Assembly: GCA_017441845.1 (NCBI GenBank) | Contig: JAFRVB010000005.1 | Span: forward strand, 86,150 to 147,525 | Length of the DNA stretch: 61,376 nt | Reading direction: 5' to 3' | From: Bacilli bacterium | GTDB lineage: Bacteria > Bacillota_I > Bacilli_A > RF39 > UBA660 | Shown: positions 1 to 61,376 of the stretch, piece after piece | Numbering within the stretch: the stretch's first letter is position 1 | Layout: the number at the start of each line of letters is the position of its first letter | Position numbers and translations under genes: made by a program | Notes under the pieces: model-generated | The model's input: the letters and a program-made list of their open reading frames with translations, nothing else | Database searches by the model: none | Told to the model about the DNA's origin: nothing

Positions 1-581
1 CAAAAGATATGGATGCAGCTAATGAGATAAAACTAGGAAAAGAAACTGTAAGTGAAAAGGTAATTGCTTTAACTGCTAAAATAGGAGAAAAATTATCTTT
101 TAGAAGATTTGAAGTAGTAGAAAAATCAAAAGACGAAGTATTTGGATCTTACTTACATATGGGCGGAAAAATTGCTAGTTTAGTAGTTTTAAAAGGAGAT
201 AACGCTGAAGTAGCAAAAGATGTTGCTATGCAAGATGCTGCTATGTCTCCAGTTGGAGTAACTAGAGAAGATATTCCAGAAGATATGGTAAATAGAGAAA
301 AAGAAGTTATTAAAGAACAAATTAAAAATGATGAAAAGAATAAAGGTAAACCAGAAGAAATTATTGAAAAGATGAGCATTGGTAGACTTAATAAATTCTA
401 TAAAGAAGTTTGTTTATTAGAACAAGAATTTATTAAAGACTCTTCTTTAACAGTAGAAAAATATGTTAAAGATAATTCTTCAGAAGTAGTAAAAGCTATT
501 CGTTACGCTGTAGGTGAAGGAATAGAGAAAAAAGAAGAAGATTTTGCTAGTGAAGTTATGAGTCAAATCAATAATGCTTAA
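1..581 (+). CDS. tsf: Elongation factor Ts, C-terminal part (truncated by window start)
   Basis: EF-Ts is the cytoplasmic guanine-nucleotide exchange factor that recycles EF-Tu during translation. The reading frame is already open at base 3, so the N-terminal region with the EF-Tu-contacting motif lies before the window. About 192 residues remain of a protein that is usually near 290. The visible part has the typical core-domain string GEKLSFRRFEVV, SYLHMGGKIASLVVL, and the C-terminal ANNA-like helical region with a QEFIKDSS segment. The ATG at base 9 is internal, not the real start. A lipoprotein gene follows after 13 bases. Identification rests on these conserved strings and on frr being close by, as in many Firmicutes. 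Confidence 0.9.
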   Translation, partial: KDMDAANEIKLGKETVSEKVIALTAKIGEKLSFRRFEVVEKSKDEVFGSYLHMGGKIASLVVLKGDNAEVAKDVAMQDAAMSPVGVTREDIPEDMVNREKEVIKEQIKNDEKNKGKPEEIIEKMSIGRLNKFYKEVCLLEQEFIKDSSLTVEKYVKDNSSEVVKAIRYAVGEGIEKKEEDFASEVMSQINNA

Positions 582-594
582 TAAGAGGGTTAAT

Positions 595-1131
595 ATGAAA
601 AAATTATCTATATTATTATTAATAACAGTATTACTAACAGCTTGTTCAGTTACTAAAGTAGATAAAGTAGAAAAGAAAGATAAATTTGCTATAGAATATT
701 CTATTAGTACTGATCATAAATTTGTTTATGCTAAAATACATGATATTTTTGATATATTTGATGGTGGTACTGGTATAATTTATTTTGCTGATAGTGATCA
801 AGAAAAGTCTATTATTTATACTAAGAATATTAATAAGATATTTAATAATTTAAAAGTAGATAAAGTTTACTATTATAATCCTAGTAATATTAAAAATAAT
901 AATACTAAGTATTATAGAGAATTATTAAATTATGTTGATGGATATACTAGTGTAGATGAAGATGAGAATCCTTCCTTAGATATTCCTTCCCTTTATTTTG
1001 TAAAGAAGGGTAATATTGTTGGTTACTTATCTCCAGTTGATAAGAATGTAGATAATTTAATGAAAAAGAAAACTAAAAAGAAATTACAAAAAGATATAGA
1101 AAAATGTTTAGAAGAATATAAACGTGCTTAG
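595..1131 (+). CDS. Lipoprotein with a thioredoxin-like fold, no CxxC
   Basis: Predicted secreted lipoprotein of 178 residues. The N-terminus is a short lysine start, a hydrophobic stretch and the lipobox LLTAC, so Cys is probably lipidated and the protein held on the outer face of the membrane. The rest has a GIIYFADSDQ strand and, later, PSLYFVKKGNIVGYLSP, which resembles the cis-proline half of thioredoxin folds seen in bacteriocin-transport-accessory-like proteins. The redox CxxC is absent, so disulfide chemistry is unlikely. ATG at 595 is preferred over an in-frame ATG at 574 because GAGGG lies just upstream and the signal sequence then starts correctly. The stop codon is built into a terminator hairpin. 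Function unknown. Confidence 0.7.
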   Translation: MKKLSILLLITVLLTACSVTKVDKVEKKDKFAIEYSISTDHKFVYAKIHDIFDIFDGGTGIIYFADSDQEKSIIYTKNINKIFNNLKVDKVYYYNPSNIKNNNTKYYRELLNYVDGYTSVDEDENPSLDIPSLYFVKKGNIVGYLSPVDKNVDNLMKKKTKKKLQKDIEKCLEEYKRA

Positions 1132-1145
1132 CACGTTTTTTCTTT
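1121..1145 (+). terminator. Intrinsic terminator overlapping the lipoprotein stop
   Basis: Seven-base stem AACGTGC (1121-1127) and GCACGTT (1131-1137) with a 3-base loop, followed by a T-rich run. The TAG stop at 1129-1131 lies in the loop and start of the 3' arm. Confidence 0.8.
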
Positions 1146-1165
1146 TAATTATAAAAAAAATATAT

Positions 1166-1171
1166 TATAAT
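1166..1171 (+). promoter_or_regulatory. -10 box of frr promoter
   Basis: TATAAT 21 bases before the frr start codon, right after the preceding terminator. No clear -35. Confidence 0.6.
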
Positions 1172-1191
1172 TAGTGTGAGGAGTGATAATA

Positions 1192-1734
1192 ATGGATCAA
1201 ATTATAGATAAAGCAAAAACTGAAATGGATAAAGCTATTGAAGTCTTAGAACAACGTTTTACTACAGTTAGAGCAGGTAGAGCTAATCCTTCTAGTTTAG
1301 ATGGAGTGATGGTAGAGTATTATGGTAACCCAACACCTTTGAAGTCTCTAGCTACAATCTCAGTTCCAGAAGCAAGAGTATTAGTAGTTAAACCTTATGA
1401 TAAATCTTCTTTAAAAGATATTGAAAAAGGTATCATTGAAGCTAATTTAGGTTATAATCCTTCTAATGATGGTGAAACAGTAAGAATAGTTATTCCACAA
1501 TTAACAGAAGAAAGAAGAGTTGAATTAACTAAACAAGTTAAGAAGATGGCAGAAGATGAAAAAGTAATCATCAGAAATATTAGAAGAGATACTCTAGATG
1601 ATATTAAAGAAGAAGCAGAAAACGAAGATGAAGAAAAGAGATTAGAAAAAGCTCTTCAAGATGTAGTAAATGATTATAATAAAAAGATTGAAGAGAAGTT
1701 AAAAGAAAAAGAACAAGAATTACTTACTGTTTAG
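1192..1734 (+). CDS. frr: Ribosome recycling factor
   Basis: RRF splits post-termination ribosomes together with EF-G. The 180-residue product matches family length and shows RAGRANPSSLDGVMVEYYG, the SVPEARVLVVKPYDKSS segment, and the helical LTEERRVELTKQVKKMAEDEKVIIRNIRRD region. ATG at 1192 is chosen over GTG at 1183 because GAGGAGTG at 1178-1185 overlaps that GTG and is spaced correctly for the ATG. It has its own promoter after a terminator. The usual upstream partner pyrH is not next to it here; tsf and a lipoprotein gene precede it. Confidence 0.96.
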   Translation: MDQIIDKAKTEMDKAIEVLEQRFTTVRAGRANPSSLDGVMVEYYGNPTPLKSLATISVPEARVLVVKPYDKSSLKDIEKGIIEANLGYNPSNDGETVRIVIPQLTEERRVELTKQVKKMAEDEKVIIRNIRRDTLDDIKEEAENEDEEKRLEKALQDVVNDYNKKIEEKLKEKEQELLTV

Positions 1735-1763
1735 TAGTAATTCTTTTTAAGCAGGGTGGTTTG

Positions 1764-2390
1764 ATGGATAAAAAAAGATATATATTTGATTTAGATAGAA
1801 CACTTTTAACATGTGATTATGAAGTGGTTGAATCTGCGATATTTGAACCTATATTTAAAGAAAGAACACCATATCTTATGGAAAATATAGGTTATTTACT
1901 TAATGAGTATGAAATGACACATTCATATTATGAAGATGAAGAATTAAGTGATTTTCTAACTAGATATAGTGGTTTAAAGTTCACTCCAAAAATAATAAGA
2001 CTATGGAATAATACTATGTTAAATGAAGCTGATACTATTGAAGATGGAGTAATTGAGGTATTAGATCATTTAAAAAGTACTGGTAAGAGTTTAGTAGTTT
2101 TAACTAATTGGTATAGCTTACCTCAAGTAGATAGATTAAAGAAAGCTGAAATCTATGATTATTTTGATGATGTATTCACAGGAGAATATCAATTAAAACC
2201 TCATTCTGAAGCATATATAATTGCTAGAGGAGAATTTGAACCTAAAGATTGTTTAGTAATAGGAGATAATATTATTAAAGATTATGTAGGTCCAAGAATT
2301 AATGGTATAGATGCTATTCTTTATGATAAAAATGATAAACATGATAATAGTTATGTAAAAATAAAAAAGATAAAAGAATTAATACGTTAA
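1764..2390 (+). CDS. HAD-superfamily hydrolase
   Basis: A 208-residue cytoplasmic phosphatase-type HAD protein. Motif I is DLDRTLL near the N-terminus, with the nucleophile Asp in FDLDRT. Motif II is VVLTNW, the motif III lysine lies in LKPHSEAY, and motif IV is GDNIIKDYVG. A helical cap lies between motifs I and II. Substrate cannot be told from the sequence. TTG at 1761 and ATG at 1764 are adjacent; ATG is chosen, with AGGGTGG upstream. It follows frr by 29 bases with no terminator between, so it may be cotranscribed with frr. Confidence 0.8.
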   Translation: MDKKRYIFDLDRTLLTCDYEVVESAIFEPIFKERTPYLMENIGYLLNEYEMTHSYYEDEELSDFLTRYSGLKFTPKIIRLWNNTMLNEADTIEDGVIEVLDHLKSTGKSLVVLTNWYSLPQVDRLKKAEIYDYFDDVFTGEYQLKPHSEAYIIARGEFEPKDCLVIGDNIIKDYVGPRINGIDAILYDKNDKHDNSYVKIKKIKELIR

Positions 2391-2417
2391 AAGAAAGTAC
2401 TAATCTTTCTTTTTTTA
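2391..2417 (+). terminator. Intrinsic terminator after HAD gene
   Basis: AAGAAAG / CTTTCTT hairpin (2391-2397 with 2405-2411) with a TACTAAT loop and a following T run. Confidence 0.75.
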
Positions 2418-2428
2418 TTTAATTATTT

Positions 2429-2434
2429 TATAAT
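2429..2434 (+). promoter_or_regulatory. -10 box of YgjP-like gene
   Basis: TATAAT 16 bases before the ATG at 2451, immediately after a terminator. Confidence 0.55.
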
Positions 2435-2450
2435 ATAAGTGGTGATTGAC

Positions 2451-3089
2451 ATGCAGTTTCAAATAGATAAAGAAACATATGATGTAGTAATACTAAAGAA
2501 AAGTAAAACTAATAGATTATATGTTAGAGTAAAAGATGATTTAAAAATATATGTAACTACTTCTAGATGGACTCCTAATTTTTATATCAAAGATTTTTTA
2601 GAAAAGAATTATGATAGAATCGTTAAAATGATTAATAATCAAAAGAAGATTAATGAGAATAATGATGGTTTTTATTACTTGGGTAAAAAATATGAAACAT
2701 GTTATGTCGATGAGGGTACTGTTAAGTTAGATGATGATAAAGTTTATATAAAGAATGGTTATAATATAGATTTATGGTATAAAAAAGAGGCTTCTAAAAT
2801 ATTTCAAGAAGCATTAGATAAAAACTATAATAAATTCACAAGAAAGATTCCTAAACCAAGTTTAAGAATTAGAAGAATGACTACTAGATGGGGAGTATGT
2901 AATACTAAGACACATGTAATAACTTTAAATTTAAAATTAATTGAAAGAGATCCAAAATACTTAGATTATGTTATTATGCATGAATTATCACATTTAATAC
3001 ATGGAGCTCATGATAGTAGATTTTGGTCTTTAGTAGAAGAGAATTATCCTGGATGTAAAAAAGTCGCAAAGGAGATGAAATTATTTTGA
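2451..3089 (+). CDS. YgjP/WLM-type metallopeptidase-like protein (DUF45)
   Basis: A 212-residue protein of the YgjP-like group of zincins. The C-terminal half holds RMTTRWGVCNTK followed by VIMHELSHLIHGAHDSRFW, that is HExxH plus a third zinc ligand His after it. This is the family hallmark. No signal peptide or membrane segment, so it should be cytoplasmic. ATG at 2451 has GTGGTGATT upstream; an upstream in-frame start at 2439 would sit inside the promoter leader. The TGA stop overlaps the TTG start of the next gene, so the two are probably translated together. In vivo substrate is not known for the family. Confidence 0.85.
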   Translation: MQFQIDKETYDVVILKKSKTNRLYVRVKDDLKIYVTTSRWTPNFYIKDFLEKNYDRIVKMINNQKKINENNDGFYYLGKKYETCYVDEGTVKLDDDKVYIKNGYNIDLWYKKEASKIFQEALDKNYNKFTRKIPKPSLRIRRMTTRWGVCNTKTHVITLNLKLIERDPKYLDYVIMHELSHLIHGAHDSRFWSLVEENYPGCKKVAKEMKLF

Positions 3090-3820
3090 TAAATAGTATT
3101 AATAATGAAAAAGTAAAAGAAATATCTAAATTAAAAGATAAAAAATATCGTGATAAAAGTAATCTCTTTTTAGTTGAAACATATCATCTAGTAGAAGAAG
3201 CTTTTAATAATAATTTATTAGAAGAAGTATTCATTTTAGAAGATTATAAATTTAATTTAGATATTAAAACTAATATAATTAATGAATCTGTCATGAAGAA
3301 ATTATCTTCTACTGATACTATTCCAGGAATAGTAGGAGTAGTTAGAAAAAAAGAAGAAAAAGACATTATTGGTAATAAAATACTTCTTTTAGATAGAATT
3401 CAAGATCCAGGTAACTTAGGTACTATTATAAGAAGTGCTGTTGCTTTTAATGTAGATACAATCATTTTATCTGATGATACAGTTGATTTATATAATTCTA
3501 AGGTACTTAGAAGTGCTCAAGGTATGATATTTCATACTAACATTTTAAGAGGTAACTTGAAAGACTATATTAAAGAATTAAAAGAAAAAGACTTTGTTAT
3601 TTATGGTACTGATGTTAATGATGGAATAAGTTTAAAAGATATTGGTAAAATAGAAAAGTTTGCTTTAATAGTAGGTAATGAGGGTAATGGTATTACTCCA
3701 GAGATTAGAGAGTTATGTGATAAATTTATCTATATTGATATGGTTAAATCTGTAGATAGTTTAAACGTTGGTGTTGCTTGTAGTATAATATTATATGAAA
3801 TGAGTGATATTAGTGAATAA
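3086..3820 (+). CDS. TrmH/SpoU-family RNA 2'-O-methyltransferase
   Basis: SPOUT methylase of 244 residues that would methylate ribose in rRNA or tRNA with SAM. The N-terminal region (about 1-90) matches the substrate-binding extension. Motif 1 is QDPGNLGTIIRSA, motif 2 IVGNEGNGI, and motif 3 SVDSLNVGVACSIILYE. These form the knotted SAM site. The start is TTG at 3086, overlapping the previous stop by 4 bases, with AAGGAG at 3069-3074 upstream; no ATG fits. It overlaps rimM at its 3' end. Exact target nucleotide cannot be assigned. Confidence 0.9.
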   Translation: MINSINNEKVKEISKLKDKKYRDKSNLFLVETYHLVEEAFNNNLLEEVFILEDYKFNLDIKTNIINESVMKKLSSTDTIPGIVGVVRKKEEKDIIGNKILLLDRIQDPGNLGTIIRSAVAFNVDTIILSDDTVDLYNSKVLRSAQGMIFHTNILRGNLKDYIKELKEKDFVIYGTDVNDGISLKDIGKIEKFALIVGNEGNGITPEIRELCDKFIYIDMVKSVDSLNVGVACSIILYEMSDISE

Positions 3821-4286
3821 AGTTTATATTGGTAAAATTGTTAATACTCATGGTGTTAAAGGAGAACTTAGAATTAGATCTGATTTTGAGTTTAAAGATA
3901 AAGTTTTTATTGTTAATAATAAATTAATTATTAATGATAAAGAATATAATATTAGAAGTTATCGTAAACATAAAACTTTTGATATGGTATGTTTAGATGA
4001 ATATAATAATATTAATGATGTTTTATTTTTAGTAGGTAGTAAAGTATATTTTGATAAAGATAAATTAGATTTAAGTAATGAAGAAGAAATAAATAAAGAA
4101 TTATTTAATTATAAAATTATTATTAATGGAGTAGAAGGTAAATTATTAGAGATAATAGATACAGGTAATAACAAAGTATTAAGAGTACTTAGTGATATTG
4201 AACATTTAGTTCCTTATAATGATACTTTTGTTAAGATTGATAGAAGTATAAAAGAAATAAATATTAATTTAATAGATGGGATGTAA
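3813..4286 (+). CDS. rimM: 16S rRNA processing protein RimM
   Basis: RimM assists maturation of the 30S head by binding S19. The N-terminus KVYIGKIVNTHGVKGELRI is the family signature, and the C-terminal PRC-barrel part includes GKLLEIIDTGNNKVLRV and LVPYNDTFVK. GTG at 3813 gives the expected spacing to the signature; GTG at 3804 is an alternative. The start overlaps the end of the upstream methylase by 8 bases and the Shine-Dalgarno is weak, suggesting translational coupling. trmD follows directly, the conserved rimM-trmD-rplS order. Confidence 0.9.
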   Translation: MNKVYIGKIVNTHGVKGELRIRSDFEFKDKVFIVNNKLIINDKEYNIRSYRKHKTFDMVCLDEYNNINDVLFLVGSKVYFDKDKLDLSNEEEINKELFNYKIIINGVEGKLLEIIDTGNNKVLRVLSDIEHLVPYNDTFVKIDRSIKEININLIDGM

Positions 4287-4290
4287 TAAT

Positions 4291-4959
4291 ATGAAAATAG
4301 ATATTTTGACATTATTTCCTGAAATGTTTGAGGGGGTATTTTCAGAGTCAATAATTAAAAGAGCTATTGATGAAAAAATAATTGAAATTAACTTAGTTAA
4401 TTTTAGAGATTATACTACTGATCCTCATAAGAAAGTAGATGATACTCCTTATGGTGGTGGAGCTGGTATGGTTTTAACTTGCCAACCTATTTTTGATTGT
4501 GTTAAAGCTCTAAAAACAGATGATTCTAAAGTTATATTATTAACTCCTAGTGGAATTCCATATAAACAGAAAAAAGCTTATGAGTTATCAAAAGAAAAAC
4601 ATTTAATTATAATATGTGGTCATTATGAAGGATTTGATGAAAGAATCAGAACTATTGTTGATGAAGAGATAAGTATAGGTGATTATGTACTAACAGGTGG
4701 AGAAATTCCTTCAATGATATTAGTTGATTCTATTACTAGATTAATTCCTGGAGTTATCACAGAAGAATCTCATATAGATGATAGTTTTAATAATAATCTA
4801 CTTGATTATCCTACTTATACTAAACCTAGAGTATATGAAGGTTTAGAAGTACCAGAAGTATTATTATCAGGAGATCATAAAAAAATAGAAGAATATCGAA
4901 AAGAAGAAAGTATTAAAAAGACGAAAGAGGTTAGACCAGATTTATTAGGAGATGATTAG
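4291..4959 (+). CDS. trmD: tRNA (guanine-N1-)-methyltransferase TrmD
   Basis: TrmD makes m1G37 in tRNAs and prevents frameshifting. The 222-residue product starts MKIDILTLFPEMF and has GGGAGMVL, ICGHYEGFDERI and SIGDYVLTGGE, the trefoil-knot SAM site, then the C-terminal helical domain with YTKPRVYEG. ATG at 4291 is used rather than 4276, because alignment to the family begins at MKID and GGGATG precedes it. The next gene starts on the base after its stop. Confidence 0.96.
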   Translation: MKIDILTLFPEMFEGVFSESIIKRAIDEKIIEINLVNFRDYTTDPHKKVDDTPYGGGAGMVLTCQPIFDCVKALKTDDSKVILLTPSGIPYKQKKAYELSKEKHLIIICGHYEGFDERIRTIVDEEISIGDYVLTGGEIPSMILVDSITRLIPGVITEESHIDDSFNNNLLDYPTYTKPRVYEGLEVPEVLLSGDHKKIEEYRKEESIKKTKEVRPDLLGDD

Positions 4960-5397
4960 ATGTATACTATTAGTACTAATAAATTAAAAACTAATATTAA
5001 TTATCTTAATGATGATGTTTATAAGTATAAGATACCTAATAAAAAAGGATTTAAAATCAATAATATTGATATAAAAGATATAACTATTTATAATAAGAAA
5101 ATGGCTAGACCATTTATCTTAAAAATAGTTAATCATAAATTTGATAAATTGATTTTAAAATTAACTGAAGATATGTCGAGTGATTCTGATGACGATGATG
5201 TATATAAAAAAGTTTTAGAAGAAATAGAGATATTTAGATTACTTATTAAAGAAAAATATCGTCCTTTTTTAAGAAAAGGTGAATTAGAGAAGATGGCTAA
5301 AAAATTAAAATTTTTAAAGACTGAAGCTATGAGAAGATTACTTAATCTACATGATGTTAATGTAGTTAGTAAGAATGTTGGTAGAGGTGCTAGATAA
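4960..5397 (+). CDS. Hypothetical 145-residue protein after trmD
   Basis: I do not recognise this family. The product is basic and cytoplasmic-looking. An N-terminal beta-rich half (ending near residue 75) is separated by an acidic SSDSDDDDVY linker from a helical half with KKVLEEIEIFRLLIKEKYRPFLRKGELEKMAKKL-type sequence. There is no signal peptide or transmembrane segment. The ATG directly follows the trmD stop, with GGAG at 4949-4952, so it is translated as part of the rimM-trmD transcript. That position suggests a link with RNA modification or ribosomes, but this is only context. Confidence 0.7.
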   Translation: MYTISTNKLKTNINYLNDDVYKYKIPNKKGFKINNIDIKDITIYNKKMARPFILKIVNHKFDKLILKLTEDMSSDSDDDDVYKKVLEEIEIFRLLIKEKYRPFLRKGELEKMAKKLKFLKTEAMRRLLNLHDVNVVSKNVGRGAR

Positions 5398-5400
5398 TAA

Positions 5401-5433
5401 AAAAGATAAAAATGAAAAATTTATCTTTTTTTG
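5401..5433 (+). terminator. Intrinsic terminator after the rimM-trmD unit
   Basis: Ten-base stem AAAAGATAAA (5401-5410) and TTTATCTTTT (5420-5429), followed by more T. Confidence 0.75.
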
Positions 5434-5445
5434 ATTCTACTTTTG

Positions 5446-5454
5446 TGGTATAAT
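5446..5454 (+). promoter_or_regulatory. Extended -10 promoter
   Basis: TGGTATAAT, 37 bases before the ATG at 5492, following a terminator. Confidence 0.6.
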
Positions 5455-5491
5455 TCTTTTAGAATAGGGAACATGGTTAGAGGTGAATCTA

Positions 5492-6901
5492 ATGGCTAAA
5501 AATAAGAACGGACAAACTGTTAAAAATAAGAAGTATTATAAGAATAAAAATACTTCAAATAACAGTAAAAAGAAAAAGAAAACTCAGAATAAAAAAGTAG
5601 ATACTAATGTTTCTATAATTGTAGATGATAAAAAAGAATCTCTAAATTATAATATAGTTGAAGAGTCTTTTGATAATGTTCCTGAAGAAAAAGAAGAAAT
5701 AAAAGCACCTGTAGTTGAAGATACTGAAATTGCTCAAAAAATACCAAATGATGAAGAAGAGTTTGATTATAGAACAAAAAAAGCCAAATTAGATAGAAAA
5801 ATTAAAACTAATTTCATAGAGGAAGAAGAACCTCAAGATAAATTTGTATTTACTGAAGAACCAGTAAAAGAAGAAAAACCTAAAAAGAAGAAAAAGACTA
5901 ATAAAAAGAAAAAGAAACCTCAAGATACTAAACCAGTACAAGAAGAAGAACCTATCGTTATAAATGTAAATGATTATAATTCAGTTAATGAATATGATTT
6001 AATTGATGATTCAGTAGAATTACCATTAAAAATAAATAAAGAAGTTTATGAACAAAATAAAGCTAAAGAAGATAAAGATTTAGTTGATAAAGCTTTTGAA
6101 GAAACTACTGAAGATACTGGTGATATTGATAAACCTGCTATATTTAAAAATATAAGTGTAGAAGATTCTTCATTTAGAGGATTTATAGTTAAGTTTATTG
6201 TATTATTAATAATCTTGATATTATCAATATTCTTTGTTATTAACTTCTCTGCTAAATATATGGCTTCTACTACTTCTAAAGATGTTGGATACTTTGAAAG
6301 TAGTGATGTAGATTATTCACTATGTAATAAGGGTAAATGTAGTAGTACTAATATTATTGATAGATATGTAAATACAGTTAATATTAATTTTGAATATGAT
6401 CTAAGTTTTGATGAAAAAATTAATTTTGAAGGTAAATATAATGTAGTTGCTAAATTTAATATTAATGATGATAAAACTGGAGATGTTTTATACACAGAAA
6501 CTAAAAATATTAAGAAAGATACATTTAAAGAAAAGAATATTCAAGATTTTGAAATTAAAGAAGATGCTATATTATTATTAGATGATTATAATAAGTTCTT
6601 AGAAAAATATAATAAAGAAAGAAAAACTAATTATACTGGAGAAGTAAGAGTAAATCTATATGTTGATGGAGTTAATGGTAAGAAGAGAGTTGCTTCACTT
6701 CTAGTACCATTACAAGAGAATCAGCAAGTAGAAAAAACTATCATTTCATATCAAGCAGGAGATGCTTCTATAGAAGATGATGGTACTCATTATGGAAAAG
6801 TATATGTATATTTAATAATAGTATCTTTAATACTAGTAGTTGCTTCTAGTATTGGAGTAGTATTACTATTAAGTGGAGCTGATGAAGAAGAGGATGATTA
6901 A
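5492..6901 (+). CDS. Two-transmembrane protein with K/E-rich cytoplasmic tail and extracellular beta domain
   Basis: A 469-residue protein. Residues 1-225 are low-complexity, first lysine/asparagine-rich and then acidic with several KKKKK clusters. A transmembrane helix follows at about 230-252 (FIVKFIVLLIILILSIFFV), then an external domain of about 180 residues with alternating strands (NFEYDLSFDEKINFEGKY, TGEVRVNLYVDG), and a second helix at about 437-460. The layout recalls DUF5305-type proteins found beside signal peptidases, and lepB is two genes downstream, but I cannot confirm the family. ATG at 5492 with AGAGGTG upstream is preferred over GTG 5483. Its stop overlaps a terminator. Confidence 0.7.
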   Translation: MAKNKNGQTVKNKKYYKNKNTSNNSKKKKKTQNKKVDTNVSIIVDDKKESLNYNIVEESFDNVPEEKEEIKAPVVEDTEIAQKIPNDEEEFDYRTKKAKLDRKIKTNFIEEEEPQDKFVFTEEPVKEEKPKKKKKTNKKKKKPQDTKPVQEEEPIVINVNDYNSVNEYDLIDDSVELPLKINKEVYEQNKAKEDKDLVDKAFEETTEDTGDIDKPAIFKNISVEDSSFRGFIVKFIVLLIILILSIFFVINFSAKYMASTTSKDVGYFESSDVDYSLCNKGKCSSTNIIDRYVNTVNINFEYDLSFDEKINFEGKYNVVAKFNINDDKTGDVLYTETKNIKKDTFKEKNIQDFEIKEDAILLLDDYNKFLEKYNKERKTNYTGEVRVNLYVDGVNGKKRVASLLVPLQENQQVEKTIISYQAGDASIEDDGTHYGKVYVYLIIVSLILVVASSIGVVLLLSGADEEEDD

Positions 6902-6914
6902 TCCTCTTTTTTTG
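6888..6914 (+). terminator. Intrinsic terminator overlapping stop codon
   Basis: AAGAGGAT (6888-6895) pairs with ATCCTCTT (6901-6908), loop GATTA, then a T run. The stop codon lies at the loop and 3' arm. Confidence 0.8.
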
Positions 6915-6922
6915 ATAAATGC

Positions 6923-6951
6923 TTGATATTATTTAGTTTTTGTTGTATAAT
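6923..6951 (+). promoter_or_regulatory. rplS promoter with -35 and -10
   Basis: TTGATA (6923-6928), 17-base spacer, TATAAT (6946-6951). One of the few promoters in the window with a good -35. Confidence 0.75.
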
Positions 6952-6957
6952 TTAACT

Positions 6958-7024
6958 TGTCAATTAAGCAGGTAATCCGCTTTTAATTTATTATTATGAT
7001 TACTATTAATGCATTTATAGATGG
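6958..7024 (+). ncRNA. Candidate ribosomal protein L19 leader
   Basis: The rplS transcript has a leader of about 80 bases, longer than the 20-30 bases usual here. It can fold: AATTAAGC around 6963-6970 pairs with GCTTTTAATT around 6979-6988, enclosing a short GG/CC hairpin with a TAAT loop. L19 leaders that bind their own protein are known in Firmicutes. Placement and stem fit, but I could not align it to the Rfam model, so this remains a candidate. Confidence 0.45.
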
Positions 7025-7038
7025 AAGGAGATTTGATT

Positions 7039-7383
7039 ATGAATATTATTGACAAGATTAATGAAAAACAATTAAATCCTGAAATTCCTGAATTTAGAGT
7101 TGGAGATACTGTTAAAGTAGACGTTAAGATCGTTGAAGGTAAAAGAAGTAGAATTCAAGCATATGAAGGAATTGTTGTGAAGAAACATGGAGGAAGTGTT
7201 AATGAAACATTCACTGTTAGAAAAATGTCTAGTGGTATTGGTGTAGAAAGAACTTTCCCAGTACATTCACCTAAGATCGATAAGATTACTGTAGTACGTA
7301 AAGGTAAAGTAAGAAGAGCTAAATTAAACTTCTTAAAAGATATGAAAGGTACTTATCGTATTAAGGAAAGAGGTCAAAAATAA
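7039..7383 (+). CDS. rplS: 50S ribosomal protein L19
   Basis: L19 sits at the interface of the two ribosomal subunits. The 114-residue product has FRVGDTVKVDVKIVEGKR, IQAYEGIVV, the ETFTVRKMSSGIGVERTFP core and the basic C-terminus KVRRAKLNFL. ATG 7039 is chosen over ATG 7021 because AAGGAG at 7025-7030 overlaps the latter's codons and is spaced for the former. It is the last gene of the conserved rimM-trmD-rplS order but here has its own promoter and leader, and two other genes intervene. Confidence 0.97.
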   Translation: MNIIDKINEKQLNPEIPEFRVGDTVKVDVKIVEGKRSRIQAYEGIVVKKHGGSVNETFTVRKMSSGIGVERTFPVHSPKIDKITVVRKGKVRRAKLNFLKDMKGTYRIKERGQK

Positions 7384-7406
7384 GGTTAACAAAACCTTAT
7401 TTTTTG
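7376..7406 (+). terminator. Intrinsic terminator after rplS
   Basis: AATAAGGTT (7379-7387) with AACCTTATT (7393-7401), loop AACAA, then T run. It spans the rplS stop. Confidence 0.85.
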
Positions 7407-7408
7407 TT

Positions 7409-7414
7409 TATAAT
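7409..7414 (+). promoter_or_regulatory. -10 box of lepB
   Basis: TATAAT directly after the rplS terminator and 16 bases before the lepB ATG. Confidence 0.55.
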
Positions 7415-7430
7415 AGAAGTGGTGATTTAT

Positions 7431-7958
7431 ATGAAAAAGAATAAAGAAAAGGAAATTAAGAAAAACTTTAAATATTATGTTAAAGAAATAGTTCCATATA
7501 TATTAATAATAATCTTAGTATTATTAGTTAAAAGATTTATAGTATCTCCCGTTAATGTAGTGGGTTCTTCTATGTATGATACTTTAAAAGATAAAGATAT
7601 TATGATTCTAAATGAAACTGCTTATTATTTTAATGATATTAAGAGATTTGATATTGTAGTAATTAAGGCTCCTGGAGAATTAATTATTAAAAGAGTAATA
7701 GGTTTACCTGGAGAAAAGATTAAGTATGAGAATGGTAAACTTTATATAAATGGTAAATATGTTAAAGAGAATTTTACTCATGATGGTACTGATGATTTTG
7801 CTGAAGTAAAAATAGGTAAGAATAAATACTTTGTAATGGGTGATAATAGAGATAATTCTATGGATAGTAGATATTTTGGTGCTTTTGATAAAAAATCTAT
7901 TAGAGGTAGAACTTCTTTAACTATTTATCCTTTTAGTAGATTTGGTACTAAAAAATAG
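7431..7958 (+). CDS. lepB: Signal peptidase I
   Basis: Membrane-anchored Ser/Lys peptidase that removes signal peptides from exported proteins. The 175-residue product has one N-terminal transmembrane helix (about 19-40) and an external catalytic domain. Box B is GSSMYDTL with Ser47 as nucleophile, box D LIIKRVIGLPGEK with Lys87 as general base, and box E MGDNRDNSMDSRYFG. Box B normally reads SMxPTL; here it is SMYDTL, a mild variation. ATG 7431 has GTGGTGATT upstream. The length matches short Gram-positive enzymes. Confidence 0.95.
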   Translation: MKKNKEKEIKKNFKYYVKEIVPYILIIILVLLVKRFIVSPVNVVGSSMYDTLKDKDIMILNETAYYFNDIKRFDIVVIKAPGELIIKRVIGLPGEKIKYENGKLYINGKYVKENFTHDGTDDFAEVKIGKNKYFVMGDNRDNSMDSRYFGAFDKKSIRGRTSLTIYPFSRFGTKK

Positions 7959-7966
7959 TGTTTTTA

Positions 7967-7975
7967 TGTTATAAT
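7967..7975 (+). promoter_or_regulatory. Extended -10 promoter of Fic gene
   Basis: TGTTATAAT, 23 bases before ATG 7999. Confidence 0.6.
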
Positions 7976-7998
7976 ATGAACTTAATGAAGGGATTATT

Positions 7999-9198
7999 AT
8001 GACTAAGATTATTGAGACGGATTTAAAACTTCAAAATGGATATAAAGTTCATGTTAATGATAGTTATTTAGATACATATAAAGATGATATCTTGTCTTTT
8101 TTAGATGGTTTAGATGAATTTAAAACTTTAGATTTTGCGAAGAATATAATGATGGGTCAAGAAATCAAAGCTAATAATACTATTGAAGGTATAGTAGATG
8201 ATCTATCTATTATTGATGAGGTTATTAAAACTAAGGAAGATTTATCTTCTGAAGAGAGAAAAAGAATTATTAATTTATATCATGGATATGAATATATATT
8301 AAAACATAGAAGTATTGATAGAGAATCTATTGCGGATCTTTATGCTTTATTAAGTAATGGATTATTAGATGAATATAATTTAAAAAATACTTCTCGTTAT
8401 CATAGAGAAGCGCCTGTTTATATTCAAAGAAATTCTAGAATCGAAGGTTGTCCTTATACTGATAATATGTCTAGATACTTCTATGATCCAATGTTTGATT
8501 TTAATAGGAATGCTTTTCATGGTATAAAAGTAGATGAAATAGATGAATATATGAAATTATTAATAGATTATGTTAATAATGATAAAGATAAGAATAGTAT
8601 AGATAGTTTTATTAAGTCTCAGATAATTCACTTTTATTTTGTTTATATTCATCCATATATGGATGTTAATGGAAGAACATCTAGAACTATAGCGATGTGG
8701 TATTTATTAAATAAAGAAGAATTTCCATATATTATCTTTAATGAGGCTATTGCGTTCAATAAGGGTTATGAAGATAATATTATGAAGAGTAGAGATAGAG
8801 GAGATTTAACTTTATTCTTAAAATATATGATGATTAGTGTTCAAAAAGAGTTGGAAAAACATTATTTAATTAATAATATTAGTTCTAATTATGGAGAATA
8901 TATGAATAAAGAATTAAAACAACTTATTCAATATATTATATCTATGAAAGGTACTATTACTATTAAAGATATTACTACTTTTTATAATAGTTATAATAGT
9001 AAAAAATCTCCAATAAAATTATATGAAGAGATGATTAAACCTTTATTAGATGAAAATGTATTAGTAAAGGGAAAAGATACTAAAAAATATATTGATGGGG
9101 ATATCAAGAATTCTTTTATTTATTTGAATGATGATTTAATAGATGTTGATGAAAAGAAATTTAAATATTTAAAACTAGAAAGATTTCATAATAAATAG
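7999..9198 (+). CDS. Fic-family protein (probable AMP transferase)
   Basis: Fic enzymes usually transfer AMP to a hydroxyl side chain of a target protein. The 399-residue product carries the active loop at 218-226, HPYMDVNGR followed by TSR, close to the consensus HPFxDGNGRxxR with Val in place of the usual Gly or Ala. An upstream ANNTIEGIVDD segment around residue 58 resembles the auto-inhibitory helix (consensus SxxxEG), with the Ser position replaced. A winged-helix-like C-terminal part follows residue 300. It is cytoplasmic, alone on its transcript, and next to the putative secreted-effector cluster. Target unknown. Confidence 0.85.
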   Translation: MTKIIETDLKLQNGYKVHVNDSYLDTYKDDILSFLDGLDEFKTLDFAKNIMMGQEIKANNTIEGIVDDLSIIDEVIKTKEDLSSEERKRIINLYHGYEYILKHRSIDRESIADLYALLSNGLLDEYNLKNTSRYHREAPVYIQRNSRIEGCPYTDNMSRYFYDPMFDFNRNAFHGIKVDEIDEYMKLLIDYVNNDKDKNSIDSFIKSQIIHFYFVYIHPYMDVNGRTSRTIAMWYLLNKEEFPYIIFNEAIAFNKGYEDNIMKSRDRGDLTLFLKYMMISVQKELEKHYLINNISSNYGEYMNKELKQLIQYIISMKGTITIKDITTFYNSYNSKKSPIKLYEEMIKPLLDENVLVKGKDTKKYIDGDIKNSFIYLNDDLIDVDEKKFKYLKLERFHNK

Positions 9199-9205
9199 AT
9201 ATATA

Positions 9206-9214
9206 TGATATAAT
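9206..9214 (+). promoter_or_regulatory. Extended -10 promoter of first C39-like gene
   Basis: TGATATAAT, followed by a perfect Shine-Dalgarno AAGGAGGT at 9225-9232. Confidence 0.65.
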
Positions 9215-9238
9215 TTATTATAGTAAGGAGGTAATCCT

Positions 9239-10015
9239 ATGGGATTTTCTGCTACAAGAATAGATGTAAAAACACCTGAAGCTAATAATTATGTAAATGA
9301 TTATAATGCTACTTTTGATGCTGATAATACTGTTAAGTCTGTTGAGGTTGAAAGTGTTGATTTTAGTAAAGAAGTTGAAAAAGTAGAAGATGTAGAATTA
9401 GCACAACAACCTAAAGTAGAAGAAGTGAAAGTAGAAGAAGTATCTTCATCATTTGAGAAACCTGATATTAAAGAAATAATAGATAATGCTTCTAAAGAAG
9501 TAGATACTAAATATGATGAAAAACCAAGTTCTAATTTAAAAGAACATAAATTTGTTAATTATTATCAAGGTGATTATAATAATCCTTATAGTGAAGGTAC
9601 TATCGCAACATCTGGTTGTGGACCTACGTCTGCAGCTATGGCTCTTACTTATATTACCGGTAAAGAAGTTAGTCCTGTTGAGACTGCTGAATTTGGTAAT
9701 GGTGATTATACTTGTTCAGAGGGAACATATTGGACTTATTTTGGAGATGTATCTGCTAAATATGGAGTTAAATGTAATGAAGAACATGTTTCAGCTGATA
9801 ATATTAAAAAAGGTCTAAGTGATGGAAAACCTGTTATTATTTCGATGGGACCTGGACACTTTACTTCTGCAGGACATTTTATTGTTCTTAGATCAATAGA
9901 TGGTGATGGTAATGTCAAGGTTGCTGATCCTGCTAGCAAAGAAAGATCAAGTGAAACTTGGAGTTTAGATACGATTGTATCTGAAGGAAAAGAGATTTGG
10001 ACATTTAATCTATAA
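9239..10015 (+). CDS. MGFS-head protein with C39-like cysteine peptidase domain
   Basis: A 258-residue protein without signal peptide or membrane segment. Residues 1-50 are the MGFS head also seen in the genes at 10072 and 12241 (MGFSxxxIdV, then P, then DyN, then VExES). An acidic Val/Glu-rich linker runs to about 100. Residues 105-257 are a C39-type papain-like domain: Cys127 in SGCGPTSAAM, His213 in AGHFIVLR, Asp230 in VADP. The same domain, roughly 80% identical by eye, sits behind a WXG-type head at 12933. The context suggests export by a type VII-like route and a wall or peptide substrate. Strong Shine-Dalgarno; own promoter and terminator. Confidence 0.8.
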   Translation: MGFSATRIDVKTPEANNYVNDYNATFDADNTVKSVEVESVDFSKEVEKVEDVELAQQPKVEEVKVEEVSSSFEKPDIKEIIDNASKEVDTKYDEKPSSNLKEHKFVNYYQGDYNNPYSEGTIATSGCGPTSAAMALTYITGKEVSPVETAEFGNGDYTCSEGTYWTYFGDVSAKYGVKCNEEHVSADNIKKGLSDGKPVIISMGPGHFTSAGHFIVLRSIDGDGNVKVADPASKERSSETWSLDTIVSEGKEIWTFNL

Positions 10016-10043
10016 AACTATTAGTCTAACTAATAGTTTTTTT
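10014..10043 (+). terminator. Intrinsic terminator
   Basis: AAAACTATTAG (10014-10024) with CTAATAGTTTT (10030-10040), loop TCTAA, then T run. Confidence 0.9.
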
Positions 10044-10044
10044 A

Positions 10045-10053
10045 TGATATAAT
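10045..10053 (+). promoter_or_regulatory. Extended -10 promoter
   Basis: TGATATAAT, 18 bases before ATG 10072. Confidence 0.65.
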
Positions 10054-10071
10054 TGAATTGGAGATGATGAT

Positions 10072-11577
10072 ATGGGATTCAGCAGTAAAAAGATAGAAGT
10101 AAATATACCTAGCTTAGATGAATTAGTAAGTGATGTTGCTAATGGGTTAGAAGAAAAGATAGAAGATGTTAAAAATGAAGTAGAATCCATTGATTTATCT
10201 GATGTATCTACTAAAGCAGGTATTTTTGGAGATAAATATTATGGTCATAAAGATTATGAAACATTAGAAGATTTAGATTTAAAAAGAAAAAAGAATTTAG
10301 ATGATATAGATAAATTTGTTAATTTAGAAAAACTAGACTTACAAAATTGTGATTTGAAAGATTCATCTGATTTAAAATCTATTCCTGATACGATAGAGAG
10401 TATTAAATTTACTAATTGTGAAATAGATGATTATTCTTATTTAAATAATAAAAGAAATCTTAATAAAATAGTTATTTATTGTGCTGATACTGGTATTAAT
10501 TTAAGTCAATTTCAAAATAGAAATCTTGATACATTAGTAATAGATGGTTGTAGGGGTAGTATTACTGGAGATTTAAGTAATATGCCAGGTTTAGAAACTA
10601 TTAATATTAGTAATACTAATATAACTGATTTAGATTTTATGAGAAATAATCATAATGTTAAAGAAGTATATTTGGATAGTAATTTATTAACAGATATTTC
10701 TTCTTTATATGATTCTGATATTGAGAAGTTATCTATTGAAAATAATTCTATTCAAGAATTAGATATTAGCAGATTTCCTAAATTAAAAGAATTGAATGTT
10801 TCAGATAATTATGCATTATATACAAGTGAATTATTAGCGGCTTGTAAAGCTAGAGGAATTGAAGTTGATATTGATCATGATGATGTTAAAATGATGAATG
10901 AAGTTAGAGATATAATTGATGATTTACATTTAGAAGGAAAGAGTCAATTAGAAAAAGAAGCTATTATTTATGATTATCTTATGAATCATATGGAATATAA
11001 TAGAAAATTAGAAGTAGAAAGTAATATGGAACCACTTAAATGTGCTTTAGATGGGGAAGGTGTATGTATTAGTTATGCTGTTTTCTTTAAAGCACTATGT
11101 AATGCTGCTGGAATAAACTCTTATTTAGATTTGGGTTATGCAAAACAAGGTGTTGTAATACCTGGTGGTCTTCATGCTTGGAATTTAATAGAAATAGAAG
11201 GACAATACTATCTATGTGATCCAACTTGGAGTGATAAAATGAGAGATAGTACACTTACTTTTTATGGCGTAAAAAAACTATGGAGTCATTTCTTTTCAGA
11301 TAGTGATTTACCACCAGAAGATCAATTCTATAATGTATATGGGAAAGATGCTAAAAAGTTTATGAAACAACATAGAGAAACAGCTAATGATGTTAAAAAA
11401 GATGAAATATATAAAGATGAGGAAGCTCTAAATATTGTTAGTGTTGATACATCTGATACAATTGGACAAAAACTTGCTGTTGATACAGCAGTTGTAGCTA
11501 CTGAACCATTTTCTTCTGGTATTAAGAAGATATCAAATGAATTAGTAGAAAAATTACAAATTAGTTATAGAGATTAA
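10072..11577 (+). CDS. MGFS-head protein with leucine-rich repeats and transglutaminase-like domain
   Basis: A 501-residue protein with three parts. Residues 1-45 are the MGFS head (MGFSSKKIEVNIP). Residues about 80-250 are irregular leucine-rich repeats (LEKLDLQNC, LETINISNTNITDL, VKEVYLDSNLLTDI, LKELNVSDN). Residues about 280-400 are a transglutaminase-like papain-fold domain with Cys332 in GEGVCISYA, His368 in LHAWN and Asp383 in CDPTW, a complete C-H-D triad. The tail is helical. No signal peptide. LRR plus transglutaminase-like fusions are often surface proteins, so export through the same route as its neighbours is likely, but is inference. Own promoter; convergent with the next gene. 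Confidence 0.8.
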   Translation: MGFSSKKIEVNIPSLDELVSDVANGLEEKIEDVKNEVESIDLSDVSTKAGIFGDKYYGHKDYETLEDLDLKRKKNLDDIDKFVNLEKLDLQNCDLKDSSDLKSIPDTIESIKFTNCEIDDYSYLNNKRNLNKIVIYCADTGINLSQFQNRNLDTLVIDGCRGSITGDLSNMPGLETINISNTNITDLDFMRNNHNVKEVYLDSNLLTDISSLYDSDIEKLSIENNSIQELDISRFPKLKELNVSDNYALYTSELLAACKARGIEVDIDHDDVKMMNEVRDIIDDLHLEGKSQLEKEAIIYDYLMNHMEYNRKLEVESNMEPLKCALDGEGVCISYAVFFKALCNAAGINSYLDLGYAKQGVVIPGGLHAWNLIEIEGQYYLCDPTWSDKMRDSTLTFYGVKKLWSHFFSDSDLPPEDQFYNVYGKDAKKFMKQHRETANDVKKDEIYKDEEALNIVSVDTSDTIGQKLAVDTAVVATEPFSSGIKKISNELVEKLQISYRD

Positions 11578-11605
11578 AAAACTATTGGATTTCCAATAGT
11601 TTTAA
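11577..11605. terminator. Bidirectional terminator
   Basis: AACTATTGG (11580-11588) with CCAATAGTT (11593-11601) flanked by A and T runs, serving both convergent genes. Confidence 0.85.
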
Positions 11606-12117
11606 TTTTCTTTAATATTTGTAATTATTTCAGATAACATGTTGAATAATGATTCATTTAAGTTGTTATCTTGTTCTACACTCATTTTATTATCTAATGT
11701 GATAGGTGGTGTTGAAACAGTTATTTGATAAAACATATTATTTTTATCTACTATGTAAGCATTCATTTGTTTAATGATTACATTATTAATAATATTATTT
11801 TGAACATACACTTTTATATCATTAATATTTTTATACCATAGGAGATTCTTTTCTGGAGAAAGAAAATCATTCTTTTTCATTTCTTCTATAGTTTCTTTAA
11901 TAACATTATTTAAGTGAGAATCATAATCTCCTTGTAATTCTTTATCTTTTATGAATTGTTCCATAAAGTTATCTGGGTTTTTTGCGATAAATATAATGTT
12001 TGGATGATCAGTTTCTATTATTTCAAATTCATTTAATAATGGGATTGATAAACTAGTAGAGTTAATATTTTCATTTAACTCTTTAACCATTTCTAATATT
12101 TTTTCATTATCATTCAT
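11602..12117 (-). CDS. Hypothetical 171-residue protein inside the secretion cluster
   Basis: Not recognised. A soluble acidic protein without signal peptide, with an N-terminal helix (NEKILEMVKELNENINS), a central helical part and a C-terminal beta stretch (NAYIVDKNNMFYQITVSTPP) then a last helix. The domain pattern is like small alpha/beta chaperone or immunity-type proteins, without a match I can name. It is the only minus-strand gene of the 9-16 kb cluster, has its own good promoter, and could be an immunity protein, chaperone or regulator for the exported enzymes. AGGTGAT precedes its ATG. Confidence 0.65.
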   Translation of the reverse strand: MNDNEKILEMVKELNENINSTSLSIPLLNEFEIIETDHPNIIFIAKNPDNFMEQFIKDKELQGDYDSHLNNVIKETIEEMKKNDFLSPEKNLLWYKNINDIKVYVQNNIINNVIIKQMNAYIVDKNNMFYQITVSTPPITLDNKMSVEQDNNLNESLFNMLSEIITNIKEN

Positions 12118-12133
12118 ATTATCACCTAGTGTA

Positions 12134-12162
12134 ATTATATACTAAAATAGTTGTAAAATCAA
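12134..12162 (-). promoter_or_regulatory. Promoter with -35 and -10 for minus-strand gene
   Basis: On the minus strand TTGATT (12162-12157), 17-base spacer, TATAAT (12139-12134), 17 bases from the ATG. Confidence 0.7.
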
Positions 12163-12193
12163 AAGTATTTTTATTTATTTTAATATTTCTTTA

Positions 12194-12202
12194 TGTTATA
12201 AT
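12194..12202 (+). promoter_or_regulatory. Extended -10 promoter
   Basis: TGTTATAAT ahead of AGGGAGGT (12228-12235) and ATG 12241. Confidence 0.65.
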
Positions 12203-12240
12203 TAATGTGGAAATATACTACTAAAATAGGGAGGTTTATT

Positions 12241-12906
12241 ATGGGATTTAGTTCAAAACCAATTGATGTAGAACAACCAAAATTGAATAATTTATTGAAT
12301 GATTATAATTCTAATTTGGCTGGTTCTGGCAAGGTTAATAGAGTTGAAACTGAAAGTATGGATATGGATGCGAGAGTTAATGAAACTACTCCTGAGCTTG
12401 AACCTTTGAGTTCGGTTGAAATACCACCTGAAATACAACAAACAGGATATACTGTTTCAGGATATGGTGAAGATGGTGCGGTTTTACCTAGTATGAATAC
12501 TGTTGCGTTTACAGAAGGATCTAATCAAAAAGAATTACATGAGATGTGGGTAAATGAAGGAGCATCATATAAAAATGATATTGCGACTATGAATGTTAAT
12601 GGTGAAGATAGATATCTAATTGTAACTTCAGATACTTTTGGTAGTGTTGGAGATATGGTTACACTTGAACTTGGTAATGGTGAAAAAATAGATTGTGTTA
12701 TTGCGGATACTAAAGGTTCTGGTGGAGTTAATTTTTCTAAATATGGAGATGCTTATGGAGACCAAGTTAACGTTGTACAATTTGAAGTAAATATTGGTAA
12801 GTTTAATGCTTCTGGTAATCCAACTACTGAAAGTTGGAACTTAGAATGGGATAGTAATAGTCCTGTTGTTAATATTAAAAATTATGGATCAATTTTAAAT
12901 AAATAA
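12241..12906 (+). CDS. MGFS-head protein with VGD/CVI beta domain
   Basis: A 221-residue protein. Residues 1-50 are the MGFS head (MGFSSKPIDVEQP, NDYN, VETES). The second half contains SVGDMVTLELGNGEKIDCVIADT and ends VVNIKNYGSIL. This half resembles the C-terminus of the protein at 13861 (KVGDKLTITSTSGETINCVIGST, then NVANIQN), so the two share a domain. The pattern is like double-psi beta-barrel (RlpA/3D-type) wall domains, which is an inference without a search. No signal peptide. ATG 12241 is chosen because AGGGAGGT lies just before it and alignment of the head starts there. It heads the probable operon 12241-15241. Confidence 0.75.
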   Translation: MGFSSKPIDVEQPKLNNLLNDYNSNLAGSGKVNRVETESMDMDARVNETTPELEPLSSVEIPPEIQQTGYTVSGYGEDGAVLPSMNTVAFTEGSNQKELHEMWVNEGASYKNDIATMNVNGEDRYLIVTSDTFGSVGDMVTLELGNGEKIDCVIADTKGSGGVNFSKYGDAYGDQVNVVQFEVNIGKFNASGNPTTESWNLEWDSNSPVVNIKNYGSILNK

Positions 12907-12932
12907 TAGTTAAGAATAATATAGGAGGATGT

Positions 12933-13841
12933 ATGGTAAGTAGTAGTAAAGTAAATTCTGATTGTAGTACCATAACTAGTACATTAAGTAAATATACGAC
13001 TGCTGTATCTGGTCTTTCCGGTGATTGGAAAGGTGCTTCATATGACAATTTATCATCTAAAGCTGCAGAATTTATTGCTGATGCTCAAGGTAAGATTAGC
13101 AAGAGTATGGAAGCATTTGCTACTGCATGTGATGAATATGAAAAGTATCTTGAAAAAAAACAAGAATTAAAAGATCTTCAATCAAAATTGAGTGATGCTA
13201 AAAATAAAGATTCTGAAGAGAATGATATGTCCTCTACAATAAGACATTATCAAAGTAAGATTAGTGATAAAAAAGAAGAAATTGAAACTTTAAAGAAACA
13301 AATAAAATCACATTTGTCTACCGCTAGTGGATCTAAAGTTAAAGGTGCTAATCCACAAATGACTGTAGCTGGACATGCTTTTGTTAATTATTATCAGTTT
13401 GATTATAATAATCCATACAGTCAAGGTACAATCGCGACATCTGGTTGTGGACCTACGTCTGCGGCTATGGCTCTTACTTATATTACTGGTAAAGAAATTA
13501 CACCTGTTGAGACAGCTGAATTTGGTAATGGTACTTATACATGTTCTCAAGGAACATATTGGTCATACTTTGGAGCTGTATCTGAAAAGTATGGAGTTAA
13601 ATGTAATCAAGAATCAGTATCTTCTGATAATATAAAAAATGGATTTAAAAATGGTAAACCTGTTATTATATCTATGGGTCCAGGACACTTTACTTCTGCA
13701 GGACACTTCATAGTTCTTAGAGGTATGGATAGTAATGGTAAAGTTATTGTTGCAGATCCTAATAGTAAAGAAAAGTCAAACCAAACTTGGGATATGGATA
13801 CAATCGTAGCGGAAGGAAAACAAATTTGGACTTTCCAATAA
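12933..13841 (+). CDS. WXG-type head fused to C39-like cysteine peptidase
   Basis: A 302-residue protein. Residues 1-75 look like a WXG100 helical hairpin with the turn motif DWKGASYDN (Trp32-Lys-Gly34). Residues about 70-125 are a charged coiled coil. Residues 150-302 are the same C39-type domain as in the gene at 9239, with Cys172, His258 and Asp275. WXG100-fold heads target proteins to ESX/type VII systems, so this is a likely exported peptidase. ATG 12933 has AGGAGG only 4 bases upstream, unusually close, but no better in-frame start exists. It is 26 bases downstream of the previous gene. Confidence 0.8.
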   Translation: MVSSSKVNSDCSTITSTLSKYTTAVSGLSGDWKGASYDNLSSKAAEFIADAQGKISKSMEAFATACDEYEKYLEKKQELKDLQSKLSDAKNKDSEENDMSSTIRHYQSKISDKKEEIETLKKQIKSHLSTASGSKVKGANPQMTVAGHAFVNYYQFDYNNPYSQGTIATSGCGPTSAAMALTYITGKEITPVETAEFGNGTYTCSQGTYWSYFGAVSEKYGVKCNQESVSSDNIKNGFKNGKPVIISMGPGHFTSAGHFIVLRGMDSNGKVIVADPNSKEKSNQTWDMDTIVAEGKQIWTFQ

Positions 13842-13860
13842 AAAAAGTGGGTGAATATAA

Positions 13861-14949
13861 ATGGCAATATTTAAAATGAATACTGAAAGTTTAACTTCAG
13901 CATCTAGCACTATTAATAGTGAAGCTAATAAAGTTAGTGAAGTTGCTGATAGTATAAGTGGTTATGATGTTAGTTGTGAGGATGATTTTGATTTTGCAGG
14001 TGCTAAATCAGTTTTAGCTGCTAATGCTGATGCTTGTTATAACAAAGTGTTGAATACAGCTAAATTAATTGATAAATGCGCTGAAAGTCATATGGATTTA
14101 CAAAACCAATTGGCTAATATGCCTGATCCAGCTGCAGAAGAAGCTAGCGAGACACCAGAGGAAGAAACTACAACTACTGCACCAACTACTTCAGGTCCAA
14201 GTTATTCAGGACCAAGTTATTCGGGTCCAAGTAGTTCTGGAAGATCTCATTTCGGATCAAAATCTTCTGGTACTTCTCATCATGAAGAGCCTGTCACAAA
14301 AGAACCAACTACAGCTACTACAACAACACCTGTTACAGCAATACCTTCAGTTAATGAAGAAGGTCAAACTTATGTTGATACACTTGTTTCTGATGATGAG
14401 GTTGATGATGATTTAGATCAAGTAGTAGAAGAAACTCCTACAACTACTGAACCAACAGAAACTACTACTGAAACACCAACAACTACAGAACAAGATACTA
14501 ATCAAACAATAAATGTAAGTGAAGCACCAACTACTGTTGGAGAAGAATCTGCTAAAGTGTTTATGGATGATGATTTCTCTTATGATGCTAATGGTTATGC
14601 TAAATTAGGAGATAATTATGTTATATCTTGTAATGAATCTCTAGGAAAAGTCGGAGATAAATTAACTATAACTTCTACTAGTGGAGAAACAATAAATTGT
14701 GTTATTGGAAGTACTACTAGTTCAAATGATATAAGTATGATTGTAGATAAAACAGTTTATTCACCAACTACTGGTACTACAGCAATAAACTTTAATAATA
14801 ATGTTGCTAATATTCAAAATGAAGGACAATCTAGTTTATTAACACCTATGGTACCTGGTGGAACATCTACAACATTAAATGATAAAGATAATTTAGAAGA
14901 TGTGATTGTTGTTCCTGAAGAGAACAATACACAAACAGATGGGAGTTGA
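13861..14949 (+). CDS. WXG-like head, Thr/Ser/Pro-rich linker and VGD/CVI beta domain
   Basis: A 362-residue protein. Residues 1-85 form an Ala/Ser-rich two-helix region with the shape of WXG100 proteins but without Trp at the turn (DFDFAGAKS). Residues 90-230 are a low-complexity linker with repeated SGPSYSGPS and TTTTET runs, typical of an extracellular wall-spanning spacer. Residues about 245-330 hold the beta domain shared with the gene at 12241 (KVGDKLTI, GETINCVIGS). No signal peptide is seen, consistent with a type VII-like route. GTGGGTG precedes the ATG; the stop overlaps the next gene's Shine-Dalgarno. Confidence 0.75.
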   Translation: MAIFKMNTESLTSASSTINSEANKVSEVADSISGYDVSCEDDFDFAGAKSVLAANADACYNKVLNTAKLIDKCAESHMDLQNQLANMPDPAAEEASETPEEETTTTAPTTSGPSYSGPSYSGPSSSGRSHFGSKSSGTSHHEEPVTKEPTTATTTTPVTAIPSVNEEGQTYVDTLVSDDEVDDDLDQVVEETPTTTEPTETTTETPTTTEQDTNQTINVSEAPTTVGEESAKVFMDDDFSYDANGYAKLGDNYVISCNESLGKVGDKLTITSTSGETINCVIGSTTSSNDISMIVDKTVYSPTTGTTAINFNNNVANIQNEGQSSLLTPMVPGGTSTTLNDKDNLEDVIVVPEENNTQTDGS

Positions 14950-14953
14950 TTAA

Positions 14954-15241
14954 ATGGCTGAATTAGTATGTGATTTTGAAGCGGTGAAAAAAGCAGGAAA
15001 TGATTTAATAAAAGCTTCTGGTGATTATGACAAAGCTATTAGTACTTTTTCATCTGGAATTGATAGTGATTTAGCTGGATGGGAAAGTGCATCAAAATCT
15101 GTCTTTAATAGTCAAAAAGAAGCACAAGTTGTAGCATCTAAAGCAGCTTCTGCTCAAACAAAGGCTGTAGGTGAATACATTAAAGGTTGCGCTGAAGCTA
15201 TTGAAGAATTAGACGAAGAATTAGCGTCTGCAGGCATTTAA
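14954..15241 (+). CDS. WXG100-like protein (WES variant)
   Basis: A 95-residue all-helical protein with the turn at Trp43-Glu-Ser45 (AGWESASKS) flanked by Ala/Ser-rich helices, the size and plan of WXG100 proteins, with Ser replacing the Gly of WxG. Starts 4 bases after the preceding stop; GGGAG at 14941-14945 lies inside the upstream gene, so translation is coupled. Probably a secreted partner or chaperone-like dimer subunit for the larger proteins upstream. Confidence 0.75.
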   Translation: MAELVCDFEAVKKAGNDLIKASGDYDKAISTFSSGIDSDLAGWESASKSVFNSQKEAQVVASKAASAQTKAVGEYIKGCAEAIEELDEELASAGI

Positions 15242-15268
15242 GTGTAAAATTTTTGTCATATTTTACAC
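15242..15268 (+). other. Perfect 9-base inverted repeat without U-tract
   Basis: GTGTAAAAT (15242-15250) and ATTTTACAC (15260-15268) around a 9-base loop, just after the WES gene stop and upstream of the next promoter. No T run follows the 3' arm, so it is not a standard terminator; it could be an RNA end-stabilising hairpin, a processing site or an operator. Confidence 0.5.
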
Positions 15269-15294
15269 AGTTTGATGAATGTTTATGAGATAAA

Positions 15295-15303
15295 TGATAT
15301 AAT
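15295..15303 (+). promoter_or_regulatory. Extended -10 promoter of WXG100 pair
   Basis: TGATATAAT followed by TAGGAGGT at 15313-15320 and ATG 15327. Confidence 0.65.
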
Positions 15304-15326
15304 TTTTTTAGATAGGAGGTAAAGTT

Positions 15327-15632
15327 ATGTCAGGTGGTTTAAAAGTAAATACCGGATCAATGAATACTAATGGTAGAGATACTGTTTCTTCTGCCGAAAA
15401 TCTTGCTAGTGAACTATCTAGCTTAAAAAGCAACATGGAAAATTTAATGACTATTTGGAGAGGAAAATCTGCTAATGATTTTAATGAGGCTTATGAACAA
15501 CAAAATCAAAATTTCCAAGCATTTCAACAATTATTAAATGAATTAGGAGAAAAGATTAGTGCTGCTGCTAAAAATCTTAATCAAACAGAGGAAGATAACG
15601 CTAGAGCAGGATCTAACTTATTCGGTAATTAG
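15327..15632 (+). CDS. WXG100-family protein (EsxA/YukE-like)
   Basis: A 101-residue canonical WXG100 protein: two helices joined at Trp44-Arg-Gly46 (TIWRGKSANDF), with no signal peptide. Such proteins are small dimeric substrates of ESX/type VII secretion and are needed for export of larger cargo. Strong Shine-Dalgarno and own promoter. The next gene begins 12 bases downstream, giving a typical pair. No EssC-type ATPase is present in the window, so the machinery must lie elsewhere if the system is complete. Confidence 0.88.
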   Translation: MSGGLKVNTGSMNTNGRDTVSSAENLASELSSLKSNMENLMTIWRGKSANDFNEAYEQQNQNFQAFQQLLNELGEKISAAAKNLNQTEEDNARAGSNLFGN

Positions 15633-15644
15633 GAGGGTATTTAA

Positions 15645-15944
15645 ATGAATGAATTTGAAGAGAAAGATTATGGCGAAGCGAGAAGTCTAGCAGATGGTAT
15701 TCTAACTAACGCTAATAATATTAATGATATATTTGATACTATAGATCGTGTTATGAATGATCTATATGGTTCAAATTGGCAAAGTACAGGTGCAGATAGA
15801 GCTAGAGAAAGATATGATCAAATTCGTAAAAACTATCAAGTTTTCTACCAAAAAGTAGTTGATATGAAAACTCATATCTATAATGTTACTGCTGCTAATG
15901 AAGAAGCAGATACTGCAGCTAGTGCAATGATTTCTAAAATATAA
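15645..15944 (+). CDS. WXG100-like protein (WQS variant)
   Basis: A 99-residue helical protein with the turn at Trp45-Gln-Ser47 (SNWQSTGADRARERYDQI). It is the likely partner of the WXG100 protein encoded just upstream, with AGGAGGG overlapping the upstream stop. Acidic at the N-terminus and Ala-rich at the C-terminus. Together with the genes at 14954 and 15327 it gives three small WXG-type proteins in a row. Confidence 0.8.
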   Translation: MNEFEEKDYGEARSLADGILTNANNINDIFDTIDRVMNDLYGSNWQSTGADRARERYDQIRKNYQVFYQKVVDMKTHIYNVTAANEEADTAASAMISKI

Positions 15945-15968
15945 AAGTAGAGTAATCTACTTTTTTTT
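15944..15968 (+). terminator. Intrinsic terminator after WXG pair
   Basis: AAAGTAGA (15944-15951) with TCTACTTT (15956-15963), loop GTAA, eight T in total. Confidence 0.85.
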
Positions 15969-15976
15969 GTTATAAT
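15968..15976 (+). promoter_or_regulatory. Extended -10 promoter of deacetylase gene
   Basis: TGTTATAAT placed at the end of the terminator's T run. Confidence 0.6.
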
Positions 15977-15991
15977 AAATTTGGTGATAAT

Positions 15992-17188
15992 ATGAAAAAA
16001 CTTTTAATCTTTATTTTGATTATTATTTGTCTTGTTGCTACTTACTTTTTATTCTTTCAGAAAAAACCAGTTAAGAAAGAAACTAAACCTATAATAGATG
16101 ATTATAGTGCTTTAATAATTACTACTAAAGAAAAGAAATTATATGATGAAGAATTTAATGAGATGGGTTTAGTTAATAAAGATGTAAGACTTCCTTTAGA
16201 TGGTAAAAAGAAAATTAAAGATAAAATGTATTATAAAATTAAAGATAGTGATTTCTATATACGTAATGGTAATATTGAAAAGATTGAAGGTTTAGATACT
16301 ACTGATAGGTATAAAAGATATGTTAAATTTAATGAAAATATTCAAGGTAACAATTTAACTTTTTATGATGCTAATGGATATGTATTTAAAATTAATAAAG
16401 AATTAAATTTACCTATAATTATTAAAGATAATAATAAATTATATGTAGAATATAATAATAGACTTTTATATGTTAATAAAAGTGAAGTTAAAGTAATTAA
16501 TCATACTAATAGTAATGAAAAGATAAGAAATAATATTAGAGTATTTACTTATCATGCTATATTTAAACCTGGAGAAAAATGTCAAAATAAAGTTATATGT
16601 CATCCATATAAACAATTTGATTCTCATATGGGATATTTAGCTAAGAATAATTATTTAACATTAACTATGGATGAATTAGAAATGTTCTTAGATAAAAAGA
16701 TAAATATACCTATGAAGAGTACTGTTATTACCCTTGATGATGGTAATTTAGCTCAGAATGCGATAGAGATACTTGATAAATATAAATTACCTGCAACATA
16801 CTTTATTATTACAGGTAAATATGATTCATATAAATTAGAAACAGAATATGTTGATTTTGAATCTCATACTGATAATATGCATCATAATTGGAAATGTCCT
16901 GGAGGTAATCAAGGAGGACAATTACTTTGTGATAGTGAAGAAAATATTATAAAAGATTTAAAAACTTCCCAAGAGAAGTTAGGAGGATCAATAGCTTTAT
17001 CTTATCCTTTCTTTGATTTTAATGATAGAGCGATTAGATTACTTAAAAAATGTGGTTTTCATATGGCGTTTATTGGTCAATATGATACAGATGGATATTC
17101 TACATTTACTACTGATAAATTCCAATTAAGAAGAAAAACTATATTTAATGATGATTCATTAGATACATTTATTGGTTATTTAAAATAG
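15992..17188 (+). CDS. Membrane-anchored polysaccharide deacetylase-like protein
   Basis: NodB-fold enzyme expected to remove acetyl groups from wall or capsule polymers. An N-terminal transmembrane helix (about 4-24) leaves about 370 residues outside. The catalytic domain starts near residue 185 (FTYHAIF), has TVITLDDGNLAQNAIEILD with Asp249-Asp250 as catalytic and metal residues (Leu instead of the usual Phe), the metal motif SHTDNMHH, and ALSYPFFDFND in place of the common YPYG motif. The N-terminal half is a lysine-rich region of SH3-like repeats. It is followed 8 bases later by a PAP2 phosphatase gene, suggesting joint envelope work. Confidence 0.8.
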   Translation: MKKLLIFILIIICLVATYFLFFQKKPVKKETKPIIDDYSALIITTKEKKLYDEEFNEMGLVNKDVRLPLDGKKKIKDKMYYKIKDSDFYIRNGNIEKIEGLDTTDRYKRYVKFNENIQGNNLTFYDANGYVFKINKELNLPIIIKDNNKLYVEYNNRLLYVNKSEVKVINHTNSNEKIRNNIRVFTYHAIFKPGEKCQNKVICHPYKQFDSHMGYLAKNNYLTLTMDELEMFLDKKINIPMKSTVITLDDGNLAQNAIEILDKYKLPATYFIITGKYDSYKLETEYVDFESHTDNMHHNWKCPGGNQGGQLLCDSEENIIKDLKTSQEKLGGSIALSYPFFDFNDRAIRLLKKCGFHMAFIGQYDTDGYSTFTTDKFQLRRKTIFNDDSLDTFIGYLK

Positions 17189-17196
17189 GAGGATAT

Positions 17197-17835
17197 ATGA
17201 AATTAAAAAAGAGTGTTATAAGTATAGGTTTAATTGTTATTAGTATTATTTATATATTATTAGTTAAATGTATAGATGTAGCTTCAATTGGACCTAATAG
17301 TAGTAGTGTTGGATTTTCTCATATTAATGAATTATTTCATAATATATTTGGATATAATCCTAGTATTTATAAAATAACTGAAGTATTAGGTTATTTAGCT
17401 ATATTAGTAGTATTAATATATGCATGTATTGGTATTTATCAATTAATTAAAAGAAAATCATTAAAGAAAGTAGATAAAGAAATAATTATACTAGGAATAT
17501 TCTATGTAATAGTAATATGTTTATATGTATTCTTTGAAAAAGTAATTATTAATTATAGACCTGTATTAATAGATGGTGTATTAGAAGCATCTTTTCCATC
17601 ATCTCATACACTTTTAGCGATATTTGTATGTGGAAGTGGAGTAATTATAAATAATAAGTTATTTAAAGATTTTAACTATAAAAAAATGGTAAATATCTTA
17701 CTATTAGTATTATTGTTCTTAATAGTTATTGGTAGATTAATATCAGGAGTACATTGGTTATCTGATATTATAGGTGGAGTATTAATAGCTTGTACTTTAC
17801 TATATATATTTAATTATATTATTAATAAGAAGTAG
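17197..17835 (+). CDS. PAP2-family lipid phosphatase
   Basis: Integral membrane phosphatase of 212 residues, likely acting on undecaprenyl pyrophosphate or a similar lipid phosphate. Motifs in order: K-xxxx-NYRP near residue 123 (EKVIINYRP), FPSSHTL with the catalytic His, and GRLISGVHWLSDIIGG with the third motif SRxxxxxHxxxD in variant form. About five to six hydrophobic helices. AGGAGG precedes its ATG and it follows the deacetylase gene by 8 bases, so they are probably cotranscribed. Confidence 0.85.
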   Translation: MKLKKSVISIGLIVISIIYILLVKCIDVASIGPNSSSVGFSHINELFHNIFGYNPSIYKITEVLGYLAILVVLIYACIGIYQLIKRKSLKKVDKEIIILGIFYVIVICLYVFFEKVIINYRPVLIDGVLEASFPSSHTLLAIFVCGSGVIINNKLFKDFNYKKMVNILLLVLLFLIVIGRLISGVHWLSDIIGGVLIACTLLYIFNYIINKK

Positions 17836-17843
17836 GTGGTTTG

Positions 17844-18203
17844 ATGAAATATTTAAAACTATATCTTCCAGTAATAATGTTAATAATATTTTGGTTATTA
17901 TTTTACTTCTTTAAGAAAGTAGACTTCTTTGTTTATTTAATAGCTTTAGGTTCTTTATTTACTATGATATATTGTAGTATAAAGAATGAAGATAGTTTTA
18001 AGAATTGTTTTATCATGTTAATTATTTATAATATTGTTAATGTAATATTAGCTCATTTCTTAGATAAAAATATTAGTGGTCTATTTATAGAAGGAATAGA
18101 AGATATAGGTATTATTATGATATTTATCGGAACATCTATTTTATATTTTATAATTATGTCAATACAATCATTATCAGATGAAAAAAAAGAAGATACTAAA
18201 TAG
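17844..18203 (+). CDS. Small four-helix membrane protein, unknown
   Basis: A 119-residue hydrophobic protein with four predicted transmembrane segments and a lysine/glutamate tail. I recognise no motif. TTG 17841 and ATG 17844 are adjacent; ATG is taken with AGGTGG upstream. It closes the deacetylase-PAP2 unit, 8 bases after the PAP2 stop, and converges with the next minus-strand gene, overlapping it by 8 bases within the shared terminator. Confidence 0.7.
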   Translation: MKYLKLYLPVIMLIIFWLLFYFFKKVDFFVYLIALGSLFTMIYCSIKNEDSFKNCFIMLIIYNIVNVILAHFLDKNISGLFIEGIEDIGIIMIFIGTSILYFIIMSIQSLSDEKKEDTK

Positions 18204-18215
18204 TATCTTCCTTTT
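18189..18215. terminator. Bidirectional terminator within overlapping stops
   Basis: GAAGATACTA (18189-18198) with TAGTATCTTC (18201-18210); A run on the left, T run on the right. Both convergent stop codons lie in the stem. Confidence 0.85.
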
Positions 18216-19017
18216 TATTAATCTTTTTTACTTCTTGATCATATAAGAATTTATTTGTTTCTACACCTATAGATGTAGAAAAGAAATTATCTTCTAATTC
18301 TTTAATCTCTTCTTCAGAACATAATTCTTTTAGATTATCATTCATAATAGAATAATAAGAATTATAGAAAGTTTCCGCATCTTCTTGATTACTTTTAGCT
18401 TTTTCATATAGATTAGTAATATTATCTAAATTACTAAGTAATGAATTAAGATTATTAGTATTAATAAATTTATGAAAACTTTGATAATCTGCTTTTAAGA
18501 AATATATTAGTGGTTCATTACCAAATTTATCAATTAATTTATCAACTATTAATTTCTCTAAAGGATATCTTAATTGATAATTAGGATCTATCTTTGAAGC
18601 AAGGTAATCACAAAAACCTTCATTGAAGGATTTACCTACAATAAAGTCATTATCATCTTTACCTTGTCTTATCATTTCTTCTATTTCTTCATCTGTTTTA
18701 ATACTAGGTACAATGACACCTCTAGTAGTTTGATCTTTATATGAGGCTACATGAGCTAATTCATGATAGATTGTTTCAGTATTATAGATAGTTATCGTAT
18801 TAGTTGAAGCATTATATGAACCATCAGCATATCTTTTCCTTCTTTTCTCTTCTTCAGTTAAATCAGGTATCTTTATTGTCAGAGTAGGAATATGTTCTTT
18901 TAATAATTCACTTTCACCAATAGAATTAAGATAATTTAATAACTCATCTATATAAGGAGTACCATCAATTATAATATCTTTTCTATATTTATCAAAGAAG
19001 TTCATAAAATCTATCAT
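18196..19017 (-). CDS. HExxH zincin-like protein
   Basis: A 273-residue soluble protein with YHELAHVAS (HExxH) near residue 84-88 and a downstream FNEGFCDYLASK whose Glu could be the third zinc ligand, as in gluzincins. No signal peptide or membrane segment, so probably intracellular. The remainder is helical. AGGTGAT precedes the ATG at 19017; a second in-frame ATG four codons later has a poorer site. Substrate unknown; no named family assigned. Confidence 0.7.
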   Translation of the reverse strand: MIDFMNFFDKYRKDIIIDGTPYIDELLNYLNSIGESELLKEHIPTLTIKIPDLTEEEKRRKRYADGSYNASTNTITIYNTETIYHELAHVASYKDQTTRGVIVPSIKTDEEIEEMIRQGKDDNDFIVGKSFNEGFCDYLASKIDPNYQLRYPLEKLIVDKLIDKFGNEPLIYFLKADYQSFHKFINTNNLNSLLSNLDNITNLYEKAKSNQEDAETFYNSYYSIMNDNLKELCSEEEIKELEDNFFSTSIGVETNKFLYDQEVKKINKKEDTI

Positions 19018-19071
19018 AATATCACCTATATATATTTTAACATATTTCTTTATATTTTATAAGATATGTAG

Positions 19072-19077
19072 TATAAT
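19072..19077 (+). promoter_or_regulatory. -10 box, divergent from the zincin gene
   Basis: TATAAT 26 bases before ATG 19104 in an 86-base divergent spacer. Confidence 0.5.
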
Positions 19078-19103
19078 ATCACTTATTCAAAAGAGGGATT
19101 ATT

Positions 19104-19640
19104 ATGTATTATAAAAAGTTTATTGAATTTTTAAAAACTCATAATATATATGATGAAGAAATAGTTAAATATTTTAATAATAATAGTACTAGATTTGATT
19201 ATTTAGAAGAAGAATATAGACCTTTTATAGGAGTATATTATATGACTGAAGGAGATATATTGACTAAAGTTAAACCAATGGTACCTTTTATTAATAGTGA
19301 TAAAACTGTTTTAATAAATATACATGAATATATACATTTATATTTAATTTATAATAAGATTAATAAACCAGTAAATATAATGACTAGAGATAGAGAAGTA
19401 TTACCTATATTTTATGAAAAAGTATTTGTGAAGGAAAATCCATCTTTAGAATTACTTAAGTATCATGAACATTTAAATGAAAGTATTTATAATGAAGGAC
19501 AAGATGAATACTTATTAGCTTTAAAATTATCAAATGAATTAATAGATAGTTATGAAAATGATGATATAAAAAAATTAAATCATAAAGTAAAAAGATTAGT
19601 ATTAAAAGATAATTTTTCTAGATTAGTTAATGGTAAATAA
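19104..19640 (+). CDS. Second HExxH zincin-like protein
   Basis: A 178-residue soluble protein with INIHEYIHLYL (HExxH) near residues 74-78 and an LPIFYEKVF segment about 30 residues later that could supply a third ligand. It has no signal peptide. It is shorter than its neighbour on the other strand and not obviously homologous outside the motif. GAGGG precedes the ATG. Function unknown; the motif could be coincidental but the hydrophobic spacing around it is typical of zincins. Confidence 0.6.
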   Translation: MYYKKFIEFLKTHNIYDEEIVKYFNNNSTRFDYLEEEYRPFIGVYYMTEGDILTKVKPMVPFINSDKTVLINIHEYIHLYLIYNKINKPVNIMTRDREVLPIFYEKVFVKENPSLELLKYHEHLNESIYNEGQDEYLLALKLSNELIDSYENDDIKKLNHKVKRLVLKDNFSRLVNGK

Positions 19641-19642
19641 TG

Positions 19643-19648
19643 TATAAT
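19643..19648 (+). promoter_or_regulatory. -10 box of folD
   Basis: TATAAT two bases after the previous stop and 20 bases before the TTG start. Confidence 0.5.
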
Positions 19649-19668
19649 TAGTTTGGGATGTGGTTTAA

Positions 19669-20484
19669 TTGATTTTAATTGATGGTAAAAAGTATAGAGA
19701 TGAATTATTAGAAGAGTATAAAAAGAAAGTAGAAGATTTATCTATTTCTCTAGCGATAATTCAAGTTGGTAATAACGAAGCTAGTAATTTGTATATTACT
19801 AATAAGATTAAATACTCATCTCAAGTAGGTATCAATGTAGAGTATTTTAATCTAGATACTGAAGATGAAAAAGAAGTAGAAGAATTAATTAATCAATTAA
19901 ATGAAAATGATAATATCACAGGTATTATTTTACAGAGTCCAACTCCTAATATGAATTATGATAGATTAGCTGAAATGATCGATTCTAAAAAAGATGTTGA
20001 TGGATTTACTAAAGAAAATATTTATAAATTATATATGAAAGAAGAAGCTATTATTCCTTGTACAGTAAAAGGTATAATAAAACTTTTAGATCATTATAAT
20101 ATTCCTATATCTGGTAGTAATATATGTATTATAGGTAGAGGTAATATTGTAGGTAAACCATTAGCTTTAGCTCTAACTAATAGAGATGCGACAGTAACTC
20201 TTTGTCACTCAAAAACAAAGAAGTTAAAAGATATTACTAAAAAAGCAGATATTATAATTAGCGCAGTAGGTAAACCCAATATGATAACTGAAGATATGGT
20301 TAAAAAAGATTTTGTTGGGATAGATGTAGGTATAAATAAAGTTAATGGTAAAACTGTAGGAGACTTTGACTTTGAAAACATCAAGGATAAAGCAAGTTAT
20401 ATAACTCCTGTACCTGGGGGTGTAGGACCTATGACTATTGCAATGATTATAGATAATTTAATAGAAATGGCAGAAAAAAATTAA
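19669..20484 (+). CDS. folD: Methylenetetrahydrofolate dehydrogenase/cyclohydrolase
   Basis: Bifunctional cytoplasmic enzyme interconverting methylene-, methenyl- and formyl-tetrahydrofolate for purine and fMet synthesis. The 271-residue product has IGRGNIVGKPLAL for the NADP site, GVGPMTIAMI near the end, and the catalytic Tyr/Lys region NLYITNKIKYS. The start is TTG at 19669 with GGGATGTGG upstream; there is no in-frame ATG nearby and the family alignment begins at ILIDGKKY. Confidence 0.95.
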   Translation: MILIDGKKYRDELLEEYKKKVEDLSISLAIIQVGNNEASNLYITNKIKYSSQVGINVEYFNLDTEDEKEVEELINQLNENDNITGIILQSPTPNMNYDRLAEMIDSKKDVDGFTKENIYKLYMKEEAIIPCTVKGIIKLLDHYNIPISGSNICIIGRGNIVGKPLALALTNRDATVTLCHSKTKKLKDITKKADIIISAVGKPNMITEDMVKKDFVGIDVGINKVNGKTVGDFDFENIKDKASYITPVPGGVGPMTIAMIIDNLIEMAEKN

Positions 20485-20503
20485 AGTTTTTTCTGTCTTT
20501 TTT
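20471..20503 (+). terminator. Intrinsic terminator after folD
   Basis: CAGAAAAAA (20471-20479) with TTTTTTCTG (20487-20495) and a following T run; spans the folD stop. Confidence 0.75.
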
Positions 20504-20504
20504 G

Positions 20505-20513
20505 TGTTATAAT
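20505..20513 (+). promoter_or_regulatory. Extended -10 promoter of DUF1846 gene
   Basis: TGTTATAAT, 17 bases before ATG 20531, preceding GGAGG at 20520. Confidence 0.6.
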
Positions 20514-20530
20514 TTTTATGGAGGATAGAA

Positions 20531-21988
20531 ATGAAGAAAGGTTTTGATAATAAAAAATATGTAAAAATACAAAGTGAAAAGATAAGAGAAAGATTCAAAT
20601 TATTTGATAAGTTATATTTAGAAGTAGGAGGCAAATTATTTGATGATTCACATGCTTCTAGGGTATTACCTGGATTTTTAAGTGACTCTAAGATTAATAT
20701 GTTTCAAGAGTTAAAAAATGATCTAGAGATAATTTATTGTATTAATGCAGGTGATATTGAGAAAAATAAAACTAGAGGAGAATATGGTATTACTTATGAT
20801 GATGAAGTTATTAAGTTAATTAATTTATCTAACGAAAAAGGATTTAGTGTTAATAGTGTAGTTATTACTTTATATAATAATCAGATTAGTGTAGATAAAT
20901 TTATTAATAAATTGAATCGTAATGGAGTTAAAACTTATATTCATAGATTTACAAAAGGTTATCCTACTGATGTAGACACTATTGTTTCAGAAGAAGGATA
21001 TGGTGCTAATCCATATATTGAAACTACTAAACCTTTAGTATTAGTTAATGCGCCAGGTCCTGGATCTGGTAAACTAGCTACTTGTCTTTCACAAATCTAT
21101 CACGAAAACAAAAGAGGAGTTAATGCAGGATACGCTAAATTTGAAACATTTCCTGTTTGGAATTTACCACTTAAACATCCTGTTAACTTAGCTTATGAAG
21201 CAGCTACTGCTGACTTGGAAGATGTTAATATGATAGATCCTTTCCATTTAGAAAAATATAATATTCAGGCTATTAATTATAATAGAGATATAGAATTATT
21301 CCCAGTATTAAAAGCTATCCTTAATAAAGTTACTGGAGAAGATGTTTATTATTCACCTACTGATATGGGTGTTAATATGGTAGGCTTCTGTATTACTGAC
21401 GAAGATGTAGTAGAAGAAGCCTCTAAAAAAGAAATAGTTAGAAGATATTATGATGAATTAAATAATTATAAACTTGGTATAAGAGATAAAGAAGCTTATA
21501 AAAAAGTTAAATTATTAATGAATGAATTAGATATAGATGAAAATTATTTGGATGTTATTAAACCTGCACTAGATAAGAGTAAAAAAGAAAATTTACCAGT
21601 AGTTTCAATGAAAGTAAATAAAAAGATTATTACTGGCAAACAAACAGAATTATTAACACCTCCAGCTAGTGTAGTATTAAACGCTATTAAATATTTAAGT
21701 AAGATACCTGATGATATTGATTTATTATCACCTAATGTACTAGAACCAATGTTGAAATTAAAGAAAGATTTAAATGATGGTGTTAGATTGTCGTTACCTG
21801 AAGTATTAACTGCTTTAAGTATTTGTTCAACCACTAATCCTATTATTGAAAAAGCTTTATCTGAAATAACTAAATTAGCTGGAGCAGATGCTCATGCTAC
21901 ATATATAGTTATGGATGGAGATAAGCGGTCTTTGAAGAAGTTAAAAATTAATTTAACTTGTGAAAGTGAATATATAAAAAATATATAA
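20531..21988 (+). CDS. DUF1846-family protein
   Basis: A 485-residue cytoplasmic protein of the DUF1846 family, recognised from its N-terminus KKGFDNKKYVKIQSEKI, the HASRVLPGF segment, the P-loop-like APGPGSGKLATCLSQIYHE near residues 174-192, and KFETFPVWNLPLKHPVNLAYEAATADL. Structures show a nucleotide-binding fold; the reaction is not established to my knowledge. It is followed 13 bases later by a PRPP-synthetase-like gene, so a role in nucleotide metabolism is a reasonable guess. Length is close to the family norm of about 500. Confidence 0.88.
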   Translation: MKKGFDNKKYVKIQSEKIRERFKLFDKLYLEVGGKLFDDSHASRVLPGFLSDSKINMFQELKNDLEIIYCINAGDIEKNKTRGEYGITYDDEVIKLINLSNEKGFSVNSVVITLYNNQISVDKFINKLNRNGVKTYIHRFTKGYPTDVDTIVSEEGYGANPYIETTKPLVLVNAPGPGSGKLATCLSQIYHENKRGVNAGYAKFETFPVWNLPLKHPVNLAYEAATADLEDVNMIDPFHLEKYNIQAINYNRDIELFPVLKAILNKVTGEDVYYSPTDMGVNMVGFCITDEDVVEEASKKEIVRRYYDELNNYKLGIRDKEAYKKVKLLMNELDIDENYLDVIKPALDKSKKENLPVVSMKVNKKIITGKQTELLTPPASVVLNAIKYLSKIPDDIDLLSPNVLEPMLKLKKDLNDGVRLSLPEVLTALSICSTTNPIIEKALSEITKLAGADAHATYIVMDGDKRSLKKLKINLTCESEYIKNI

Positions 21989-22001
21989 TATTGGAGGGTA
22001 T

Positions 22002-23144
22002 ATGAGGAAAGAAGTAAAAAAAGATAATTTACGACTTATGATATTCTCAAGTGCTGGAGACTTGGGAGATAAACTTGATAAACATCTATTAAAGATGTAT
22101 AAGTTAGATCCAAAAAAATATACTTTTAAAATTGACTTTAAAGAATTATTCTTTGAAGATGGTCATCAAAAGATAGAAATTAATGAAACTGTTAGAGGAA
22201 AAGATCTATTTCTTTTAACAGATATAGGTAATTACTCAATAGAGTATAATATACATGGTTTTACGAATCATGCTTCTCCTAATGATTTACTTATTCAATT
22301 AAAAGATGGATTAGGAGCTTGTAACTGTCATTGTAAATCTTTAAATATTGTGATGCCTTTGTTATATGCAGGAAGACAACATAGAAGAAATACAAGAGAG
22401 AATCTAGCTTGTGGAGCTAATCTACATGAAATTGATAATATAAGTGGAGTAAAAAGTTTTATTACATTTGATGCTCATGATCAAGGAGTAGAACATGCTA
22501 TTCATAATATGGAGTTTGATAACTTCTTTCCAACTAATACAATATTAGAGAGTTTAATAAATGATTTACCTAAAGCAAGACTAAAGAAGTTAGTCTTTGT
22601 AGCACCTGATAATGGAGCAACCGGTAGAAGAAATGTTTATTTGAATTCATTTAATTATAAATATATTCATAGAGAAGCAGGAAGTTTTGTTAAACAAAGA
22701 GATTATAATACTATGGTAGATGGAAAATATCCTGTTATTTCTCATGATTATTCAGGTAATGGAGATTTAGAAGGATATACTGCGATAGTTTCAGATGATA
22801 TGATATCTTCTGGAGGAAGTATGTTTGATGTAATAGAAGAATTACATAAACGAGGAGTATCATATATCTATATAGTAGTAACATATGCCTTATTTACTAG
22901 AGGCATTGATAAATTTAGAGAGTATTATGATAATAAGATGTTATCTGGTGTTTATACTACTAATTTATCTTATATACCTAAAGAGTATAAAAAAGAGAAA
23001 TGGTTACATATCTGTGACGTATCTAAGTATATGGCAGAGATAATTTATAGTATTCATAATGATATATCTATATCTTCATTAATGATGGATAAATCTTATC
23101 CAATTAAATTATTAAAGAAGAAGTTTAAAAAGAAAGATGTGTAA
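22002..23144 (+). CDS. Ribose-phosphate pyrophosphokinase-like protein (long form)
   Basis: A 380-residue protein of the PRPP synthetase family, which makes PRPP from ribose-5-phosphate and ATP. It has YAGRQHRRNTRENL, SFITFDAHDQGVEHAI, VFVAPDNGATGRR and the PRPP-binding loop VSDDMISSGGSM near residues 264-275 (Ser-Asp-Asp instead of the usual Val-Asp-Asp). It is about 60 residues longer than classical Prs, with extra N-terminal sequence and altered flexible loop, so it may be a divergent paralogue. GGAGGG precedes the ATG. Cotranscribed with the DUF1846 gene. Confidence 0.8.
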   Translation: MRKEVKKDNLRLMIFSSAGDLGDKLDKHLLKMYKLDPKKYTFKIDFKELFFEDGHQKIEINETVRGKDLFLLTDIGNYSIEYNIHGFTNHASPNDLLIQLKDGLGACNCHCKSLNIVMPLLYAGRQHRRNTRENLACGANLHEIDNISGVKSFITFDAHDQGVEHAIHNMEFDNFFPTNTILESLINDLPKARLKKLVFVAPDNGATGRRNVYLNSFNYKYIHREAGSFVKQRDYNTMVDGKYPVISHDYSGNGDLEGYTAIVSDDMISSGGSMFDVIEELHKRGVSYIYIVVTYALFTRGIDKFREYYDNKMLSGVYTTNLSYIPKEYKKEKWLHICDVSKYMAEIIYSIHNDISISSLMMDKSYPIKLLKKKFKKKDV

Positions 23145-23146
23145 AC

Positions 23147-23175
23147 TTGACATATTATACATATTATAGTATAAT
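23147..23175 (+). promoter_or_regulatory. Consensus promoter of the T-box leader
   Basis: TTGACA (23147-23152), 17-base spacer, TATAAT (23170-23175): a perfect sigma-A consensus, the best in the window. Confidence 0.9.
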
Positions 23176-23181
23176 GTAGGA

Positions 23182-23490
23182 GAAATCGATTGAGGAAGAC
23201 AAGTAGAAATAAGCAATTTTTTAAGAGAGTTAACGTTTGGTGAGAGTTAATAATACCTTGTTTCGAATAACACTTCCGAAGAGACTAAAGAAAAGAGAAA
23301 TCTTAGTAGACTAGTCCGGAATGCAATCCGTTATCTTATTGCTAGGTTTGTTAGAACTGAAAAAAGTGATTACTGTTATAACAAACCGTTTATATGAAAA
23401 TATAGATGGTTTTTTTAAGTAATAAATTAAGGTGGCACCGCGGATACCCATGTTCGTCCTTATTGTAGGATGAAATGGGTATTTTTATTT
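23182..23490 (+). promoter_or_regulatory. T-box riboswitch, asparagine-specific candidate
   Basis: Leader controlling asnA by sensing uncharged tRNA. Stem I has AGAGAG at 23224-23229 and GGTG at 23239-23242 in the apical part and a candidate specifier AAC (Asn) at 23269-23271 followed by A. The T-box core AAGGTGGCACCGCGG is at 23429-23443. The competing terminator follows: ATACCCAT (23444-23451) with ATGGGTAT (23475-23482), an inner GTCCT/AGGAT extension, and T-rich 3' end. The specifier agrees with the downstream product, aspartate-ammonia ligase. Confidence 0.93.
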
Positions 23491-23596
23491 AGAAGGGATG
23501 TGGTGTTATGGAGAGTGAAAATATTATATAAATAGATACTCCTGCAAGTATCAAAATACTAACAAAACAAAAATATAAAGAAAGAAGGAGAAAAAA
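23491..23596 (+). other. Post-terminator leader with micro-ORF and small hairpin
   Basis: About 105 bases separate the T-box terminator from asnA, unusual in this compact genome. They hold a Shine-Dalgarno-like GAAGGGATG and a 7-codon reading frame MESENII (23508-23531), then a hairpin GATACT (23535-23540) with AGTATC (23547-23552). Whether the micro-ORF is translated is not known; it could be chance or a second control layer. Confidence 0.3.
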
Positions 23597-24562
23597 ATGA
23601 AAGATTTATCTTATTTTGAAACATTAATATTAATTGATGAAGTAAAAAGAATATTTGAATATGAATTAGAAAAGAGTTTAGACTTAATCAAAGTACAAAG
23701 TCCATTATTCGTTAAAACATCTAGTGGTTTACAAGATGCTTTAAGTGGAGTAGAAAAAGCTGTAGGATTTACTAAATCAGATGAAGAATTTGAAGTAGTA
23801 CATTCCTTAGCTAAATGGAAAAGAGAAGCTTTGGGTAAATATGAATTTCCTATGCATAAAGGTTTATATACTGATATGAAAGCTATTAGAAAAGATGAAC
23901 AAGTAGATGATTTACATTCTATGTATGTAGAACAATGGGATTGGGAAAAAGTTATATCTAAAGAAGATAGAACAATAGATTATTTAAAAGATACTGTTAG
24001 AAGTATCTATGATGCTTTAAAAAGAACTAGTGATATGGTTTATTATCGTTATGGTATTAAAGAACAAGATCTACCAGAAGAAATTACTTTTATTACTACT
24101 CAAGAAATGGAAGATGCTTATCCAGATTTAACACCAGTAGAAAGAGAAGAAATATTTACTAAAAAATATGGTGCTGTATTTATAATAGGTATTGGAGATA
24201 AATTAAAGAGTGGTCAAGTTCATGATTTAAGAAGTCCAGACTATGATGATTGGCAATTAGATGGAGATATCTTGGTTTATGATAAAACTCAAGACAGAGC
24301 TATCGAAATTAGTTCAATGGGTATTAGAGTAGATGAAGATTCTTTATTTGAACAATTAGATAAAGCAGATGCTATGGATAGATTAGCTTTACCATTCCAT
24401 CATAAAATAATGACTAAACAAATCCCTTATTCTATTGGAGGAGGAATTGGTCAATCACGTGTTCTAATGCTTTTAATGGGAAAACAACATATAGCTGAAG
24501 TTCAAGCTTCTAGTTGGGAAAGTAAAACTCTTAAACTAATCAAAGATAAAAAAATATTATAA
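23597..24562 (+). CDS. asnA: Aspartate-ammonia ligase
   Basis: AsnA makes asparagine from aspartate, ammonia and ATP. It is a class II aminoacyl-tRNA-synthetase-like fold. The 321-residue product has SPLFVKTSSGLQDALSG, AVGFTKSDEEFEVVHSLAKWKR, LYTDMKAIRKDE, YVEQWDWEKV, and the C-terminal GGGIGQSRVLMLLMGKQHIAEVQ. Length is near the family's 330. AAGGAG at 23585-23590 precedes the ATG. Expression is governed by the T-box upstream. Confidence 0.97.
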   Translation: MKDLSYFETLILIDEVKRIFEYELEKSLDLIKVQSPLFVKTSSGLQDALSGVEKAVGFTKSDEEFEVVHSLAKWKREALGKYEFPMHKGLYTDMKAIRKDEQVDDLHSMYVEQWDWEKVISKEDRTIDYLKDTVRSIYDALKRTSDMVYYRYGIKEQDLPEEITFITTQEMEDAYPDLTPVEREEIFTKKYGAVFIIGIGDKLKSGQVHDLRSPDYDDWQLDGDILVYDKTQDRAIEISSMGIRVDEDSLFEQLDKADAMDRLALPFHHKIMTKQIPYSIGGGIGQSRVLMLLMGKQHIAEVQASSWESKTLKLIKDKKIL

Positions 24563-24587
24563 AAGTAGGATTAAACCTACTTTTTTA
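24561..24587 (+). terminator. Intrinsic terminator after asnA
   Basis: AAAAGTAGG (24561-24569) with CCTACTTTT (24576-24584), loop ATTAAA, then T. Confidence 0.85.
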
Positions 24588-24589
24588 TA

Positions 24590-24598
24590 TGATATAAT
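24590..24598 (+). promoter_or_regulatory. Extended -10 promoter of CapA-like gene
   Basis: TGATATAAT, 22 bases before ATG 24621. Confidence 0.6.
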
Positions 24599-24620
24599 TT
24601 AGATAGTATAAGAGGTTAAA

Positions 24621-25922
24621 ATGAAAAAGAAAAGAATCAAAAGAAAAGTTAAAATATTTGTTTTAATTCTTATAATAAGTCTTATTATAGGTGTTTTTCT
24701 ATTTAATAAGAAAGATACTCCTAAAAAAGTAATAAAAAAAGATAATATAGTTGATACTATATATAATAAGATTAATGATGAGAGTGTAAATAAAGATTTT
24801 ATTAAATGGATTAATACTAATTATAAAGATTCATTAGTTAAGTTAGATAAATTATTAGATAGTGATGAATATAATCTTAGTATGTGGCATAAAGTTACTG
24901 ATAATTCTTATATTGTATTAAATGATTTATATAATAAGAAATATGATTCTATGGATAATATTAAGATTATTGATAGTAAAAATAATAGTTTAAGTTTTGT
25001 AGGAGATGTATCTTTAGCTGATAATTGGTTTATCGCGCCTAAATATGATTCTGAAGGTGGAATAGAAGGGGTTTTATCTAAAGATATATTAAAAGAGATG
25101 AGAGATACTGATTTGATGGTTGTTAACTCTGAATTTACCGTTAGTAATAGAGGAAGTGCTTTAAAGGGTAAACTTTATACTTTTAGAGCCAAACCAGAAA
25201 GATTAAAAATATATGATGAGATGGGAGTAGATTTAGTAACTTTAGCTAATAATCATGTTTATGATTATGGAGAAGATGCTTTTCAAGATATGTTGAAAGC
25301 TTTTGATAAATATAAAATACCTAGAGTAGGAGCAGGCAAAAATATAGATGAAGCTAAAAAACCATATTATTTTATTATTAATGGTTATAAGATAGCTATT
25401 GTCAATGCGACTAGAGCAGAGAAATATATTATGACTCCTGGAGCTACTAAGACACAAGGTGGAGTATTTAGATGTTATGATCCAGAACCAATGATTAATT
25501 TAATAAAAGAATTAAAAAAAGAAACTGATTATGTAATACCAGTTATTCATTTTGGTAGAGAAGATTCTCATGAATTAGAAGATGCTCAAGTAAGTAGTGC
25601 TAAAGCTTATATAGATGCTGGAGCTTCTATGGTAGTTGGACATCATGCTCATACTTTGCAAGGAGTAGAAATTTATAAAGATAAACCTATTATTTATAAT
25701 TTGGGTAATTTCTTATTTAATGATTTAAAAGTAGATACAGCTATTTATAAAGTAATATTAAATGATGATGGTACTATGGAATATTATATGATTCCAGCTT
25801 TACAAGAAAACTCATCTACTAAATTACTTAGTGGATCTGAAAAACAACGAGTAATAAATGATATAAATAGTTGGAGTATTAATGCTTATTTAGATAAGAA
25901 TGGTAAAATAGAAAAGAAATAA
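24621..25922 (+). CDS. CapA/PgsA-family metallophosphatase-like protein
   Basis: A 433-residue membrane-anchored protein with a basic N-terminus and one transmembrane helix at about 11-28. The external domain from about residue 125 has the CapA pattern: SFVGDVSLADN, MVVNSEFTVSN, the NNHVYDYG metal motif, IHFGRE and VGHHAHTLQGVEIY, then NLGNFLF. CapA proteins take part in poly-gamma-glutamate synthesis or related envelope polymers. No capBC genes lie nearby, so another envelope substrate is possible. Confidence 0.88.
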   Translation: MKKKRIKRKVKIFVLILIISLIIGVFLFNKKDTPKKVIKKDNIVDTIYNKINDESVNKDFIKWINTNYKDSLVKLDKLLDSDEYNLSMWHKVTDNSYIVLNDLYNKKYDSMDNIKIIDSKNNSLSFVGDVSLADNWFIAPKYDSEGGIEGVLSKDILKEMRDTDLMVVNSEFTVSNRGSALKGKLYTFRAKPERLKIYDEMGVDLVTLANNHVYDYGEDAFQDMLKAFDKYKIPRVGAGKNIDEAKKPYYFIINGYKIAIVNATRAEKYIMTPGATKTQGGVFRCYDPEPMINLIKELKKETDYVIPVIHFGREDSHELEDAQVSSAKAYIDAGASMVVGHHAHTLQGVEIYKDKPIIYNLGNFLFNDLKVDTAIYKVILNDDGTMEYYMIPALQENSSTKLLSGSEKQRVINDINSWSINAYLDKNGKIEKK

Positions 25923-25925
25923 TTA

Positions 25926-25934
25926 TGTTATAAT
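25926..25934 (+). promoter_or_regulatory. Extended -10 promoter
   Basis: TGTTATAAT four bases after the CapA-like stop, 16 bases before ATG 25951. Confidence 0.55.
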
Positions 25935-25950
25935 AATTGTAGGTGGGAAT

Positions 25951-26856
25951 ATGGAATTAAAAGAATTAATTAGTGAAACAGATGAAATGTTAAAGCATTT
26001 TATATATGCTTTAGGTTTCAATGGAGATGAATATGTAGATAGTAAAAAATGTCCTATTATGTATGGTAATAGTTTTGCTCCTGGTGAGTTTTTTACTGCT
26101 GGAAGTAAAAGATTAGAGAATAGATTAAATAAAACTAAATTAGATGAAGATAAAAAGAAAAAAATATTAGATTCTGGTTTAATTGTTGTTGATAAGAGAT
26201 TAAAAGATAAGAAACCAGATGCTAATTTATTTGTTACATTAATTCATGAAAGATTACATGCTTCTAGAATGATATTAATTAATTCTAATAATAGAGAAAA
26301 TGAAGATATTAATGAAATGTTTTTTGATGGAGATAAGTTTGTCCCAACTAACTCTTTAACTGGAGAAAGATATGTTGATCCCCAACAAGATATTATTCTA
26401 GGATCAATAGATACTTCTAAACAAGCTATAAGTAAGTATGAGAGTTTAACTCCAGAAGAAAAAGATGATTTATCATTAGATGATTATATGTATGATGAAA
26501 AACTTTCTCAACAGATCGCAATAGATGAAGCTTTAGTTGAAACTATGGCTATTATTGCTTATAAATCTTATCGTGATGGAAATGATGATTTAATGGAGAC
26601 AGTAGAGTTTTTAAATAAACAAGATGCTGGAGAAGATATTCATGCCATAACTAATATTATTTTAAGACATGGTGATTTAGATTTATTTAGATGGATGGCT
26701 TTTCCTCTTGAGTATCAAGAAAATGATATTCATTATGATTATTTTAATCATTATGTAGATGAAGCTGATAAAGAAGATGTTCTTTCTATTACTAATTCAG
26801 AAGAATTAGGCTTTAATGATGATTTAATTGAATCTATGAGAGGTAATACTATATGA
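25951..26856 (+). CDS. HExxH zincin-like protein
   Basis: A 301-residue soluble acidic protein with FVTLIHERLHASRM (HExxH) near residues 99-103, and a downstream IDEALVETMAIIAYKS whose Glu residues could be the third ligand. The HERLH form with a following helical Glu is like minigluzincins. No signal peptide, so probably intracellular. Its TGA overlaps the ATG of a 30-residue peptide gene, and the cluster continues with an ART-like and a Nudix gene. Substrate unknown. Confidence 0.65.
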   Translation: MELKELISETDEMLKHFIYALGFNGDEYVDSKKCPIMYGNSFAPGEFFTAGSKRLENRLNKTKLDEDKKKKILDSGLIVVDKRLKDKKPDANLFVTLIHERLHASRMILINSNNRENEDINEMFFDGDKFVPTNSLTGERYVDPQQDIILGSIDTSKQAISKYESLTPEEKDDLSLDDYMYDEKLSQQIAIDEALVETMAIIAYKSYRDGNDDLMETVEFLNKQDAGEDIHAITNIILRHGDLDLFRWMAFPLEYQENDIHYDYFNHYVDEADKEDVLSITNSEELGFNDDLIESMRGNTI

Positions 26857-26945
26857 GTTTTGAAGAAGAAATAACTAAATTAGAAACAATATGTAAAAGT
26901 TTAAAAAATTTTATAAAACAATATATAGAATATATAAATAGATAG
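26853..26945 (+). CDS. 30-residue helical peptide, translationally coupled
   Basis: ATG overlaps the preceding TGA (ATGA), a standard coupling arrangement. The product begins MSFEEEITKLET and is acidic at first, then lysine- and tyrosine-rich (KNFIKQYIEYINR); it would be a single amphipathic helix. It is too short to classify. It could be a real small protein or a remnant; the coupling favours translation. Confidence 0.45.
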   Translation: MSFEEEITKLETICKSLKNFIKQYIEYINR

Positions 26946-26963
26946 GAAGTGATTTCTGTGGAT
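26939..26963 (+). repeat. Direct repeat, left copy
   Basis: 25-base segment covering the end of the 30-residue gene, a Shine-Dalgarno and a start codon. It matches 27413-27437 at 24 of 25 positions (GTG here, ATG there). Confidence 0.9.
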
Positions 26964-27419
26964 GGATTTCTAGAATATCAAGTCCAAGATATTTTTAATC
27001 CTAAATATTTATTTCATGGAACAGCTCATGAAGTAGAAAAATTAGAATGTAGACAATCTAGTGATAGTGATAATAAAGATAATAAAGATAATGCGATATT
27101 TTTAACAAGTTCTTTTTATACAGCCGTAGCTTATGCTTTCAGTAGACGATTAAAAGAAATAAATGAACACTATTCTTTTACTATGAATAATAATGGTGAA
27201 TTGCCTGTGATGACATTTGAAGTGGATAATTTACCAGATGATTTATGTGGATATATTTATGTTTTTGATAAAAGTGATGATATGATTAAGGACAATCATC
27301 AATTTACTACTCAATATAGATGTTATCATGATTTAATACCACAAAGAGTTATTAAAGTTGATTATAAAGATTTTGAAGAATATTTTAGTAGAGAAAAAAC
27401 TAAAAGAATTGTTAGATAG
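26958..27419 (+). CDS. Putative ADP-ribosyltransferase-like protein
   Basis: A 153-residue soluble protein. Residues 13-20 read YLFHGTAH, and AIFLTSSFYTAVAYAFSRR follows about 35 residues later. This His-Gly-Thr plus LTSxxxxAxxYA pattern is typical of small ART-fold proteins (RNA phosphotransferase or PARP-like), where the His and Tyr bind NAD. The third residue could be the Glu or Asp near RVIKVDYKDFEEYF. This is a fold guess, not a proven family. GTG 26958 is chosen over GTG 26949 because AGGAAG is spaced for it and the same sequence precedes ATG 27432. Confidence 0.55.
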   Translation: MDGFLEYQVQDIFNPKYLFHGTAHEVEKLECRQSSDSDNKDNKDNAIFLTSSFYTAVAYAFSRRLKEINEHYSFTMNNNGELPVMTFEVDNLPDDLCGYIYVFDKSDDMIKDNHQFTTQYRCYHDLIPQRVIKVDYKDFEEYFSREKTKRIVR

Positions 27420-27437
27420 GAAGTGATTTCTATGGAT
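27413..27437 (+). repeat. Direct repeat, right copy
   Basis: Second copy of the 25-base repeat, at the end of the ART-like gene and the start of the remnant ORF at 27432. Confidence 0.9.
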
Positions 27438-27521
27438 AATAAAACTAATATTAACTGGTTGGCTTGTATTTATGACGAACATCACTTAAACCCTTATAGA
27501 ATGGGAGTTTTTAAGAATTGA
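27432..27521 (+). pseudogene. Remnant ORF resembling the start of rbgA
   Basis: A 29-codon frame with a good Shine-Dalgarno. It begins MDNKTNINW, and the intact rbgA gene at 28134 begins MNENKTNINW. After Trp the similarity stops (LACIYDEHH here, YPGHMAK there). This looks like an old gene start cut off by insertion of the Nudix segment, or a partial duplication. The following 135 bases up to the Nudix start hold no gene that I can see. Confidence 0.5.
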
Positions 27522-27567
27522 GATCTTGCATGTTTTAATAAAAAATGAAGAAAAATTATAAAAAATA

Positions 27568-27576
27568 TGGTAAAAT
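27568..27576 (+). promoter_or_regulatory. Extended -10-like promoter of Nudix gene
   Basis: TGGTAAAAT, with an 80-base leader before ATG 27656; weaker than other promoters here. Confidence 0.4.
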
Positions 27577-27655
27577 ATACTCATTTTTGAGAGGAATTAG
27601 AGTACTGGCTTGTAATATGCCGACACATTTTATATTTATAAAAAGAGGTGAAATT

Positions 27656-28141
27656 ATGAATTTAGATTTTGTAAGAAATGATTTTAGATTTAATGCTCGT
27701 ACATCTGCTGTCATTTATAATAAAGATTTAAGCAAAGTCTTATTATTTAATGTTGAAGGTAGAAATTTCTATATGTTGCCTGGTGGTAGAATAGAAGAAT
27801 TAGAAGAAAGTATAGATACAATAAAAAGAGAAATAAAAGAAGAAATTGGATGGGATAATATTACATATACTTTTCTAGCTTTGAGCGAAGAATTTGTAAC
27901 AGATAAAGGGTATAATAATCATCAAATCAATATTATCTATAAGGGAATATATAATGATGAGATTAAAGAAACTAAATTTAAAGGATTAGAAGGAGATTGG
28001 ATTAACTTTGAGTGGGTTGATGTAAATAATATAAACAATTACAAGATTTTTCCTGAAGGAATTGCTGGAGTAATAAATGGAAGAAGCAAATCTAATCATT
28101 TTATTAACAATCTAATTAAAGGAGTTGATCCAAATGAATGA
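27656..28141 (+). CDS. Nudix hydrolase
   Basis: A 161-residue soluble hydrolase of a nucleoside diphosphate linked to some moiety. The full Nudix box is present around residues 41-63: GGRIEELEES then REIKEEIGW, fitting Gx5Ex7REUxEExGU exactly. The start at 27656 has AGAGGTG upstream; longer in-frame starts at 27545 would add a basic non-conserved leader. It overlaps rbgA by 8 bases. Substrate unknown. The proximity to a putative ART-like gene makes an ADP-ribose-type substrate worth considering, but this is speculation. Confidence 0.88.
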   Translation: MNLDFVRNDFRFNARTSAVIYNKDLSKVLLFNVEGRNFYMLPGGRIEELEESIDTIKREIKEEIGWDNITYTFLALSEEFVTDKGYNNHQINIIYKGIYNDEIKETKFKGLEGDWINFEWVDVNNINNYKIFPEGIAGVINGRSKSNHFINNLIKGVDPNE

Positions 28142-28988
28142 AAATAAAACTAATATAAACTGGTATCCTGGTCATATGGCTAAGACTAAGAGAGAGTTAA
28201 AAGAGATTGGATCTTTAATTGATATAGCCTATGAAGTTATTGATAGTAGAATGCCTATATCATCTAGAGTAGAAGAAATGGATGAAATAATTAAAGATAA
28301 ACCTAGAATTATTATTTCTACTAAATATGATTTATGTGATAAGAAATATACTGATGAAATATTAGATAGTTATCGTAAAGATAATGTTGTTATACCTATA
28401 GATTTATTAGATGATAAGATAGATAAGATTATTGAAGAAACTAATAAATTAATGGTAGAAGTAAATAATAAAAGAAAAGAAAAAGGACTAGAACCTAGAA
28501 AAGCTCGTGTTATGGTTATTGGTATACCTAATGTAGGTAAGAGTAGTTTAATTAATAGACTTTGTAATAAGAAAGTAGTAGGTGTAGGTAATAAACCTGG
28601 AGTTACTAAAAGTATTAATTGGATTAGAATTAACGAGGATATTGAACTATTAGATTCTCCTGGTATATTGTGGCCTAAGTTTGTAGATCAAGAAAGAGCT
28701 TTAATACTTGCTTCTTTAATGGCTATAAAAGAAGAAATCTTAGATAGAGAAAAAATATGTAGTTTTATTCTTGATAAGATGTTTGAATTATACCCAGAAA
28801 AATTAGAAGAAAGATATGGTATTACTAAAGATTTAGATATTGTAGAAATCTACGATATTATTGGTAAGAAGAGAGGTTGTTTAGTTAAAGGTGGAGAAAT
28901 TGATTATGATAGAGTGGTTGATATCATAATTAGAGATTTTAACAATAACAGTTTTGGAAATATTACTTTTGATAGATTAGGTGAATGA
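28134..28988 (+). CDS. rbgA: Ribosome biogenesis GTPase RbgA (YlqF)
   Basis: Circularly permuted GTPase that completes 50S assembly. Motifs appear in permuted order: WYPGHMAKTKREL, VIDSRMPISS, STKYDLCD (G4-like), GIPNVGKSSLINRL (G1), GVTKS (G2), DSPGILWPKF (G3). The C-terminal domain follows from residue 200. The 284-residue length is normal. ATG 28134 has AAAGGAG upstream; TTG 28125 is too close to it. It is followed by rnhB with a 3-base overlap zone, the usual rbgA-rnhB pair. The N-terminal ENKTNIN is an extension before the family start. Confidence 0.95.
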   Translation: MNENKTNINWYPGHMAKTKRELKEIGSLIDIAYEVIDSRMPISSRVEEMDEIIKDKPRIIISTKYDLCDKKYTDEILDSYRKDNVVIPIDLLDDKIDKIIEETNKLMVEVNNKRKEKGLEPRKARVMVIGIPNVGKSSLINRLCNKKVVGVGNKPGVTKSINWIRINEDIELLDSPGILWPKFVDQERALILASLMAIKEEILDREKICSFILDKMFELYPEKLEERYGITKDLDIVEIYDIIGKKRGCLVKGGEIDYDRVVDIIIRDFNNNSFGNITFDRLGE

Positions 28989-28989
28989 T

Positions 28990-29619
28990 ATGACTAAAAA
29001 AGAAATTGAAAGTATAGATAATTATAAATATGAAAGAGAGTTAATTGCTTCTGGAGTTAAATTAATAGCTGGAGTAGATGAAGTGGGAAGAGGTCCTTTA
29101 GTTGGACCTGTAGTAACTGCTTGTGTAATACTTCCTCTTAATTATAAATTAGATGGTTTAACTGATAGTAAAAAGATTAGTGAGAAAAAAAGAGAAGAAT
29201 TGTTTGATATTATTGAGCGAGATGCTTTAGCTATTGGGATAGGTATTGTTAAAGAAAAGGAAATTGATAAGATTAATATCTATCAAGCTACTAAGTTAGC
29301 TATGAAGAAAGCTATTGATAATTGTAGTATTAAACCCGAACATGTATTAATTGATGCGATGAAGTTAGATATAGATATTCCAACTACTAGTATTATTAAA
29401 GGAGATTTATTATCTTTAAGTATTAGTGCTGCTTCTATAATAGCTAAAGTAACAAGAGACAAGATGATGTATAAATTAGATAAGAAGTATCCTATGTATA
29501 ATTTTAAAAATAATAAAGGGTATCCTACAAAAGATCATTTAGAAGCAATTAAAAAATTTGGAATAATCAAAGAACATAGAAAAAGTTATGGACCTGTAAA
29601 GAAGTATTTAAATAAATAA
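28990..29619 (+). CDS. rnhB: Ribonuclease HII
   Basis: Cytoplasmic endonuclease removing ribonucleotides from DNA. The 209-residue product has AGVDEVGRGPLVGPVV with the acidic pair, LTDSKKIS, VLIDAMKL, SAASIIAKVTRDK and NNKGYPTKDH. ATG 28990 is chosen (AGGTG upstream); GTG 28981 overlaps that site. It starts one base after the rbgA stop. Confidence 0.96.
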   Translation: MTKKEIESIDNYKYERELIASGVKLIAGVDEVGRGPLVGPVVTACVILPLNYKLDGLTDSKKISEKKREELFDIIERDALAIGIGIVKEKEIDKINIYQATKLAMKKAIDNCSIKPEHVLIDAMKLDIDIPTTSIIKGDLLSLSISAASIIAKVTRDKMMYKLDKKYPMYNFKNNKGYPTKDHLEAIKKFGIIKEHRKSYGPVKKYLNK

Positions 29620-29640
29620 TTTAAATACTTCTTTTAGTTT
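29601..29640 (+). terminator. Intrinsic terminator overlapping rnhB end
   Basis: GAAGTATTTAAAT (29601-29613) with ATTTAAATACTTC (29619-29631), then T-rich. The stop codon is in the loop. Confidence 0.8.
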
Positions 29641-29669
29641 AAATTTTACATTTTAGATAAATAATTAAT

Positions 29670-29698
29670 TTGACAAAAAGAATTTTTGCTAGTATAAG
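29670..29698 (+). promoter_or_regulatory. topA promoter
   Basis: TTGACA (29670-29675), 17-base spacer, TATAAG (29693-29698). Confidence 0.75.
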
Positions 29699-29715
29699 TA
29701 TTTTGGAGGCGGATT

Positions 29716-31752
29716 ATGGGAAAGAAGTTATTAATCGTAGAAAGTCCGAGTAAAAGTCGTACTATTGGTAAGTACTTAGGTAGTGACTTTAAAGTAGTAT
29801 CTAGTATGGGTCATATTAGAGATTTAGCAACTACTGGTAAGTTTGGACTTGGTGTAGATATAGATAATGGTTTTACTCCTAGTTATATTCCTATTAAAGG
29901 AAAAGGAACTATCATTAAAGATTTAAGAAAAGAAGTAAAGGATGCTGATATGGTTTATCTAGCAAGCGACCCAGATCGTGAGGGAGAAGCTATAGCTTGG
30001 CATTTAAAAGATACTTTAGATATTGCAGATGATAAATATGTAAGAGTAAAATTTAATGAGATAACTAAGGATAAAGTATTAGAAAGTGTTAATAATCCTG
30101 GTAAGATTGATGATAATTTAGTTAAATCACAAGAAACTAGAAGAATATTAGATAGAATTATTGGATTTAGATTATCTAAGTTATTACAAGCTAAGATTGA
30201 TGCGAAAAGTGCTGGTCGTGTTCAAAGTGTTGCTTTAAAGTTAATAGTTGATAGAGAACGTGAAATAGATGCATTTATTCCAGAAGATTATTGGACTATT
30301 ACCGCTCATTTTGATAAATTTGATGCTGAATATTTCTATATTAAAGATAAAAAACAAGAAACTAAGATAGATTCTGAAGAAGAAGCTGATAAAGTTCTTG
30401 CTAATATAAGTGATAAATATACAGTAGAAAATGTTGATAAAAAGAAAGCTAAAAGAAGTAGTAAACCTCCATTTATTACAAGTACATTACAACAAGAAGC
30501 TTCTACTAAATTAGGATTCAGTGCTAAAAAGACTATGAATATAGCTCAAAAGTTATATGAAGGTGTTGATTTAGGAAAAGAAAGAGCTGGTCTTATTACT
30601 TATATGAGAACTGACTCTATTAGATTAAGTGATGATTTTGTTGCTAGTTCAATGAAATTTATCGAAGAAAAGTATGGTAAAAAATATACTGGTAAACCTA
30701 AAGTTAGTAAAAAGAAAACTGATAATGTTCAAGATGCTCATGAAGGAGTTCGTCCTACTAGTATTTTGAGAGAACCAGATAAAATCAAAGAATATTTAGA
30801 TAAAGATGAATATAAACTTTATAGTTTGATTTATAAGAGAGCTTTAGCCTCACTTATGGCAGATGCTATAGTTGATCAAACTACTGTGGTTTTAAATAAT
30901 AATGATTATAAATTTAAGACTAGTGGAAGTATCATTATCTTTGATGGATATTTAAAAGTATATGGTGATTATGAAGCTAGTGATGATAAAGTATTACCAG
31001 ACTTTGTGGTTGGTGAAGATAAGATAACTAAAGATGTTGAGAAAGAACAACACTTTACTAAACCTCCATCAAGATATACTGAAGCTAAATTAATTAAAGA
31101 ATTAGAAGAATTGGGTATTGGTAGACCTTCTACATATGCGACTATTCTAGATACTATTAGAACTCGTGGTTATGTAGAAATGGAAGATAAGAAGTTTAAA
31201 CCATTAGAGATAGGATTTACTACTACTGATAAACTACAAGAGTTTTTCTCTGATATAATCAATGTTAAATACACATCTAAAATGGAAGATGAATTAGATG
31301 AGATTGCTGAAGGTAAATTAGTATGGGTTGATGTATTAAGTAATTTTTATAAGATATTTGAACCTCGTGTTAAGAATGCTTTTAGCGATATGGAAAAAAC
31401 TCCTGCTAAAGAAACAGGAGAGACTTGTCCTGAGTGTGGATCTCCACTTGTAATTAGAAAAGGTAAATATGGAGAGTTTGTAGCTTGTTCTAATTATCCT
31501 AATTGTAAATATATTCAAAAAGAAGATAAACATGAAGAAGTTATAATGGATTGCCCAATTTGTAAGAAAGGACAAATTGTTGAGAGAAAAACACGTAAAG
31601 GTAAAATCTTTTGGGGATGTAATAATTATCCAAAATGTAAAACTGCTACTTGGGATAAACCTACTGGAGAACTTTGTCCAAGTTGTGGTAAATTATTAGT
31701 TGATTCAAAAGATGGAATCAAATGTATGGAATGTGGATTTAATAAGGAGTAA
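29716..31752 (+). CDS. topA: DNA topoisomerase I
   Basis: Type IA enzyme relaxing negative supercoils. The 678-residue product has the Toprim start KKLLIVESPSKSRTIGKYL, DPDREGEAIAWHL with metal-binding acids, and the catalytic Tyr296 in GLITYMRTDS. Three Cys4 zinc modules close the protein: CPECG...CSNYPNC, CPICK...CNNYPKC, CPSCG...CMEC. GGAGG precedes the ATG. Its promoter has a true -35, unlike most here. Confidence 0.97.
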   Translation: MGKKLLIVESPSKSRTIGKYLGSDFKVVSSMGHIRDLATTGKFGLGVDIDNGFTPSYIPIKGKGTIIKDLRKEVKDADMVYLASDPDREGEAIAWHLKDTLDIADDKYVRVKFNEITKDKVLESVNNPGKIDDNLVKSQETRRILDRIIGFRLSKLLQAKIDAKSAGRVQSVALKLIVDREREIDAFIPEDYWTITAHFDKFDAEYFYIKDKKQETKIDSEEEADKVLANISDKYTVENVDKKKAKRSSKPPFITSTLQQEASTKLGFSAKKTMNIAQKLYEGVDLGKERAGLITYMRTDSIRLSDDFVASSMKFIEEKYGKKYTGKPKVSKKKTDNVQDAHEGVRPTSILREPDKIKEYLDKDEYKLYSLIYKRALASLMADAIVDQTTVVLNNNDYKFKTSGSIIIFDGYLKVYGDYEASDDKVLPDFVVGEDKITKDVEKEQHFTKPPSRYTEAKLIKELEELGIGRPSTYATILDTIRTRGYVEMEDKKFKPLEIGFTTTDKLQEFFSDIINVKYTSKMEDELDEIAEGKLVWVDVLSNFYKIFEPRVKNAFSDMEKTPAKETGETCPECGSPLVIRKGKYGEFVACSNYPNCKYIQKEDKHEEVIMDCPICKKGQIVERKTRKGKIFWGCNNYPKCKTATWDKPTGELCPSCGKLLVDSKDGIKCMECGFNKE

Positions 31753-31769
31753 TACTACTCCTTTTTTTA
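31744..31769 (+). terminator. Intrinsic terminator overlapping topA stop
   Basis: AGGAGTA (31745-31751) with TACTCCT (31756-31762), then T run. The TAA stop is at 31750-31752. Confidence 0.85.
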
Positions 31770-31775
31770 ATATTA

Positions 31776-31784
31776 TGATATAAT
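31776..31784 (+). promoter_or_regulatory. Extended -10 promoter
   Basis: TGATATAAT, 16 bases before ATG 31801. Confidence 0.6.
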
Positions 31785-31800
31785 TGATACAGGTGGTATT

Positions 31801-33063
31801 ATGGCTAAATATTATGTAGTTGCTAGAATTGAAGATAGTTATGATCTAATTAAAATTGGTGATAAAACTAAACTAGAAGAAATAGATCAATATACTCTAA
31901 ATTTTAGAAACAAAGATGAACTTGTTCTCGATATGAATACTAAAGGTAATGAAGTTGATCCTGAAAGTGATATTTTTATTGTATATAAAAATAGAGGAAA
32001 CATTGTTACTAAAGAAGTATTATATAAAGGAAGAAAGAATTTTAATATTAGAGAGAATATAGATTTATCTTTAAAGGGAGAAGATTTGAAGTGTTTCTAT
32101 ATTTTTAAAGAAGTATTTGAAATGAGTAAAAACATAGAGTTTGCTAATATGCTTTTATCTCCTGTATATTCTGTTTATAAAGAATTTAAAGATTTACTTT
32201 ATAATTCTCATAAGAATATTAATTCTGTTACTTTTAATAGTAAAAATAATTTTTTACGAAGAAGCTATAATAACCTAAGAGATTTATGTGTATTAATGAA
32301 TGATTATGAAACTATGATGCCTAAAAGAAGTTTTCCAATTCTAAGTAGAAAAACAGATTTAGAAAGAGAAAGAAGAGTAATCTTTCCTGATTTAAGTAGA
32401 ACTTTAGGTGATGGATTTGGACAATTATCTTTATTAGGAGGACCTAATAACTTTGTTCATATTACGAGTCTTAATCCTAGTAAAATACCAAGTAAACATA
32501 CATTAAAGGGTAGTAAACTTGGTACAATCACACCTAAGAAAGTATCTTCAAACATCTCAGTAACAACTCCACCTACAATGGCTATATCTATGGGTTCTAC
32601 TCCATATAAATTAGATATGGACTCAATTGAAAAGATTAATTTATGTTATCAAAATAATAGAGTTAAACAAGAAGCTGTTAAAGGTATAATGAAATTTTTA
32701 ACTAGTGCTTATTATATGCCTGCTGATGCGATTAGATCAGATGGTGATAAGTACTATGTTAATTTTGATGCGTTTGGTTATGATTATACTGATGATCAAA
32801 AGGATGAGCTATCAACTTTACTTAGTCAAAATATGATGGGATTAATCAAAGGATATAAAGATTGTGAAGTAAGAAGAAGAGATCCACATATTTCTTATGG
32901 ATCACAACTTACTTTAGATGAGGATATGGATTCTTACAAAAAAGATATTAAACATTATTTAGAAAGATATGCTGAAAAGAATAGTAAAAGCATCAATAAA
33001 ATATATAGATTCTGTCAAGTACAAAGAGATGTAATTGATAATACTAAGGGTAAATCAAGATGA
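31801..33063 (+). CDS. Hypothetical 420-residue protein cotranscribed with a Xer recombinase
   Basis: Not recognised. A soluble protein with a beta-rich first 90 residues (KYYVVARIEDSYDLIKIGDKTKLEEI), a helical middle (about 100-180), a Ser/Thr/Pro-rich segment at about 225-275 (SKIPSKHTLKGSKLGTITPKK in part) that may be disordered, and a mixed C-terminal domain of about 140 residues. No signal peptide or membrane helix. Its TGA overlaps the recombinase start codon, so the two are made together. Function cannot be inferred. Confidence 0.65.
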   Translation: MAKYYVVARIEDSYDLIKIGDKTKLEEIDQYTLNFRNKDELVLDMNTKGNEVDPESDIFIVYKNRGNIVTKEVLYKGRKNFNIRENIDLSLKGEDLKCFYIFKEVFEMSKNIEFANMLLSPVYSVYKEFKDLLYNSHKNINSVTFNSKNNFLRRSYNNLRDLCVLMNDYETMMPKRSFPILSRKTDLERERRVIFPDLSRTLGDGFGQLSLLGGPNNFVHITSLNPSKIPSKHTLKGSKLGTITPKKVSSNISVTTPPTMAISMGSTPYKLDMDSIEKINLCYQNNRVKQEAVKGIMKFLTSAYYMPADAIRSDGDKYYVNFDAFGYDYTDDQKDELSTLLSQNMMGLIKGYKDCEVRRRDPHISYGSQLTLDEDMDSYKKDIKHYLERYAEKNSKSINKIYRFCQVQRDVIDNTKGKSR

Positions 33064-33971
33064 GTGAGATTAAGTTAGATAAAAATATTGAAGGTTATTT
33101 TGATTACTTAGAGTATGAGAAGAAGTATTCTAAACATACTGTTATTAATTATAAAGATGATGTTAGAGAATATTTAGAATTCTTATCTAGTGAACATTTA
33201 ACTTATACTAGTATAAAATATGAAGATATTAGATTTTATTTAATGTTTTTAAAAGATAATAAGAATAATAATAATTCTTCTATTGATAGAAAGTTAAGTG
33301 CTTTAAGAGGTCTTTATAAATACTTAGCTAATGAGGGAGTAGTTTCATCTAATCCATTTAGTTTAGTTAGTGGACCTAAAAAAGAAAAGAAATTACCTAG
33401 ATTTTTTGAATATAATGAATTAGAAGAATTACTTAATACTCCTGATTTAAGAAAACCTTTAGGTCAAAGAGATAGATTAATCTTAGAGATGCTTTATGCG
33501 ACAGGAGTACGTGTATCAGAACTAGTTAATATCAAAGTATCAGATATTAATCGTAGTATGCAGAATATCATAATACTTGGTAAAGGTAATAAAGAGAGAA
33601 TTGTTGAATATGGAGATTATTGTGAAGAATCATTAGATTTATATTTAAAAGATGGTTATTTTAGACTTAATATTCATAATAGTTCATATTTATTTTTAAA
33701 TAATAATGGAGAACAATTAACTGATAGAGGAGTTAGATACATACTTAGTAATTTAATAGAGAAAACATCTATTAATAAAAAGATATCTCCTCATATGATT
33801 AGACATTCTTTTGCGACTCATTTATTAAATAATGGATGTAGTTTATTATCAGTACAGAAGTTACTTGGACATGATTCAATTAAATCTACTCAAGTATATA
33901 CTCATGTATCTACTGATAGATTAAAAGAAGTCTATAGGAATAGTTTTCCTAGAGCTAAAGAAAAAAAGTAA
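33060..33971 (+). CDS. Tyrosine recombinase XerC/XerD-like
   Basis: A 303-residue site-specific recombinase, likely the chromosome-dimer resolving Xer. The N-terminal SAM-like domain covers residues 1-95 and the catalytic domain the rest. Catalytic set: Arg in ATGVRVSELV, Lys in LGKGNKER, His245-x-x-Arg248 in HMIRHSFATHLL, His in LLGHDSIKST, and Tyr280 in TQVYTHVS. All residues are present, so it should be active. Location after topA is common for codV/xerC-type genes. Whether it is XerC or XerD is not decidable here. ATGA overlap with the upstream gene. Confidence 0.92.
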   Translation: MSEIKLDKNIEGYFDYLEYEKKYSKHTVINYKDDVREYLEFLSSEHLTYTSIKYEDIRFYLMFLKDNKNNNNSSIDRKLSALRGLYKYLANEGVVSSNPFSLVSGPKKEKKLPRFFEYNELEELLNTPDLRKPLGQRDRLILEMLYATGVRVSELVNIKVSDINRSMQNIIILGKGNKERIVEYGDYCEESLDLYLKDGYFRLNIHNSSYLFLNNNGEQLTDRGVRYILSNLIEKTSINKKISPHMIRHSFATHLLNNGCSLLSVQKLLGHDSIKSTQVYTHVSTDRLKEVYRNSFPRAKEKK

Positions 33972-34001
33972 AAATATGTTTTATTTTTAATAATAATTAG
34001 A

Positions 34002-34007
34002 TATAAT
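34002..34007 (+). promoter_or_regulatory. -10 box of comN-secDF unit
   Basis: TATAAT 21 bases before ATG 34029. Confidence 0.5.
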
Positions 34008-34028
34008 ATATGTGTTTTAGGTGTTGTT

Positions 34029-34244
34029 ATGGTTGAATTTAATAATATTAATGAATTATTTGAAAGAGTTTATCCTTGTCTTAAATTAAAGAAGAAATTA
34101 TTATATTTACAAGGAGTAGATGTCAGTATTAAATTTATTTGGGATTATTTTACTGATGATTGGAAAAACTCTATTAATTTAACTTTATATGATATGGTTA
34201 ATGATATAATGATGCTTGATGTTAATAATTTGAAAGAGGTGTAA
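34029..34244 (+). CDS. comN: ComN-like post-transcriptional regulator
   Basis: A 71-residue protein. The arrangement ERVYPCLKLKKKLLYLQGVDVSIKFIWDYFTDDW ... YDMVNDIMMLD (shown in parts) resembles the ComN family: a conserved YP-L-K start, an IWDY centre and a VNDI end. In Bacillus comN lies next to secDF, and here secDF follows after 2 bases, which supports the call. ComN acts on comE mRNA in Bacillus; comE is not in this window, so its target here is unknown. Confidence 0.6.
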   Translation: MVEFNNINELFERVYPCLKLKKKLLYLQGVDVSIKFIWDYFTDDWKNSINLTLYDMVNDIMMLDVNNLKEV

Positions 34245-34246
34245 TA

Positions 34247-36514
34247 ATGAAGAATGGAAAAACTGTAGGAGTAGTAGTTGCTGTATTAATAATTTTAGTT
34301 GTAGGAATATGTTTTTTATTTAAACCATTATTCGGAGGACTAAAATTTGGTTTAGATCTACAAGGTGGATTTGAGATTTTATATAAAGCAGAATCTATTG
34401 ATGGATCTAAGATGACTACTGAGAAATTACAAGCTACTTATAAAACATTACAAAGAAGAATTGATAGTTTGGGAGTTAGTGAACCTGAAATAACTACTGA
34501 AGGTACAGATAAGATTAGAGTTAAACTAGCAGGTGTAAAAGATCCTGAAGAAGCTAGAACTCAATTATCTACAGTAGCAACACTATCATTTAGAGATGTT
34601 AATGATAATTTATTGATGAATAGTGATGTTTTAGTTGCGGGAGGAGCTAAAATTGGACAAGATGCTAGAGGTAATCCTGCAGTTAGTTTAAGTGTTGCTG
34701 ATAAGAAAGAATTTTATAAAGTTACTAGTGAAATTAGTAAGAGAGGTCAAAATAATAATTTAATTGTCATTTGGTTAGATTATAAAGATGGAGAAGATTC
34801 ATATTCTTCTGAATCTGCTTCTTGTGGTACTGATGCATCTAATTGTTTATCAGCAGCTACTGTATCTCAAGGATTTGCTTCTGATGTTATTATTCAAGGT
34901 AATTTTAAAGAAGAAGAAGTTAAAAACTTAGTTGATTTGATTAATAGTGGATCATTACCAGCTAATTTAAAAGAGATTAGTTCTAATACTGTTGGAGCTT
35001 CTTTCGGAGATAGAACTTTAGCTCATACATTTAAAGCTGGTGTTATAGGTATTGCTTTAATTGTATTAATCATGATTTGTTTCTATCATTTCTCTGGATT
35101 TATATCTTCAGTAGCAATGATGATTTATACATTCTTGGTATTCTTGCTATTCTGGTTATTAGGAGGAGTATTAACACTACCTGGTATCGCAGCCTTAATC
35201 TTAGGTATTGGTATGGCGATAGACTCTAACGTAATCATGTTTGCTAGAATTAGAGAAGAACTATTACAGGGACGAAGTGTTCAACTTGCGGTACGTGAAG
35301 GTACTAAGTCTAGTTTATCTGCAATCGTTGATGCGAATATCACAACATTTATTGTTGCGTTAATCATGTTTAATTTTGGAGAAAGTAGTATCAAAGGATT
35401 CGCTACTATGTTAATGATTACAGTTGTTGTTACTATGTTAACAATGGTTGTCTTAACTAGAGCTTTATTAAAACTATTTAGTAAAGGTGGATACTTTGAT
35501 GATAAACCAGGATTATTTATAAATATTAAGAAAAAACATATTCCTGATGTTAGTAAGAATGAAAAAGTTAAGAAAGTTCCATTTGGAAAAGTTAACTTCT
35601 TTAAACATAAATATATACTAGTATTATTATCATTATTTATAATTACTGCTGGTAGTGTTACTTTTGCTTTAAAAGGACTACCACTAGGTATTGATTATAA
35701 AGCTGGTACTTCTGTAACTTTAGTTACTAATCAAAAGTTAACTGAAGATCAATTGATGAAAGACTTTAAAGAAAATGATTTAGAACCAGCTACTATTAAT
35801 ATTGGTAAAGAAGAGACATCTGTTAGAATTAATAGTGCCTTAGACGGAGAATCTGTTAAGAAAGTTAATAAATATTTTGAAGATAAATATGATGCTAAAG
35901 TAAATATTGGAGTTATCTCTAATATGGTTGCTAAAGATTTAGTTAAAAACGCTATTTTAGCAGTATTAATATCAATGATTGGTATTATTCTATATATTTC
36001 TATTAGATTTAAATTTAGTTATGCTTTAGGAGGAGTTGTTGCATTATTCCACGATGTTGCGATAATGATGGCATTCTTCGTTATGACTAGATTTGAAATT
36101 AGTAGTATGTTTATCGCAGCAGTTCTTGCTATTATCGGTTATTCAATTAACGATACTATTGTACAATTCGATAGATTTAGAGAAGAACTTGCTAAAACTA
36201 AAGAAAAAATTACTAAAGAGAATTTTGAATCTATTTGTAATAAAGCTATTCAAGCTACATTTACAAGAACAATTCTAACTTCATTAACAACTTTAGTACC
36301 AATTATTGCATTATTGATAATTGGATCTAAAGAAATATTTACATTTAATGTAGCTATGTTAGTTGGATTGATTTCAGGTACTTATTCATCTATCTTTATA
36401 GCTAGTTTGATATTTATAGCTATTGAAAGAAGAAAAATAGGTAAACCTAAAAAGAAGAAAAGAATTTATACTGATGATTTAGAGGAAAAGAAAATAAAGG
36501 GAATTAACTGCTAG
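34247..36514 (+). CDS. secDF: Fused protein-export membrane protein SecDF
   Basis: Proton-driven RND-type membrane protein that assists Sec export. At 755 residues it is the fused SecD-SecF form usual in Bacilli. The SecD half has KFGLDLQGGFEILY and, after an external P1 domain, the membrane region with PGIAALILGIGMAIDSNVIMFARIREE. The SecF half begins near residue 450 and has GIDYKAGTSVTLV, then IGYSINDTIVQFDRFREEL. GAGGTG precedes the ATG. Cotranscribed with comN and probably rel. Confidence 0.96.
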   Translation: MKNGKTVGVVVAVLIILVVGICFLFKPLFGGLKFGLDLQGGFEILYKAESIDGSKMTTEKLQATYKTLQRRIDSLGVSEPEITTEGTDKIRVKLAGVKDPEEARTQLSTVATLSFRDVNDNLLMNSDVLVAGGAKIGQDARGNPAVSLSVADKKEFYKVTSEISKRGQNNNLIVIWLDYKDGEDSYSSESASCGTDASNCLSAATVSQGFASDVIIQGNFKEEEVKNLVDLINSGSLPANLKEISSNTVGASFGDRTLAHTFKAGVIGIALIVLIMICFYHFSGFISSVAMMIYTFLVFLLFWLLGGVLTLPGIAALILGIGMAIDSNVIMFARIREELLQGRSVQLAVREGTKSSLSAIVDANITTFIVALIMFNFGESSIKGFATMLMITVVVTMLTMVVLTRALLKLFSKGGYFDDKPGLFINIKKKHIPDVSKNEKVKKVPFGKVNFFKHKYILVLLSLFIITAGSVTFALKGLPLGIDYKAGTSVTLVTNQKLTEDQLMKDFKENDLEPATINIGKEETSVRINSALDGESVKKVNKYFEDKYDAKVNIGVISNMVAKDLVKNAILAVLISMIGIILYISIRFKFSYALGGVVALFHDVAIMMAFFVMTRFEISSMFIAAVLAIIGYSINDTIVQFDRFREELAKTKEKITKENFESICNKAIQATFTRTILTSLTTLVPIIALLIIGSKEIFTFNVAMLVGLISGTYSSIFIASLIFIAIERRKIGKPKKKKRIYTDDLEEKKIKGINC

Positions 36515-36528
36515 AGGAGGTGATGTCC

Positions 36529-38694
36529 TTGTCTAGAACACGTGATAATATTACATTTGATGATGTCTTAAAAAAAATTAAAAAATATATTACTGATAAA
36601 CATGAGTTAGAAGTTATTAAGCGAGCTTATGAGTTTGCTAACTTAAAGCATGAAGGTCAATACAGAAAAACGGGTGAAGCATATATAATTCACCCTTTAA
36701 ATGTTGCAGTAATTTTAACTGAAATTTATGCAGATTATGAGACTTTGTCTGCAGGTATTTTGCATGATGTACTTGAAGATTGTGATTGTACAACTGACGA
36801 GATGGAAAAAGAAGTTGGACCTACTATCACTAAGTTAGTACAAGGAGTCACTAAACTATCTAAGATTCATTTTTCCACAGAAAATGAATATTTAATCGAT
36901 TATTATAAAAAGATAATTGTAGGAATGAGTGAAGATGTTAGAGTTATCATTATCAAATTAGCAGATAGACTTCATAATATGAGAACTTTATGGGCATTAC
37001 CTAAAGAAAAGCAAAAAAGAAAAGCCTATGAAGCTTTAGAAATACTTGCTCCTATAGGAGATCATTTAGGTATCCATAAGATTAAATCAGAATTAGAAGA
37101 TTTAGCTCTTCGTTATTTAAAACCAGATGTTTACTATGACATAGCTGAACATCTAAATAAAACTAAAATCGAAAGAGAAGAAACTGTTAGTATGATGTTA
37201 AATGAAGTAAAAGAATTACTTATAGAACATCATATTCCACATGAAATAAAAGGTAGAGCTAAAAGTATTTATTCAATTTATAATAAACTAAATAATGGTA
37301 AAACATTTAATACTATTTATGATTTATTAGGTCTAAGAATATTAGTTAATTCAGAACAGGAATGTTATCTTGCTTTAGGATTAATTCATTCTAAATTTAG
37401 ACCATTACCTCATAGATTTAAAGATTATATCGCTATGCCTAAACCTAATATGTATCAATCTCTACATACTACAGTATTTGGTATAGATGGATATTTATTT
37501 GAAATACAAATTCGTACTTATGATATGAATGAAGTTGCTGAAAATGGTATTGCTTCACACTGGTCTTATAAAGAGAATAAAGGTAGTGAACATACTGCTA
37601 ATTTAACTTCTACTACAGAACAAAAATTACAATTCTTTAAATCAATAATAGATTTATCTAAAGATCAAATGAGTAGTGAAGAATTTGTTAATTCTGTAAA
37701 AGATGAAGTATTAAATAATAATATTTATTGTTTTACTCCTAAAGGAGATGTTATTGAATTAACTAGAGGTTCAACTCCTATAGATTTTGCTTATAAGATT
37801 CATACTAAGATAGGTGAAACTATGGTAGGAGCTATAGTTAATGATCAAGCAGTTCCATTTGATTATGAACTTCAAAATAATGATATAGTTAAAATAAATA
37901 CTAATAAGAGTGCAACTCCTTCTCGTGAGTGGTTAAATATAGTTAAATCTACTCAAACTAAAAATAAAATTAAAAATTATTTTACTAAGAATGATAGAGA
38001 AATCTATTTAGAAAAAGGTAAATATTTATTAGAGAAAGCTCTACGTAAAAGAAAACTACCTGTAGCTGATTTCTTATCTAATGAAAATTTAAAAACTATT
38101 AGTAAAGAAAAAGAGTATAAAGATTTAAAAACTCCTGATGATGTATATTTAACTATAGGTAATGAGAAGAATAATGCGAATAGTATTATTAATATTATTT
38201 ATAAAGATGAAGAAAGAAAAACTGTACCTAAAAATATAAAAATAGATGATAAAGTATTAGATGCCGATATTATAGTTAATGGTATAGATAAAGTAAGAGT
38301 TAATTTAGCTCATTGTTGTAATCCTGTATATGGAGATGAAATAATAGGTTATATTACTAGAGGTAGTGGTATTACTGTTCATAGGATTAATTGTCGTAAT
38401 TTAGAAGAAATGGATGATAGAACAGTAGATGTAGTATGGAATAGTAATACTAATAAGAAATATTTATCTTATTTATTAATTTATTCTAATAGTAGAGAAA
38501 ATCATATGGCTGAAATAGTACAAGCTATATCTCTAATGAGTATTGGTATAGAAGAAATAAAAGTATTAAATAAAGAAGCTAATTATGTATATGAATTAAG
38601 TTTATATGTATCTGGTACTGAACAGTTAGATAAAATTATAAATATTTTAAATAATAATCAATATATAGAAAATGTAGAGAGGTCAATAAGATGA
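36529..38694 (+). CDS. rel: Bifunctional (p)ppGpp synthetase/hydrolase Rel
   Basis: Stringent-response enzyme of about 721 residues. Hydrolase HD domain: EAYIIHPLNVAVIL and ILHDVLEDCD, with LADRLHNMRTL. Synthetase domain: GRAKSIYSIYNKL, DLLGLRILV, RFKDYIAMPKPNMYQSLHT and EIQIRT. Then the TGS domain (CFTPKGDVIELTRGSTPIDFAYKIH), zinc-finger-like region with CCNPVYGDEI, and C-terminal ACT. Both catalytic halves look intact. TTG 36529 is preferred: AGGAGG at 36515-36520 is 8 bases before it but overlaps the GTG 36520 and nearly touches ATG 36523. dtd follows with a 4-base overlap. Confidence 0.95.
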   Translation: MSRTRDNITFDDVLKKIKKYITDKHELEVIKRAYEFANLKHEGQYRKTGEAYIIHPLNVAVILTEIYADYETLSAGILHDVLEDCDCTTDEMEKEVGPTITKLVQGVTKLSKIHFSTENEYLIDYYKKIIVGMSEDVRVIIIKLADRLHNMRTLWALPKEKQKRKAYEALEILAPIGDHLGIHKIKSELEDLALRYLKPDVYYDIAEHLNKTKIEREETVSMMLNEVKELLIEHHIPHEIKGRAKSIYSIYNKLNNGKTFNTIYDLLGLRILVNSEQECYLALGLIHSKFRPLPHRFKDYIAMPKPNMYQSLHTTVFGIDGYLFEIQIRTYDMNEVAENGIASHWSYKENKGSEHTANLTSTTEQKLQFFKSIIDLSKDQMSSEEFVNSVKDEVLNNNIYCFTPKGDVIELTRGSTPIDFAYKIHTKIGETMVGAIVNDQAVPFDYELQNNDIVKINTNKSATPSREWLNIVKSTQTKNKIKNYFTKNDREIYLEKGKYLLEKALRKRKLPVADFLSNENLKTISKEKEYKDLKTPDDVYLTIGNEKNNANSIINIIYKDEERKTVPKNIKIDDKVLDADIIVNGIDKVRVNLAHCCNPVYGDEIIGYITRGSGITVHRINCRNLEEMDDRTVDVVWNSNTNKKYLSYLLIYSNSRENHMAEIVQAISLMSIGIEEIKVLNKEANYVYELSLYVSGTEQLDKIINILNNNQYIENVERSIR

Positions 38695-39128
38695 GAGTAG
38701 TAATTCAAGTTAGTGGTAAAGCTAATTGTACAGTTGATTATAAACCTTATTCTGAGATACCTAAAGGTTTATTTGTACTAGTAGGTTTTACTGAAGGAGA
38801 TAATGAAGAAAAAATTAAGTGGATGGTTAATAAGATAGTTAATATGAGAATATTTCCAAAAGATGATGAAGATGTAGGAGATATATCTGTAAAAGATATT
38901 AATGGTGAAATACTAAGTATATCTCAATTCACTTTATATGCTGATTGTACTAAAGGTAATAGACCTGGTTATACTAAAGCATTAAATCCAGAAGAAGCAA
39001 CTGTTCTTTATGATAAGTTCAATGAAGAATTAGCTAAACATGTTCCAGTAAAAACAGGAGTATTTGGTTCTCATATGGAAATATCTTTTACTAATATTGG
39101 ACCACATACAATAATTTTAGAGAAGTGA
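38691..39128 (+). CDS. dtd: D-aminoacyl-tRNA deacylase
   Basis: Removes D-amino acids mischarged on tRNA. The 145-residue product begins MRVVIQVSGKANCTV, has the SQFTLYAD motif with catalytic Thr, GNRPGYTKALNPE, and the Gly-Pro pair near the end in GPHTIIL. The second position of the Gly-cisPro motif keeps the family pattern. ATGA overlap with rel, the standard rel-dtd order. Confidence 0.95.
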   Translation: MRVVIQVSGKANCTVDYKPYSEIPKGLFVLVGFTEGDNEEKIKWMVNKIVNMRIFPKDDEDVGDISVKDINGEILSISQFTLYADCTKGNRPGYTKALNPEEATVLYDKFNEELAKHVPVKTGVFGSHMEISFTNIGPHTIILEK

Positions 39129-39147
39129 TAAACTTCTCTTTTTTTTA
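39119..39147 (+). terminator. Intrinsic terminator overlapping dtd stop
   Basis: AGAGAAGT (39119-39126) with ACTTCTCT (39132-39139), loop GATAA, then T run. Confidence 0.85.
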
Positions 39148-39158
39148 TACATTTTGTT

Positions 39159-39167
39159 TGTTATAAT
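39159..39167 (+). promoter_or_regulatory. Extended -10 promoter
   Basis: TGTTATAAT, 17 bases before ATG 39185. Confidence 0.6.
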
Positions 39168-39184
39168 TATAATGGTGATAGTGT

Positions 39185-40555
39185 ATGATAAAGTGTCCTA
39201 ATTGTGAAGGAGAAATGGAGTTTAAACCTGGAGTACAGGAAGTTGTTTGTCAGTACTGTGGTTCTAAGTTTGATCCTAAAACTTTTAAGCCTGAAGTTAA
39301 AAAATCAAAAGAAGTTAATGATTTAGAAGGAAAATCTTACATGTGTACTCAATGTGGGGCTAGACTTTTAACTTTTGATGAAACAGCTATTACTTTTTGT
39401 AGTTATTGTGGAAGTCAGGCTATGGTAGAAGATAAAATGATTAAACTTAATAAACCTGATTATGTTATTCCTTTTAAGATTACTAGAGAAGAGTGTATTA
39501 AACAGTATAAAGATAAAGTTAAACATAGATTCTTTGTACCTGATTATTTAAAGGATGATGTGGTGGTTGATAAATTTAGAGGTATTTATATGCCTTATTG
39601 TATTTATAGATCTAGTTATAAAGGACCAGTATCATCTGAAGGAGAAAAATTTGATCATAGTTCTGGTAATTATGATTATTATAATGAATATAAAGTTGAT
39701 TGTGATTTAGATATTAATTTTGAAGGTATTTCAAAAGATTTAAGATCTGATTTTTATGATAAATTTAGTGATGCATTAGTTTTTGATTTAAAAGGTAAAG
39801 AAGAATATAATCCTAATTACTTTGTAGGTTATTATGCTGATGTAGCAGATGTGGATCCTGATATTTATGTTGATAATGCTTTAGAAGAAGCAGAAAAAGA
39901 AATAAAATCAGCAGTTAGTGAACAAGCTAATTTTAGTAAATATGGATGTAGTGTACCTAATATTCCTTTAAAGAATGAAAAAGAAAAAACAGCTATGTTT
40001 CCATTTTACTTTTTATCAATTAGAGATAGAAATAAAGATAGAGTGTATTATGCTGTAGTTAATGGTCAAACAGGTGAAATGGTTGTTGATTTACCTACTT
40101 CTAAACCTAAGTATATTATGACATCTTTAGCTTTAGCATTATTTATCTTTGGATTAGCAACACTATCTAATATAATGTTCTTTAATGTTAGAAATTTACT
40201 TTTACCTGTAACATTACTTGCACTACTTAGTTTAATTCTAATAAGTGTTCAAGGTTCTAAGATAGGTAAGATGTTCTTTCATGAAGGTGATGAAGGATAT
40301 AATTATATTAAGAGAGATGAAAAAGTAAAGAAACCTAATTTATTCTTATTCTTATGGAAAAGTATAGTTGCGATTATTATTCCTGTAGTTGTATATGCAA
40401 TGGATTTAATAGAAGATAATTATAATTATGCAGCAGTTATAGTTTCATTAATACTAGTAGTTTTATCTTTTAGAGATTTAATTAATATACATAATTATTT
40501 GGTTTCAAATAAACTACCTCAATTAAATAAGAGGGGTGGTGATGAAAGTGAATAA
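39185..40555 (+). CDS. Zinc-ribbon membrane protein
   Basis: A 456-residue protein with two N-terminal zinc ribbons: CPNCEGEMEF...CQYCGSKF (residues 4-28) and CTQCGARLL...CSYCGSQ (about 54-77). A soluble region of about 230 residues follows, then about four transmembrane helices after residue 315. Such TFIIB-type ribbon proteins often sit beside TPM-domain genes, as here: the next gene starts inside its 3' end. Function unknown; an envelope complex with the TPM protein is a fair guess. Confidence 0.75.
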   Translation: MIKCPNCEGEMEFKPGVQEVVCQYCGSKFDPKTFKPEVKKSKEVNDLEGKSYMCTQCGARLLTFDETAITFCSYCGSQAMVEDKMIKLNKPDYVIPFKITREECIKQYKDKVKHRFFVPDYLKDDVVVDKFRGIYMPYCIYRSSYKGPVSSEGEKFDHSSGNYDYYNEYKVDCDLDINFEGISKDLRSDFYDKFSDALVFDLKGKEEYNPNYFVGYYADVADVDPDIYVDNALEEAEKEIKSAVSEQANFSKYGCSVPNIPLKNEKEKTAMFPFYFLSIRDRNKDRVYYAVVNGQTGEMVVDLPTSKPKYIMTSLALALFIFGLATLSNIMFFNVRNLLLPVTLLALLSLILISVQGSKIGKMFFHEGDEGYNYIKRDEKVKKPNLFLFLWKSIVAIIIPVVVYAMDLIEDNYNYAAVIVSLILVVLSFRDLINIHNYLVSNKLPQLNKRGGDESE

Positions 40556-41402
40556 GATTTTAAAAGTACTTATAGTATTTGTTGGATTATTTACTTTTAT
40601 TAATGTATATGCAGTGGAAGATTTTATTCTTGGTAATGATAATAGTAATGTTACTGTGACAGATAATAATGTTGATACTACTGATACTATTACTGATAAT
40701 AATTATTCTTATACTAATGAAAAAACTAGTTATAAAGCTTTAATTATTGATGAAAAAGATTTATTAAGTGAAGATGAAGAAAAATCTTTAACGGATGACT
40801 TAAGACCTTTAACTGAGAAAGGACATATAGCTTTTATTTCGACTGATTGTCCAGGAGATACTGCTTCTTGTGCTCGCAGTCGTTATCATGAATTGTTTAA
40901 TACTGATAGTGGTACTATTTTCTTAATAGATATGGAAAATAGATATCTTTATATATTTTCTGATGGTGCGAACTATAAAGTTATAACTAGTAGTAAAGCT
41001 GAAATAATTACTGATAATGTTTATCGTTATGCATCTAAAGAAGATTATTATGAGTGTGCTCATAGAGCTTTCTATCAAATGAATACATTATTAAATGGTG
41101 GAAAGATATCTGAACCTATGAGACATATAACTAATGCATTGTTATCGTTATATATAGGTTTTCTAGTTTGCTTTATCTTTGCATTAGTTACATTTAATAG
41201 TAAGAGAGACTTTAATTTAGTAAGTGAAAATTATGTAAAAGATCTAGCGTTAGCTGGTTTTGTGGCTACTGTTGTTGGTACTCGTAAAAAATATAATCCA
41301 CCTGTTGATAGTGGAAGTGGATTCTCTGGCGGAGGAGGTGGAGGCTTCTCTGGTGGAGGAGGTGGAGGCTTCTCCGGTGGTGGAGGAGGTCACGGTTTCT
41401 AA
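40542..41402 (+). CDS. TPM-domain membrane protein with Gly-rich tail
   Basis: A 286-residue protein: signal peptide (LIVFVGLFTFINVYA), TPM domain (about residues 65-190) with IDEKDLLSEDEEKSL, GTIFLIDMENRYLYIFSDG, a transmembrane helix at about 210-228, and a C-terminal tail of repeated GFSGGGGG ending GHGF. TPM proteins with such tails are widespread (YgcG-like) and their role is not settled. ATG 40542 has GAGGGGTGG upstream; the two GTGs just before it lie in this site. The start overlaps the previous gene by 14 bases. Confidence 0.82.
   Translation: MKVNKILKVLIVFVGLFTFINVYAVEDFILGNDNSNVTVTDNNVDTTDTITDNNYSYTNEKTSYKALIIDEKDLLSEDEEKSLTDDLRPLTEKGHIAFISTDCPGDTASCARSRYHELFNTDSGTIFLIDMENRYLYIFSDGANYKVITSSKAEIITDNVYRYASKEDYYECAHRAFYQMNTLLNGGKISEPMRHITNALLSLYIGFLVCFIFALVTFNSKRDFNLVSENYVKDLALAGFVATVVGTRKKYNPPVDSGSGFSGGGGGGFSGGGGGGFSGGGGGHGF
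41322..41396 (+). repeat. 24-base tandem repeat encoding Gly-rich tail
   Basis: Three tandem units starting at 41322, 41346 and 41370, each encoding FSGGGGGG or a variant. Much richer in G than the surroundings, and in frame, so unit number could vary by slippage without breaking the gene. Confidence 0.85.
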
Positions 41403-41426
41403 AAAGTAGTCTAATTTTAAAAAATA

Positions 41427-41435
41427 TGTTATAAT
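41427..41435 (+). promoter_or_regulatory. Extended -10 promoter of hisS
   Basis: TGTTATAAT, 27 bases before the hisS ATG. Confidence 0.6.
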
Positions 41436-41462
41436 ACATAAACGTTGATGAGAGGTGAAAAA

Positions 41463-42797
41463 ATGATACAAAGACAAAAAGGGACAATTGATATCTATGG
41501 AGATATCGCTAAAAAATGGAAATATATTGACTCAATAGTTGATATGGTAGCAGAAAAATATAACTATGGTTATATTAGAACTCCAATATTTGAGGATTTT
41601 TCATTATTCCATAGAGGTATAGGTGATAGTACTGATATTGTTTCAAAGGAAACATATGATTTCTTAGATAAAGGTGGAAGAAGAATAGCTTTAAGACCAG
41701 AAGGAACTGCTGGAGTAGTTAGAGCTTACATCGAAAATAAAATGTTTGGTGATCCTGTTCAACCTAAGAAATTTTATTACAATGGAACAATGTATAGATA
41801 TGAAAGACCTCAATCTGGAAGAGATAGAGAGTTTACTCAATTTGGAGCAGAAATACTTGGATCAGATGATCCGATAAGTGATGCTGAAGTTATTGCTTTG
41901 GCTATATCTATATTTAAGATGTTAGGATTAAAAGATCTTAAAGTAAAATTAAATACTTTAGGAGATACTGAATCACGTAATAAATATAGACAAGTTTTAA
42001 TAGACCATTTTAAACCTCATATTGACGAATTTTGTGAAGATTGTAAAGAAAGAATTAATAAAAATCCATTAAGAATTTTAGATTGTAAAATTGATAATGA
42101 AAACAAACTCATGAAAACAGCTCCTAAGACAATTGATTATTTGAATGATGAAAGTCGTGAAAGATTTGAGAAAGTTCAAGAATATTTAGATGTTATGGGA
42201 ATTGATTATGAAGTTGATCCAACTATTGTTAGAGGACTAGACTATTACAACCACACAGTATTTGAAATAGAAGATACTAATCCTAATATGGGACTTAATA
42301 AAGTTATATTAGGTGGTGGTCGTTATAATGGTCTTGCTGAACAAATAGAAGGACCTGCTACTCCTGGTGTAGGTTGGGCATCTGGTGCTGGACGTGTTGT
42401 TGATGCACTAGAGGCAGAAGGAGTTGAACTTCCAATAGATGATGGTATTGATATGTTCTTCTTATATGTTAATGATGAAGAGAAAAGAAGTGCGCTATAC
42501 TATGCTAATGAATTAAGAGAAGCAGGTTATAGTGTTGATACTGAGTTTACTGGAAAGAGCCTTAAATCTCAATTTAAGAAAGCTGATAGATTAAATGCTA
42601 GATATATAGCTGTATTAAATAGTGAAGATCTAAAAAATGGTGAAATTAAAATTAAAAATAATCAAACTAAAGAAGAGGAAGTTGTTAGTGCTGAAGCTTT
42701 GATTTATTTCATGGATGAAAAATTAAATACTTTCTCTGAAGAAGATTTTGATATTGATGAATTGATGAAAACTAAAAAAGTAAAAGAAGATAAGTAG
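41463..42797 (+). CDS. hisS: Histidyl-tRNA synthetase
   Basis: Class II synthetase of 444 residues that charges tRNA-His. It begins QRQKGTIDIYG, has motif 2 FYYNGTMYRYERPQSGRDREFTQ (in parts), RPEGTAGVVRAYIE, histidine-specific GLDYYNHTVFEI and motif 3 GVGWASGAGRV, then the anticodon-binding domain. ATG 41463 is chosen over 41445, with AGAGGTG between them. No T-box is seen and aspS, its frequent partner, is not adjacent. Confidence 0.96.
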   Translation: MIQRQKGTIDIYGDIAKKWKYIDSIVDMVAEKYNYGYIRTPIFEDFSLFHRGIGDSTDIVSKETYDFLDKGGRRIALRPEGTAGVVRAYIENKMFGDPVQPKKFYYNGTMYRYERPQSGRDREFTQFGAEILGSDDPISDAEVIALAISIFKMLGLKDLKVKLNTLGDTESRNKYRQVLIDHFKPHIDEFCEDCKERINKNPLRILDCKIDNENKLMKTAPKTIDYLNDESRERFEKVQEYLDVMGIDYEVDPTIVRGLDYYNHTVFEIEDTNPNMGLNKVILGGGRYNGLAEQIEGPATPGVGWASGAGRVVDALEAEGVELPIDDGIDMFFLYVNDEEKRSALYYANELREAGYSVDTEFTGKSLKSQFKKADRLNARYIAVLNSEDLKNGEIKIKNNQTKEEEVVSAEALIYFMDEKLNTFSEEDFDIDELMKTKKVKEDK

Positions 42798-42804
42798 GTG
42801 TATT

Positions 42805-43557
42805 ATGAAGAATCAATTAATTAAAATAATGATTATTATTGCAGTTGTACTTATAGTTCTTGCTTTAGGTTGGATTTGTTATGATAAGGTTATTGCTAAT
42901 CATAATGATGATGTAGTAGTAGTTGATGAAAATACTAAAGATGATGGAACTGTTACTGGTAGATTAGAACCAGGAGAAGTTTTACCTACTAATAGTACTG
43001 TTAAAGAGTTAGCTAATATCTTTACTACCAAGAATGATAAATATACTAATTATTATAAATATGCTACTATTGAGAAATTATCTGGTGATTTAGATACTGA
43101 TTTAAAACTATTCTTTACTTTTTATGCTTTAGATTTAGATAAGGCATCTAAAAGTATTAAATGTAGTGATGTTAAAGTGAAAGCTGATGGTAAATGGAAA
43201 TGTGGTTTCCCTGATCCTGAAAAAACTAGAGCTTTTGATCAAAATAAAGTAATTGAAAAATATAAATATTTATTTGGTAATGATCAAAAGATTGATGTTA
43301 ATGAAGCTGAATTTGGTATTCAAAAATTAATCTATGATAAAGATAATAAAGTATGGGTATTGTTCGCTAATGGTGAAAATATAACTAGTGGTAAATATGC
43401 TAAAACTAAAATTGATGCTGCATATGTAGATAGTGATATTTTAACTATTAATACTATTGAAACTTTAGATGATGGTAAAGTTAAATCTGTTGCTTTAGAA
43501 TTTGTTTTTGATGAAGATGTTGATCATTATGTATTTAATAAGAGAATAGTAGAGTAA
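42805..43557 (+). CDS. Membrane-anchored hypothetical protein
   Basis: A 250-residue protein with one N-terminal transmembrane helix (about 7-27) and an external domain of about 220 residues. An acidic DDVVVVDENTKDDG linker follows the helix. No known motif seen; the pattern of KYTNYYKYATIEKLSGDLDTDLKLFF and a C-terminal VALEFVFDEDV strand suggests an alpha/beta fold. It starts 7 bases after hisS and is probably cotranscribed. Function unknown. Confidence 0.65.
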   Translation: MKNQLIKIMIIIAVVLIVLALGWICYDKVIANHNDDVVVVDENTKDDGTVTGRLEPGEVLPTNSTVKELANIFTTKNDKYTNYYKYATIEKLSGDLDTDLKLFFTFYALDLDKASKSIKCSDVKVKADGKWKCGFPDPEKTRAFDQNKVIEKYKYLFGNDQKIDVNEAEFGIQKLIYDKDNKVWVLFANGENITSGKYAKTKIDAAYVDSDILTINTIETLDDGKVKSVALEFVFDEDVDHYVFNKRIVE

Positions 43558-43581
43558 TTGTAAGTTTACAAAGTAAGATTT

Positions 43582-43611
43582 AAAAAGAATATTTTATATA
43601 TTCTTTTTTTA
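43582..43611 (+). terminator. Intrinsic terminator
   Basis: AAGAATAT (43585-43592) with ATATTCTT (43598-43605), then T run. Confidence 0.8.
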
Positions 43612-43614
43612 TAG

Positions 43615-43620
43615 TATAAT
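43615..43620 (+). promoter_or_regulatory. -10 box
   Basis: TATAAT 17 bases before ATG 43638. Confidence 0.5.
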
Positions 43621-43637
43621 GTAATTAGGAGTATTAT

Positions 43638-44267
43638 ATGAAAAAGAGAATATTACCTAACAATAAACAAGTTAATTATGATTTAAAAGAAGATCAAATT
43701 AAGAAAAATAATGATATTAACTTGGAATATAATATTAAGAAGATAAAAAAAGAACAGAGGTATACTGCTATTCTGGTTTGCTTTTTTGTGGCTTTAATAG
43801 TTATTGTTTGTATATTTGTTTTCTCTAAGATAGATAATGGTAATAAGAATATATCTCAAGTTGTAAATGGTAATTTAACTACTACTTTCCAAATAGATGA
43901 AAATGGTATACGAAGTAGTATCAGTATGAGAAGTATTAATACTAAATACTATTATTATTTCACAATAAAAAACAATAGTACAAAGAAACAAAAATATATT
44001 GTTTACTTAGAACCTGATAATGCGGTTATTAGATTAGAGGGTTGTGGTAATAAACTTGCATTCTATGATACAGTTTTGTATAGAATAAATGATGGTGAAG
44101 AATATAATTTATCTTTAACTCATAGAGATAATAAATATATAGTTGATCAAGGTGAGATTAGAGAGAATAGTTTCAAGAAAGTTAAGTTAGAAATGTATTT
44201 TTCTAAAGACGTAGAACCTGGTAGACATTACCATGGATTGATTAAGATTAAGAACATCCGTTCTTGA
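43638..44267 (+). CDS. Membrane-anchored hypothetical protein with beta-sandwich-like domain
   Basis: A 209-residue protein. A basic cytoplasmic segment of about 40 residues precedes a transmembrane helix at about 44-66 (TAILVCFFVALIVIVCIFV). The external part is rich in strands (KYYYYFTIKNNSTKKQKYIVYLEP in parts) and ends PGRHYHGLIKIK, an immunoglobulin-like or camelysin-like look that I cannot confirm. The -35 of the following RNA gene overlaps its end. Function unknown. Confidence 0.65.
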   Translation: MKKRILPNNKQVNYDLKEDQIKKNNDINLEYNIKKIKKEQRYTAILVCFFVALIVIVCIFVFSKIDNGNKNISQVVNGNLTTTFQIDENGIRSSISMRSINTKYYYYFTIKNNSTKKQKYIVYLEPDNAVIRLEGCGNKLAFYDTVLYRINDGEEYNLSLTHRDNKYIVDQGEIRENSFKKVKLEMYFSKDVEPGRHYHGLIKIKNIRS

Positions 44268-44292
44268 AATACTTAATATATTATGATATACT
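44264..44292 (+). promoter_or_regulatory. Promoter of free-standing RNA
   Basis: TTGAAA (44264-44269), 17-base spacer, TATACT (44287-44292) with extended TGA before it. Predicted start at about 44299, which is exactly the first base of the closing stem. Confidence 0.8.
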
Positions 44293-44298
44293 TATATT

Positions 44299-44478
44299 GT
44301 CAGATATGTATGGTTCATTACATCTAAAACCGACTAATTGTAACGATACGGGAGAACGGATCAGTTACTGGTGTTGAAGACCTATTAATTTAGGGATCCT
44401 AAAGGTAACGTATGTTCACCCACCTGTAATAAGCAGGTTTTATCGTTTTAATGGACTATCATACTCTGACTTTTTCTT
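44299..44478 (+). ncRNA. Structured non-coding RNA, possible 6S RNA
   Basis: About 177 bases with no reading frame, own promoter and T-run end. The ends pair: GTCAGA (44299-44304) with TCTGAC (44465-44470), TATG with CATA, TGGT with ACTA, TCATTA with TAATGG (44449-44454), TAAAACC (44325-44331) with GGTTTTA (44436-44442). Inside are hairpins GTAAC/GTTAC (44340-44344 with 44363-44367), TTAGG/CCTAA (44390-44394, 44398-44402) and ACCTG/CAGGT. A long closing rod with a large centre and a small 3'-side hairpin after TTCACC recalls 6S RNA. No SRP, tmRNA or RNase P signature is present. 6S identity is unproven. Confidence 0.7.
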
Positions 44479-44496
44479 TGCAATAATATACATATA

Positions 44497-44505
44497 TGGT
44501 ATAAT
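44497..44505 (+). promoter_or_regulatory. Extended -10 promoter after the RNA gene
   Basis: TGGTATAAT, 21 bases before ATG 44527; shows that the RNA is not simply a leader of this gene. Confidence 0.6.
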
Positions 44506-44526
44506 ATGAAATCTAGGAGGGATAAC

Positions 44527-45393
44527 ATGCTTATTTTACCAATTTTGAATAAAGATAAGATCTTTAATGCTGAACTAACATTAAAAATCGCTAGCTTAGA
44601 GAATAACGCAACTTTATTATTCGAAAAAGTTGGTGAATCTGATGTTATGGTTAATAGTAAAAAGTTAAGTGAATCTAAATTAGATAAAAACAACGTAGTA
44701 GAATTTATCAGATTTAATTCTATTAATTATCCAAGAGACTTCTTTGTTAATACAAGAAACAAGCAATTTGATAAAAAGAAATTTGATGAAATTGGAAATA
44801 GAGTTTCTTCTGAAAACACTTTTGAAACTTATCGTATTAAACCAATTCCTTCAAGAGTAAATATTTATTTAGATAAATTATTAAATAATTTAATTATAGA
44901 TATGATGAATAAAGTACCTAATAAAGATAATAATGGTAGATATGTATCATTAAAGAGATTGGGATTTGATGAATTTGTTAATGATGAGAAGATTGAAAGA
45001 TTAAGAAGTATTATTTCATCTGTATCAGACCCAAGCAAATTACCATCTTTATTTAGAAGTGCTGGAGTAGAAGATTTAGTTGATTTAGTAACTTTCTTTG
45101 ATGTTTTTGAAGCAATTGTGGTACCTAATTCAACTATTCAAGAAGAAGATTTAAAAAAGATGATTAATAAGTATGAAAAGATTCATTCTAAAGACTTTAA
45201 GAGTTTAAACAATTATTATCGTATTGCGAAAGAGAATAGTGAAATATATGCGAAAATCAATGTTGTTAGTAAACTTATTTACGATAGACCATTTAGATTA
45301 GTTCAATCAGAAAAACAAAGACAAAAAACTAATGAAAAATTAGCTAAAATAAAAATATTAAAAGAAGGTAAAGAGGATTTAAAAGTTGCGTAG
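44527..45393 (+). CDS. Hypothetical 288-residue protein
   Basis: Not recognised. A soluble, mostly helical protein beginning MLILPILNKDKIFNAELTL, with charged helices throughout and a lysine-rich end. No signal peptide or membrane segment. AGGAGGG at 44515-44521 gives a strong start. Its last 8 bases overlap the TTG start of the E1-like gene, so expression is coupled. Function cannot be inferred. Confidence 0.65.
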   Translation: MLILPILNKDKIFNAELTLKIASLENNATLLFEKVGESDVMVNSKKLSESKLDKNNVVEFIRFNSINYPRDFFVNTRNKQFDKKKFDEIGNRVSSENTFETYRIKPIPSRVNIYLDKLLNNLIIDMMNKVPNKDNNGRYVSLKRLGFDEFVNDEKIERLRSIISSVSDPSKLPSLFRSAGVEDLVDLVTFFDVFEAIVVPNSTIQEEDLKKMINKYEKIHSKDFKSLNNYYRIAKENSEIYAKINVVSKLIYDRPFRLVQSEKQRQKTNEKLAKIKILKEGKEDLKVA

Positions 45394-46060
45394 ATTTGAA
45401 AGACTAGAAAAACTTATCTCAAAAGAAAAAACAGATTTATTAAAGAATAAGTCTGTTTTAGTATTGGGTATTGGTGGAGTAGGAGGATATGTAGTTGAAT
45501 CCTTAGCTAGAAGCAATATTGGTAAATTAATTATAGTTGATGGTGACATAGTAGATGAAACTAATATTAATAGACAAATTATTGCGTTAGAATCTACTAT
45601 AGGTAAAAAGAAAGTAGATGTTTTTAAAGATAGATTAATTGATATTAATAAAGATATTGAAGTAATTACCATAGATAAATTTATTGATGATACTAATATA
45701 GATGAATTATTTAATTATGATATAGATTACTTTGTAGATGCATGTGATACTATTAATACTAAAAAATTAGTTATTAAAAATTGTATAGATAAAAACATCA
45801 ATCTAATCAGTTCAATGGGTACAGGTAATAGAATGGATCCATCTAAGTTAGAGATAACTACTTTAGATAAAACTAATAATGATCCAATCGCTAAAATATT
45901 AAGAAAGTATGTTAGAGATGAACATATTAATAAAAAGATAAAAGTACTTTGTTCAACTGAGATACCTATGAAGGTAGATGGAGTAGGATCTAATTCATTT
46001 GTACCATGTAGTGCAGGTTTATTAATAACTTCAGACATAATAAAAGACTTAATTAAATAA
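45386..46060 (+). CDS. tcdA: ThiF/E1-like tRNA threonylcarbamoyladenosine dehydratase
   Basis: E1-like adenylating enzyme expected to cyclise t6A in tRNA to ct6A. The 224-residue product has the nucleotide loop VLGIGGVGGYVVESLARS, the DGDIVDETNINRQ motif with Asn-x-x-Arg-Gln, VDACDTINTK, and SSMGTGNRMDPSKLEITTLDKT, which matches TcdA better than MoeB or ThiF. TTG start at 45386 with GAGGA upstream; no ATG fits and it overlaps the preceding stop. Confidence 0.88.
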   Translation: MRRFERLEKLISKEKTDLLKNKSVLVLGIGGVGGYVVESLARSNIGKLIIVDGDIVDETNINRQIIALESTIGKKKVDVFKDRLIDINKDIEVITIDKFIDDTNIDELFNYDIDYFVDACDTINTKKLVIKNCIDKNINLISSMGTGNRMDPSKLEITTLDKTNNDPIAKILRKYVRDEHINKKIKVLCSTEIPMKVDGVGSNSFVPCSAGLLITSDIIKDLIK

Positions 46061-46071
46061 GTCTTTTTTAT
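46042..46071. terminator. Bidirectional terminator
   Basis: AAAAGACTTA (46042-46051) with TAAGTCTTTT (46058-46067), loop ATTAAA; between convergent tcdA and lexA. Confidence 0.85.
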
Positions 46072-46074
46072 TTA

Positions 46075-46692
46075 TTAAAATTTTCTGTATAAACCAATTA
46101 CTTTTCCTAAGATAGTTACTTCTTTTAAGATTATTGGAGCCATCAAATCATTTTCTGGTTGTAGTCTAAAATATCCATCTTCTTTATAGAATGTTTTAAC
46201 TGTAGCTTCTCCATCTTCGTTCATAGCTACTACTGTTTCTCCATTAAGGGCAGTATTTTTTTTCTCAACTACTAAGATATCTCCATCATAGATACCAACA
46301 TTAATCATCGAATCTCCTGATACTTTTAAAGTAAATATTTCTTTCTTGTCAGCATATAAATAAGCTGGTAGAGAGAAGAATTCATCTGGAGTTTCAATTG
46401 CTTCGATTGGAGAACCTGCTGTTACTTTCCCAACCAATGGTACAGTAATAACATCTTCCACAGTTTCTTCATATTCATTAGGTACAAGTAATTTTAATGT
46501 TCTGTTTTTGTTTTCCCCTTGTGCGATATATCCTTTTTTCTCTAATTGTTTAAGATGAAAATGGATAGTTGCTGGAGATGATAGATTAGCTCTTTTACCA
46601 ATTTCTCTCACAGTAGGAGGGTATCCATTCTTCGCAATTAGTTCTTTCAATATATCTAAAATAACCTCTTGTTTAGGTGTTAATTTTTCCAT
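46075..46692 (-). CDS. lexA: LexA repressor
   Basis: SOS-response repressor of 205 residues. Winged helix at 1-65 (GYPPTVREIGKRANLSSPATIHFHLKQL in parts). Self-cleavage site Ala92-Gly93 in KVTAGSP, catalytic Ser128 in GDSMI and Lys166 in ATVKTFY. All are present, so RecA-stimulated cleavage should work. AAGGAGG (46708-46702) precedes the ATG. A candidate LexA box overlaps its -35, consistent with autoregulation. Confidence 0.96.
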   Translation of the reverse strand: MEKLTPKQEVILDILKELIAKNGYPPTVREIGKRANLSSPATIHFHLKQLEKKGYIAQGENKNRTLKLLVPNEYEETVEDVITVPLVGKVTAGSPIEAIETPDEFFSLPAYLYADKKEIFTLKVSGDSMINVGIYDGDILVVEKKNTALNGETVVAMNEDGEATVKTFYKEDGYFRLQPENDLMAPIILKEVTILGKVIGLYRKF

Positions 46693-46721
46693 ATATTCAA
46701 GCCTCCTTTTCTTCTAACTTC

Positions 46722-46751
46722 ATACTATCATATAGTATATATGTTTGTCAA
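46722..46751 (-). promoter_or_regulatory. lexA promoter
   Basis: On the minus strand TTGACA (46751-46746), 18-base spacer, TAGTAT (46727-46722). Confidence 0.6.
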
Positions 46752-46762
46752 ACAATTGTTCA
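46749..46762. promoter_or_regulatory. Candidate LexA operator between lexA and polA
   Basis: CAAACAATTGTTCA, one base from the palindromic Firmicute core GAAC-N4-GTTC. It overlaps the lexA -35 and lies about 31 bases upstream of the polA -10. Confidence 0.6.
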
Positions 46763-46792
46763 TAAAATTAATTATCTAAATTATTCGTTTTA

Positions 46793-46801
46793 TGATATAC
46801 T
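46793..46801 (+). promoter_or_regulatory. Extended -10 promoter of polA
   Basis: TGATATACT, 15 bases before ATG 46817. Confidence 0.55.
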
Positions 46802-46816
46802 AAAAGTGGTGATATT

Positions 46817-49432
46817 ATGAATAAAATTCTATTAGTTGATGGTAATAATTTAATATTTAGAACTTATTATGCGACAGCTTATTCTGGAGTTATAATGAGA
46901 AATTCTAAAGGTTTTCCTACAAATGCATTATATGGTTTTATTAATATGATGAATAAAATCATTAGAGAAGAAAAACCAGAATATATATTAGTTGCTTTTG
47001 ATAAAGGTAAAACTTTTAGACATACTGCATATACTGAATATAAAGCTGGTAGAAGTGATACTCCTGATGAGTTAAAACAACAATTTCCTGTTGCTAAAGA
47101 AGTACTTAATGCTATGGGTATTAAGTACTATGAAATGGATAATTATGAAGCAGATGATATTATTGGTACTTTATCTAGTTTAGCTCATAAAGATGAGACA
47201 TTCGATTGTGAAATAGTAAGTAGTGATAAAGATTTACTTCAATTAATAGAAGATGATGTCGTAGTAAAAGTAGTTAAAAGTAATGAATATATTATTATGG
47301 ATAGAGATAATTTTAAAAAGACTTATGAAATTGAACCTATTCGTATGATAGATTTAAAAGCACTTATGGGAGATGCTTCAGACAATATTCCTGGAGTACA
47401 AGGAATAGGTGAAAAAACTGCTATTAAGTTATTAAAAGAATATGATAATATAGATAACTTATATGATCATATAGATGAGATTAAAGGTAAATTACAAGAG
47501 AAATTAATTACTGATAAAGATAATTGCTATAAGTCTAGAGAATTAGCTACTATAGTTAAAGATATAAAATTAGAGTTTGGACTTAAAGATTGCAAATACA
47601 AAGGTATAGATAATGTTAAATTTAAAGGTATTTTAGAAGAATTAGAATTTAAATCTTTATTAAGAAAATATGATTTAATGGGAGAAGTTTCTTCTAATGA
47701 AGTAAAAGAAATTAAAAGTAGTGAATTAAAAACAAAAGATATAAAAGATTTTGATAGTAGTAAAGAATTCTCTTTCTATATAGAAACTAGAGGAGAAGTT
47801 TATAGTAAAAGTGAAATATTAGGTATATCTTTATATGATGGAAAATATTCATATTTTATAGATAAAGAAGATATATTAAAATATAAAGATATATTTGAAA
47901 ATAAAACTAATAAGATTACATATGATTTAAAGAAAGCAATAGTAGTTTTAAATAATTTAGGTATTAAGATTAACAATTGTTCTTTTGATACTTTAATAGC
48001 TGCATATTTATGTGATTTTATAGTTAAAGATGATATAGCTGTTTTAGCAGGTAATTTTGATTATAATATAGATTTATATGTAGATACCTTTGGTAGTATT
48101 AAAAGACCTATAGAAGTATCTCAAGATGATTTAAAGAAGATTACTGGTAATAAGGCTAAATTCATTTATGAAGTAAAAGATGAGTTATTAGAAAGAATAA
48201 AAGAGTATGATGAAGAAGATCTTTTCTATAATATTGAAATGAAATTAGTAGAAGTATTAGCTTCTATGGAAATAGAAGGTATTAAAGTAGATAAAGATTA
48301 TTTAGAAGATGTAAAGCAAGAATTAGAAGAAAAGATGTCTTCTGTTGAGAAAGAGATTTATGAAATAGCTGGTCATGAATTTAATATTATGTCTCCAGCA
48401 CAATTAGCTGATGTATTATTCGTAGAATTAGAAATACCTTATCCTAAGAGAGTTAAAAATAATAAATATTCTACAAGTAAAGATATTTTAGATAAAATTA
48501 GTTTTGTTAATCCTATAGTAGATAAAGTATTAGAGTATAGAATGTTATCTAAATTATATAGTAATTATGCGGTTGGATTATTAAGTGAAATTAGAGAAGA
48601 TGGAAGAATTCATACGACTTATACTCAAACTCTTACTCGTACAGGACGTCTTTCTAGTATTAGTCCAAACTTACAAAATATTCCTGCTCGAGATGAATAT
48701 GGTAGATTAGTTAGAAAAGCATTTGTGGCTGATGAAGATTCAGTATTACTTTCATCAGATTATTCACAAGTAGAACTTCGAGTATTTGCTTCTATGGCAA
48801 ACGCAGAGAATATGATTGAAGCATTCAAAGAAGATAAAGATATTCATACTAAAACTGCTAGTGATATATATCATGTACCAATGAACGAAGTAACTAAAGC
48901 TATGAGAAGAACTGCTAAAGCAGTAAACTTTGGTATTATCTATGGAATTAGTTCTTTTGGGTTATCAGAAGATTTAGGTATTAATATTGGAGAAGCTAAA
49001 GAGTTTATTGATAAATATTTAGAAGCATTCCCTGGTATTAGTGAATATATGAGAGAAGAAAAAGATGAAGCATATAAGAATGGTTATGTTACTACTTTAA
49101 TGAACAGAAGAAGAGTAATAGATGAACTTAAAAGCTCTAACTATATGATTCGTCAAAGTGGAGAGAGAATGGCTCTAAATACACCAATTCAAGGTACTGC
49201 AGCTGATATTTTAAAGAAAGCTATGGTTGAGTTATATGAAGAATTAAATAAACGTAAATTAAAATCTAAAATACTTTTACAAGTACATGATGAATTAGTA
49301 CTTAATGTTAAAAATGATGAACTTGATGAAGTAAAAGTATTGGTAAAAGATATAATGGAAAATACTTTTAAATTACAAGTACCATTAAAAGTAGAAATAG
49401 AAACAGGTACTAATTGGTATGAAGCAAAATAA
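46817..49432 (+). CDS. polA: DNA polymerase I
   Basis: Repair and lagging-strand polymerase of 871 residues. The 5' nuclease domain covers residues 1-290 (LLVDGNNLIFRTYYA, YEADDIIGTL, GDASDNIPGVQGIGEKTA). The 3'-5' exonuclease-like domain (about 310-480) lacks the DxE motif: the position reads FYIETRG, with Tyr in place of Asp, so proofreading is probably lost as in Bacillus. The polymerase domain has motif A SSDYSQVELRV, motif B RRTAKAVNFGIIYG and motif C LQVHDELVL. Length is normal. Confidence 0.96.
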   Translation: MNKILLVDGNNLIFRTYYATAYSGVIMRNSKGFPTNALYGFINMMNKIIREEKPEYILVAFDKGKTFRHTAYTEYKAGRSDTPDELKQQFPVAKEVLNAMGIKYYEMDNYEADDIIGTLSSLAHKDETFDCEIVSSDKDLLQLIEDDVVVKVVKSNEYIIMDRDNFKKTYEIEPIRMIDLKALMGDASDNIPGVQGIGEKTAIKLLKEYDNIDNLYDHIDEIKGKLQEKLITDKDNCYKSRELATIVKDIKLEFGLKDCKYKGIDNVKFKGILEELEFKSLLRKYDLMGEVSSNEVKEIKSSELKTKDIKDFDSSKEFSFYIETRGEVYSKSEILGISLYDGKYSYFIDKEDILKYKDIFENKTNKITYDLKKAIVVLNNLGIKINNCSFDTLIAAYLCDFIVKDDIAVLAGNFDYNIDLYVDTFGSIKRPIEVSQDDLKKITGNKAKFIYEVKDELLERIKEYDEEDLFYNIEMKLVEVLASMEIEGIKVDKDYLEDVKQELEEKMSSVEKEIYEIAGHEFNIMSPAQLADVLFVELEIPYPKRVKNNKYSTSKDILDKISFVNPIVDKVLEYRMLSKLYSNYAVGLLSEIREDGRIHTTYTQTLTRTGRLSSISPNLQNIPARDEYGRLVRKAFVADEDSVLLSSDYSQVELRVFASMANAENMIEAFKEDKDIHTKTASDIYHVPMNEVTKAMRRTAKAVNFGIIYGISSFGLSEDLGINIGEAKEFIDKYLEAFPGISEYMREEKDEAYKNGYVTTLMNRRRVIDELKSSNYMIRQSGERMALNTPIQGTAADILKKAMVELYEELNKRKLKSKILLQVHDELVLNVKNDELDEVKVLVKDIMENTFKLQVPLKVEIETGTNWYEAK

Positions 49433-49463
49433 AAACTTTCAAATTAATGAAAGTTTTTTATTT
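49432..49463. terminator. Bidirectional terminator
   Basis: AAAACTTTCA (49432-49441) with TGAAAGTTTT (49448-49457) between convergent polA and the Fic-like gene. Confidence 0.85.
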
Positions 49464-50333
49464 TATTAAAGTTTTTACTTTTTCTAGTTTTGATTCTTCA
49501 TAATCCATTCTATCTTGGATTCTATTTAAATTGAAGTTAATCCAAGAGTTCCATGAATCACTATCACCATGTGTTACTAGATCAGCAATATTCTTACGAT
49601 AATTTCCTCTAAATGGGAAATATGCTCTTGTACCATAGATTAATGGTTTATCTGTATTAGTTTTATATAACTTATTAGTTAATTCATGTATTTTTAAATA
49701 TTGTAAAAGACGTGCATATCTAGTATTACCATCGTTAAACAATTGAAGTCCTGCAATTAAACCATGAGTAATAATAGGCTTTTCAAAAGCATTTGTATCA
49801 CTATTACTATTATAATATTCTACAATTCTTTCTATAGCTTCAGGAATATCCTCGTGATCTAATGCGAAATAATAAGGAATAATTCTACCTTGTTCATCTT
49901 TACAAGATACATAAGTATCATCATTTTGACGATAATCAATAGTACTTAATTCATCACTACTTGTTCCTTTTAATATTAATTTATGTCCTTCTATAAATGA
50001 ATTTCTATCCATATCATTATCTAATAAATAATCTATAGGATTCTCATCCATAATATCTTGATATAAGTCTATTAAAAAGTAATCTTCTTGTTCTAAAGAT
50101 TGATTATCTGCATTTTCAATGTGTTTAATTTTATTTAGGTATTTTTCTCTTATTATTTCATCTAAAGACATTATTTTATTAATTCTTTCTATATATACTT
50201 CTTCAGTATATTGTAGATTTTCTAATGTTCTAGAACTTAAATCAATATGTTTAATATCTTCAAACATCTTAAGATTAGCAACTGGATACTTACCCGAATT
50301 TCTTAAATCTAAAAGTTCTTTAGTTGAAAACAT
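49458..50333 (-). CDS. Degenerate Fic-domain protein
   Basis: A 291-residue soluble protein. Around residues 188-208 it has ITHGLIAGLQLFNDGNTRYARLL in pieces; QLFNDGNTR at 197-205 aligns with HPFxDGNGR, keeping Phe, Asp-Gly-Asn and Arg but with Gln197 in place of the catalytic His and Thr for the second Gly. AMP transfer by the usual mechanism is therefore unlikely; it may be a phosphotransferase variant, a pseudoenzyme or regulator. It is unrelated in length and N-terminus to the Fic protein at 7999. Own extended -10 promoter on the minus strand; AAAGGGGG before the ATG. Confidence 0.7.
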   Translation of the reverse strand: MFSTKELLDLRNSGKYPVANLKMFEDIKHIDLSSRTLENLQYTEEVYIERINKIMSLDEIIREKYLNKIKHIENADNQSLEQEDYFLIDLYQDIMDENPIDYLLDNDMDRNSFIEGHKLILKGTSSDELSTIDYRQNDDTYVSCKDEQGRIIPYYFALDHEDIPEAIERIVEYYNSNSDTNAFEKPIITHGLIAGLQLFNDGNTRYARLLQYLKIHELTNKLYKTNTDKPLIYGTRAYFPFRGNYRKNIADLVTHGDSDSWNSWINFNLNRIQDRMDYEESKLEKVKTLIK

Positions 50334-50357
50334 AATATACCCCCTTTAATAGCGCTA

Positions 50358-50386
50358 ATTATACCATATTTTACGCTTTTTTGCAA
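50358..50386 (-). promoter_or_regulatory. Promoter of Fic-like gene, divergent
   Basis: On the minus strand TTGCAA, 17-base spacer, TATAAT (50363-50358) with extended TGG. Confidence 0.65.
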
Positions 50387-50394
50387 CAAATACG

Positions 50395-50403
50395 TGTTAT
50401 AAT
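50395..50403 (+). promoter_or_regulatory. Extended -10 promoter of mutM
   Basis: TGTTATAAT, 19 bases before ATG 50423. Confidence 0.6.
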
Positions 50404-50422
50404 CTAGTTAGAGGTGACTATT

Positions 50423-51241
50423 ATGCCTGAAAAACCAGAAGTAATGACAGTTTGTACTCAATTAAAGGATAGAATTATTAATAAAAAGATTACTGGTTGT
50501 AATATATTATGGGATAATATTATCGCAACTAATTTATTGGATTTTAAAACTAAAATAATAGGTCAAAATATAAATGATATTGATTCTAGAGGTAAATTTA
50601 TAGTGATTAGACTTGATGATTATTTTTTACTTATTCATTTGAGAATGGAAGGTAAATTTACTTTTAGAAAAGTAGGAGAAGATTTTGAAAAACATGAACA
50701 TGTTGAATTAATACTTGATAATAAAACATCTTGGAGATATAGAGATGTTCGTAAGTTTGGTAAGATGTATTTAATTGATAAAGATGAAATCAATAAAGTT
50801 AAGCCATTAAAAGATTTAGGATATGACTTTTATGACTGTGAATTAGATAAAGAATATTTATATAATAAAATACATAAAAAGAATTTACCTATAAAAACAG
50901 TACTCTTAGATCAAAGTATAATTGCGGGTATAGGTAATATTTATGATGATGAGATTTTATTCTTATCTAAAATATCTCCTTTAAGAAAAGCTTCTAAAAT
51001 TACTAAGAAAGAGTGTGAAGAGATAATTAAAAATACTAAGTATGTATTAAGTGAAGCTGTAAAATTAGGAGGTACTACTATTAGATCATTTACTTCTTCT
51101 GAAGGTGTACATGGTTTATTTCAAAATAAATTGTTAGTTCATGGTAAGGAAAATGAAAAATGTCCTAATTGTGGATGTAAAATTATTAAAATAAAAGTAG
51201 GAGGAAGGGGAACTTATTATTGTAATAAATGCCAAAAATAA
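50423..51241 (+). CDS. mutM: Formamidopyrimidine-DNA glycosylase
   Basis: Removes 8-oxoguanine and related bases and cuts the strand. The 272-residue product begins MPEKPEV (usual PELPEV) with the catalytic N-terminal Pro after Met removal. LLIHLRMEGKF contains the essential Lys, then YRDVRKFG, IIAGIGNIYDDEIL, and the C-terminal zinc finger CPNCGCKI...CNKC. Start 50423 is fixed by the MPE requirement; the longer frame to 50414 would block Pro2. pyk follows 23 bases later. Confidence 0.95.
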   Translation: MPEKPEVMTVCTQLKDRIINKKITGCNILWDNIIATNLLDFKTKIIGQNINDIDSRGKFIVIRLDDYFLLIHLRMEGKFTFRKVGEDFEKHEHVELILDNKTSWRYRDVRKFGKMYLIDKDEINKVKPLKDLGYDFYDCELDKEYLYNKIHKKNLPIKTVLLDQSIIAGIGNIYDDEILFLSKISPLRKASKITKKECEEIIKNTKYVLSEAVKLGGTTIRSFTSSEGVHGLFQNKLLVHGKENEKCPNCGCKIIKIKVGGRGTYYCNKCQK

Positions 51242-51243
51242 GT

Positions 51244-51249
51244 TATAAT
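51244..51249 (+). promoter_or_regulatory. -10 box of pyk
   Basis: TATAAT three bases after the mutM stop, 15 bases before ATG 51265. Confidence 0.5.
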
Positions 51250-51264
51250 ATATGTGGTGATGAT

Positions 51265-52674
51265 ATGAAAAAGACAAAGATTATTTGTACTATAGGTCCT
51301 GTAAGTAATAATCCCGATGTTATGAGTGAAATGGCTGTTAATGGTATGAATGTCGCAAGACTTAATTTCTCTCATGGTAATTATGAAGAAAAAGATCAAA
51401 TAATTAGAAATCTAGAAGAAGTAAGAAAAAGAACAGGTAAACAAGTAGGATTATTATTTGATACTCGTGGACCTGAATTTAGAACTGGATCTTTTGAAAA
51501 TGATAAAGTAGAGTTTGAAGAAGGAAAGACTGTTAGAATTCAAAAAGAAAAAGTTAAAGGTAATAGTGAAAGATTTAGTACTAATCATCCAGATGCTTTA
51601 GATAGAATAAATGTTAAAGATATGATTTTAATTGAAAATGGTAATTTGAAATTTCAAGTTATAGATAAAGATAGTGAAGGTTTAACTTGTAAGATACTAA
51701 TAGGTGGAGAAATAGAAAATCATAAGAGTATTAGTGTACCTAATGTATATTTAGACCTACCTTATATTTCTTCTCAAGATAAGAGAGATATAGAATATGC
51801 TTGTAATAATGATTGTGAATTCTTAGCTATTAGTTTTGTTAATACTGTAGATAATGTATTAGAGATAAAACAATTATTGAAAAATTATGATCGTACTGAT
51901 TTAAAAATAATTAGTAAAATAGAAAGTCAATTAGGAGTAGAAAATGTAGATGAAATTTTAGATGAATCTGCTGGTATTATGATTGCTAGAGGTGATTTAG
52001 GAAATGAAATTGCTAGTGAGAAATTACCAATTATTCAAAAACAATTAATTAAAAGAGCACGTGATAAAGGTAAAATAGCAATTGTTGCTACTGAGATGTT
52101 AGAGTCTATGATGGAAGAAAATAGACCCAAAAGAGCTGAAACATCTGATATTGCTAATGCTGTGTTAGATGGTACTGATGCTGTTATGTTATCAGGTGAG
52201 ACTACTTTAGGAATGCATCCTGTTGAAACTGTTGCAGCTATGGGTAAGATTTGTGAAGTTACTGAAGAATATTCAACATTCGATTATATTGATGAAGAAT
52301 TACCTTTAAATAATTCAGTTGATGCAATATGTCAAGCAGTAGTTAATTCATCTAATCGTTTAGGAGCTAGATTAATATGTGCTTCTACTATAAGTGGAGA
52401 AACTGCCCAAGTAATAAGTAATTTAAAACCAGATGCATTTATTCTTGCTATGTGTCCAAATGATAAAATATGTAGAAGATTATCTCTAAATTGGGGAGTT
52501 TATACTAAAGTAATACCTTTTTATAATTCAACTGATGAAATGTTAGAAGAAAACATTAAACGTAGTCAAAAATTTATGAATTTAGAAAAAGGAGACATTA
52601 TCATCTTAACAGGATCTTTCCCAACTACTGGAGAAAGTAATCCTACTAATTTAATGAAAATTGAAGAAATATAA
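51265..52674 (+). CDS. pyk: Pyruvate kinase
   Basis: Last ATP-yielding step of glycolysis. The 469-residue product has KTKIICTIGPVSNN, NVARLNFSHGNYEE, SKIESQLGVENVDEI with the active-site Lys, IMIARGDLGNE, and ATEMLESMMEENRPKRAETSDIANAVLDG (in parts). It ends without the extra PEP-utiliser C-terminal domain found in Bacillus Pyk. ATG 51265 begins the conserved MKKTKIICTIGP and has GGTGATGAT before it. Confidence 0.96.
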   Translation: MKKTKIICTIGPVSNNPDVMSEMAVNGMNVARLNFSHGNYEEKDQIIRNLEEVRKRTGKQVGLLFDTRGPEFRTGSFENDKVEFEEGKTVRIQKEKVKGNSERFSTNHPDALDRINVKDMILIENGNLKFQVIDKDSEGLTCKILIGGEIENHKSISVPNVYLDLPYISSQDKRDIEYACNNDCEFLAISFVNTVDNVLEIKQLLKNYDRTDLKIISKIESQLGVENVDEILDESAGIMIARGDLGNEIASEKLPIIQKQLIKRARDKGKIAIVATEMLESMMEENRPKRAETSDIANAVLDGTDAVMLSGETTLGMHPVETVAAMGKICEVTEEYSTFDYIDEELPLNNSVDAICQAVVNSSNRLGARLICASTISGETAQVISNLKPDAFILAMCPNDKICRRLSLNWGVYTKVIPFYNSTDEMLEENIKRSQKFMNLEKGDIIILTGSFPTTGESNPTNLMKIEEI

Positions 52675-52700
52675 AAAGAGTTCAATGAACTCTTTTTTAT
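52673..52700. terminator. Bidirectional terminator
   Basis: AAAAAGAGTTC (52673-52683) with GAACTCTTTTT (52687-52697) between convergent pyk and tmcAL. Confidence 0.9.
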
Positions 52701-53839
52701 TTATCAGTATATAATTTATTTTGATACTCTTTATCTACTAATTCATCTATATTATCATAAACTAATCCATATATTTTAGTAGTCTCTATTTCATAATCTA
52801 ACATAGGATCTTTCTCTCTATTTATTTTACTAATAATAGGTATATCTACATATTTTTTTATTTTATTCAAATATACTCTTCCTTTATCATTGAAACCTAA
52901 TAATCTTATATAACTTATCTCATTGAAAAGGTTAGATTTCTCTTTAGTAAAGTTTAATAATATATGTAATAACATTCTACTAAGTCTATTATAAGTATAT
53001 CTTTTAGATTTTAACTTATTAATATATTCATCTATACTATTAGAATTAATAATCTCTTTCTTTAATTTAGATTCTATATCTTTATCAACACTATTATAAA
53101 TAGATAAATCATCTTCAGTAATAATTTTATATTTTAAGTATTTAAAGAAATCATCTATAAATACTGGTTTATTTAAATAACTTAGTACTTCTTTAGGTAC
53201 TTGATTATCTATATTAACTTTGTTCTTTACAGCTTCTCTTATACTTGTAGCTGAAGATATAGATTCTTCTAACTTAGTAGAATTATAATCATTAGTTCTT
53301 TTAATACATTCATATTTAATATTATAATTATTTTCTTTAATACTTTTAATATAACTTATACCTAATAAATCATTAGGAGTAGTAATCTTTTTACTAGATA
53401 GTTCTTCTATAGCTAAAGATAAAGCTGTAGGGTAGTTATAACCACTCTTACAATATAGTTTTACTAAGTTATCAAATTCTTTATTATTTAATTGAACATC
53501 AGCTATCTCTTCTAAAGTAGAAATATTATCTGACTCTGATCCAAAGATTAATCTATCTACTTTTAGTTTTTCAAGTAGAGTAACTCCTCCATAAGAGAAA
53601 TAATCTGCCGATTGGATAACAAATGGTATAGGTAACTCTACAACTAAATCAATACCATATTTTAAAGATATATCGGTCTTATCCCATTTATTCATAATAG
53701 AAGGAACTCCTCTTTGAGTAAAGTTTCCACTCACTACTAAAACTAAAGTAGCATCAGGATACTTTTTCTTTATTTCATTTATTAAATGAACATGTCCATT
53801 ATGAAATGGATTAAATTCAGCAATTATACCTATAGTCAT
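52697..53839 (-). CDS. tmcAL: tRNA-Met cytidine acetate ligase TmcAL
   Basis: Makes ac4C34 in elongator tRNA-Met using acetate and ATP. The 380-residue product starts MTIGIIAEFNPFHNGHVHLI, a nucleotidyltransferase HxGH motif, then VVSGNFTQRGVPSIMNKWDKT and FGSE near residue 105, all family hallmarks (formerly YlbM). ATG at 53839 is chosen because GGAG lies 7 bases upstream and the family begins there; the frame extends 9 codons further up. Confidence 0.92.
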   Translation of the reverse strand: MTIGIIAEFNPFHNGHVHLINEIKKKYPDATLVLVVSGNFTQRGVPSIMNKWDKTDISLKYGIDLVVELPIPFVIQSADYFSYGGVTLLEKLKVDRLIFGSESDNISTLEEIADVQLNNKEFDNLVKLYCKSGYNYPTALSLAIEELSSKKITTPNDLLGISYIKSIKENNYNIKYECIKRTNDYNSTKLEESISSATSIREAVKNKVNIDNQVPKEVLSYLNKPVFIDDFFKYLKYKIITEDDLSIYNSVDKDIESKLKKEIINSNSIDEYINKLKSKRYTYNRLSRMLLHILLNFTKEKSNLFNEISYIRLLGFNDKGRVYLNKIKKYVDIPIISKINREKDPMLDYEIETTKIYGLVYDNIDELVDKEYQNKLYTDK

Positions 53840-53856
53840 AAAACCACTCCGTGTAT

Positions 53857-53865
53857 ATTTTATCA
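53857..53865 (-). promoter_or_regulatory. Extended -10-like promoter of tmcAL
   Basis: TGATAAAAT on the minus strand, 17 bases from the ATG. Confidence 0.45.
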
Positions 53866-53913
53866 TATTTTTATATTTTTTTGTAAAGTATCCTCAACAA
53901 CTATGTATAAATC

Positions 53914-53942
53914 TTGAGATAGTCTATATATTTTTATATAAT
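53914..53942 (+). promoter_or_regulatory. Promoter of BspA-like gene
   Basis: TTGAGA (53914-53919), 17-base spacer, TATAAT (53937-53942). A GAACAA/TTGTTC hairpin (53954-53959 with 53963-53968) lies in the leader. Confidence 0.65.
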
Positions 53943-53984
53943 TAATATATAAGGAACAATATTTGTTCTTTTGTAGGAAAATAT

Positions 53985-55943
53985 ATGAAAAAACAAATAA
54001 AAAGAGACATTAATATATTTAGTAACAATTGGAGTATAAAAAAGAATTATAAATTTTATACTTCAGTGTTTTTGTCATGCCTTTTTGCCATAACTTCATT
54101 TATAAGTGTAGGTTTTGGTGCTTTAAATCAAGATATGAGTATAGCCGGTGATGTTAGATATACACAGGATGTGGGTAATATGATTAGGGCATGGTCAGTG
54201 TTTTATACATATCAGGATTTTCAGAATCCCGCCTATAAACCTAAGATTGTGACTGCTGATTTTTTGGATAATAAAAATGTACCTGCTAATGCTGTTGAAT
54301 CATGGGATGTATCTGAAAACGGAAATGGTAAAGTAATAGCTTGGATAATAGATGATCCAAATAATCCTGGTTATTATAAATTATATATAGGTGCAGATGG
54401 AGATGTTGTTGCTAATGTAAGATCTGCCATGATATTTTATTATTTTGATAATCTTGAAACAGTAAACTTTAATGATAATTTTGATACATCGCAAACTACT
54501 GATATGGGTGGTATGTTTCAGGGTTGTAAAAAACTGGTAAACTTGGATGTTAGTTCTTTTGATACTTCAAATGTTACAAACATGTCATCTATGTTTTCTG
54601 GATGTGAATCTTTAACTGCGTTAGATTTAAGTAATTTTAATACTACAAAATTAACAGGTATGAATTCTATGTTCTGTGAATGTAAAAAACTAGCATCTTT
54701 AGATATAAGTTCTTTTAATACTACGCTTGTAACAAATTTTGGTTTTACATTTGAAAGATGTTATGAATTAACCACTTTAAATTTAAATAACTTTAATACT
54801 TCAAGTGCTACTGATATGTATTATATGTTTTGGGGATGTAAGGGTTTGACTAGTTTAAATTTAAGTCATTTTGATACTTCAAAAGTGACAACTATGAATT
54901 ATATGTTTTCTGATTGTGGTGGTTTAACAAGTTTGAATGTTTCGAATTTTAATACATCCAATGTAACAACTATGGATCACATGTTTCAAGGTTGTTCGAA
55001 ATTAATTTCATTAGACTTGAGTTCATTTGATACTTCTAAAGTTAGCGATATGGATTATATATTTTCTAGCTGTAAAGCATTAACAAGTTTAAATGTAACA
55101 AGTTTTAATACTTCTCTAATAACAGATATGTCATATATGTTTAATCAATGTAATTCTTTACCAAGTCTTAACGTATCAAGCTTTGATATATCTAATGTAA
55201 CAAATATGGAATATATGTTTTCTAATTGCCTTTCTTTAAATTCTTTAAATTTGAGTAATTTTGATACCTCTAAAGTAACTGTAATGACAAGTTTATTTAC
55301 TATGTGTCAAGCATTAACAACTTTAAATATCACAAGTTTTGATACGTCAAAAGTGACAACTATGGATTACATGTTTAACTGTTGTAGTAGTTTAACAAGC
55401 TTAGATGTATCCAATTTTGATACATCAAAAGTTACTGATATGAGATATATGTTCAGAGAATGTGGTAGTTTAACAAGTTTAAATCTTAGTAATTTTGATA
55501 CTTCCCAAGTAACAAATATGTCATTTATGTTTTTAGAATGTGGTAGTTTAACAAGTCTAAATTTAAGTACTTTTGATACTTCTAAATTATCAACAATGGT
55601 ATGTATGTTTGATGGTTGTTCTAGTTTAACAAGTCTAAATTTGAGCAGTTTTGATACATCACAGGTGACAATTATGGCCGAGATGTTTGAGGGCTGTGCT
55701 AGTTTAACAAATCTTGATCTAACAAGTTTTGATACAAGTAATGTAACAGATATGGCAGCTATGTTTTCTGATTGTAGCAATCTATCAGAAATCAAAATAT
55801 CGTCTTTATGGGATGTATCTAATGTTACTGATGGTAATAGGATGTTTTATCAATGCTATGCATTGCCTAATTATAGTTATAGTTCTACTGGAATAAGTAT
55901 GGCTAAACCAACTACTCAAGGAGGATATTTAACTTTGGTTTAA
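53985..55943 (+). CDS. BspA-like surface protein with DUF285 repeats
   Basis: A 652-residue predicted surface protein. An N-terminal basic stretch and hydrophobic segment at about 27-48 (YTSVFLSCLFAITSFISVGFGA) act as signal or anchor. A non-repeat domain (about 50-173) follows. Residues 174-625 are about 17 repeats of 26 residues of the type MFxxCxxLTSLNLSxFDTSKVTD, typical of BspA/DUF285 leucine-rich-like proteins. The end is a short unique tail without LPxTG or obvious anchor. Its codon choice looks slightly richer in G and C than its neighbours. Adhesion or matrix binding is known for some BspA relatives. AGG-rich site precedes the ATG. Confidence 0.85.
   Translation: MKKQIKRDINIFSNNWSIKKNYKFYTSVFLSCLFAITSFISVGFGALNQDMSIAGDVRYTQDVGNMIRAWSVFYTYQDFQNPAYKPKIVTADFLDNKNVPANAVESWDVSENGNGKVIAWIIDDPNNPGYYKLYIGADGDVVANVRSAMIFYYFDNLETVNFNDNFDTSQTTDMGGMFQGCKKLVNLDVSSFDTSNVTNMSSMFSGCESLTALDLSNFNTTKLTGMNSMFCECKKLASLDISSFNTTLVTNFGFTFERCYELTTLNLNNFNTSSATDMYYMFWGCKGLTSLNLSHFDTSKVTTMNYMFSDCGGLTSLNVSNFNTSNVTTMDHMFQGCSKLISLDLSSFDTSKVSDMDYIFSSCKALTSLNVTSFNTSLITDMSYMFNQCNSLPSLNVSSFDISNVTNMEYMFSNCLSLNSLNLSNFDTSKVTVMTSLFTMCQALTTLNITSFDTSKVTTMDYMFNCCSSLTSLDVSNFDTSKVTDMRYMFRECGSLTSLNLSNFDTSQVTNMSFMFLECGSLTSLNLSTFDTSKLSTMVCMFDGCSSLTSLNLSSFDTSQVTIMAEMFEGCASLTNLDLTSFDTSNVTDMAAMFSDCSNLSEIKISSLWDVSNVTDGNRMFYQCYALPNYSYSSTGISMAKPTTQGGYLTLV
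54504..55860 (+). repeat. Array of about 17 78-base coding repeats
   Basis: Tandem 26-codon units starting with ATG-x-x-ATG-TTT and containing a Cys codon four codons after. Unit 4 (FGFTFERCYEL) and the last unit are most diverged; units 12-16 are closest to one another. Confidence 0.85.
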
Positions 55944-56004
55944 TATCTTCTTTTTATTTACACTTTTACATGCTTGTTTTCTTTTATTTTACATGTATAT
56001 GTTG

Positions 56005-56010
56005 TATAAT
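56005..56010 (+). promoter_or_regulatory. -10 box of murG
   Basis: TATAAT 28 bases before ATG 56039. Confidence 0.55.
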
Positions 56011-56038
56011 TATTATGAATAACTGTTGAGGTGATTTC

Positions 56039-57124
56039 ATGAAATACGTGGTATGTGCAGGGGGTAGTGGTGGACACATTTATCCTGCGATAGCGATTAT
56101 CAACAAAATTAAAGAAGAAGATAAAAATGCTTCATTTTTATATATTGGTACTAGTAATAGGATGGAAAAAGATATTATTCCTAAACTAGGGATTGATTTT
56201 GTTGGATTAGAGATTGTTGGTTTAAATAGAAAAAATATATTTAAGAATATTAGTGTTTTAAAAAAGTATAATGCTGCGAAAAGGGAAGCTTTAAAGGTAC
56301 TTAAAGAATATGCTCCTGATGTAGTTATTGGTGTAGGAGGATATATTACATTACCTGTACTTAAAGCAGCATTTAAACTTGGTATTCCTACTGTTATTCA
56401 TGAACAAAATTCAATACCAGGATTATCTAATAAATTAGTTAAAAATAAAGTTAATAAGATATGTGTATCTTTACCTGGTAGTATTAAGTTTTTCCCTAAA
56501 GAGAAAACTGTTTATACTGGAAATCCTCGTAGTGAAGAGATTATTAAAGTTGATACTGTTAAGAAGAGTGAACTTGGATTTAGTGAAGAAGACAAGTTAG
56601 TTATTTTTGTGATGGGTAGTTTAGGATCTACTACTATGACTTTAAAGTTAAAAGAATTAATACCTGGATTTAAAAATAAGAATTATAGTGTATTAGTTAT
56701 TACTGGTAAAAATTATTATGATGAGTATAAAGACTTAGATGTTTCAGATAATGTTAAAATTGTTGAATACTGTGATAATTTAATTAATGTATTAAAAGAT
56801 AGTGATTTAATAGTATCTCGTGCTGGAGCATCTACTATCGCTGAAATTACCGCAATAGGTTTACCAGCAATCTTGGTACCTAGTCCTTATGTTACTCATA
56901 ATCATCAATATAAAAATGCTTTAGAATTACAAGAAGCTGGAGCTATTAGATTAGTTACTGAAGAAGAATTTGGTAGAGATAAAATATTAAGTGAAATAGA
57001 TAGATTGTTTGATAATAAAGAATTATATGATGAGATGCATAATAATAGTTTGAAATTAGGTATTAGTGATTCTAGTAGTAGAATATATAAAGTTATTAAA
57101 GAGGTAATTGCGCATGATGAATGA
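56039..57124 (+). CDS. murG: UDP-GlcNAc:lipid I transferase MurG
   Basis: Adds GlcNAc to lipid I at the inner membrane face to make lipid II. The 361-residue GT-B protein has CAGGSGGHIYPAIAI, VVIGVGGYITLPVLKAA, IHEQNSIPGLSN, VFVMGSLGSTTM-type second-domain start and SRAGASTIAEITAIGLPAILVP. GAGGTG precedes the ATG. Its end overlaps murB. Usual neighbours mraY, murD and ftsW are not in this window. Confidence 0.96.
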   Translation: MKYVVCAGGSGGHIYPAIAIINKIKEEDKNASFLYIGTSNRMEKDIIPKLGIDFVGLEIVGLNRKNIFKNISVLKKYNAAKREALKVLKEYAPDVVIGVGGYITLPVLKAAFKLGIPTVIHEQNSIPGLSNKLVKNKVNKICVSLPGSIKFFPKEKTVYTGNPRSEEIIKVDTVKKSELGFSEEDKLVIFVMGSLGSTTMTLKLKELIPGFKNKNYSVLVITGKNYYDEYKDLDVSDNVKIVEYCDNLINVLKDSDLIVSRAGASTIAEITAIGLPAILVPSPYVTHNHQYKNALELQEAGAIRLVTEEEFGRDKILSEIDRLFDNKELYDEMHNNSLKLGISDSSSRIYKVIKEVIAHDE

Positions 57125-58022
57125 ATTAGATAAAGAGATTAAAAAATTAGGTATTAAGATTGATGAGAATGTTAATATAGTTAAATTAACTACTTATAAA
57201 GCCGGAGGAAAAGCCTCTATTGTGGCGTATCCTTCTAATGTAGATCAGTTAATTGATTTAATCAGATTACTTAAGAGTCGTGGTATTAAATATAAAGTTA
57301 TTGGGAATGGATCTAATTTACTATTTAGTGATAAATTATATGAAGGTGTTTTAATTAACTTAAAGGCTTTTGATACATGTAAATTTATTAGTAATAATAG
57401 AGTAAAAGTAGGAGCAGGTTTTCCTTTAATTAAACTAAGTTTACGTTGTGCGAAAAGAGATTTAACTGGATTAGAATTTGCTTCTGGTATACCAGGAACT
57501 ATAGGTGGAGCAGTATTTATGAATGCTGGAGCTTATAAGAGTGATATGGGGTATATTGTTTCTAGTTGTAAGGTATTAACTGATAAATTAGAAGTAATTA
57601 CTTTAACTAATGCAGAGTTAGATTTCCACTATAGGCAATCCTTCTTACAAAAACACCCTGAATATATTTGTTTAGAGGCGACTCTTCATTTAAGAAAAGG
57701 AAAAAGAGAAGCAATAGAAGCTGTTATTGAAGAAAGAAAAAGAAGAAGAGTTATTTCTCAACCATTAGAGTATCCTTCATGTGGATCAGTATTTAGAAAT
57801 CCACCTGATGATTTTGCAGGACGTTTAATAGAAGAAGCTGGTTTAAAAGGAAAAAGAATTGGTGGAGCAGTAGTATCAGAAAAACATGCTAATTTTATTG
57901 TAAATGATAAAAATGCTACTGGAGAAGATATACATTCATTAATACTTCTAGTACATGATGAAGTATTAGATAAGTATGGAGTAGATTTAAAAGTAGAACA
58001 AGAATTTGTAAATTGGGAGTAG
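57114..58022 (+). CDS. murB: UDP-N-acetylenolpyruvoylglucosamine reductase
   Basis: FAD enzyme forming UDP-MurNAc. The 302-residue product has NVNIVKLTTYKAGGKA, YKVIGNGSNLLFSD, GLEFASGIPGTIGGAVFMNAG (in parts), YRQSFLQ, and the serine motif SCGSVFRNP, then EEAGLKGKRIGGAVVSEKHANFIVN, the type IIb form. ATG 57114 or 57117 is likely; GAGGT at 57101 fits 57114. TTG 57108 is too close. It overlaps murG by 11 bases. Confidence 0.95.
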   Translation: MMNELDKEIKKLGIKIDENVNIVKLTTYKAGGKASIVAYPSNVDQLIDLIRLLKSRGIKYKVIGNGSNLLFSDKLYEGVLINLKAFDTCKFISNNRVKVGAGFPLIKLSLRCAKRDLTGLEFASGIPGTIGGAVFMNAGAYKSDMGYIVSSCKVLTDKLEVITLTNAELDFHYRQSFLQKHPEYICLEATLHLRKGKREAIEAVIEERKRRRVISQPLEYPSCGSVFRNPPDDFAGRLIEEAGLKGKRIGGAVVSEKHANFIVNDKNATGEDIHSLILLVHDEVLDKYGVDLKVEQEFVNWE

Positions 58023-58023
58023 T

Positions 58024-58713
58024 ATGGCTAAGAGAATAGTGAAAAAAAAGAAAATTAAATGGATACCATTTTTAATCTTTATACTTATTGTTGTAAGTAT
58101 AGTTTTAATAGTTAAATTTTCTTTAGATAAACCTATTCTTAATATTAATATTAAAAATACTGGATATATTAATGATGATTATATAATTGAAAAAGCTAAT
58201 ATTAAGAATTATCCTAGTTTTGCTTATACTATGTGTAGTGATATAAAAAAGAAATTAAAAAAGAGTGTTTATATTAATGATTTAAAATGTAAGAAGAAAT
58301 TCTATAGAGTTATTGAATTAGATATAGATGAGAATATTCCTGTATTTAATGATAATTATAATCAAAAGATGGTATTTTCTAATGGAGATAGTATTGATGT
58401 TAAAGATATGGAATTTGATGTTAATGTACCTAGACTTTTGAATTATGTACCTAAGAAGAAGTATTCTTCATTTATTAAAGGTTTAAGTAATATTAAGAGT
58501 GATATATTATCTAGAATTAGTGATATTGAGTATGTTCCTAATGATATAGATAAAGATAGATTCTTATTATATATGGATGATGATAATAGTATTTATATTA
58601 CTTTAACTAAGTTTTCTAAGCTTAATTATTATAATGATGTTATTGCTCAACTTGGTAATCATAAAGGTATTTTATATTTAGATAATGGTAATCATTTTAA
58701 GATAAAGAAATAA
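58024..58713 (+). CDS. divIB: Cell-division protein DivIB/FtsQ-like
   Basis: A 229-residue bitopic protein: basic N-terminus, one transmembrane helix at about 14-34, then a POTRA-like domain (PILNINIKNTGYINDDYIIEKANI, then LKKSVYINDLKCKKKFYRVIELDIDENIPV in parts). This and the place between murB and ftsA make it DivIB/FtsQ, the scaffold of the division complex. Sequence conservation is low, as usual for the family. It starts one base after the murB stop. Confidence 0.82.
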   Translation: MAKRIVKKKKIKWIPFLIFILIVVSIVLIVKFSLDKPILNINIKNTGYINDDYIIEKANIKNYPSFAYTMCSDIKKKLKKSVYINDLKCKKKFYRVIELDIDENIPVFNDNYNQKMVFSNGDSIDVKDMEFDVNVPRLLNYVPKKKYSSFIKGLSNIKSDILSRISDIEYVPNDIDKDRFLLYMDDDNSIYITLTKFSKLNYYNDVIAQLGNHKGILYLDNGNHFKIKK

Positions 58714-58737
58714 AGACTAAAAATAGTCTTTTTTTGT
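58712..58737 (+). terminator. Intrinsic terminator after divIB
   Basis: AAAGACTA (58712-58719) with TAGTCTTT (58724-58731), then T run; overlaps the stop. Confidence 0.8.
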
Positions 58738-58746
58738 AGAAAAATC

Positions 58747-58775
58747 TAGTCAAATTAATATATTTATTGTATAAT
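58747..58775 (+). promoter_or_regulatory. ftsA promoter
   Basis: TAGTCA (58747-58752), 17-base spacer, TATAAT (58770-58775); weak -35. Confidence 0.55.
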
Positions 58776-58801
58776 TAATTTATATGGTAGGAGGAAGAGA
58801 C

Positions 58802-60037
58802 ATGAATAATATTTATACTGGTATTGATGTTGGTACTGATAGTGTAAAAATTGTTGTTGTTGAGAAGATCAAGAACTCTTTTAATCTTCTAGCTAGTAGT
58901 GTTACTCCTACTACACATATACATCATGGAGAAGTTACTAATGTTAGAGGTTTATCTAAAGATATTAGAGATGGATTAAATGATATAGAAGATATGTTGG
59001 GATTAAAGATAGATAAAGCTATTAGTTGTTTAAATCCAATTGATCTACATATGGATATAGTTCATGGTTCTGTTGAAGTAGAAGATCCTAATAATATTAG
59101 TGGTGTTGATATTAGTAACTTGTTAAATGAGACTATTAGTTCTATAGATTTTGGGGAACAAGAATTAGTTACATCTACACCTATTAATTTTGTTGTAGAT
59201 GGAGTTAAAAAAGTATATGATCCTAAAGGTATAGCTGGTAAGACATTAGAGTCTAAAATAGTAATTAGTTCTATTAATAAGAGTTCTATGTATAAAATGC
59301 TTGAAGCTATTAAGTTAGCTGGGGTTGATTCAGTAGATGTATGTTTTAAATCTACTGGTGATTATTATACTATCAAGAATGAGGGTTATGATAAAGAAGT
59401 TGGAGCTGTTATTAATATAGGTGAAGATTCTACTAATGTAGCTATATTTAATAAAGGAATTCAAATTAAGAATAATGTTATTAATGTGGGTAGTGTTCAT
59501 GTTGATAGAGATATTTCTTATATGTTTAATTGTAATAATGATGTAGCTAGAGGTGTTAAAGAAGAGTTTGCTTATGCTTTTGCTGATGATGCCGATGAAA
59601 ATGAAGAGATGACTATTAAAGATAGAGAAGGCGCTGATAAAGTGTTAAAACAAGAAGGTGTTTCTAAGGTAGTAGAAGCAAGAGTTAGAGAGATTTTAAA
59701 ATTATCTTATGATGAGATAAAAAACTTAACAAATAGAAAAATTAGTTATATAATTATAACAGGTGGATTATCTGAGATGAATGGTATGGATCACCTAGTT
59801 GAAATATACTTTAATGGTTTATGCAAAGTATGCAAAATCAATGTTATGGGAATTAGACATAATAAGTATTCTAGTGCTCTAGGTAGTTGTATTTATTTTG
59901 ATGATAAGTTGACACTTAGAGGTAAATCTTATAATATGGTAAATAGTGAAAAGTTTAATAATATAATTTCTACTGAGGGGATGTCTACTAATGATGGTTT
60001 CGTTAGTAAAATGTTTGGACGTTTCTTTGATGTTTAA
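58802..60037 (+). CDS. ftsA: Cell-division protein FtsA
   Basis: Actin-like ATPase that ties FtsZ to the membrane. The 411-residue product begins YTGIDVGTDSVKIVVVE (phosphate 1 loop), has the 1C-domain region with EVTNVRGLSKDI, GAVINIGEDSTNVAIFNKG (phosphate 2), and IIITGGLSEMNGMD (adenosine motif). The end, FVSKMFGRFFDV, is a short amphipathic helix for membrane binding. AGGAGG at 58789-58794 fixes ATG 58802. ftsZ follows 12 bases later. Confidence 0.93.
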   Translation: MNNIYTGIDVGTDSVKIVVVEKIKNSFNLLASSVTPTTHIHHGEVTNVRGLSKDIRDGLNDIEDMLGLKIDKAISCLNPIDLHMDIVHGSVEVEDPNNISGVDISNLLNETISSIDFGEQELVTSTPINFVVDGVKKVYDPKGIAGKTLESKIVISSINKSSMYKMLEAIKLAGVDSVDVCFKSTGDYYTIKNEGYDKEVGAVINIGEDSTNVAIFNKGIQIKNNVINVGSVHVDRDISYMFNCNNDVARGVKEEFAYAFADDADENEEMTIKDREGADKVLKQEGVSKVVEARVREILKLSYDEIKNLTNRKISYIIITGGLSEMNGMDHLVEIYFNGLCKVCKINVMGIRHNKYSSALGSCIYFDDKLTLRGKSYNMVNSEKFNNIISTEGMSTNDGFVSKMFGRFFDV

Positions 60038-60049
60038 GGAGGATAAGGT

Positions 60050-61165
60050 ATGACAAGCGGATTAGAGATGGATCAATTAGCGAAAATCAAGGTCATTGGA
60101 CTTGGTGGTGGTGGAGGAAACGCCGTTAACAGAATGGTTGAATCTGGAGTTAAAGGTGTTGAATTTATCGCAGCTAATACTGATCTACAAGTTTTAAATA
60201 ATTCTAAAGCAGATGTTAAAATCCAAATAGGTGCTCAATTAACTGGAGGACTAGGTGCAGGAGGAAGACCTGATATTGGTAGAGAATCTGCAGTTGAATC
60301 TAAGAAAGAAATTGAAGCTGCTTTGGCAGATGCTGATATGGTATTCATCACTGGTGGTATGGGTGGTGGAACTGGAACTGGAGCTGCTGCTGTAGTTGCT
60401 GAAATTTCACAAGCACTTGGAGCTTTAACTGTAGCTATCGTTACAAAACCTTTCTCTTTCGAAGGAAAGAAGAGAATGGAGAATGCTTTAGAAGGTATAG
60501 AAGAATTAAGAAAACATGTTGATACTCTAATTGTTATTCCTAATGATAGATTAAGAGAGATAATTGATAAGACTACTCCTATGTTAGAAGCATTTAAGGA
60601 AGTAGATAATGTACTTCGTCGTGGTGTTCAATCAATCTCAGATTTAATTGCTGTTGTAGGTTTAGTAAACTTAGACTTTGCAGATATTAAATCAATCATG
60701 AAAGATTCTGGTAGAGCAATCATCGGTATTGGTATTGGAATGGGAGAAGAAAGAGCGATTGAAGCTGCTAAACAAGCTGTTTCATCACCACTTTTGGACT
60801 CTTCTATCGAAGGAGCAACAGATGCAATTATCAATATTACAGGAGGAACTAACTTAACTTTATTTGAAGCAGAACAAGCTGCTGAAGTAGTTAGAGCTGC
60901 TGCTAATAGAGATATTAATACTATCTTTGGTTCTGTAATTAATGAGAATTTATCTGAAGAAGTTATCGTTACAGTAATTGCTACTGGATTCGATAAAGAA
61001 GAAAAAGAAGAAAAAAGATCTCATGAAGAACCAGAAGTAGAAAAACAACCTAAGAGATCTACTCCTAGTAGAGCAGATGATTTAGATGATGATATCTTCG
61101 CATCTAAAAAGGTTGATGTGGATAATGAAGATATTCCACCTTTCTTAAGAGATAGAAATTATTAA
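60050..61165 (+). CDS. ftsZ: Cell-division protein FtsZ
   Basis: Tubulin-like GTPase forming the Z-ring. The 371-residue product has [17 protein letters not shown], the tubulin signature GGGTGTGAA within [27 protein letters not shown], and the T7 loop [11 protein letters not shown]. An acidic linker of about 40 residues leads to the C-terminal peptide [11 protein letters not shown], which binds FtsA. AAGGAGG precedes the ATG. Confidence 0.98.
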
Positions 61166-61190
61166 AAAAGATGGTCAAACATCTTTTTTT
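61164..61190 (+). terminator. Intrinsic terminator overlapping ftsZ stop
   Basis: AAAAAAGATG (61164-61173) with CATCTTTTTT (61180-61189), loop GTCAAA. Confidence 0.85.
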
Positions 61191-61191
61191 A

Positions 61192-61200
61192 TGATATATT
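61192..61200 (+). promoter_or_regulatory. Extended -10 promoter of last gene
   Basis: TGATATATT, 20 bases before ATG 61221. Confidence 0.45.
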
Positions 61201-61220
61201 TTAATCATAGGAGAGTGGTT

Positions 61221-61376
61221 ATGGAAGATAAAGAAAAAGATTTGGAAAAACAAGCAGAACAAGAAAAAGAACTACAAGAAGAAATTGAAAAATTCAAACG
61301 TCTAGAAGAAGAAACTGATGAAATGCTTGATGAAGAAGCCAAAGAAGAAGTTTCTGAAGCTGAAGAAGAAACAGAA
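61221..61376 (+). CDS. Acidic coiled-coil protein, N-terminal part (cut by window end)
   Basis: 52 codons without stop to the window edge. The sequence starts MEDKEKDLEKQAEQEKEL and is almost only Glu, Lys, Gln and Asp, forming a charged helix. GGAGAGTGG precedes the ATG. Such N-termini occur in GrpE and in several division or DNA-binding proteins; too little is visible to name it. Confidence 0.6.
   Translation, partial: MEDKEKDLEKQAEQEKELQEEIEKFKRLEEETDEMLDEEAKEEVSEAEEETE

What the first reader, a model, noticed from the sequence alone, without database searches (positions are those of the whole stretch)
9239..12390. Shared N-terminal MGFS head in three otherwise unrelated proteins
The first about 45 residues at 9239, 10072 and 12241 align by eye: MGFSxxxI(D/E)V, then Pro, then a helix ending near (D)YN, then VExES(V/I/M)D. 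The sequence after it differs completely (C39, LRR-transglutaminase, beta domain). A conserved start followed by variable enzymes is the usual mark of a targeting or chaperone-binding module. I do not know a described family with this pattern.
Basis: seen in the sequence. Interest (0 to 1): 0.75.

Follow-up and report, generated by a model that had tools for sequence, protein, structure and literature searches.

The report
Short address tag for secreted enzymes
Unrelated enzymes of an uncultured gut-type bacterium begin with the same roughly 55-residue segment, which looks like a short shipping label for the type VII secretion machine, used in place of the long helical domain that known cargoes of that machine carry.

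Summary
The shared head is real. Each window head is found by an HMM of the other two within the top 4 of 706 N-termini. An HMM of all three finds more heads in the same genome and a congener, 11 in all, every one near type VII secretion (T7SS) genes. Cargoes include C39 peptidase, LRR-transglutaminase, a beta domain, HD and HExxH-bearing proteins. Three cargo types occur in one genome both with this head and with a WXG-type or other longer head; the C39 pair is 77% identical.

Short-headed effectors stand at loci whose EssC ATPase forms one clade and which carry a separate ~220-residue helical protein. Most likely the head is a docking tag read by a trans-acting helical partner, a "split LXG". 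Targeting and docking are inferred, not shown; binding of a DUF4176 (Ltc) chaperone or of WXG100 proteins are the main rivals. No description found in the papers searched. New variant of a known kind.

The parts
9239..9403 (+). MGFS head (about residues 1-55) of the C39-peptidase protein
   Evidence: alignment A1; leave-one-out HMM 46.6 bits
9350..9364 (+). box ESVDF (residues 38-42)
9239..10015 (+). MGFS head + acidic linker + C39_2 peptidase domain (258 aa)
   Evidence: PF13529 E 2.5e-19, residues 108-232
10072..10206 (+). MGFS head (about residues 1-45) of the LRR-transglutaminase protein
10183..10197 (+). box ESIDL (residues 38-42)
10072..11577 (+). MGFS head + leucine-rich repeats + transglutaminase core (501 aa)
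   Evidence: PF12799 E 1.4e-12, PF01841 E 1.3e-10
12241..12399 (+). MGFS head (residues 1-53) of the beta-domain protein
   Evidence: cargo homology with the differently headed L152 starts at residue 54
12352..12366 (+). box ESMDM (residues 38-42)
12241..12906 (+). MGFS head + uncharacterised beta domain (221 aa); cargo found in 19 of 291 family genomes
   Evidence: no Pfam hit
12933..13841 (+). same C39 cargo behind a WXG-type helical head (302 aa): head-swap partner of 9239-10015
   Evidence: 77% identity over 161 aa; its head is homologous to L033:1155, which passes PF06013
13861..14949 (+). protein with a different helical-looking N-terminus, low-complexity linker and a distant copy of the 12241 beta domain
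14954..15241 (+). WXG100-like small protein
   Evidence: PF06013 E 0.032; similar to P0007
15327..15632 (+). WXG100 protein
   Evidence: PF06013 E 5.9e-15
15645..15944 (+). WXG100 protein
   Evidence: PF06013 E 7.9e-8

Best explanation
The MGFS head is an N-terminal targeting/docking module for type VII secretion that replaces the ~100-200 residue helical WXG/LXG domain of ordinary substrates. It is ~53-58 residues long, with an N-part (K-x-I/Y-x-V-x-x-P-x-L/M) and, at residue ~38, a short box E-x-hydrophobic-D/N-hydrophobic. It is probably flexible and bound by a partner that supplies the helical targeting surface in trans. The likeliest partner is the ~220-residue helical protein encoded between EssC and the effector genes in one EssC clade (two paralogues in the window's genome at contig C7). 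Shown: the head family, its T7SS neighbourhood, exchange of heads on the same cargo, enrichment of the box, coincidence of short heads with the ~220-aa protein and with one EssC clade. Inferred: secretion, docking, and which partner.
For: 11 heads in two genomes, all in T7SS neighbourhoods. Three head swaps: C39, P0001 vs P0004, 77% over 161 aa; beta domain, P0003 and its orthologue vs L152, 46% and 54%, homology starting at residues 54/53, the two forms in one genome, G003; papain-like domain, L033:6462 vs L033:1155, 40% over 180 aa starting at residue 58. The hydrophobic middle domain of the C7 effectors recurs in 23 of 291 family genomes, mostly behind long helical-looking heads. The ~220-aa protein: 17 of 291 genomes, an EssC gene or fragment in every one of the 17 fetched loci. 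EssC of its loci: 22 rows on one side of a 100/99 branch, 18 others on the other; the 23rd row, L051, is a second piece of the window genome's own C7 EssC. Box E-x-h-D/N-h in the first 80 aa: 8 of 11 MGFS heads against 1.0 expected from shuffles; 20 of 29 short heads outside the genus against 2.5 (that list was picked by eye). On an adjacency-defined set the box was the 5th of 130,000 patterns enumerated blind: 11 of 18 against 15 of 132 controls. Out-of-sample: G188, examined because it had short heads but no ~220-aa hit, turned out to carry a divergent copy beside EssC (E 1.3e-7), and its three short heads on three cargoes all hold ENY(D/N)L.
Against: No experiment. The box is short and degenerate: missing in 3 of 11 MGFS heads and 9 of 29 others; 55 of 362 other called proteins of 270 aa or more have it by chance or relation. 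A PSSM trained on the genus gave only moderate transfer (10 of 18 vs 21 of 132, p = 5e-4), and a blind EM motif search found nothing useful. In the blind enumeration, Ser/Thr/Asn-rich patterns scored better than the box. The three window head genes are on another contig than EssC. Similarity of the ~220-aa protein to WXG100 is not significant (hhalign probability 2%), and fold searches were uninformative. Disorder was not shown: crude scales do not separate these heads from WXG-type heads.
Confidence: 0.68

Rival explanations
1. The head is the binding site of a DUF4176-type (Ltc) chaperone. Such chaperones bind a disordered region of LXG toxins and keep them export-competent; here the head would be that region and targeting would lie elsewhere.
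For: DUF4176 genes stand directly before several short-headed effectors (L031:9118, L085-L089, L090, L094, L162). PMC13355648 (passages read) states that Ltc chaperones, formerly DUF4176, bind an intrinsically disordered region of a subset of LXG toxins.
Against: DUF4176 is also beside long-headed effectors without the ~220-aa protein (L091, L095-L098, L108, L109, L117) and was not found in 11 adaptor-type loci as fetched (L102, L119, L122-L125, L127-L130, L132), most of which have boxed short heads. The window stretch has none beside the three genes.
Confidence: 0.17
2. The head binds WXG100-type partners encoded nearby (for the window, 14954-15944) rather than the ~220-aa protein, the pair forming a composite signal as LXG-Lap complexes do.
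For: In the window and in the orthologous G003 locus the head genes share a cluster with three WXG100-like genes. Lap partners are the rule for LXG toxins (PMC9600955, passages read).
Against: The C7/C18 heads have no canonical WXG100 beside them but do have the ~220-, 187-, 107- and 83-aa helical set.
Confidence: 0.22
3. The head is only a leftover of gene duplication: a segment inherited when cargo genes were shuffled, without a role of its own.
For: The box is degenerate and the N-part is genus-level.
Against: Head residues of the P0003 orthologues are 44% identical over 54 aa, about as conserved as the whole protein at 48%. The head is attached to at least five unrelated cargo types at a fixed N-terminal place and trades places with other T7SS heads. 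A second genus shows another shared short head with the same box.
Confidence: 0.08

Closest known systems
LXG polymorphic toxins with Lap1/Lap2 targeting factors (type VIIb; PMC9600955, passages read)
   Same: Conserved N-terminal targeting module followed by variable effector domains; small helical proteins encoded beside them; DUF4176 genes nearby.
   Different: The LXG module is a long helical domain on the effector itself. Here 53-58 residues precede the cargo, and a separate ~220-aa helical protein is present at the machine's locus.
TslA, reverse-arranged lipase (PMC10730906, abstract and passages read)
   Same: Shows that the T7SS accepts unusual placement of the targeting domain; helical partners TlaA1/A2.
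   Different: TslA still has a helical targeting domain, at the C-terminus. The abstract says all T7SS substrates described to date share a helical N-terminal domain.
Ltc (DUF4176) chaperones binding disordered stretches of LXG toxins (PMC13355648, passages read; its primary source not held)
   Same: A short flexible stretch of an effector read by a small cytosolic protein.
   Different: Those toxins also carry an LXG domain; here there is no room for one, and the head occurs without a local DUF4176 gene.
T7SSc-T7SSj subtypes (PMC11217815, abstract and sections 6 and 15 read in part)
   Same: EssC + ubiquitin-like protein + WXG-type proteins as minimal core without EssB/EsaA.
   Different: Membership in any lettered subtype was not tested; no reference EssC sequences were at hand.

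Membership tests
LXG effector (PF04740) | long (~200 aa) helical LXG domain at the N-terminus of the effector | tested here: not met
   Cargo homology starts at residues 53-58 in two swap pairs, leaving no room. No LXG hit for P0001-P0003, for the two C7 effectors or for 10 short-headed N-termini. Caution: 7 long-headed controls also had no LXG hit, so the Pfam miss alone proves little.
WXG100 | ~100-aa helical hairpin with W-x-G at the turn | tested here: not met
   Heads have no W-x-G and no PF06013 hit
T7SS substrate with YxxxD/E export arm | conserved YxxxD/E or FxxxD motif | tested here: inconclusive
   Sequences as printed: Y-x-Y-x-D/E occurs in three C7/C18 heads but not in the window heads; read by eye, no count or control run
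Type VIIb system | EssC ATPase | tested here: met
   TIGR03928: 2 matches in G000 at E <= 1e-100, the C8 copy printed and over the cut-off; FtsK_SpoIIIE in the C7 copy
Type VIIb system | EssB/YukC and EsaA | tested here: not met
   No PF10140 or TIGR03929 match over cut-off in 10 of 10 genomes, B. subtilis control positive; the window genome is only 68% complete
T7SS substrate | EssC-dependent export | not testable with these tools
   needs an experiment

The most novel reading that the evidence does not exclude
A type VII subtype of uncultured Bacilli has split the LXG signal in two: a shared ~220-aa helical adaptor made at the machine's locus, and a ~55-aa address tag with an E-x-h-D/N-h box on each effector. 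Because the tag is short, effectors scattered over the genome can join the system, and the same enzyme can be routed to one of two co-resident T7SS machines (C7 or C8 type in the window's genome) by carrying either the tag or a WXG-type head.
Probability: 0.42. Interest if true: 0.85.

Novelty: new variant of a known kind. Interest (0 to 1): 0.72.

Why it matters
Published T7SS substrates are described as needing a helical domain plus helical partners. A short tag that does the same job would separate recognition from cargo shape, give a handle for finding hidden effectors in genomes where LXG/WXG searches fail, and make the recognition question testable with peptides. It would also explain how one cargo can serve two secretion machines in one cell.

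Tried and rejected
Profile A2 in 291 family genomes found heads only in the window's genome and one congener, so the MGFS form cannot be followed further by sequence. Wide searches gave nothing: viral contigs for P0003 and for the ~220-aa protein, plasmids for P0003; phages gave only the C39 domain of P0001 (12 records). The ~220-aa protein was sought in 395 genomes of the class: 3 hits, all of the same family, two of them already known.

Blind EM motif discovery on 49 operon-run proteins failed. AlphaFold2 of P0003 from one sequence was useless (pLDDT 34), so the beta domain's fold and the head's disorder stay open. The model of the ~220-aa protein was good (pLDDT 86.5, pTM 0.81; two helical hairpins, W48 at the turn of the first), but Foldseek gave no match at E <= 0.001 and VIA-align gave a best Z of 8.2 among generic helical bundles. 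Crude disorder and helix scales did not separate head classes. PDB sequence searches with P0003, the head profile and the ~220-aa profile gave no match of note. An idea that the N-part mimics the first strand of the locus's ubiquitin-like protein rests on a loose pattern only (79 of 946 starts match) and has no HMM support.

Considered and dropped: Sec or lipoprotein export (no signal peptide seen in the printed sequences, by eye); microcompartment or contractile-injection leader peptides (recalled; no such genes noticed in the stretches read).

Rows dropped before counts: control sets skip overlapping duplicate loci (L049-L053, L084) and proteins under 270 aa; EssC was removed by its SGKSEF motif (one search kept EssC). 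The regular expression was broadened from the window heads after other heads had been seen; 16 of 92 vs 3 of 174, of which by my reading 13 of the 16 are short-headed effectors.
Full report
OBSERVATION. Three genes at 9239, 10072 and 12241 start with well-placed ribosome-binding sites and share an N-terminal stretch of about 55 residues. Twelve columns are invariant, and the E-S-(V/I/M)-D-(F/L/M) box is at residues 38-42 in all three. Leave-one-out HMMs recover the left-out head at rank 3, 4 and 3 of 706 gene starts.

MORE HEADS. An HMM from the three heads, run on the window's own genome (783,682 bases, 68% complete), hit the three and one new gene on contig C7. Among 60 genomes (the window's own included), only one congener, G003, had clear hits. 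Reading the loci gave 11 heads: five in G000 (three in the window, two on C7) and six in G003. A second profile from all 11 was run on 4 congeneric genomes and on 291 genomes of the family; only these two genomes matched at E <= 0.01. The other relatives with names are uncultured Bacilli or Tenericutes MAGs.

SURROUNDINGS. In the window the heads lie before a WXG-type-headed C39 protein, a second long protein and three WXG100-like genes. G003 has the same cluster with gene losses and gains. On C7 (G000) and C18 (G003) the heads follow EssC, a ubiquitin-like protein, two paralogous ~220-aa helical proteins, helical proteins of about 187, 107 and 83 aa, and DUF4176. On C9 (G003) the head gene is within about 6 kb of two WXG-type-headed proteins. 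So 11 of 11 heads are in T7SS surroundings. G002, a congener with two EssC genes, has this type of locus but no effector there and no head.

CARGO. Behind the head: C39 peptidase and LRR-transglutaminase, a beta domain without a Pfam name, an HD-type domain (PF24391, E 3.1e-5, under its cut-off), proteins with an HEAGH or HELGH motif (seen in the sequence), and a papain-like domain (L033). C39 relatives in phage records and CHAP and cell-wall-hydrolase domains in short-headed proteins elsewhere (L119, L128) suggest cell-wall work for part of the cargo; this is inference.

HEAD SWAPS. The C39 domain of P0001 (MGFS head) is 77% identical over 161 residues to that of P0004. P0004's head is homologous to that of L033:1155, which passes the WXG100 Pfam cut-off. 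The beta cargo of P0003 and its G003 orthologue is 46% and 54% identical to L152 of G003, which has another, longer N-terminus that looks WXG-like but has no Pfam hit; homology starts at residues 54 and 53. L033:6462 and L033:1155 share a domain at 40% over 180 aa from residue 58. The same enzymes are thus carried by either head, and the head module ends at about residue 53-58.

OUTSIDE THE GENUS. The hydrophobic middle domain of the C7 effectors is in 23 of 291 family genomes. Mostly it follows long helical-looking N-termini, but in some it follows short ones. Fetching loci showed that the short ones stand where the ~220-aa protein is encoded. A profile of that protein hit 17 of 291 family genomes; the 13 new loci were fetched and all show short-headed or no effectors near it. 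One exception is L121:248-1774, a long-headed protein in its own WXG cluster about 10 kb away. EssC stands at every one of the 17, at G301 as a fragment on the contig edge. A tree of 41 EssC rows puts the 22 rows from such loci and L051 (a second piece of the C7 EssC) on one side of a 100/99 branch and the other 18 on the other. The short-head loci therefore use one EssC lineage. The window's genome has both lineages (C7 and C8).

THE BOX. Across those loci the heads look unlike MGFS but tend to carry E-x-[VILMFY]-[DN]-[VILMFY]: 8 of 11 MGFS heads (1.0 expected from shuffles) and 20 of 29 others (2.5 expected; this list was chosen by eye), against 55 of 362 other called proteins of 270 aa or more, some of which are themselves these effectors. 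With a set defined only by gene adjacency, the pattern ranked 5th of 130,000 enumerated (11 of 18 vs 15 of 132, nominal p 7.9e-6). The best patterns were Ser/Thr/Asn-rich; 0 of 100 label shuffles equalled the overall best p, but the smallest shuffle p, 3.4e-6, was lower than that of the box. A PSSM trained on the genus transferred moderately (p 5e-4). A blind EM search failed. The box is supported, not proven.

A CHECK ON UNSEEN DATA. The beta cargo was sought in 291 family genomes: 19 have it, behind various heads. One, G188, had short heads but no ~220-aa hit at 1e-6. Its EssC locus was then fetched: a divergent ~209-aa relative sits beside EssC (E 1.3e-7 in the small set searched), and three short heads on three different cargoes on two other contigs all hold ENYDL or ENYNL. 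This is the same situation as in the window, in another genus. At G271, P0003-type cargo with a short head stands next to EssC and the ~220-aa protein, though its frame is broken.

MECHANISM. Most likely the head recruits its enzyme to the C7-type machine by docking on a helical partner, the ~220-aa protein being first choice because it is the gene that follows short heads and their EssC lineage. Its model has two helical hairpins with a conserved tryptophan at the first turn, as in WXG100 proteins, but profile similarity to WXG100 is not significant; the 187-aa protein is closer (E 1.8e-4 in a single comparison, probability 48%). Rivals are DUF4176 binding and WXG100 binding.

LITERATURE. The abstract of PMC10730906 says all T7SS substrates described to date have a helical N-terminal domain. 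PMC9600955 (passages) gives the LXG-Lap model; PMC13355648 (passages) the Ltc chaperones; PMC11322744 and PMC11481500 (passages) DUF4176 in export; PMC10653861 (passages) the EsaD complex; PMC11217815 (abstract, sections 6 in part and 15) subtypes c-j. Searches for short motifs, non-LXG substrates and this lineage's T7SS returned no description of such a head; the library holds open-licence papers only.

VERDICT. A real, previously undescribed (in the papers searched) short head family of T7SS-associated effectors: a new variant of a known kind, of interest because it may separate the type VII signal from the cargo.

Noticed in passing
window 11602-12117 (-): A 171-aa protein on the opposite strand between the head genes, without a Pfam hit, kept in the same divergent slot in G003 (L032:8500-9066).
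   Followed up: no
L050:3130-4725 (= L034:16130 on): An MGFA-headed protein whose linker repeats VP(I/V/L)(E/S)TYN several times, like multiple copies of the box.
   Followed up: no
L128:13537-14500: P0003-type cargo next to EssC and the ~220-aa protein of G271, reading frame shifted near 13840; real decay or assembly error.
   Followed up: partly
G000:C7 and G000:C8 (L031/L051, L099): The window's genome holds two T7SS loci of different EssC lineages; neither has EssB or EsaA over the cut-offs.
   Followed up: partly
L032:2-1609 (-), L051:7449-9158, L099:7436-9277: Large proteins with repeated DTSNVTNM..MF motifs (BspA-like, recalled) lie near T7SS loci.
   Followed up: no
ubiquitin-like genes, e.g. 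L085:4096-4356: They start NKVLIKLIVPELD, loosely like the head's K-x-I-x-V-x-x-P-x-L; no HMM support.
   Followed up: partly
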